Positions 1 to 33,790 of a DNA stretch of 33,790 nucleotides are shown in pieces. Positions within the stretch are counted from its first letter, which is position 1. Each line of letters starts with the position of its first letter. The notes below the pieces were generated by a model. It did not search any database, was not told the origin of the DNA, and saw nothing but the letters and a program-made list of their open reading frames with translations. Origin of the DNA: Candidatus Rokubacteria bacterium GWA2_70_23 (GTDB taxonomy: Bacteria > Methylomirabilota > Methylomirabilia > Rokubacteriales > CSP1-6); contig MGBT01000083.1 of NCBI GenBank assembly GCA_001788395.1, positions 1 through 33,790 of the forward strand, in the 5' to 3' direction. The position numbers and the translations under genes are program-made.

Positions 1-606
1 GAGTCCGTGGGCCTGAAGAATCTCCACTACCTGCCACACTACTGCGTGCCCGAGATGCACCACCCGGTGACGCTCGCGGCGGAGGAAGCGCGCATGCTGG
101 CCTCGGCCGTGGCCTTCGTGGGCAGCCACTATCCGTACCGCGAGCGCTTTCTGCGCGAGCTGGCGGGCTACCCCGTGCGGCTCTGGGGCGGCGGGTGGCA
201 GCGCGCCGCATCCCCGGCCGTGCGGTCCATGGTCGCGGGCGGTCCCGTCTGGGGGCGCGCCAAGCTCGCCATCTACTCGGGGGCGACGCTCTCGCTGAAC
301 CATCACCACCCCATGAACGACATCGTCGGCGTGAACAGCCGCGCTTTCGAGCTCGCCGCCAGCGGCGCCTGCCAGGCGGTAGACTTCAAGGACGAGCTGC
401 CACATCTCTTCACCCCGGGCAAGGAAGTGCTGGCCTACCGGGACCTGGGGGAGCTGCGCGGCCTGCTCGACTACCACCTCGCCCACCCGGACGAGGCGCG
501 CGAGATCGGCCAGGCCGCGCTGAAGCGGGCGCTGGGCGAGCACACCCTCCGGCACCGCATCGAGGAGATCATCGACGTGGTCGAGCATCGCTTCGGAAAG
601 CGGTAG
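1..606 (+). CDS. CgeB-like glycosyltransferase, C-terminal part (5' end probably outside the window)
   Basis: ORF reaches the window edge; NHHHPMNDIVGVNSRAFELAASGACQ...F..GKEVLAYRD resembles the C-terminal domain of CgeB / glycosyltransferase group 1 proteins. Confidence 0.7.
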   Translation, partial: ESVGLKNLHYLPHYCVPEMHHPVTLAAEEARMLASAVAFVGSHYPYRERFLRELAGYPVRLWGGGWQRAASPAVRSMVAGGPVWGRAKLAIYSGATLSLNHHHPMNDIVGVNSRAFELAASGACQAVDFKDELPHLFTPGKEVLAYRDLGELRGLLDYHLAHPDEAREIGQAALKRALGEHTLRHRIEEIIDVVEHRFGKR

Positions 607-607
607 C

Positions 608-1849
608 ATGACAAGCGAGACACCGGAGTCCTTCGCCACCGAGCTGCGCTGCATCGACTGCGGCATGGCCGCGCCCCTGGGCTATCGCCTGCAGTGCAGC
701 TTCTGCGGGGGCCTGCTCGAGCTCGCGTACGACGAGACCGCGCTCGCCAGGCGCGGCCCCGGCGTCCTCGCCGGCACGGGCCTCTGGCGCTACGCGCCGG
801 TCCTCCCCATCGCCGACCCCGCGCACCGGGTCACGCTCGGCGAGGGCCGGACGCCGCTGCTCGAATGCCCGGCGCTGGCCCGTCACCTGGGGGTGCGCCG
901 GCTCCGCGTGAAGTTCGAGGGGCCGAACCCCACCGGCACGGTGAAGGACCGCTCCTCGACCACGGCGGTGGCGGCCGCCCTGCAGTTCGGCTTCACGGCC
1001 ACCTCCGTCGTGAGCTCGGGCAATGCGGGCTCGTCCATCGCCGCCTACTCGGCGCGGGCGGGGCTGCGCTCGCTGATCTTCGCCTACGAGAAGGCCTCGG
1101 CGCCCAAGCTCCTGCACATGGCCGCCACGGCCACGGACCTCGTGATCTACCAGGGCGTCTACGACGACCTCATCACGCTCTGGGACCGGCTCGTGGAGGA
1201 TCGGCTGTTCTTCGACTGCGGGGCCTCACGCAACGCCTACAAGCACGAGGGCAAGAAAACCATCGCCTACGAGATCGCCGAGCAGATGGGCTGGCGTGTG
1301 CCCGACGTGGTGGTGGCGCCCGTGGCCGTGGGCGAGACCTTCATCGCCGCTCACCGCGGGTTCTCCGAGATGGAGCGGCTGGGCTGGATCGCCCGGCGGC
1401 CGCTGATGGTGGCCGCCCAGGCCACGCGCGCCAACGCCGTCGCCTCCGCCTGGCGCGAGAATCGTCCGCTCCAGCCGCTCAGGATCGGCTACACGGTGGC
1501 CGAAGGGCTCGCCGCGGGGAACCCCGGGCGCAAGGGCGAGTGGGTGCTCCGGATCCTCCGGGAGACGAGCGGCGTAGCGGGCGATGCCGAGGACGAGGAG
1601 ATCCTCCGCGCGCAGGCGTTGCTGGCGCGGGCGGAGGGCATCTGGGCGGGGCCCACCGGGGTCGCCGCCCTCGCCGTGCTCCAGCGTCTGCTGGCGGAGA
1701 AAGCCGTCGACCCCGACGCCAGCATCTGCGTGATCGTGAGCGAGACCGGGCTCAAGACGGAGGCCCCGCCGCCGAGCCGACAGGGCATAGCCTTCGACGA
1801 GGAGTCGCTGAGGCGCCTCGTCCGGGAGCGCCTCGGCATCGGAGGCTGA
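608..1849 (+). CDS. thrC: Threonine synthase (PLP-dependent)
   Basis: N-terminal Cys-rich CIDCG...CSFCGG segment, GRTPLLE, FEGPNPTGTVKDRSS PLP-lysine motif, SSGNAGSSIAAYSARAGL; starts 1 nt after the upstream stop. Confidence 0.88.
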   Translation: MTSETPESFATELRCIDCGMAAPLGYRLQCSFCGGLLELAYDETALARRGPGVLAGTGLWRYAPVLPIADPAHRVTLGEGRTPLLECPALARHLGVRRLRVKFEGPNPTGTVKDRSSTTAVAAALQFGFTATSVVSSGNAGSSIAAYSARAGLRSLIFAYEKASAPKLLHMAATATDLVIYQGVYDDLITLWDRLVEDRLFFDCGASRNAYKHEGKKTIAYEIAEQMGWRVPDVVVAPVAVGETFIAAHRGFSEMERLGWIARRPLMVAAQATRANAVASAWRENRPLQPLRIGYTVAEGLAAGNPGRKGEWVLRILRETSGVAGDAEDEEILRAQALLARAEGIWAGPTGVAALAVLQRLLAEKAVDPDASICVIVSETGLKTEAPPPSRQGIAFDEESLRRLVRERLGIGG

Positions 1850-2085
1850 CGAGATCGCGACCGTGCTGCCGCGCGACGGCCGGCAGGTCAGACTCGCCGC
1901 CCCGCTGATCGAGGAATCCACCCGCATCCGCGCACCGTCTAATTCACGACAGGTGCGCTCGCGCGCCTTCCGGAGCGCCCGCAGGACTTACACGCCGGCA
2001 CGCAAGCTTTTCATGACCCGGCGCGGCCGGCCCACGCTCCAGCCGTGAGTCCTTGCAGTCAAAGGCTTTCTCCGTCGCGGGATCC

Positions 2086-2101
2086 AGGCACGGGGCTTGC
2101 T
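2086..2101 (+). promoter_or_regulatory. Candidate sigma54 (RpoN) promoter upstream of mlaC
   Basis: AGGCACGGGGCTTGCT; GG (2087-2088) and GC (2099-2100) separated by exactly 10 nt as in consensus TGGCACGNNNNTTGCW; 55 nt before the ATG at 2157. Confidence 0.45.
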
Positions 2102-2156
2102 CTGACATGAGTGGCTCCGCAGCACGCGGGCCGATCAGTCCAAGGAGACCGGACAC

Positions 2157-2753
2157 ATGATCCGCAGGCTCATTCTGCCGGGGATGCTGGCGGCGCTGGT
2201 GGCGCTCGCCGGAGCGTCGGGCGGTTTCGCCGCATCCGTGACCGACCAGCTCAAGCTCCAGATCGCCCGCGTCATCCGGACCCTCGAGGATCCCGCCCTC
2301 AAGGGCTCGACCAAAGCCCAGGAGCGGCACCGGGCGCTTCGCGAGGCAACGGAGGAAGTGTTCGACTGGGCGGAGATGGCCCGGCGCGCCCTCGGCGGGC
2401 ATTGGGACGGGCGCTCGGGGGCGGAGCGCGCGGAGTTCACCGCGCTGTTCCGGGGCCTGATCGAGCGCGCGTACCTCTCGAAGGTCGAGCGGTACAGCGG
2501 CGAGCCGATCCGCTACGCGGGCGAGTCGGCGGAAGGCGAGCACGCGGTGGTGCGCACGCGGCTCGTCACCAGGCAGGGCCAGGAGGTGGCCATCGACTAC
2601 CGGATGTCCCGCCAGAACGAGCGCTGGCTGATCAACGACATGGTCGTCGAGGGCGTGAGCCTGACCGCGAACTACCGGGCCCAGTTCAACGAGATCATCC
2701 GGACCTCGTCCTACGAGGAGCTCGTCCGGAAGATCCGGACGCGACTGTCCTGA
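2157..2753 (+). CDS. mlaC: MlaC / toluene tolerance Ttg2D family periplasmic lipid-binding protein
   Basis: Signal peptide, then VFDWAEMARRALGGHW...F..LF..LIERAY and WLINDMVVEGVSLTANYRAQFNEII.....E.LVRKIR typical of the family. Confidence 0.85.
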   Translation: MIRRLILPGMLAALVALAGASGGFAASVTDQLKLQIARVIRTLEDPALKGSTKAQERHRALREATEEVFDWAEMARRALGGHWDGRSGAERAEFTALFRGLIERAYLSKVERYSGEPIRYAGESAEGEHAVVRTRLVTRQGQEVAIDYRMSRQNERWLINDMVVEGVSLTANYRAQFNEIIRTSSYEELVRKIRTRLS

Positions 2754-3432
2754 CGGGACGCGGGGGACGCCGCAGCCCGAGTCGCCGCGCCGCGAGCCGC
2801 GCCATCCGCGGATCCCTTTCCACTCCGATCCACGCGCGACCGGCGGCCCGCGCCACGAGCGCGACCGTCCCCGCGCCGATGAACGGATCCAGCACCGGAC
2901 CCCGCTTCTTGCTCTTCTCCAGGGCGGTGCGGATCACCGGATCGGGGGTGGCGTCCCAGAGGCTCTCGCGGTGCGAGGCAGGCAGCGGGAGCATCCAGCA
3001 CAGCGTGGTCGAGTCGGGGCGAACGGCGCGCCCCGCGTTGCGGAAGCGGAGCACGTGGTTGAGCCGGTTGTCCCAGCGCTCCCGCGAGCGCACCTGCGCC
3101 CAGCAGCCCTTGGACTGAAGCCGCCACCCCGTCCGCCGCATCCACTCGCTGACGATGCCGTCGAGGCCCAGCCACTCCGCGCCGTCGTGGCGATCGCCGA
3201 TCACGAGCCACAGGTCCCCGTCCGGCGCCAGCACGCGCCGCCACTCCGCGCCGAACTCCTGCGCGAGCCTCCGCGCCCAGCCCTCGGCCGATCTCCGGCC
3301 GCGGCCACGCATCCAGTAGGGGGGCGAGGTGACGATCACGCCGACGCTGCCCGTGGGGATGGGATCCAGCCGGCGGCTGTCGCCGACGAGGAGACAGCCC
3401 CGGCCATCGCGGCTCTCGTAGCGCGGCATCAT
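2695..3432 (-). CDS. DNA methyltransferase, N4-cytosine/N6-adenine type (motif IV before motif I)
   Basis: VIVTSPPYW (motif IV) precedes DPFIGAGTVALVARAAGRAWIGVERD (motif I); ATGA overlap with the upstream endonuclease V stop. Confidence 0.85.
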   Translation of the reverse strand: MMPRYESRDGRGCLLVGDSRRLDPIPTGSVGVIVTSPPYWMRGRGRRSAEGWARRLAQEFGAEWRRVLAPDGDLWLVIGDRHDGAEWLGLDGIVSEWMRRTGWRLQSKGCWAQVRSRERWDNRLNHVLRFRNAGRAVRPDSTTLCWMLPLPASHRESLWDATPDPVIRTALEKSKKRGPVLDPFIGAGTVALVARAAGRAWIGVERDPRMARLAARRLGLRRPPRPVRTVASGSSGRAPRRTRSG

Positions 3433-4106
3433 CCGCGGCGGTCCCGCCGCTTCAGCTCGTCGGCGACGCGCTCGGCCTGCCGGATGGGCTCGGGGACTCG
3501 CAACCGGCTCACCGCGAGCACGCACTCGATGGCGCGGGCGAGCCCGATGCGATGCCCCGGCGAGACGTAGATCGGGCGCACGCCCGCCCGCGTCCGCAGC
3601 ACCGCGCCGACCGTCCGGCCCTCGAGCCGGAGCGGCGCCCAGTCCCCGCGCCCTGCGCCGGGCTCGTCGTGCTTGCCCACGAGGCGCGACTTCGCGCAGC
3701 CGACGCTCGGCAAGTCCAGGAGCACACCCATGTGGGAGGCCAGCCCGACGCCCCGCGGATGGGCGATCCCCTGCCCGTCGAAGAGGCAGAGGTCGGGCCG
3801 GCGCTCGAGGCGCCCGAAGGCCGCGAGCAGCAGCGGGCCCTCGCGGAACGAGAGGTAGCCGGGGATGTACGGGAAGCGCGGACGGTGCCAGGCGGTGGCC
3901 GTCTCGACCACCACCCCGTCTGGGAGCGACACGAGCACGACGGCGGCCCAGGCGCGGGATCCATCGGCGCGGTAGGCGAGGTCGGCGCCGGCCACGAGGC
4001 GCGGGCGCCGGGGCCCACCGGTCACGCGCAACCGCGAGCGCAGCCGCTCCTGGATGGCCCGCGCCTCGGCGACGCTGGGGATGCGGCGCGCGCTGATCCC
4101 GCTCAC
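3429..4106 (-). CDS. nfi: Endonuclease V (deoxyinosine 3' endonuclease)
   Basis: VAGADLAY, YIPGYLSFREGPLLLAAF, DGQGIAHPRGVGLASHMGV, GKHDEPG motifs; GTG start at 4106 overlaps the upstream stop (GTGA). Confidence 0.9.
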   Translation of the reverse strand: MSGISARRIPSVAEARAIQERLRSRLRVTGGPRRPRLVAGADLAYRADGSRAWAAVVLVSLPDGVVVETATAWHRPRFPYIPGYLSFREGPLLLAAFGRLERRPDLCLFDGQGIAHPRGVGLASHMGVLLDLPSVGCAKSRLVGKHDEPGAGRGDWAPLRLEGRTVGAVLRTRAGVRPIYVSPGHRIGLARAIECVLAVSRLRVPEPIRQAERVADELKRRDRRG

Positions 4107-4876
4107 AGGGGGTACGGAACCAGCTCCTCGGCGATCTCCACAATCCCGTCGAACCGGGAGCGGGCTTCGTCCGCCAGAGCCTCGACCTCGCCGTGATGCG
4201 CGGGGTCCATGTGGGTCAAGATGAGACGGTGGACGCCCGCCCGCGCCGCGATCTCGCCCGCCTCGGCCGCCGTCGAGTGGGCGCCGACGCGCTCGCTGGA
4301 GAGCGAGGAGAACGTCGCCTCGTGGATCAGGGTGTGGGCGCCCCGGGCCAGCGCCGCGACCGCATCGCTCGGCTCGGTGTCCGAGGAGTAGACGACGGAG
4401 CCGCGCCCGCGCAACTCGAAGCGGAGCGCCAGGTTCGGCATGCTGCCATGCGCGTTGGGCGACGCCGAGATCGCGAAGGAGGATGATATCGCCACGGCGG
4501 CCCCCTCCCGCGCCGGCACCGGCTCCCACAGGAGGGGAAACATCCCCGGCCGCTCGAGGAGGCCGAACACGCCGAGGAGCGCCCGGAGGGGCTCGGCGTG
4601 CTCCGGCCGGCAGGAGAGGGCCAGCGGCGCCGCGCGCCTCATGAGGAAGAGGCTCTGGATCAGGGACGGCAGCCCATAGGCGTGATCGGGGTGGATGTGG
4701 GTGATGATCACGCGCTCGAGGCGCTCGGGGCGCGTCCCCGCCAGGAGGAGCTTCTGGACCGGGCTGCCCCCGCAGTCCACCAGCACCGACTCGTCGCGCC
4801 CCACGAAGACCAGGGACGTCGTGTCCCGGCGCAAGGACGGCACGGCGCCGGAGGTGCCGAGGAAGGCGAAGTACAC
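4103..4876 (-). CDS. MBL-fold metallohydrolase, RNase Z-like
   Basis: FLGTSGAVPSLRRDTTS...DCG, THIHPDHAYGLPSL (HxHxDH), SSDTEPSD, HEATF, LTHMDP. Confidence 0.82.
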   Translation of the reverse strand: MYFAFLGTSGAVPSLRRDTTSLVFVGRDESVLVDCGGSPVQKLLLAGTRPERLERVIITHIHPDHAYGLPSLIQSLFLMRRAAPLALSCRPEHAEPLRALLGVFGLLERPGMFPLLWEPVPAREGAAVAISSSFAISASPNAHGSMPNLALRFELRGRGSVVYSSDTEPSDAVAALARGAHTLIHEATFSSLSSERVGAHSTAAEAGEIAARAGVHRLILTHMDPAHHGEVEALADEARSRFDGIVEIAEELVPYPL

Positions 4877-4883
4877 GGGCCCG

Positions 4884-5669
4884 TCAGGCGGCGGGCCGGG
4901 CGCGCTTGAGCATCAGCGGCACGCCGACGACAGCCACCGCCACGCCCAGCAGGCTCACCAGCTGGGCCACGCGCAGAGGGCCCAGCATGAGGGGATCCGT
5001 GCGGATGGCCTCGGTGAAGAAGCGCCCTGCGGAGTACAGCCCCAGATAGGTCAGGAAGAGCGCCCCCGGCGCCCGCGCCAGGCGGTCGCGGAAGGCCCAG
5101 CTGAGGAGGCCGAAGACGGCCAGGTCCCAGACGGACTCGTAGAGGAACGCGGGGTGGAAGAACTCGTCCTGCGCGTAGATCAGCGGGCGGTGCGGCGGCG
5201 AGATGAACAGCTTCCAGGGCAGGCTCGTCGGCGTGCCGAAGGCCTCCTCGTTGAAGAAGTTGCCCCAGCGGCCGATGGCCTGACCGAGGGCGAGGCTCGG
5301 CGCGACGATGTCCGTGTACGTCCGCGCCGGAAGGCCCCGCCGCCAGGCATAGCCGCCCCCGACCAGGAGCCCGCCGATGAGCCCACCGTGGATGGCGAGC
5401 CCCCCCTCCCAGACCGCGAAGATCTTGGCGGGGAACTGGCTGTAGTAATCCAGGTTGAAGAGGACATAGTAGAGCCGGGCGCCCACCAGGGCGCCGAGCA
5501 GGCCGAGCTCCGAGGCCTTGAGCAGGCTCTCGGGATCGAGTCCCCGGCGCTTGGCGTCGCGATACGCGAGCCAGAGGCCGAGCCCCATGGCCGTGGCCAT
5601 CAGGAGCCCGTACCAGCGGATGGTCAGAGGCCCGAGCTGGAGTACGATGGGGCCAGGTGACCGGAACAT
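4884..5669 (-). CDS. lgt: Prolipoprotein diacylglyceryl transferase
   Basis: IRWYGLLMA, WEGGLAIHGGLIGG, LGQAIGRWGNFFNEEAFG; start taken at MFRSPG inside ORF 4884..5687. Confidence 0.93.
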   Translation of the reverse strand: MFRSPGPIVLQLGPLTIRWYGLLMATAMGLGLWLAYRDAKRRGLDPESLLKASELGLLGALVGARLYYVLFNLDYYSQFPAKIFAVWEGGLAIHGGLIGGLLVGGGYAWRRGLPARTYTDIVAPSLALGQAIGRWGNFFNEEAFGTPTSLPWKLFISPPHRPLIYAQDEFFHPAFLYESVWDLAVFGLLSWAFRDRLARAPGALFLTYLGLYSAGRFFTEAIRTDPLMLGPLRVAQLVSLLGVAVAVVGVPLMLKRARPAA

Positions 5670-5795
5670 CAACGCGCGGCCTCCCACGGGAGGCGAATGG
5701 TCATGAGTCGGGGTCCGTCACATGCGGCGGGGGTCGCGATCGCCCGTGGACATCACCGGTCCCTTATACGGCGGGACGCTGTGGCTGTCAAATCA

Positions 5796-5825
5796 TTGAC
5801 ACTCTTCGCGCGCGTTCGGTATCAT
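5796..5825 (+). promoter_or_regulatory. Sigma70-type promoter of the tol-pal operon
   Basis: TTGACA (5796-5801), 18-nt spacer, TATCAT (5820-5825); about 50 nt upstream of the tolQ GTG. Confidence 0.6.
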
Positions 5826-5874
5826 CCGGAAGAGCGAGTTTTCTCCTCGAGTTGCGCCCCAAAAGGAGCCCCGA

Positions 5875-6615
5875 GTGCAGGGAAATGGAAGCCTGAACTC
5901 CAGCGTCGTCGAGCTCGTCCTCAATGCCGGCCCCGTCGCGAAGTTCGTCCTCCTCCTCCTTGGCGTCTTCTCCGTCGTCTGCTGGGCCCTGGTCGTGGAG
6001 AAGTGGTGGGAGTTCAGGAAGATCCGCAGGGAGTCGGGGCGCTTCCTGAAGGTCTTCCGCGAGGGGCGGCGGCTGTCGGCCATCTTCGGCGCCGCCAAGA
6101 AACACCGCGAGAGCCCGCTCGCTCAGCTCTACATCGCCGGCTGCCAGGAGGCCGGCGGGGCCATCGGCGGGGCCGAGATGCTCGACCACATGCTCGAGGA
6201 GGCCGAGGAGGGCATCCCGCCGGAGCGCGTGGACGCCATCCAGCGGGCGATGCGGCGAGCGGGGTCCGGCGAGATCTCGCGCATGGAGCGCTACCTGCCG
6301 TTCCTCGCCACGACGGCGAGCTCCGCGCCCTTCATCGGGCTCTTCGGCACGGTCTGGGGCATCATGAGCGCCTTCCAAGGCATCGGCCAGCAGGGCTCGG
6401 CCAGCCTCGCGGTGGTGGCGCCCGGAATCTCCGAGGCGCTCATCGCCACGGCGGCCGGTCTGGGCGCAGCCATCCCCGCGGTCATCGCGTACAACTACTT
6501 CGTCAACCAGGTGAAGCGGTGGGCCACTGAGATGGAAGGTTTCTCGCTGGACCTGCTCAACCTCTTCGCCCGCCCGGTGCCCAAGCCGGCGCGGATCGTC
6601 AAAGATGGCCATTAA
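5875..6615 (+). CDS. tolQ: TolQ/ExbB family proton channel protein
   Basis: MotA/TolQ/ExbB signature ATTASSAPFIGLFGTVWGIMSAFQGI and ISEALIATAAGLGAAIPAVIAYN; GTG start with an AAAAGGAG ribosome site. Confidence 0.92.
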   Translation: MQGNGSLNSSVVELVLNAGPVAKFVLLLLGVFSVVCWALVVEKWWEFRKIRRESGRFLKVFREGRRLSAIFGAAKKHRESPLAQLYIAGCQEAGGAIGGAEMLDHMLEEAEEGIPPERVDAIQRAMRRAGSGEISRMERYLPFLATTASSAPFIGLFGTVWGIMSAFQGIGQQGSASLAVVAPGISEALIATAAGLGAAIPAVIAYNYFVNQVKRWATEMEGFSLDLLNLFARPVPKPARIVKDGH

Positions 6616-7042
6616 GGTCGACTCGGCGGAGTACGGCGCCGGCGGAGCCCGGATCGGCGCCACGCTGTCCGAGATCAACATCATCCCGCTGGTGGACGTC
6701 ATCCTCGTCCTGCTCCTGATTTTCATGCTCACCGCGCCCCTGATGCACCGCGGGATCGACGTCTCGCTGCCGAAGAGCGCGGCCAAGCCCACAGCAGTGG
6801 AAGAGCGGGTGGTGCTGACGCTCACCAAGGATCAAATGGCGTTCATCAACGACAAGCCGGTCCCCCTGGCCGGCCTGGAGCCGCGCTTGCGGGAGGTCCT
6901 CAAGAGCCGCGCCGACAAGACGATCTACCTCAAGGCTGACCAGGGACTGCAGTACGGCTTCGTGGTCGAGACCATGGACCGCGTGCGCCGGGCCGGGGTC
7001 GAGAAGCTCGGCATGGTGACCGAGCCGGCGAGGGACCGCTGA
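6605..7042 (+). CDS. tolR: TolR/ExbD family protein
   Basis: SEINIIPLVDVILVLLLIFMLTAPLM; overlaps the 3' end of tolQ by 11 nt. Confidence 0.92.
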   Translation: MAIKVDSAEYGAGGARIGATLSEINIIPLVDVILVLLLIFMLTAPLMHRGIDVSLPKSAAKPTAVEERVVLTLTKDQMAFINDKPVPLAGLEPRLREVLKSRADKTIYLKADQGLQYGFVVETMDRVRRAGVEKLGMVTEPARDR

Positions 7043-7071
7043 TCTCCACCAGCGTTGCCGGAGGCGTTCCG

Positions 7072-7920
7072 ATGCGGTCCCCGTTCCCGGTGACGCCCGT
7101 CAGGTCCGGCGCCGCTCTCCGCCGCAGGCGGTTGCCGTTACTGGCCATCACCGTCTCGACCATCGGCCACGGCCTCGCCGCCGCCGCCGTGATCGCATGG
7201 GTGATCTGGGGCGTCGGGAGCAGCCAGAAGGTGTACGTGGTCAACCTCGTCCCGGCGGTCGCCGCGGTGGGATCCCCGTCCGGAGCCACGGCGCCGGCGC
7301 TGCCGCCCCGTCCCGCCACGCTCGCGCCCTCGCGTTCCAGCTTGCCCGAGCCCGAGCCGCGCGAGGCGCGAGCGCGCGAGGCGGTGAAGCTCCCCGACAG
7401 CCCCGCCGTCACGCCGCGACTGCCCTCGCGCCCGGTGGCGCTGCCGCGCCCCGGCGAGAAGGAATTGCCGCCGCTGGGCGCGCCCGCGGAGCGCCGTCCC
7501 CCCGCGCCGCCGATCGCCGCGAAGGCTGGAGAGACGCCCACTGAGGCGCGCCCGGCCCCGCCTCCGCCCCTGGGTCAGACCACGGGCTCCGTGAGCGGCA
7601 CGGGCGCGCTCACGCTCGACGTCTCCGACTTCCCCCACGCGTGGTACCTGCGCCAGGTCCTCCAGAAAGTCGAGGAGCGGTGGCAGAAGCAGGGGCAGAC
7701 CAGCGAGCCGTCGCAGAAGCCGCTCGTCCTCGTCGACATCCAGCGCGACGGCTCCATCCGGGCCCCGAAGATCGAGAAGAGCTCGGGCAACGCCTTCTAC
7801 GACCAGGCAGCGCTGCGCGCCATCGCCGACGCGAGCCCCTTCCCGCCCCTGCCCCAGGAGTGGAGCAAGCCCTCCCTCCGCGTGCTGTTCCGCTTCGAGC
7901 TCCGGCCGGAGCGCGGCTGA
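7072..7920 (+). CDS. TolA/TonB-like energy-transducing protein (one TM, Pro-rich linker, C-terminal TonB domain)
   Basis: N-terminal TM, Pro/Ala-rich linker, C-terminal VDIQRDGSIRAPKIEKSSGNAFYDQAALRAIADASPFPPLP; between tolR and tolB. Confidence 0.85.
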   Translation: MRSPFPVTPVRSGAALRRRRLPLLAITVSTIGHGLAAAAVIAWVIWGVGSSQKVYVVNLVPAVAAVGSPSGATAPALPPRPATLAPSRSSLPEPEPREARAREAVKLPDSPAVTPRLPSRPVALPRPGEKELPPLGAPAERRPPAPPIAAKAGETPTEARPAPPPPLGQTTGSVSGTGALTLDVSDFPHAWYLRQVLQKVEERWQKQGQTSEPSQKPLVLVDIQRDGSIRAPKIEKSSGNAFYDQAALRAIADASPFPPLPQEWSKPSLRVLFRFELRPERG

Positions 7921-7922
7921 GC

Positions 7923-9257
7923 GTGCGCGAGGCCGGAGCGCTCCTGGCCCTCGTGGCGGCGGTTCTTGGGGTCGTCATGGGTGGAGTCCTCTCCTCCCCA
8001 CCCCCGGCACGCTCCCAGGCCCCGGACGTCCTGCTCAACGTCATGGCCAGCGGGGCCAAGCGCCTCAACATCTTCATCCCGGACTTCACCGTGGTGGCAG
8101 GCACCGATACCGGGGGGCTCGCCAAGCGGGTCCCCGAGGTGACCTCAGCCGACCTCAAGTTCTCGGCGCTCTTCAGCGTGGTCTCCGATCCCACCCCGCT
8201 TCCCGCAGCAGATGTCGAGGCGCTCCGCCAGCGCTGGGCCGGCGCCGCGGCCGCCGGAGCCCACGCGGCCCTCCACGGGCTCCTGAGCCTGGGCGGCGGC
8301 CGCGCGACGGCCGAGATGCGGCTCTACGACCTCACCTCCCCGGAGCTCCGGGTCATCGCCTCGAAGAAGATCGAGATGCCGGTGGCAGAGGCGCGCCGGC
8401 TGGCCCACAAGATCGCCGACGAGGTGGTCTTCCAGTTCACGGGCGAGCCTGGCATCGCCGACACCAAGATCGCCTACCTCGCCGTGCGCCCGGGCGTGAA
8501 GGAGCTCTCCCTGATGGACTACGACGGGGCGGGCCCGGCCCCGCTCACCGCCAACCGCTCCATCAACCTCTCGCCGAGCTGGAGCCCCGACGGCCGCTCG
8601 GTGGCCTTCACGTCCTACATGGGCGGCTACCCGTATCTCTACCGGCTCTTCGCCTTCGAGCGCCGTCCGGTGCAGCTCCTCGCGGGCTATCTCGGCATCA
8701 ACACCTCGCCGGCGTGGAGCCCCGACGGCCGATCGGTGGCGCTCACGCTGTCGAAGGACGGCAACCCGGAGATCTATCTCCTCACCGTGGCCACGGGGGC
8801 CTTCCGGCGGCTCACGACCCACAGCGGGATCGACACCGAGCCGAGCTGGTCGCCGACGGGGCGGGAGATCGCCTTCACCTCGGACCGCGCCGGGACGGCG
8901 CAGATCTTCATCATGGACGCCGAGGGCGCCAACGTGAGGCGCCTGACCAGCGGCGGCTTCAACACGCAGCCGCGCTGGTCGCCGAAGGGCGACACCATCG
9001 TCTACACCTCGCGCCGGGGCAACCACGACCTGTGGGCCGTGAGCCCTGACGGCTCCAACGTGCGCCAGCTCACGGCCGGCCCGGGAGACAACGAGAACGC
9101 CTCCTGGGCGCCCAACGGGCGCCATCTGGCGTTTCACGGAAGCCGGCTCCGCGGCTGGCGCATCTTCACCATGCTCGCCGACGGCTCCGAGCAGCAGGCG
9201 GCACCCACTCAAGGGGGTGAGGCCACAAGTCCTGCTTGGTCCCCTCGTCTTCCGTGA
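7923..9257 (+). CDS. tolB: Tol-Pal system beta-propeller protein TolB
   Basis: Repeated SWSPDGR/AWSPDGR blades, signal peptide from the GTG at 7923, operon context. Confidence 0.92.
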   Translation: MREAGALLALVAAVLGVVMGGVLSSPPPARSQAPDVLLNVMASGAKRLNIFIPDFTVVAGTDTGGLAKRVPEVTSADLKFSALFSVVSDPTPLPAADVEALRQRWAGAAAAGAHAALHGLLSLGGGRATAEMRLYDLTSPELRVIASKKIEMPVAEARRLAHKIADEVVFQFTGEPGIADTKIAYLAVRPGVKELSLMDYDGAGPAPLTANRSINLSPSWSPDGRSVAFTSYMGGYPYLYRLFAFERRPVQLLAGYLGINTSPAWSPDGRSVALTLSKDGNPEIYLLTVATGAFRRLTTHSGIDTEPSWSPTGREIAFTSDRAGTAQIFIMDAEGANVRRLTSGGFNTQPRWSPKGDTIVYTSRRGNHDLWAVSPDGSNVRQLTAGPGDNENASWAPNGRHLAFHGSRLRGWRIFTMLADGSEQQAAPTQGGEATSPAWSPRLP

Positions 9258-9317
9258 TAACATTGTCGGCGGTTTCTGGGCCTGTTCACCGGACGTAGAC
9301 AAGGAGGAGTCAACATC

Positions 9318-9947
9318 ATGCGGCAACGACGGGGTCATCTGCTTCTCGTGCTGCCCCTGCTGGTCCTCACCCTGTTCCTCGTGGGATGTCCCAAGCGGCC
9401 CGCGACGACCGCCGCGTCCGCGCCACCTCCAACGGCGCCGGCTCCTGCGGCGCCCGCACCAGGCGCCGTCGCTCCGGCACCCGGGCGCGCGCCCGCCTCC
9501 GCCTCCGCCTCCGCCTCCGCCCCGGCCGCGGCCGCACCCGCTCCTGCGGCTGCCGCTCCGGCGCGGCCTGCAGCCGCCACGCCGCCCAGGCCCAGCGAGT
9601 TCTCGGAGAGCCCGAACCTGAAGGACATCCACTTCGACTTCGACAAGTACGACATCCGGCCTGGAGACGCGACGATCCTCGACGCCAATGGGGCCTGGCT
9701 GAAGCAGGCCGCGAGCAACCTGGTGCTGATCGAGGGGCATGCCGACGAGCGCGGAACCAACGAGTACAACCTCGCCCTCGGCGAGCGCCGGGCGAAGGCC
9801 ACGATGAACTACCTCGTGTCCCAGGGCATCCAGGCCAGCCGGATGACGATCATCTCGTACGGCGAGGAGCGGCCCGCCTGCACGGACAAGAACGAGTCGT
9901 GCTGGTCGAAGAATCGCCGCGCGCATTTCCTGGTGAAAGCCCGGTAG
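9318..9947 (+). CDS. pal: Peptidoglycan-associated lipoprotein (OmpA-like)
   Basis: Lipobox LFLVGC; IHFDFDKYDIRP...IEGHADERGTNEYNLALGERRAKATMNYLVSQGI; AAGGAGGAG ribosome site. Confidence 0.94.
   Translation: MRQRRGHLLLVLPLLVLTLFLVGCPKRPATTAASAPPPTAPAPAAPAPGAVAPAPGRAPASASASASAPAAAAPAPAAAAPARPAAATPPRPSEFSESPNLKDIHFDFDKYDIRPGDATILDANGAWLKQAASNLVLIEGHADERGTNEYNLALGERRAKATMNYLVSQGIQASRMTIISYGEERPACTDKNESCWSKNRRAHFLVKAR
9495..9518 (+). repeat. Perfect 6-bp tandem repeat (GCCTCC)x4 in the Ala/Ser/Pro linker of pal
   Basis: gcctccgcctccgcctccgcctcc read directly; encodes ASASASAS. Confidence 0.9.
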
Positions 9948-9967
9948 CCCACCAGGAGCGGTTTCCG

Positions 9968-10834
9968 GTGCTGTGGAAGCAGTCGAAGGGGAGCCTTGTG
10001 CTCCCCTTCGCCATCTGGGCGGGGCTTCCGGCTCTCGCCCTGCTGGCGGCGGGGTGCGCCGACATCATGGGTGAGGGGCTCCATCAGGACGTCGCCCAGT
10101 TCCGCCAGGACCTGAATGCGTTGACCCTCTCGGTCCACCGCGCCCGGGGCGACACCGAGGCGGTGCTCGGCCAGATCGACCGCCGCAACCGGGAGCAGGC
10201 CGCGGACAGTTCCCGACAGCAGGGCGCCCTGTCGGGACGGCTCGACACCCTCACCGCGGAGCTCTCACGGCTCTCGGCGCGCGTCGAAGAGCTTTCCCAG
10301 CGGGTCGAGGCCCTGAACCGCCAGATCGCCGCCCGCCCCGCGACAGCGCCCGGCGCGGCTCCGCCGGGATCTGCGCCCGTCGTGACCCCGTCGCCCCCGT
10401 CATCGGGGGACGGACCGACCCCGGAGCAGGCCTATCAGGCGGCCTATCTCGACTTCACCAAGGGCAACTTCCCGCTGGCCGTCTCGGGCTTTCGCGAGTT
10501 CGTTCGCCGCTTCCCCGACTCGCCCCTCGCGGACAAGGCCCAGTACTGGGTGGGCGAATCCTACTTCAGCCTGGCGCGCGCCAGCGCCGGCGCCGGGCAG
10601 ACTGACAAGGCCACGCGTGAGCGGGAGCAGGCGGTGCAGGAGTTCCGCAAGGTGGTGCTGAATTACCCGCGAGGCGAGAAGGTGCCGACCGCGATCTACA
10701 AGGAAGCGCTGACGCTGCTCGAGCTCAGGCAGACCAGGCTCGCCCGGCAGAGGCTGCAGTATCTGCTGGACAACTTCCCCCAGTCGGAGGAAGCGCCGCT
10801 GGCGAAGGAGCGCCTCGCGGCGATCAGCGGGTAG
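9968..10834 (+). CDS. cpoB: CpoB/YbgF tol-pal system TPR protein
   Basis: Coiled-coil N-terminus, then AYQAAYLDFTKGNFPLAVSGFREFVRRFPDSPLADKAQYWVGESYFS TPRs; GTG start at 9968 inferred; LLAAGC lipobox-like. Confidence 0.85.
   Translation: MLWKQSKGSLVLPFAIWAGLPALALLAAGCADIMGEGLHQDVAQFRQDLNALTLSVHRARGDTEAVLGQIDRRNREQAADSSRQQGALSGRLDTLTAELSRLSARVEELSQRVEALNRQIAARPATAPGAAPPGSAPVVTPSPPSSGDGPTPEQAYQAAYLDFTKGNFPLAVSGFREFVRRFPDSPLADKAQYWVGESYFSLARASAGAGQTDKATREREQAVQEFRKVVLNYPRGEKVPTAIYKEALTLLELRQTRLARQRLQYLLDNFPQSEEAPLAKERLAAISG
9984..10010 (+). other. Perfect 11-bp inverted repeat (hairpin) at the pal-cpoB junction
   Basis: cgaaggggagc-cttgt-gctccccttcg, 11-bp arms and 5-nt loop, no T-tract afterwards. 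Confidence 0.8.
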
Positions 10835-11339
10835 ATTCGGAAGCGAAGACCCAGATCACCGTCACGTCCCGTTCCGGCGTCGAGTAGACCATCACGCTGC
10901 CGCCGGGGTCGGCGGTGCTCACGTCCTGTACGACCACGGGCCCCGCCCACGCCACCGGCACCTCGCCCTCCTGGCCGGGCCAGAACGAGAAGCTCAGCAG
11001 CAGGGCCGCCAAGGCGGCCGTGACCGTGGCCAGCCGCGGATGTCCCCAGACGGGCTTCCAGAACGGCAGCCACCAGGCGTCCTTCACGGCGGGACGCGCC
11101 GGCTCGCTCGCGATCCGCCGGCGCACCGCCGGCCAGAAACCCGTCCAGTCGGGATCGTCCGCCGGGCCGGCCTCCACGCTGACGAAGTCACGCAGTCGCC
11201 TGAGGCGCCCCACCCTCGTGCGGCAGGCAGGGCAGCGCTCGACATGGGCGGTGACGGCGCGCGCCGCGGGCGCTTCGAGGGCGCCGTCGGTGTAGGCCTC
11301 GAGGCGGGATCGGTTCCACAAGCAGCCGAGGGACGACAT
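10824..11339 (-). CDS. Putative anti-sigma factor / zf-HC2 zinc-finger protein
   Basis: LEAYTDGALE...AHVERCPACRTRV (HxxxCxxC) then one hydrophobic segment; no sigma-factor gene in the window. Confidence 0.7.
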   Translation of the reverse strand: MSSLGCLWNRSRLEAYTDGALEAPAARAVTAHVERCPACRTRVGRLRRLRDFVSVEAGPADDPDWTGFWPAVRRRIASEPARPAVKDAWWLPFWKPVWGHPRLATVTAALAALLLSFSFWPGQEGEVPVAWAGPVVVQDVSTADPGGSVMVYSTPERDVTVIWVFASESTR

Positions 11340-11429
11340 CGCTGGGAGTATACCTCGAACCTTCAGACGCCCCTCCGCCCTTGAGTATTCGAGTCCGACC
11401 CCCTAGCAGGCCGCTCGGCCCGCACGTGA

Positions 11430-12041
11430 TCAGGGACGCTGCCGAGGGAGCCGGGCCGGCGTGGCGGTGCCGGCCGAGAGGACAATGCGGATGCCCTCCT
11501 CGACGGTGAGCCCGGTGCTGAGCGCCTCCTCCCGGGCGATCACGATGACGTCGCCGAGATAGAGGTTGTTGGTGGGGACGAACACGGTCACCATCTGCCG
11601 CTTCCCCTCGGGGCCCTCCACGAGCACCTCGGAGGTGACGAAGCCGAAGACGAGCTCGCCCTTGCGGGGGTGCTCGGCCAGCACCACTTCCTTGAACGAC
11701 GTGCGCTTCTCCGGCGAGAAGGAATCGAGCAGCTCCTTGACGGTCGGGTAGATGCTGCGGAAGATGGGAACCCGGGTGAGCAGCCGCTCCACGCGGACGA
11801 GGATGCGCCGCCCGACGACGTTGGTGGCGACGGTGCCGACGACGAAGATCACCACCATGGCCGTGAGGAAGCCGAGGCCCGGGATGCGCCGCCCGAACAG
11901 CCGCTCGTACCCCGGCGAGAAGAAGGCGTCGATGGCGTCCCAGAACACGTAGAGGAGCCACGAGGTGGCGACGACGGGAACCGTGACGAAGAAGCCTGTG
12001 AGGAATCGGACCTTGAACCAGTTGCGGAAGGTGCCGGACAT
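11430..12041 (-). CDS. DUF502 family membrane protein
   Basis: FKVRFLTGFFVTVPVVATSWLLYVFW...PGLGFLTAMVVIFVVGTVATNVVGR...VPIFRSIYPTVKELLDSF. Confidence 0.85.
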   Translation of the reverse strand: MSGTFRNWFKVRFLTGFFVTVPVVATSWLLYVFWDAIDAFFSPGYERLFGRRIPGLGFLTAMVVIFVVGTVATNVVGRRILVRVERLLTRVPIFRSIYPTVKELLDSFSPEKRTSFKEVVLAEHPRKGELVFGFVTSEVLVEGPEGKRQMVTVFVPTNNLYLGDVIVIAREEALSTGLTVEEGIRIVLSAGTATPARLPRQRP

Positions 12042-12050
12042 AGCCGTTCG

Positions 12051-12809
12051 ATGACATCACACGGGTCCAGGCAAGTCAAGGAACTGGCCGGCAAGATCGC
12101 GCTCGTCACGGGCGGCGCCGTGCGTGTGGGCCGCGCCATCGCGCTCGGGCTGGCGCGACAGGGCGCCGATGTCGCCATCGGTTACCACCGGTCGGCGGCG
12201 GCGGCCCGCGCGACGGCGGACGATCTGCGGGCGCTCGGGGTGCGGGCCGCGGCCCTGCGTGCCGACATCGCGCGGCCCGCCGAGGCCCGGCGCCTCGTGT
12301 CCGAGACGGTGAGGCGCCTCGGGCGGCTCGACATCCTCGTCAACAACGCGGCCGTCTTCGTTCGCACGCCCCTCGCCGAGACGACGCCGGCCCAGTGGGA
12401 GCATCTCATGGGCGTGAACCTCGGGGGCGCGTTCTTCTGCTCGCAGGCGGCGGCCCGGGCCATGGGGCGCCGCGGCGGACGGATCATCAACATCGCGGAC
12501 GTGGGCGCCGTGCGCGCCTGGCCGGCCTATATCCCCTACGGCGTGTCGAAGGCGGGGCTCGTGATGCTCACCCGTGGGCTCGCCGCGGCACTGGCGCCGC
12601 GCATCCAGGTCAACGCGGTGGGCCCGGGGGTGGTGCTCCTGCCAGAGGGCTTCCCGAAGGCGTCACGGGAGCGGCTGAGTGCGCGCATCCCCATGGGCCG
12701 CCACGGCGACCCCGACGATGTGGCGGCGGCGGTGTGCTTCTTCGCCACCTGCCCGGACTATGTGACCGGCCAGATCCTCTTCGTGGACGGGGGCGCCACC
12801 GCGATGTGA
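12051..12809 (+). CDS. SDR family oxidoreductase
   Basis: TGGAVRVGRAIA cofactor motif, NNAA, YxxxK (YGVSKAG), C-terminal YVTGQILFVDGG. Confidence 0.92.
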   Translation: MTSHGSRQVKELAGKIALVTGGAVRVGRAIALGLARQGADVAIGYHRSAAAARATADDLRALGVRAAALRADIARPAEARRLVSETVRRLGRLDILVNNAAVFVRTPLAETTPAQWEHLMGVNLGGAFFCSQAAARAMGRRGGRIINIADVGAVRAWPAYIPYGVSKAGLVMLTRGLAAALAPRIQVNAVGPGVVLLPEGFPKASRERLSARIPMGRHGDPDDVAAAVCFFATCPDYVTGQILFVDGGATAM

Positions 12810-12833
12810 GCGTGACCGCGAGTGCGGCCCGCA

Positions 12834-13746
12834 TCAGGCGCGCAGCCGGAGGGCGCCGGGGCAGACGGAGGCCTCGAAGGGCGTCCCACCCCAGGGCTCG
12901 CCGTCGATCTGCACGGGCACCGGTTCCGGGCTCTCCACGGCCACCACGCGCGCCCGGCTGATCCTCACCTTGCGGTTCCTCACGTGGCCGCCCCAGTAGA
13001 GGGTCGGCAGCCAGCGCACCAGCTCCCACCGGCCCAGCGGACCCAGCACGACCAGATCCAGCGCCCCGTCGCATGGATCGGCGCCGGGGGCGATGCGCAT
13101 GCCGCCGCCGAAGCAGGCGCCGTTGGCCAGGACGACTCCCGCCGCGGCCTGGCGCGGCTCCTGCCGTCCGTCGCAGCAGAGTGCGATCTCGACCGGACGG
13201 TAGCCCATGATGCTGGCCGCCACGGCCCGGAGATAGGGGATCGTCCCGCCGCCGCCGAGGCGCGCCGCAACCGCCGCCACCGCGGCATCGAAGCCCGCGC
13301 CGGCGGCGTTGACGAAGTAGCGCTGGGTCCCCTGCCAGCGGACGACGCCAAGATCCACCGCGCGCTCGCTCCCGGCCGCGAGCCGCGAGGCTGCCTCGAC
13401 AGGATCACGCGGCAGCCCGAGCGTCCGGCAGGCGTCCCGTCCGCGGCCAGCGAGGAGCGCCCCGACGGCGGCCCGGGACCGGCCGGCGGCGTCGGTGACG
13501 CCGTTGACCACCTCGTTGAGGGTGCCGTCCCCCCCCACGGCCACGACGAGTGGCACGGCGCGCCGGACAGCCTCCTGGGAGAGCACTGTCGCCTCCCCCG
13601 GCGCGCGGGTCTCGACATGGTCGAAGCGGAAGTCCAGGCGGGTCAGGCGATCGCGAAGGGCGGGCCAGAGGCGGCCGGTTCGGCCTCCTCCGGCCGAGGG
13701 GTTGACGATGACGAGCGGGAAGGCGCCTATCTGGCCCCGCCCGCAT
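12834..13746 (-). CDS. Diacylglycerol kinase catalytic-domain (YegS/LCB5-like) protein with apparent 1-nt frameshift near its start
   Basis: VAVGGDGTLNEVVNG and GGGMRIAPGADPCDGALDLV; in-frame LVIVNPSAGGGRTGRLWPALRDRL lies upstream of the track start (13586) but has no in-frame ATG/GTG/TTG before the TGA at 13748-13746; an ATG at 13746 is one base out of frame. Confidence 0.75.
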
Positions 13747-13810
13747 CAGCCCGCTGCGCTCTGGCCCGGCCCCGGCGGGGCCAGGTCCCGAGCCAGGCGA
13801 GGCCCCGTGT

Positions 13811-13871
13811 GGCGAGCCGCTGCCGCAGGCGAGGCGAGCGGACATGGACATCCCGACGAGCGGAGCGAGCC
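13811..13871 (+). repeat. Repeat unit A1 of ~60-bp dispersed repeat family
   Basis: ggcgagccgctgccgcaggcgaggcgagcggacatggacatcccgacgagcggagcgagcc. Confidence 0.75.
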
Positions 13872-13934
13872 AGAGTCAGCGCGAGGCGTACGTGGGTGTA
13901 CGTTGAGCGCTGGCGACGACCGAGAACATTGCAG

Positions 13935-13995
13935 GGCGAGCCGTAGCCGCAGGCGAGGCGAGCAGCTATGGGAATCGGGCGAGCGTGAGCGAGCC
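13935..13995 (+). repeat. Repeat unit A2 of the same family
   Basis: ggcgagccgtagccgcaggcgaggcgagcagctatgggaatcgggcgagcgtgagcgagcc, same length as A1. Confidence 0.75.
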
Positions 13996-14023
13996 ATGGC
14001 GACGGGAGATGGCCCCGCCGGCA

Positions 14024-14692
14024 TCAGCCCGCGCCCATGGCCCGCAGGAACTCGCTGACCGAGGGGAAGCGCATCATGGGGTTGTGGCGCTTCTCGTCGC
14101 CGATGGTCGTGACCGAGCCGCCGTAGTTGTGACCCGGCAACACCACGGTGGAGTCGGGCAGGGCCGCCAGCCGCTGGGTCAGCGAGTAGTACATTTCCTT
14201 CGGGTCGCTGCCGGGCAGGTCGGTCCGTCCGCAGGAGCGGATGAACAGCGTGTCGCCCGAGATGAGGCGCCCATCCACGAGAAAGCACTGCGATCCGGGC
14301 GTGTGCCCTGGCGTGTGGACGAAGGTGAGCGTGAGCCGGCCCACGGCCAGCGTGTCGCCGGCATCCACCTTCACGAGATCCGAGCCGAAGCCCTTGAGGA
14401 ACTCACGCTCGGACTTGTGCACGTACACCTTGGCGGGAGCCTTGCCCAGCAGCTCGGCAACCCCGGGGATGTCGTGGCCGAAGAGGTGCCCGCCCACATG
14501 GTCCTGGTGGGTGTGCGTCACGAGCACCCCGCGGAGCTGCATGTCGTCCGCCGCGACCTGGTCGAGGATGTCGTCGATCTCCCAGGCGGGGTCCACCGCC
14601 ACGCACTCCCGCGTGACCGGGTCCCCGATCAGGTAGACGAAGTTCTGCATCGGGCCGAGCTCCATCTGCTTGAGGTAGAGGGTGTCGCTCAT
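14024..14692 (-). CDS. MBL-fold hydrolase (glyoxalase II / persulfide dioxygenase-like)
   Basis: THTHQDHVGG, HTPGHTPGSQCF, SGDTLFIRSCGRTDLPGSDP, LPGHNYGG. Confidence 0.87.
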   Translation of the reverse strand: MSDTLYLKQMELGPMQNFVYLIGDPVTRECVAVDPAWEIDDILDQVAADDMQLRGVLVTHTHQDHVGGHLFGHDIPGVAELLGKAPAKVYVHKSEREFLKGFGSDLVKVDAGDTLAVGRLTLTFVHTPGHTPGSQCFLVDGRLISGDTLFIRSCGRTDLPGSDPKEMYYSLTQRLAALPDSTVVLPGHNYGGSVTTIGDEKRHNPMMRFPSVSEFLRAMGAG

Positions 14693-14719
14693 GCCCTCAT
14701 CCTACCATTCGTCCTCGCC

Positions 14720-15193
14720 TCAGCGGGCCCAGTACCCCTCCACCCACACGGGCTGCTGGTAATAGCCCGTCTGGATCATCTGCGGCTGGTAGTGGCTCTC
14801 CACCCACAACCCCTCGGCGGTGTAGAACCCCGGCACGTAGACGTAGGAGGTTGACACCCGAGGCACCCACTGGTAGGTCCAGTAGCCTGGTATCCAGCGA
14901 GGATAGACCGGCGCCACGTAGCTCGGGGCGTAGTAGTAGCTCCTGGGCGCGACGATGACTCTGGTGTTGGGGCCGGTGACGATGACCCTGGCGCGAGGAT
15001 CCGTCACGATGACCTTCGTCTGGCCCGCCGGGTGCCCGCGGCGCCAGCCCGACGTCGCGCCCGGCCAAGCGCCGCCTGGGACGATGATCTTGACACCGTC
15101 GGCGGTCGACGACGACGGGCCCAGAGCGAGTGCCGCCAGCAGGGCCAGCGACGCGGTGACGACCTTGATGCCGGTGTTCCGGTTCCGAGCCAT
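14720..15193 (-). CDS. Secreted Tyr/Trp/Pro-rich protein (YXWGXW-repeat-like), function unknown
   Basis: Signal peptide MARNRNTGIKVVTASLALLAALALG; WIPGYWTYQWVP, YVYVPGFYTAEGLWVESHY, PVWVEGYW; GGAGGAGG ribosome site. Confidence 0.65.
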   Translation of the reverse strand: MARNRNTGIKVVTASLALLAALALGPSSSTADGVKIIVPGGAWPGATSGWRRGHPAGQTKVIVTDPRARVIVTGPNTRVIVAPRSYYYAPSYVAPVYPRWIPGYWTYQWVPRVSTSYVYVPGFYTAEGLWVESHYQPQMIQTGYYQQPVWVEGYWAR

Positions 15194-15259
15194 GGGAGCC
15201 TCCTCCCTCGACGAGAGTCTCCTGCCTCCGGAACCCCGGACCTCCCGCTGGAGTTCCGA

Positions 15260-15374
15260 GCTCCGCTCGGGGGATCGCCACGTTCGCTCGCCTCGCCTTC
15301 GGCTGCGGCTCGCCTCCTCGCTCCGCTCGGGGGATCGCCACGTTCGCTCGCCTCGCCTTCGGCTGCGGCTCGCC
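15260..15374 (-). repeat. Two tandem units (B1, B2) of the ~60-bp repeat family, opposite orientation to A1/A2
   Basis: 55-bp block gctccgctcgggggatcgccacgttcgctcgcctcgccttcggctgcggctcgcc is identical at 15260-15314 and 15320-15374 (period 60). Confidence 0.92.
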
Positions 15375-15381
15375 AACCAGT

Positions 15382-17157
15382 CTAGCCGGGGATCTCCGAG
15401 GGGGCCTTTCGGAGGTCGCGGACCAGCTTGCTGTCTATGACGTAGATCGACGGGGAGGTCTTCACGCGAACATAGGTGCGGTCCCCCTCCTCCTTGCCCA
15501 CGAGGAGGGTGGCGAGCTCGGCGCCGTCGGCCTTGGACAGCGTCACCTCGAGCTCCGGCCTGTCCAGCCCGAAGCGACCGGCATCGTCACCCTTGGCAGA
15601 GGCGATCTCCTTCCAGCGGAGCGCCTTGAGCGTCAGCAGGAGGTCAGAGACGCGCGCCTCCTTGGCCTTGCCCTTCGAGGGCTCGAGCACCTGCCACTCC
15701 GCCTCGCCCTTCCGCTCGATCAGGAGGGACTTGCCGCCACCGGCCACGCGTGCCCGCTTGACATCCCCGAGCTCGAAGGCCGGCAGGAGGCTCTTGTCGC
15801 GGAGGTCGGAGGCGGTACGGGCCAGATCCTCCAGGGCCTTGCCCTCCACCAGCATCACGGGCCCCTGCCCCGCAACAGCCGCCAGCGCCACCGGCTGCCC
15901 CCCGCGAGTCTCCCGCGAGGAGGCGACCAGGAGGACCTTCGGCTCCTTCCCGCCCTCCTCCCAGATGCGCACCGTCACCTCGGGCTTCGCCAGGTAACGC
16001 GGGACGTCCCTGGCGTCCTCGGACAGGAAGCCGCTGGCGCGCAGATCACGGATCCGCCAGAGGACACCGTTCACCGCGCCCGGGTCGGCCTTGAGCGGCT
16101 CGGGGGCCGTGAGCTTCCAGCCGCTGCCGTCACGCTCGAGGGTCACCCCGCCCTTCGCGTGCTCGAGCGCGATCTTGGCCACCTTGTCGTAGGCGTAGGC
16201 CAGCACGACCTTGTCGCGGAGCACCCCGACCGTCTTGGGCACCGCCGTCCACAGCTCCTCGCCCACAAGCATGACGCCCGGCTCGCCCTGGCGCATCACG
16301 TAGACGCCCTTCTTGTCCTTGTCCTGCCGGCCGAGGAGGAGCGCCTTGGAGGAGCGCTCCTTGTCCTTCCCGATCCAGAGCGTCACGGTCGCGGGCCGGT
16401 CGAGGCCGTAAGGGGCCAGCGTCTTCGGCGTATCGTCCACGAATTCCTTGGCCCGGGCGGAGGCGAGCTTCTCGAGGAAGTCGGCCATGAGGTCGGCGTC
16501 GGCCTTGAGCGCCCGGGGCTTGGTGATCTGCCACGTGCCGGACTCCTGGGGCTCCACCGTCATGCGGTCGCCGGCCACGTCCAGATCCACGGCGGTGATG
16601 CTCTTGCGGTCGAAGGAGAGAACGGTCTTGTCCCGCAGCTCGGCCAGCGGGCGGGCCACGTCCCGGCCCACGCCCTCGGACAGCGCGAGCACGGCGCTCT
16701 TGCTGCCCTCCTTGCCGTACACCCAGGCCCCCGTGGGGTTCTTGCCGCCGATCAGCAACACGAGCGGCTCGGCGCGCCCCTTGGCCTCCAGGGTGACCTG
16801 GACCTCCGGCGGGTCGAGCCCGAACTCGGAGAGCTTGGCCGGGCTCCCGTCGATCTCCCGATCCACGCGGAGCGTCGCGAGCGTGGTCACCACGCCGTCC
16901 ACGGCATTGCGGTCGCCACGCGTCTTCACGGGCTCGAGCATCTCCCAGCCCCCGTCACCGGCGCGCGCGAGCTTCACCGTGTCGGTCTTGCGCTTGAGCG
17001 TGAGCGTCTGGACGTCCTTGGGCTCGACGGTCCAGAGGCGCCCCTTGACGCTCTCGGTCTTCTCCCGGGCAGGGGCGAGCCAGTAGGTGTCGTAGTAGAA
17101 GAAGCCGCCGAGGCCGGCGGCGAGCAGGACCAGAACGACGAGGGATTTCCAGCTCAT
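15382..17157 (-). CDS. DUF4340 domain-containing protein
   Basis: N-terminal TM, repeated W.L..P.....D...V......L......F......LAPYGLDRP-type units; downstream of the GldG-like gene. Confidence 0.82.
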   Translation of the reverse strand: MSWKSLVVLVLLAAGLGGFFYYDTYWLAPAREKTESVKGRLWTVEPKDVQTLTLKRKTDTVKLARAGDGGWEMLEPVKTRGDRNAVDGVVTTLATLRVDREIDGSPAKLSEFGLDPPEVQVTLEAKGRAEPLVLLIGGKNPTGAWVYGKEGSKSAVLALSEGVGRDVARPLAELRDKTVLSFDRKSITAVDLDVAGDRMTVEPQESGTWQITKPRALKADADLMADFLEKLASARAKEFVDDTPKTLAPYGLDRPATVTLWIGKDKERSSKALLLGRQDKDKKGVYVMRQGEPGVMLVGEELWTAVPKTVGVLRDKVVLAYAYDKVAKIALEHAKGGVTLERDGSGWKLTAPEPLKADPGAVNGVLWRIRDLRASGFLSEDARDVPRYLAKPEVTVRIWEEGGKEPKVLLVASSRETRGGQPVALAAVAGQGPVMLVEGKALEDLARTASDLRDKSLLPAFELGDVKRARVAGGGKSLLIERKGEAEWQVLEPSKGKAKEARVSDLLLTLKALRWKEIASAKGDDAGRFGLDRPELEVTLSKADGAELATLLVGKEEGDRTYVRVKTSPSIYVIDSKLVRDLRKAPSEIPG

Positions 17158-17174
17158 GGCGGAAGCCGCCGCAG

Positions 17175-18794
17175 CTACCTCGAGCGGCGCCGGCGGACGA
17201 CGGCGACGATCCCGCTGGCAACGACAGCGCCGGGCAGCACCACGACGGGCAGCCAGAGCACAGCCTGGGACTGGGAAGACGTGAGCATGATCGGGATCTG
17301 GGTTGCGTCCTTCGCGCGCACCGAGATCAGATCCTCCTCCTCGGCCAGCCAGGACACGATGTTGAGAAAGAAGTCGCGGTTGCCCTGAGCGCCGATGAAC
17401 TGGTTGGAGGCCAGGCTCGCGGTGCCGACCACGACGAGGCGGGCCTTCGCGGGCTTCCGCTCCTCGGCGCCGTCCCCACCCGGAACCCCGGGCTTGGCGC
17501 CGCCCCGGTCGCCCGTCTTGGCGTCCGCCTGGATCTCGATGGTGGCGACGGCGGCCACGGGGAGCGGGCCTTTCTTGTCCTGCGGATCGGGCTTGGCCTC
17601 CCCGCGCTGCAGCGCCGCCTTGTCGGTCTCGCCCCAGGACTGCGGGCTCGAATGCGCCAGGGTTCGTACCTGGACGCCCTTCGGCAAGGTCGCCGCCGGG
17701 GACACCGACCGCGTCAGCGGGAAGAGCGTCATGACGCCGCCCATGTCCCGCGTGATCGGGTGACTGTCGTACTGGTTCACGACCGGCACTTCGGGTCCGA
17801 CCCCGAACAGCCGCCCGATGGGATTCATCTCGACCACGAGGTCGTCGCCGATGTCGAAGCCGTACTTCGCGAGGTACGTCCGCAGGCCCTCCGCCTGGAA
17901 GGGCGCCGCCATGAAGAAGACCTTCCCGCCGCGGCCGATGTAGGAGTCGACGGCCTCCAGCTCCTGCGGGAAGAGATCGGTGCGCGGCCCCGGGATCATC
18001 AGCATGGCCGCATCGTCCGGGATCGTGGGATCGCGGGCGAGGGTCAGCTCCTTGACCTCGTAGTTGGCCTTCTCCATCTGCTCCTTGGCCTGGCTGAACC
18101 CCGGGCGGTCGGTGCCGGCGATGTCGGCCTCGCCGTGCCCCTTGACGACGTAGACAACGCGCTTGCCGTCCCGCGTCACCTTCACCAGACCGTTGGTGAG
18201 CTTCTCCTCCTCGGCGTCCAGGATCTTCTCGGACTTGGTCTCGCCCTTGCCGCCGCGCTCCAGCACCACGGTGCCGTAGCTCTCGACGCCGTAGCGGCGC
18301 GCCAGCCCCGGCGCCCGGTCGGGATCCTCCATCCGCGAGGTGAATTTGCCGCCGGAGTAGGATGCGTACTGCTTGAACAGGTCCTCGGCAGGGCGCTTGC
18401 CGGGGGTGTCGGAGCGGAAAAAGGCGATGGCCTCCACCGGCATCTTGAGCGTCTGCAGCACCTTGATGGTCTGCGGGGAGAGGCTGTGCCGCTTGTTCTC
18501 CGTCAGATCCCAGCGCGTGCTGTGACGCATGGACACCGCGTTGGCGAGCACCACGACGCCGAGCGCCAGGAGGACCATCACGCCCACGCCCGCCCCGTAG
18601 CGCGTGGAGCGCTGCCCGAGGGCGCGGCCCACGGACCCGGCGTTGAGCGCGAACGACAGGGCCAGAAGCAGGGCGCCCGCGACGACGAGGGCCCAGCGGA
18701 GCCGCTCGAGCGAGGGCACGAACAGGACGAGCGCCCCCGCGCCGAGCAGCAGCACGATCGCGAGGGACGCAGCCCAGCGGCGGAGGACGCTCAT
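17175..18794 (-). CDS. GldG-like ABC transporter auxiliary protein
   Basis: Two N-terminal TMs, RWDLTENKRHSLSPQTIKVLQTLKMPVEAIAFF, VVYVVKGHGEADI, IPGPRTDLFPQELEAVDSYIGRGGKVFF, C-terminal TM. Confidence 0.86.
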   Translation of the reverse strand: MSVLRRWAASLAIVLLLGAGALVLFVPSLERLRWALVVAGALLLALSFALNAGSVGRALGQRSTRYGAGVGVMVLLALGVVVLANAVSMRHSTRWDLTENKRHSLSPQTIKVLQTLKMPVEAIAFFRSDTPGKRPAEDLFKQYASYSGGKFTSRMEDPDRAPGLARRYGVESYGTVVLERGGKGETKSEKILDAEEEKLTNGLVKVTRDGKRVVYVVKGHGEADIAGTDRPGFSQAKEQMEKANYEVKELTLARDPTIPDDAAMLMIPGPRTDLFPQELEAVDSYIGRGGKVFFMAAPFQAEGLRTYLAKYGFDIGDDLVVEMNPIGRLFGVGPEVPVVNQYDSHPITRDMGGVMTLFPLTRSVSPAATLPKGVQVRTLAHSSPQSWGETDKAALQRGEAKPDPQDKKGPLPVAAVATIEIQADAKTGDRGGAKPGVPGGDGAEERKPAKARLVVVGTASLASNQFIGAQGNRDFFLNIVSWLAEEEDLISVRAKDATQIPIMLTSSQSQAVLWLPVVVLPGAVVASGIVAVVRRRRSR

Positions 18795-18798
18795 GGCG

Positions 18799-19566
18799 TT
18801 ATCCCTTCCACCGCTTGGCCTCCAGCGACCGGAGCGCCAGGAAGAGTGCGAAGGCCATCGCCGTCACGTAGTACACCACGTCCTTCGTATCGAGCACGCC
18901 CTTGCTGAAGCTGTCCATGTGGTCGGTGATGGAGACGTACTGGAGCACCGTCCTGAGCGTCCCGCCGGCAAAGTCAGCGCCCCAGCCGACGACCCAGAGC
19001 CCGAGCAGGATGCCGAAGGTCGCGAAGCCGGCCACGATCTGGTTCTCGGTCATGGACGACAGCAGGATCCCGACGGCAAGGAAGGTCCCACCGAGCAGCA
19101 GAAGCCCGAGGTAGCCCGTCATGACGGCGCCCCATTCCACCCGCGCGAAGTACGAGACCATGCCCGGGTAGAGGAGCGTGAGCCCCAGCAGGAGCACGTA
19201 GAGCGCGCCCGCCGCCAGGAACTTGCCCAGGAGGATCTCGCCATCACGGACCGGATAGGTCAGGAGCAGCTCGAGGGTCCCGGCGCGCTTCTCCTCGGCG
19301 AAGAGCCGCATCGTGACCATGGGCATGAAGAAGAGGAGCACCACGGCCATGTTGGAGAAGAGCGGCCGCAGGATCCCCTCGGTGGGGTTCAGGCTCTGCG
19401 CCATCTGCGGCTGCATGGCCGCCTGCATCGAGGACATGTTGTAGAAGAGGAGGATCTGGCTGAAGAACCAGCCCGAGATCACCAGGAAGAAGGTGCCGAC
19501 CACGTAGGCGACGGGCGATCCGAAGTAGAGCCGCATCTCCTTCTTGAAGACGGGCCACCAGCGCAT
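18799..19566 (-). CDS. ABC-2 type permease (GldF-like)
   Basis: MRWWPVFKKEMRLYFGSPVAYVV...; FFMPMVTMRLFAEEKRAGTLELLLTYPVRDGEILLGKFLAA; start overlaps the ATPase stop by 1 nt. Confidence 0.9.
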   Translation of the reverse strand: MRWWPVFKKEMRLYFGSPVAYVVGTFFLVISGWFFSQILLFYNMSSMQAAMQPQMAQSLNPTEGILRPLFSNMAVVLLFFMPMVTMRLFAEEKRAGTLELLLTYPVRDGEILLGKFLAAGALYVLLLGLTLLYPGMVSYFARVEWGAVMTGYLGLLLLGGTFLAVGILLSSMTENQIVAGFATFGILLGLWVVGWGADFAGGTLRTVLQYVSITDHMDSFSKGVLDTKDVVYYVTAMAFALFLALRSLEAKRWKG

Positions 19567-20555
19567 CAGGCGACCTCGGCGGTGGCCGTGGGAGTCTCCA
19601 CGCTCTCGGCGGACTCGGCGGCCTCCTCGCCTGCCACCACGCGGATGAAGACCTCCTCCAGGCTCATGCCGACCTGGTGCAGCTCGAGGAGCGGCCAGGC
19701 GCGGCTCGTGACGAGACGGGCCAGATCGCCGCGCACGTCGTGGCCGCGCGATGCCTCCACCACGAAGGAGGCCGCGCCGTCCCGCGTCTCCTGCACCGCC
19801 ACGCGAAGCACCCCCGGCACGCCGAGGAGCGCCACCTCCACCGCCTCCGCCGGCGCCCCCACCTCGATCGCCACGCGGGAGGTCGGGAAGACTTGCTCGA
19901 CGAGCTCGGACTGCGTGCCCTGGGCGACGATGCGCCCGCGATGGATGATGATCACGCCGTCGCAGACCATGGAGACTTCGGGCAAGATGTGGGTGGACAG
20001 GATCACGGTGTGCTGCCCCGCCAGCGAGCGGATGAGGGCGCGGATCTCGGCGATCTGCTTCGGATCGAGGCCGATGGTGGGCTCGTCCATGATCAGCACC
20101 TCGGGGTCGCCCAGGAGCGCCTGCGCCAGCCCGACGCGCTGCCGGTAGCCCTTGGAGAGCTTGCCGATGAGCCGGCGCTGCATGTCCGTGATGAAGCAGC
20201 GCTCCATCACCTCGGCGACCTTGCCCCTCCGCGCCCGTCGGGGCACGCCCTTGATCTCCGCCACGAAGTCGAGATACGCCGCCACGGGAAGATCCGGGTA
20301 GAGCGGGGCGTTCTCGGGCAGGTACCCGATGCGCCGCCGCACCTCCATGGACTGGGAGAACACGTCGAAGCCCGCGATGCGTGCCGTCCCGCCGCTGGCC
20401 GCCATGAAACACGACAGGATCTTCATCGTCGTGGACTTGCCGGCGCCGTTGGGGCCGAGGAAGCCGACGATCGTCCCCTTCTCGACGGTGAAAGACACGT
20501 CCTGGACGGCCGTGACAGGCCCGTAATGCTTGGTCAGCCGATCGACTTCGATCAT
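19566..20555 (-). CDS. ABC transporter ATP-binding protein (GldA-like)
   Basis: Walker A GPNGAGKST, signature LSKGYRQRVGLAQAL, Walker B VLIMDEPTIGLDP; start at MIEVDRL. Confidence 0.93.
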   Translation of the reverse strand: MIEVDRLTKHYGPVTAVQDVSFTVEKGTIVGFLGPNGAGKSTTMKILSCFMAASGGTARIAGFDVFSQSMEVRRRIGYLPENAPLYPDLPVAAYLDFVAEIKGVPRRARRGKVAEVMERCFITDMQRRLIGKLSKGYRQRVGLAQALLGDPEVLIMDEPTIGLDPKQIAEIRALIRSLAGQHTVILSTHILPEVSMVCDGVIIIHRGRIVAQGTQSELVEQVFPTSRVAIEVGAPAEAVEVALLGVPGVLRVAVQETRDGAASFVVEASRGHDVRGDLARLVTSRAWPLLELHQVGMSLEEVFIRVVAGEEAAESAESVETPTATAEVA

Positions 20556-20589
20556 GGGTGTTGGCCGATGTACATCGTAGCCGGCACTC

Positions 20590-20598
20590 AGTATAGCA
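20590..20598 (-). promoter_or_regulatory. Extended -10 element TGCTATACT upstream of the ABC operon
   Basis: Minus-strand TGCTATACT about 35 nt upstream of the ATPase ATG; no convincing -35. Confidence 0.4.
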
Positions 20599-20665
20599 CA
20601 CGGTCCCGGGCCGGGGCCTTTGCTGGGGCGTCCCGGGCGTGAGACCATGGCAGCTGGGAGGGTCC

Positions 20666-22807
<2,142 letters not shown>

Positions 22808-22846
22808 CGGCCGCGGCGCCCTCTTCCGGCGCCTCCGCGCGTCTCG

Positions 22847-23126
22847 CTAGACCAGCCCGGTGATGGAGCCGTCGGGCGCGACGTCGACGCGTTCCGCGTT
22901 CGGGCGGCGCGGGAGGCCGGGCATGGTGGCGATGCCCCCTGCGAACGCCACGAGGAAGCCGGCCCCCGCCGAGATCTCGACAGCGTTCACGGTGATCCGG
23001 AAGCCCCGCGGCCATATCCCGCCCGTACGGCACCCATTCGGCCTCGGCGAGGCCGAGGTCCTGCGCCAGGTCCGCGATGGGACGCGGAGGGCTAGGGCCG
23101 AGTCGGGGCGGGGTCGAGGTCGGCAT
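22847..23126 (-). pseudogene. fhs: Formate-tetrahydrofolate ligase remnant: N- and C-terminal ends joined, catalytic core missing
   Basis: Frame 1 PRPIADLAQDLGLAEAEWVPYGRDMA resembles the FTHFS N-terminus; a shifted frame gives PRGFRITVNAVEISAGAGFLVAFAGGIATMPGLPRRPNAERVDVAPDGSITGLV*, the FTHFS C-terminus. Confidence 0.82.
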
Positions 23127-23514
23127 CGGGCATGATCTTCTTGAGCCAGTCGGGGATGGCGATCATCCTCTGCGTCGGCGGGTCCCAGCAGGCGTGGCGG
23201 GTATGTCCGGTGGCGATCAGCTCCGAGGCCTCATCGCGGATCTCGTAGGAGAACGTGAAGCTCGCGCGCCGGCACTCGCTCACGCGGCTGATGACTGCAA
23301 GCAAGTCGTCGAGGCGGGCCGGCTTGACGTAGCGGACGAGGGCCTCCACCACCGGCATGTGGATCCGCTGGTTGACCTGCGCCATCGGCAGCCCCGCCTG
23401 CCTGAGATACTCGACCCGCCCGACCTCGAAGTAGGTGAGGTAGTTGCCGTAGTAGACGACCGACATGGTGTCGGTGTCCTTGTAGCGCACACGAATGTGG
23501 GTCGTCGCGGCCAT
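23092..23514 (-). CDS. Acyl-CoA thioesterase, YbgC/4-hydroxybenzoyl-CoA thioesterase family
   Basis: VRYKDTDTMSVVYYGNYLTYFEVGRVEYLRQAG hotdog active-site motif. Confidence 0.9.
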   Translation of the reverse strand: MAATTHIRVRYKDTDTMSVVYYGNYLTYFEVGRVEYLRQAGLPMAQVNQRIHMPVVEALVRYVKPARLDDLLAVISRVSECRRASFTFSYEIRDEASELIATGHTRHACWDPPTQRMIAIPDWLKKIMPDADLDPAPTRP

Positions 23515-23534
23515 CTCGGGTGGGCGCGTACCGG

Positions 23535-24506
23535 CTACAAATACTGGCCGTAGCGGATCTTCTCGACGACCTCGCGGATGCGACGGTAGGCGTCGATCTG
23601 GTGGAGCAGGTCCTGGGTGGTGACGAGCCCGGCGTCCCGCCCCTCGCCCGCGGCGTACACCTTCTGCTCGAGCGCGCGCCGGAGCACCTCGGAGATCTCG
23701 GCGCCGCTCATTCCGCCCATGGGGGGCAGGAGCGAGCGGAAGTCCAGGCTCTCGAAGAGCGGGCGGCCCGCGGCGTTCTCCGCCCGCGTCTTCGCCAGCT
23801 GCAGGATCTCCTGCTGTGCGGGACCATCGGGCAGGGTCACCTCCACGAGGCGGTCGAGACGTCCCGGGGCGACGAGCGAGGGATCCACCGAGTCCGTCCG
23901 GTTCGTCGAGGCGACGACGATCACGGGCGAGAAGTCATCGAGGCTATCCATCTTCTCGCAGAGCGCCGCCACCAGGCGGGCGCTGGCCTCCCGCGCCTGG
24001 GCAGGCGGGAGCAGGTGCTCCAGGGACAGCGCGGTGGCCTCATCCAGGAAGACCACGGCCTTCCCCTCGGTCTTGGCGATCCCCACGATCTCCTGCAGGA
24101 TCTCGCCCGTGGTCGGGCCGAACTTGGACGTGAGGTTCATCAGCTTGAGGTGGTAGAAGATCGCCCCGGCGCTCGTCGCCAGCGCGCGCGCGAGCATGGA
24201 CTTGCCGGTGCCGGGCGGACCGTAGAGGAGCAGGCCCTTGGGCGGGGTGATGCCCCACTTGCGGTAGAGCTCCGGGTCGGTGAGCGCCGTGGCGAAGCCG
24301 CGCACGGCCGCCTTGGCCTGGGCGAGGCCGCCGATGTGCTCGAAGGAGGTCTCCGGCTTGATGATGACCACGACCCGCCCGCTCAGGTCACCGAACTTCT
24401 CCCCGAGCTTCGCGAAGACGTCCTCGATGCGGCGCTGGATCGCCCACTGCTGGCCGCCGTTCTTCGGCGGCTCGGGGACGGCGTCCTTCACCTCCTCGGC
24501 CGCCAC
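23535..24506 (-). CDS. AAA+ ATPase (Cdc48/proteasomal-ATPase-like)
   Basis: GPPGTGKSMLARALA (Walker A), AVVFLDEA (Walker B), VIVVASTNRTDSVDPSLVAPGRLDRLVEVTLP; no protease domain; GTG start. Confidence 0.88.
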   Translation of the reverse strand: MAAEEVKDAVPEPPKNGGQQWAIQRRIEDVFAKLGEKFGDLSGRVVVIIKPETSFEHIGGLAQAKAAVRGFATALTDPELYRKWGITPPKGLLLYGPPGTGKSMLARALATSAGAIFYHLKLMNLTSKFGPTTGEILQEIVGIAKTEGKAVVFLDEATALSLEHLLPPAQAREASARLVAALCEKMDSLDDFSPVIVVASTNRTDSVDPSLVAPGRLDRLVEVTLPDGPAQQEILQLAKTRAENAAGRPLFESLDFRSLLPPMGGMSGAEISEVLRRALEQKVYAAGEGRDAGLVTTQDLLHQIDAYRRIREVVEKIRYGQYL

Positions 24507-24508
24507 GG

Positions 24509-25045
24509 TCAGATCCTCGGCGGGGCGCCGGCGGGCGGCGGCTGGAGGCGCTCGGACTTCTCGAACACGCGGTCCTCGACGAAGACGGGGGCCTTCGCGC
24601 GGATGGCGAGCGCGATGGCATCGGACGGCCGGGAGTCGAGCTGCATGTCGCCGCCGCCCGCCACCAGATACACGGTCGCGTAGTAGATGTCGTCCTTGAG
24701 GTCGGTGATCACCGCCTTCTTCACGGACACGTTCAGGCGCCCGAAGAGCGTGAGGAAGAGGTCGTGGGTGAGCGGGCGTGGGGGCGTGAGGTTCTGCAGG
24801 GGGAATGCGATGCCGGTGGCCTCTGCAGCGCCGATGGCCATGGCGAACGTGCGCTTGTCACGCTTGCCCTGGAGCACCACCGTGGGCTGGCGGGTGTTCG
24901 GGCTCAGCAACAGCCCGACGACCTCCACTTCCTGGGGACCGAGCGCCTTGGGGGGCGGCGCCTCGCTCTTGCCGCCGGCCGCCAGGAGCGCCGTGCCGCA
25001 CACGAGCACCAGGCCGAGCGTTGCGAACCGCCTGCGTCTCCTCAT
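24509..25045 (-). CDS. Bifunctional nuclease (DUF151) domain protein with predicted signal peptide
   Basis: EVEVVGLLLSP...VVLQGK...MAIGAAEATGIAFPLQ...R...HDLF...L.....V..AVITDLKDDIYYATVYL...DSRPSDAIALAIRAKAPVFVED; N-terminus MRRRRRFATLGLVLVCGTALLAAGG. Confidence 0.85.
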   Translation of the reverse strand: MRRRRRFATLGLVLVCGTALLAAGGKSEAPPPKALGPQEVEVVGLLLSPNTRQPTVVLQGKRDKRTFAMAIGAAEATGIAFPLQNLTPPRPLTHDLFLTLFGRLNVSVKKAVITDLKDDIYYATVYLVAGGGDMQLDSRPSDAIALAIRAKAPVFVEDRVFEKSERLQPPPAGAPPRI

Positions 25046-25116
25046 GGCTGACCTCCCTGCCGTGCGCGACTCCGCAGCGCGCCAGCAGTATCAGCCCGGG
25101 GGCGGATCAAGTCAAC

Positions 25117-26358
25117 TCAGCCATGCCTGCGGCGGTCGACATGCGCCGGCTGAAGATGCTGCTTGCCCTCACCCGCGGGCACCAGGGGCCTCAACCTGAG
25201 ACTCGTGAGGATCCCCAGCGCCAGGAGAAGGCCGAGGCCCGTCCACATGACGCCGTAGCCAAGGCCGTGGGCCACGTACCCGAACGTGATGGCGCCGAGG
25301 GCGTTGCCGACGAGGCAGACGGAGCTGAAGATGCCGACCGCGCTGCTGCGCCGGGCCTCGGGCGTCACGTCCACGACCAGCGCAGAGAGTGCGGGATAGA
25401 GAAAGCCATGCGCGCCTCCCGCCATCACGCCGGCGAGGAGGAGGAACGGCAGGACCGGGACGTCCAGGGTGGGACCGAGGAGTGAGGCCAGGAGGGCCAG
25501 GACGGCCACGGCGGCCGTCTGGACGAACATCGAGGGCACGATGACGGCGCGACGACCGCGCGTGTCGATCAGATTCCCGCCGAAGACGCGCACCGCCATG
25601 GCCGATGCTGAGTAGCCCGTGTAGAACAATCCCAGCCCAGTCACGCCCATGTGCTCCGCGAAGGTCGGGAGGAAGGTGAACAGGGTCCCGGTTCCCAGTC
25701 CGAAGAAGAAGCCGAGCGCCATGTGGATCCGCAGGAGCTCCTGCAGGCCCACGCGGAATGCCTCGACGCCCGGTCCCGCCCCCATGATGGGGGGGCGCAC
25801 CTCGCGCGTGCGCAGCACGAGGATCAGCGCCACGACGGCCACGAGCGACGAGACCGCGAAGGACCACCCGAAGCCCAGGCGCCGGATCACGGCCTCGCCG
25901 ATCAGCGGCGCCACGGCCGTGGAGACGAGCCCCGAGAGCCCGAAGATGCCCAGCGCCCAGCCGCGCCGCGCCACGGGGACGAGGTCCACGATGTGGACGT
26001 AGTTGGCGACGAAGAACAACGAGAAGGCGATCCCGTGCAGCGCGCGCAAGGCCGCCGCGACCGGGATAGAGACGCCGACGATGAAGGCCGCGGAGGAGAG
26101 CGTGAGCAGGCCCACGCCGAGCAGCATGAAGAGGCGGCGGCCCAGGCGGTCCACCCACAGGCCGATCAGGGGCTGGCACAGGATGCCGGCCACGCTGAAC
26201 ATGCTCTGGACGAGACCGACGTCCGCCTCGCTGCCGCCCAGCCGCTTCACGTACAGCGGCAGCAGCAGGAAGCCGTTGAGGGCGAGGAAGAAGAGGAAGT
26301 TGGTGAGCATGGCGCGCGCGTACGGGCCGCGCATCAGGATCTGGAGCGCGGAGCTCAC
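25117..26358 (-). CDS. MFS transporter
   Basis: About 12 hydrophobic segments; GLWVDRLGRRLFM loop motif; GTG start. Confidence 0.9.
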   Translation of the reverse strand: MSSALQILMRGPYARAMLTNFLFFLALNGFLLLPLYVKRLGGSEADVGLVQSMFSVAGILCQPLIGLWVDRLGRRLFMLLGVGLLTLSSAAFIVGVSIPVAAALRALHGIAFSLFFVANYVHIVDLVPVARRGWALGIFGLSGLVSTAVAPLIGEAVIRRLGFGWSFAVSSLVAVVALILVLRTREVRPPIMGAGPGVEAFRVGLQELLRIHMALGFFFGLGTGTLFTFLPTFAEHMGVTGLGLFYTGYSASAMAVRVFGGNLIDTRGRRAVIVPSMFVQTAAVAVLALLASLLGPTLDVPVLPFLLLAGVMAGGAHGFLYPALSALVVDVTPEARRSSAVGIFSSVCLVGNALGAITFGYVAHGLGYGVMWTGLGLLLALGILTSLRLRPLVPAGEGKQHLQPAHVDRRRHG

Positions 26359-26417
26359 CGGGCTGGCCGCAGGCCCGAGCGCCGCAGTAGAATGGCGTGC
26401 GACATGAGACGAAGGAA

Positions 26418-26426
26418 GTATAGCAT
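26418..26426 (-). promoter_or_regulatory. Extended -10 element TGCTATACT upstream of the MFS gene
   Basis: Minus-strand TGCTATACT about 60 nt upstream of the GTG; same 9-mer as upstream of the ABC operon. Confidence 0.35.
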
Positions 26427-26438
26427 GCGGGCTCTCGC

Positions 26439-27323
26439 GTGATCACGATCGCCGGCGTCTTCGCCTCCGCGGTCACCCTCGCGCGGCCCGGACGCGGGCG
26501 CCTCCGCGCGCCGCAGCGGCTCCAGAGCTGGCCGGGGATCGTCCACGGTGGCGGCCTGCTGGCTGCGCTCGACGACGCGGCCGCTCGCGCGGGTCTCGCC
26601 GGTGCGCCCCGCGTCCTCGAGGGCCGCCTCACGTCGTCCGTGCCCGTCGAGACCGAGCTCGATCTCGACGGACGCGCTCACGACGGCGTGGTGACCGTCA
26701 CCGTGCTTCAGAACGGGCAGACGCTCACCTCCGCCTCGGTCACACCGCTGCGCGGGGGTGACCACGCGACCGCGCCGCCCTGGCGCGGCGGTGGGGCGGG
26801 ATGGCCCCTGCCCCTGTCGGAGGACTGCCTCGCCTGCGGCGCGCGCAACCCGCTGGGCCTCCAGGTGGGGCTGTCCTTCGACGACGAGGGCGTCTGGGCG
26901 CGGCTTGTGCCGCGCGAGCCCTGGAGCACGGGGGCCGGCACGCTCCATCCGGCCATCGCGCCCGTCCTCCTCGACGAGATCGCGTGGTGGCTCGGAGCCC
27001 TGGTGATGAAGGAAGGCGGGCTGACGAACCGGATCAGCGTCACCCTGCTCGACGGGGCGCTGCCGGCGGGCACACCGCTGATCGGCGTGGGGCGCTTCGA
27101 TCAGGTCGAGCCCGTCGACCGCAAGCGGACCTTCTGGCGCACCGCCTCGGCGCTCCTCACCGAGGCGGGGGATCTGCTCGCCACGGCGTCCATCGTCTTC
27201 CGTGGCGGCGCCGACTACTCGTCCCGCCAGATGAGCTACTTCCGCGACCGCACGCCACCCGACCTCTTCCGGAGGATGTTCCCCGGCTACGCGCGGTCAG
27301 CGGACCCGGGCGTCAGTTGCTGA
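26439..27323 (+). CDS. Hotdog-fold thioesterase-like protein, possibly a double hotdog
   Basis: WPGIVHGGGLLAALDDA in the N-terminal half; CLACGARNPLGLQVGLSFDDEG then HPAIAPVLLDEIAWWLGAL in the C-terminal half. Confidence 0.6.
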   Translation: MITIAGVFASAVTLARPGRGRLRAPQRLQSWPGIVHGGGLLAALDDAAARAGLAGAPRVLEGRLTSSVPVETELDLDGRAHDGVVTVTVLQNGQTLTSASVTPLRGGDHATAPPWRGGGAGWPLPLSEDCLACGARNPLGLQVGLSFDDEGVWARLVPREPWSTGAGTLHPAIAPVLLDEIAWWLGALVMKEGGLTNRISVTLLDGALPAGTPLIGVGRFDQVEPVDRKRTFWRTASALLTEAGDLLATASIVFRGGADYSSRQMSYFRDRTPPDLFRRMFPGYARSADPGVSC

Positions 27324-27657
27324 AGAGCCGCGTGAAGAAGTTCTTCACGCTCTGGCCAAAGGAGACCGCGCCTTCCTTGGTCTTCTCCCAGGCGCTCTTG
27401 GCTGGAGGCTCCGCGGCGCCGGCTGCCTCCTTGATCTTCTCGCCGCTGAACTTGGCGCCCTCCACCACGGTCGCGCCGATGCCCTTGGCCGTCTCCTCGA
27501 CACCCGCGCCGATCTCGCCCCTGCCGATCTTTCTGGCGCCGCTCTCGACCTGCTGGGTCGCCGCCCTCACCTTCGAGTCGTCCGCCGCCAGCGCGGGGAC
27601 CGCGGAGACCAGCGCGAACGCCATCGCGACTGCTGCTGCACGCACGCTCATCGGCAC
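27313..27657 (-). CDS. Small secreted protein of unknown function
   Basis: Signal peptide VRAAAVAMAFALVSAVPALAAD followed by amphipathic Lys/Glu/Ala-rich sequence ending FFTRLFSN. Confidence 0.55.
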   Translation of the reverse strand: MPMSVRAAAVAMAFALVSAVPALAADDSKVRAATQQVESGARKIGRGEIGAGVEETAKGIGATVVEGAKFSGEKIKEAAGAAEPPAKSAWEKTKEGAVSFGQSVKNFFTRLFSN

Positions 27658-27728
27658 CCTCCTCCCGCTGCAGCCCCCTGCCCCGGGGCTGTTCGCTCAC
27701 TCATTATCCGACGGAGCCAGGCGCCTGC

Positions 27729-28616
27729 CTAATCGGCGTTGCCGGGAAGCGGCCGCGCGGTGGAGGACAGCGACGACGGCCGGGCGGCTCGGACCTCGAC
27801 CGCTTTCGCCTTGAGCGCCTCCCAGGCCGCCAGCGGCACGCGCGGGGTCCCGAGCCGCGCCGCGCGCACGGTAGGGCCGTGGAAGTCCGAGCCTCCGGTG
27901 GCGACGAGGCCGCGGTCGCGGCACATCTGAAGGTAACCGCCGGTCTGCGCCGCCGAGTGCTCGTTGTAGTAGCACTCGATGCCCATGAGCCCGGCCTCTA
28001 CCAGGGCGGGAACGAGCTCGTCTCTGGCCGCGAGCCCGGGATGGGCCAGCACGGGAACCCCGCCGGCCCGGCGCAGGAGCCGCACGGCGTCCTCGGGGGA
28101 GAGCTTCTTGCGCGGGACATGACCCGGCTTGCCGGCGCCCAGGTAGCGGTCGAAGGCCTCGCGCACGCTCTTGACGTAGCCGCGCCGCACCATCACCTGC
28201 GCCACGTGGGGCCGCCCGGCCGAGCCCTCGCGGACCAGCGCGAAGACCTCCGCCGGGTCGATGGGCATCCCCAGCGCGGCCAGGCGCTCCGCCATGCGGT
28301 GGACCCTCGCCCGCCGCTCCTCGCGCTGCTCGCGGCAGAAGGCCTGGAACCACGGGATCTCGTAGTCCATGGAGTACCCGAGGATGTGGATCTCACCGCC
28401 GTCCACGTCGCAGTTGATCTCGATGCCGGGAACGATCTCGAGCGGCGGGCACTGGGCCGCCTCGTCCAGCGCCTCGGCGAGCCCCTCGGTGGAGTCGTGA
28501 TCCGTCACGGCGAGCACCCGCAACCCGCGGCGGGCCGCCTCCCGCACCAGCTCGCGCGGCGTCAGGGTCCCGTCCGACGCCGTCGTGTGCGAGTGGAGGT
28601 CCACCCCTCCCGGCAT
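27729..28616 (-). CDS. PHP-domain metal-dependent phosphoesterase
   Basis: VDLHSHTTASDGTLTPRELV, LAVTDHDSTEGLAEA, PGIEINCD, VLAHPG, GSDFHGP. Confidence 0.92.
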   Translation of the reverse strand: MPGGVDLHSHTTASDGTLTPRELVREAARRGLRVLAVTDHDSTEGLAEALDEAAQCPPLEIVPGIEINCDVDGGEIHILGYSMDYEIPWFQAFCREQREERRARVHRMAERLAALGMPIDPAEVFALVREGSAGRPHVAQVMVRRGYVKSVREAFDRYLGAGKPGHVPRKKLSPEDAVRLLRRAGGVPVLAHPGLAARDELVPALVEAGLMGIECYYNEHSAAQTGGYLQMCRDRGLVATGGSDFHGPTVRAARLGTPRVPLAAWEALKAKAVEVRAARPSSLSSTARPLPGNAD

Positions 28617-28624
28617 GGCCGCCC

Positions 28625-30124
28625 TCAGCGCTTTCCCGCGAGGCGCATCAGGTAGGTGAGCAGCGTCCGCACGGCGACTCCGGTCCCGCCCTTCGGCCCC
28701 AGCGGCAATTCCTTTTCCGTGAAGGCGGTGCCCGCGATGTCGAGGTGCACCCACGGGATGCCTCCCGTGAACTCGCGCATGAACAGGGCGGCCACGATGG
28801 CTCCGCCGCCCCGCTGGCTCGAGATGTTGTTGAGGTCGGCCACGTCGCTCTTGAGGCCGTCCTTGTACTCCTCGTGGAGCGGCAGGCGCCACATGCGCTC
28901 CCCGGCGGCATCCGCGGCGGCGAGGACGCGCTCGGTGATCGCGTCCTGGCTCCCCAGGACGCCGGAGAGGCCCAGGCCCAGGGCCATGACGACGGCGCCG
29001 GTGAGGGTCGCCATGTCGATCATCTCGTCGGGCTCGATCTCCTTCGCAGCGTAGGCAAGGGCGTCGGCGAGCGTCAGGCGTCCCTCGGCGTCGGTGTTGC
29101 CGATCTCGACGGTGAGGCCGTTCATGGCGCGCACGATGTCCCCGGGGCGCTGGGCCGTGCCCGAGGGCATGTTCTCGGTGGCCGCGATGAGGCCGTGGAC
29201 CTCCAGGGGAAGCCTCAGCCTGGGAAGCGCCTGGAAGACGGCCAGCACGGCGGCGGCTCCCGACATGTCGTCCTTCATGCGGAGCATGCCATCGGCCGTC
29301 TTGAGGTCGAGCCCCCCCGAGTCGAAGGTGATCCCCTTGCCGATGAGCGCGACGCGCTTGCGCGCGCGACCGCGCGGAGCGTAGGTGAGGTGGATGAACT
29401 TGGGCGGCTCCTGGCTCCCTCGCGCGACACCCACGAAGGCGCCCATGCCGAGGGTCGCGCAGTCGTCGCGCTCCAGGACGCGGACCTTCAGGCGCCCGGC
29501 CCTGGCGATCTCCTCGGCACGGCCCGCGAGGTAGGTCGGCGTCACCACGTTGGCGGGCTCGTTGACCAGATCACGGGCGGCGCACGTCGCCTGCGCCCAG
29601 ATCTCGCCGAGCCGCACGCCTTCCCGGGCGAGCGCCTGCTGCCGACGATCGGGCTCCACCACGGCGACGGCCCCGAGCGCCTTGCCGTCCTTCTCCTTGA
29701 GGTACTTGTCGAAGCGGTACGTCCCGAGGATCGCGCCTTCGGCCACGGCCTGCGCGCGCTGGCGCGCCGGCACGCCTTCGCCGGGCAGGAACATGGCGGC
29801 GGAGACGGCGCCAAGGTCGCGCGCGCGGCGCGCGCCGTGGGCGGCCGCGCGGCGTACCGCCTCGGCGCTCGCCTCCTTCTTCGGGCCGAGGCCCACCACG
29901 AGCACGCGCGGCGCTGCGAGCCGGCCGTTCGTGTAGACGTGAGAGGACTGGCCTGCCTTCCCGTCGAACGTCTCCGCGGCAAGCACCCGCGACAGGAGTC
30001 CGTCGAGCGCTCCATCCAGCGCCTGGAGCGCGGGCGAGAGCCGCGCCTCCCCGGCGTGGCGGCCCACCACCAGCATGTCGGCCCGCGCCCGTGCAAGGTC
30101 CCGCGTCTCGAGGGACAGCTTCAT
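28625..30124 (-). CDS. pepA: Leucyl aminopeptidase (M17)
   Basis: [42 protein letters not shown]; start overlaps the Nudix stop (ATGA). Confidence 0.95.
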
Positions 30125-30609
30125 CGGTCCCGTCCTCCGTCTGGCTGCATGGTGGCGTCTCTGAGCCTCACCGCGCGGTGCACCATGTCGGCGATCCCTG
30201 CCGTCGTGTCGTGGCAATCCAGCTCGGCCACCGGCACCCAGCGGGCGTCTGCCGCATCGCTGGCGGCCTGCAGGCGCCCGCCCACGACGGCCGCCGCATA
30301 GTCGATGATGACCCAGTGATAGCGGATCGCCGGGCTCGGCCCCGCCGTGGGCGTCTCGCCGTGCACCACCCGGTCGATGACCCCGCAGACGCCGAGGAGG
30401 GCCACGCGGAGCCCGCACTCCTCCTCCACCTCGCGGACGACGGCGTCCTCGAGCCGCTCGCCGAGGTGAACGAGCCCGCCGGGGAGGCTCCACTTGCCCT
30501 CGCCGGGGGGCCGGCCGCGCTTGACGAGGAGCACGCGGTCGCCGTCCAGCACGACGGCGCCCACGCCGATGCGCGGGGCGTCAGGGAACTCGCGCACCGG
30601 ATCCGTCAT
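30121..30609 (-). CDS. Nudix hydrolase
   Basis: Nudix box [24 protein letters not shown]; start [10 protein letters not shown] rather than the longer track ORF. Confidence 0.9.
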
Positions 30610-30619
30610 GCGTCGGCCA

Positions 30620-30688
30620 GCTCCCCTCACCCTTGCCCGCCCCTCACCCTTGCCCTCTCCCCGCCGGGGAGAGGGTGGGGTGAGGGGA
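30620..30688. repeat. REP-like palindromic repeat
   Basis: cccctcacccttgccctctccccgccggggagagggtggggtgagggg; near-perfect hairpin, preceded by a duplicated left-arm fragment ctcccctcacccttgcc. Confidence 0.8.
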
Positions 30689-31522
30689 CGCGCCGGCGGT
30701 GGACCAGGCGCGGCCCGGGGCGCGGCCGTCACGGGTCCATTCCGCCGTGGCGTACTTCTCGCGCGAGAGGGCGCCGGCCCGCGCGGTCTCGTCGGCAGAG
30801 AGCCCGCCCGGGGAGAGCTCGATGCCGTGGACCTGGCGGAACCCTTCGGCGAGCCGCTCGGCGGTCTCGTCGAAGGGCGGCCGGCGCCCGAGCACCGCCT
30901 CGAGCGTCGTCATGCCGCCGAGCGGATCCCGCTCGCCGCGGAACACGCGGGTGAGGCGCTCCGGCTCGGCCGCCAGCATCACCGAGCCGTGCTGGAGGAA
31001 GCCCACGCCCTGGCGCCGCTGCGCGCTGCCGACGATCTTGCGGCCGCCGACTTCGAGCTCGTAGGACCCGGTGCGCGCGAAGCAGAACGCGGGCATGGCG
31101 GCCGGGTCCGAGGGCTGGACGGAGACCATGTCCACGGCAGCGCCAATGGCGCGCAGACCCGCGGCCAGAGCGGCGCCGATCCACCGATACGTCTCGAGCA
31201 AGGTCTCGGCGCCGGGAAAATCGCCGGCCGCCGCCACCACGCTGTAGGTGAGCTCGCGCTCGGGTCCCTCGTGCAGGATGGCGCTGCCCCCCGTGGGGCG
31301 CCTGACGAGCCCGAGCCCCATGCGCGCAGCGGCCTCCAGATCGATGCGGCCATCATCGAGGGGCTGGGCGTAGCCGAGGGAGATCGTGGGGGGCGCCCAG
31401 CCGAAGAAGCGGACCGTGGGCGGCCCGGCCCCGCGGAGCCGGCTCAGCAGGAGCGCCTCGTCGAGGGCCATGTTCGCCGGCCCGTCGAGCGGCTCCGTGA
31501 TGACGAGGCGCCAGGCGCTCAC
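30644..31522 (-). CDS. Lipoate-protein ligase A family protein
   Basis: [58 protein letters not shown] start overlaps the gcvPB stop (GTGA). Confidence 0.9.
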
Positions 31523-32991
31523 TTCACCTGCGGCGTCCAGCGGAGGACCGGCTGGCGCGCGGCCAGCGTCTGGTCGAGCCGCCGCACCGGCGTCGTCACC
31601 GGCGCCTCCTGGGCGAGGGCAGGGTTCGTCTCGGCCTCGCGGGCGATCTGGATCATGGCGTCGCAGAACGCGTCCAGGGTTTCCTTGGACTCGGTCTCCG
31701 TCGGCTCGATCATCAGCGCCTCCTCGATGATGAGCGGGAAGTACGTCGTCGGCGCGTAGAAGCCGAGATCCAGGAGCCGCTTGGCGATGTCCATGGCGCT
31801 GACGCCGAGACGCTTCTGGCGGCGCGCGGAGAGCACGCACTCGTGCATGCACGGGCCCGGCGCCGAGCGGTCGTAGTCCCCATCGAGACGCTTCAGGACG
31901 TAGTTGGCGTTGAGCACCGCATTCTCGGCCACGGCGCGCAGCCCGCCGGGCCCCATGGTGCGGATATACGTGTACGCCCGCACCAGCATGCCGAAGTTGC
32001 CCCAGAAGGCCTGCAGCTTGCCGATGGACTGCGGCCGATTCCAGTCGAGAGCGAACCCGCCGTCCTCGTCCTGGACCACCACCGGCACCGGCAGGAAGGG
32101 CGCGAGATGCGCCTTCACGCCCACGGGCCCGGAGCCGGGCCCGCCGCCGCCGTGGGGCGTGGTGAAGGTCTTGTGCAGGTTGAAGTGGCACACGTCGAAG
32201 CCGAGGTCGCCCGGGCGCGTGAGCCCGAGGATGGCGTTGAAGTTGGCGCCGTCCATGTAGACCTGCACGCCCCTGGCGTGACACGTCTCGGTGATCTGGT
32301 GGATCTTCGACTCGAAGAGCCCCAGCGTGTTGGGCTGGGTGATCATGAAGGCCGCCACGTCCTCGTCCAGATGCCGATCGAGGTCGGCGAGATCCACCTC
32401 GCCATGGTCGTCCGACCTGAGCTGGACCACGGAGAAGCCCGCCAGCGCCACCGAGGCGGGGTTGGTCCCGTGAGCGGAGTCGGGGATCAGCACCGTGTGG
32501 CGCCGCTCGCCGCGCGAGAGGTGATAGGCGCGGATCATGAGCACGCCGGCCAGCTCGCCCTGGGCGCCCGCGGCCGGCTGGAGCGAGACGTGGTCCATGC
32601 CGGCGATCTCGCCGAGGTCGCGGGCCAGCTCGTGCATGAGGGCCAGCGCTCCCTGGCTCCCCGCCTCGGGAGTGAGCGGATGCAGCCGCGCGAAACCCGG
32701 CAGCCGGGCCATGTCCTCGTTGACCTTCGGGTTGTACTTCATGGTGCAGGAGCCCAGCGGGTAGAAGTGGGTGTCCACCCCGTAATTCAGCTGGCTGAGC
32801 CGCGAGTAGTGGCGCACCACGTCCACCTCCGAGACTTCTGGAAGCTCGGGGGCCGCGGGCCTGACGAACTCGGCCGGCAGGAGCGTCGCGACATCGCTCA
32901 CGGGCACGTCGGACGCCGGCAACGAGTACGCGAAGCGGCCCGGAGAGGACAGCTCGAAGATCAGCTTGTCATAGCTCGGTCGGGCGGTCAT
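31519..32991 (-). CDS. gcvPB: Glycine dehydrogenase (decarboxylating) subunit 2
   Basis: [71 protein letters not shown]. Confidence 0.95.
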
Positions 32992-33011
32992 CGGGCTCCT
33001 TCCCTCCCCGC

Positions 33012-33790
33012 TCACGCGGTCGCGGCGGCGAGGGCCGCCGCATAGGCGTCGATCTCCCCCCGCGTGCGCTGCTCGGTCACCGCCACGAGGAGGCAACTCC
33101 TGTACGACCGGTCGAAAGCCTTGAGCGGCACCCCGGCCAGGATGCGCTCCTTCTGGAGGCGCTTCACCACGCGCTCCGGGGATTTCGGCAGCTCCAGCGT
33201 GAACTCCTTGAAGAAGGGCGCGCCGAAGCGGAGGCGGACGCCCGGGACCTGGGCGAGGGCTCCGGCCGCGTAGTGCGCCTTGGCCGCGGACAGCTCGCCG
33301 ACCTTGCGCAGGCCCTGCTTGCCCAGGATGGAGACGTAGATGGTGGCCATCAGCGCGCAGAGGGCGACGTTGGTGCAGATGTTGGACGTGGCCTTCTCGC
33401 GGCGGATGTGCTGCTCGCGCGTCTGGAGCGTGAGCACGAAGCCCCGCTGCCCGTCTCGGTCCACGGTGGCGCCCACGAGGCGCCCCGGCATGCGGCGGAC
33501 CAGATCCTGCTTCGCCGCGAAGACCCCGAGGCTCGGGCCGCCGAAGCTCATCGAGACGCCGAGCCCCTGCCCCTCGCCCACCACGATGTCGGCGCCGAGG
33601 GCGCCCGGTGGGGTGAGGAGCCCCAGGTTCACGGGGTCCGCCACCACCACGAGAAGCGCGCCGGCGGCATGGGCGATCTCTGCCGCGGCCCGCACGTCCT
33701 CCAGGCAGCCGAAGAAGTTCGGGTACTGGACGACCACCGCGGCCGTCTTCTCCGAGACCGCCTTGCGCAGGGCCTCCAGGTCCGTGACGC
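33012..33790 (-). CDS. gcvPA: Glycine dehydrogenase (decarboxylating) subunit 1, 5' end outside the window
   Basis: [76 protein letters not shown]. Confidence 0.95.

Follow-up and report, generated by a model that had tools for sequence, protein, structure and literature searches.

Two pairs of short repeats in opposite orientations bracket the genes of an MBL-fold hydrolase and a secreted Tyr/Trp-rich protein in Candidatus Rokubacteria bacterium GWA2_70_23, and this arrangement raises the question of what the repeats are and whether they have moved the two genes between them. The window, namely the whole stretch of 33,790 nucleotides that was analysed, corresponded to contig C83 of a draft genome of 4.65 Mb (243 contigs). 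The first-pass annotation had described four units sharing an arm, A1 and A2 on the plus strand and B1 and B2 on the minus strand. All four arms were found at these positions with no mismatches, and 100 dinucleotide shuffles of the window produced no match. The arms of A were 76-87% reverse-complementary to those of B. The genes between and beside the repeats and the B units were as follows.

14024-14692, minus strand: host-context gene of the MBL-fold hydrolase, conserved in 52 of the 57 family genomes
14720-15193, minus strand: gene of the secreted Tyr/Trp-rich protein, host context, with orthologous DNA in both congeners
15255-15314, minus strand: free unit B2, 60 bp
15315-15374, minus strand: free unit B1, 60 bp, the first in transcription order
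15382-17157, minus strand: host-context gene directly upstream of unit B and co-directional with it

The 60-bp period of the tandem B1/B2 was confirmed (TRF score 230), the two units being 97% identical over 60 bp, and the extent of the pair was refined to 15255-15374. Similarly, A1 and A2 were indeed copies of the repeat (83% identity over 42 bp) but not separate units, both being modules of one longer element at about 13755-14009.

Far from being confined to the window, the arm had 61 matches in the genome at up to three mismatches (33 forward and 28 reverse), and the reversed pattern had none. These further copies supported the first-pass view of an intergenic, structured, REP/MITE-like repeat family. 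Among 95 genomes of the phylum, the arm was present in 30, with 0-56 perfect copies per genome. Namely, the three genomes of the window's genus had 36, 56, and 40 copies (40 in the congener G090), other genera of the family had 0-10, one sister family had a single copy, and none were found elsewhere. The sampled loci were those with near-perfect arms, so that diverged copies were under-counted; all genomes compared were drafts, and repeats are where drafts misassemble. A strict pattern searched against 84,980 species genomes, a set from which the window's own genome may be missing, had its sole match in Candidatus Rokubacteria bacterium GWC2_70_16, the congener G089. The repeat family was essentially restricted to one family of uncultured soil Rokubacteria, and a literature search on Rokubacteria repeats returned nothing relevant.

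With inverted arms on either side of the MBL and secreted-protein genes, the locus resembles a compound transposon in which pairs A and B would carry the intervening genes along. The relatives contradicted this. B1 and B2 were absent from G089 and G090 at an otherwise alignable junction, and the site of element A was filled at the same place in G089 (L114) but empty in G090 (L113). However, both bracketed genes were present in the same order in both of these congeners, and because of this there was no sign of a compound transposon. Moreover, A and B were elements of different types that differed in presence and absence among the relatives, so their description as one bracketing unit did not hold, and the orientation rules given below account for the inversion. 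We regard the compound transposon as refuted by the relatives, with practically no probability left to it.

Element A and its surroundings comprised the following features.

13732-13754, plus strand: left copy of a 23-bp direct repeat beside element A, 96% identical to 14010-14032
13755-14009, plus strand: element A, a decayed two-module MITE form, identified by alignment to further copies, 33 of them full
13811-13870, plus strand: module A1, with the hairpin arm (13811-13839) and a tail hairpin ACGAGCGGAGCGAGC (about 13856-13870)
13877-13912, plus strand: central stem of the MITE, CAGCGC-gagg-CGTAC-gtgggt-GTACG-ttga-GCGCTG
13935-13995, plus strand: module A2, with the arm (13935-13963) and the tail GGCGAGCGTGAGCGAGCC with a GTGA loop
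14010-14032, plus strand: right-hand copy of this direct repeat (23 bp), which overlaps both the MBL stop codon and the decayed terminal repeat at that end

In the alignment of copies from the genus, the MITE had a basic length of 174-175 bp and 25-bp terminal inverted repeats (TAGTGCGCCTCCAACGAGTTTCGCC ... GGCGAAGTTAGTTGGCCCGGCACTA). Among MITEs that retained the terminal repeat at either end, 33 in number, sizes were mostly 174-175, 228-238, and 291-319 bp, and the longer forms held one or two modules of about 60 bp at only two positions, after GACGAGGCCC and after GACCGAGAAC. The outer part of the central stem was altered on both sides among the aligned copies (GCGCGGGCGC/GCGCCCGCGC versus GCGCCGGCC/GGACCGGCGC and TGCGGACC/GGATCCGCG). 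The flanks read c|TA...TA|g in nearly all of the 33 copies, corresponding to a CTAG target, and the empty site had CTAG. In 25 of the 33 copies, the right end of the MITE coincided exactly with a neighbouring gene's TAG stop (the left end in 3), where the TA of the target together with the first base of the element, G, restored the stop codon.

The copy in the window departed from this target form, having decayed ends and the 23-bp direct repeat instead. Its terminal inverted repeat was an imperfect one of 19 bp (13772-13790 and 14003-14021), and the element was antisense to the MBL and YegS-type genes and reached the MBL stop codon on its right side. In G090, which had no element there, the direct repeat was present as a single copy, representing either the original target or a precise loss. 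In the region 13587-13760, the YegS-type lipid kinase gene had no obvious ATG or GTG start after an in-frame stop near element A, and this gene was mostly deleted in G090.

Several other arrangements of the same parts were observed. In a third composite, a stem related to the central stem of the MITE, GCACGCGAGGCGTACTCCGCTT...CACGTTGAGCGTGC, had the hairpin module inserted in its loop (L183:1585-1626, L111:1343-1382, L144:14618-14659, and contig C157:7790-7831 of genome G000). A longer composite, CCGCAGCCCGCAGTGCGAGGCGCAGCC...GAAGCGCGCCGAGGCGAGCGG, recurred between 60-bp units, both free and within MITEs (G000 contigs C120, C136, C119, and C164; L109 of G089). When the 57 family genomes were searched for the MITE end, G088 gave 178 matches, nearly all of them TAGTGCCGTTCCAACTATTCGCGCC, and at C54:21845-21969 five matches of this type lay head to tail with a 25-bp period. 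These amplified repeats are a separate, much amplified family.

The modules carried by MITEs and the free 60-bp units followed opposite orientation rules, where the genes behind the orientation and target rules were simple codon-usage calls made in the analysis. MITE-borne modules were antisense in 28 cases and sense in 3 (two-sided binomial, 5e-6). The free units located between genes in the window's genus were sense to both neighbours in 23 cases, antisense in 1, and mixed in 6 (23 versus 1, two-sided binomial, 3e-6), and 8 of the 10 free units inside genes were also sense. Since the genes at 13.8-15.4 kb were all on the minus strand, these two rules explain why A was on the plus strand and B on the minus strand.

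The free units often started no more than about 7 nt past the upstream stop codon, as did B1, at 7 nt past the stop of the upstream gene (15382-17157). Their tail was GGAGCGAGG, which lay 6-10 nt ahead of a start codon in 9 of 33 units (about 9-10 of 33 overall), with a distance from GAGG to the start close to that in native genes. A Shine-Dalgarno role did not fit the B units of the window, where the start codon of the secreted-protein gene (about 15193) was 62 nt downstream of B2. MITE-borne modules ended in GAGCGAGCC instead and were missing the Shine-Dalgarno-like motif of the tail. One 60-bp unit was located in frame within a coding gene (L002:1501-1559, which is contig C20:9626-9684 of G000), adding GEPQPEARRADMGIPRAERG to its product, and was absent in G090.

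In other genera of the family, the arm was part of a unit of about 44 bp with the plan RTGAnnGTGGYMGT, the 28-nt arm, and CT-RTGA. Between co-directional genes, these units were sense in 39 cases and antisense in 3 (two-sided binomial, 6e-9), often exactly 10 nt past the stop and 3 nt ahead of the start codon. Of 63 loci, 40 had RTGA on the 3' side and 20 had it on both sides. A 44-bp period was found in 18 of 24 spacings, and with this period each such unit formed a mini-ORF of 15 codons with a stop that overlapped the next start by 4 nt (44 = 48 - 4), so that tandem arrays, such as the one of 7 units in L073, were series of mini-ORFs coupled to one another. The hisB-hisH junction had no unit, one, two, or a truncated one, depending on the genome. 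A duplication of the target was clear at some sites only. For the 44-bp unit, the nucleotides that followed the two RTGA copies agreed modestly above chance (7 of 5000 shuffles were as good over the first 4 nt), and a short target duplication of about 4-7 nt may have occurred. Reading the unit as the arm with a target duplication of 16 bp became less tenable, since RTGA...GTGG belongs to the consensus.

What the units have in common is the arm, which can be drawn as GC-GA-GCC-GnA-GCC-(GNA)-GGC-GA-GGC-GA-GC. In this shape, short G-C stems alternate with tandem G.A mismatches, and a GNA loop with a freely varying base closes the hairpin; the RNA fold of one unit agreed with this drawing. Arm pair 6-23 was CG in 70 and GC in 17 of the 87 arms from other genera, with no other combination, and 81/27/10 in the window's genus; pair 2-27 had five G-C swaps. 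The outer pair of the tail hairpin was C-G in 36 and G-C in 35 of 78 cases and was paired in 94% of them, compared with 48% after shuffling. Folding energies of the window units were not better than those of shuffles, for RNA and for DNA with standard parameters, and for this reason it was the paired changes that carried the claim of structure. A hairpin in the arm and tail is thus likely rather than proven, and the paired changes could come from a few old subfamilies rather than from many events. The data are compatible both with a hairpin acting as RNA and with one acting as single-stranded DNA.

The same variation bears on the peptides. The first-pass annotation had noted matching peptides on reading through the repeats, and these proved to be a by-product, since the arm varied with base pairing and at the free GNA position and not with codons. 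A coding function of the repeat peptide was rejected because the variable positions obeyed the pairing and the free loop base. The in-gene copy of the arm was translated in another frame.

Paired changes in the arm and tail, together with the strict orientation between co-directional genes (sense for free units, antisense for MITEs), might also be expected of structured mRNA elements, namely ERIC- or REP-like intercistronic regulators of stability or translation that are retained for their function. REPs and ERICs are known to be located downstream of genes and to affect mRNA (PMC3733652, PMC2229807). However, the presence of our elements varied between congeners at the same junctions, some copies were within genes, and no common theme was seen among the adjoining genes. 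Rfam gave no matches at the gathering threshold (only a chance mir-598 match, E 0.45), no intrinsic terminator or promoter was found at 13600-15500 of the window, and the folding energies were ordinary. We therefore consider a regulatory RNA unlikely, and the family is likely selfish rather than regulatory.

Among the filled and empty sites, window B and C14b resembled the element little or not at all. Other copies were also filled in one congener and empty in another, including one in frame within a coding gene. These filled and empty sites suggest mobility, which would depend on an enzyme acting in trans. A passive spread by tandem slippage and gene conversion among existing copies, without transposition, would be consistent with the tandem copy number varying at shared sites (comparisons at C120, C136, C60, and C99, and the hisH junction) and with modules at identical MITE positions. 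Nevertheless, it hardly explains insertions into sites such as window B and C14b or the exact target rules, for example the TAG stop, and we find it quite improbable.

In searches for Y1 and IS630 enzymes in the congeneric drafts and family genomes, no transposase with matching ends was found. A single DDE_3 (IS630) gene was present in the three congeneric drafts, in G090, and it was rejected as the partner of the MITE because its ends were different. The sole Y1 transposase of the G000 draft was an IS200/605-type TnpA at L032 (contig C7, 7155-8867), which adjoined a TnpB-like gene, the TnpB region being partly masked.

REP elements are defined by GTAG/CGTC tags, and GTAG REPs also by their RAYTs (PMC3733652). 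Our family resembles REPs and BIMEs in having tens of small, mostly intergenic hairpins that are often in tandem (PMC3733652) or paired. HUH enzymes work on single-stranded hairpins, and some 44-bp units had GTAG directly 5' of the arm, so mobilisation by a RAYT (an HUH/Y1 transposase) had to be considered. Against this, the copies in the genus had no conserved GTAG or CGTC tag, and the family as a whole had neither a consistent tag nor an associated RAYT. Y1 genes were found in 11 of the 57 family genomes and were absent from G090 despite its 40 arm copies, and none of the 16 Y1 loci examined in the family had an arm beside it. An origin as RAYT-mobilised REPs is largely refuted and very improbable.

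Overall, we consider it probable that the repeats are lineage-specific, tiny mobile elements of a non-autonomous kind, and that their insertions target translational punctuation while their neighbours go on working. They occur in three related forms. In the first form, the 28-nt arm flanked by RTGA makes up a unit of about 44 bp whose own mini-ORF would maintain coupling across the stop/start junction. The second is the free 60-bp unit, placed in sense after a stop codon, with GGAGCGAGG able to act as a Shine-Dalgarno sequence when a start follows 6-10 nt on. The third is a 175-bp IS630-like MITE that uses a TAG-containing target and restores the TAG stop with its first base. It carries zero, one, or two of the 60-bp modules at its two fixed positions, and window A is a decayed two-module copy. 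Both neighbouring genes appear to be spared by the insertions, and translational neutrality may be the reason for the orientation and target rules. The hairpin would be the recognised form, as single-stranded DNA or RNA.

A bolder proposal, possible though doubtful, is that the family represents a second independent origin of coupling-preserving mini-cistrons. In this case, a 28-nt hairpin, in the form of single-stranded DNA or RNA, would have invaded RTGA junctions via some enzyme, its tandem copies forming chains of coupled 15-codon ORFs, and would later have become a cassette in a MITE that targets stop codons.

The closest known parallel is the MIRU, which inserts at start codons with an ORF coupled at -4 nt and has been described as an interesting, special mycobacterial case of translational coupling (PMC12548453). 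The 44-bp units are likewise short dispersed repeats at operon start codons, with a small ORF coupled at -4 nt and a variable tandem number. The orientation of the operon is also shared, at 39 versus 3 in other genera and 23 versus 1 in the window's genus. The overlap feature was seen in other genera, in the RTGA on both ends (20/63) or on the 3' end (40/63) and in the 44-bp period, whereas the 60-bp units of the window had no RTGA overlap. In contrast to MIRUs, our family has a hairpin that covaries and contains tandem G.A mismatches as well as a GNA loop, apparently differs in sequence, belongs to another phylum, and has a 60-bp unit in the window's genus. Elsewhere in the family the 44-bp units work like MIRUs, but the units of the window are not classified as such. 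To judge by sequence and lineage, the resemblance may be due to convergence.

Among other known elements, ERIC, NEMIS/Correia, and RUP have TA at their termini, RUP being linked to IS630 (IS630-Spn1) and NEMIS occurring with and without an internal insert (PMC2229807). Our MITE is similar in its size of 100-300 bp, terminal inverted repeats, TA ends, non-coding nature, and forms with and without an insert. However, its end lies on a TAG stop in 25 of 33 copies, it holds up to two copies of an otherwise free repeat, and a partner insertion sequence was not found in the three congeneric drafts. Rickettsia palindromic elements (RPE) are inserted in frame in coding genes (PMC2229807), as was at least one of our units (C20), but the units described here are shorter and mostly located at gene junctions. 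Thus, the family and its combination of features are new, and the principle of harmless insertion at punctuation was already known from MIRUs and MITEs.

The family accounts for peptide tails rich in Arg, Ala, and Glu that are spuriously predicted for genes in these Rokubacteria genomes, and many pairs of filled and empty sites are available for studying how such elements move. Moreover, from a MIRU-like solution in an unrelated uncultured phylum, together with a MITE that targets TAG stops, it would seem that small selfish DNA in dense genomes can arrive at translation-neutral insertion repeatedly.
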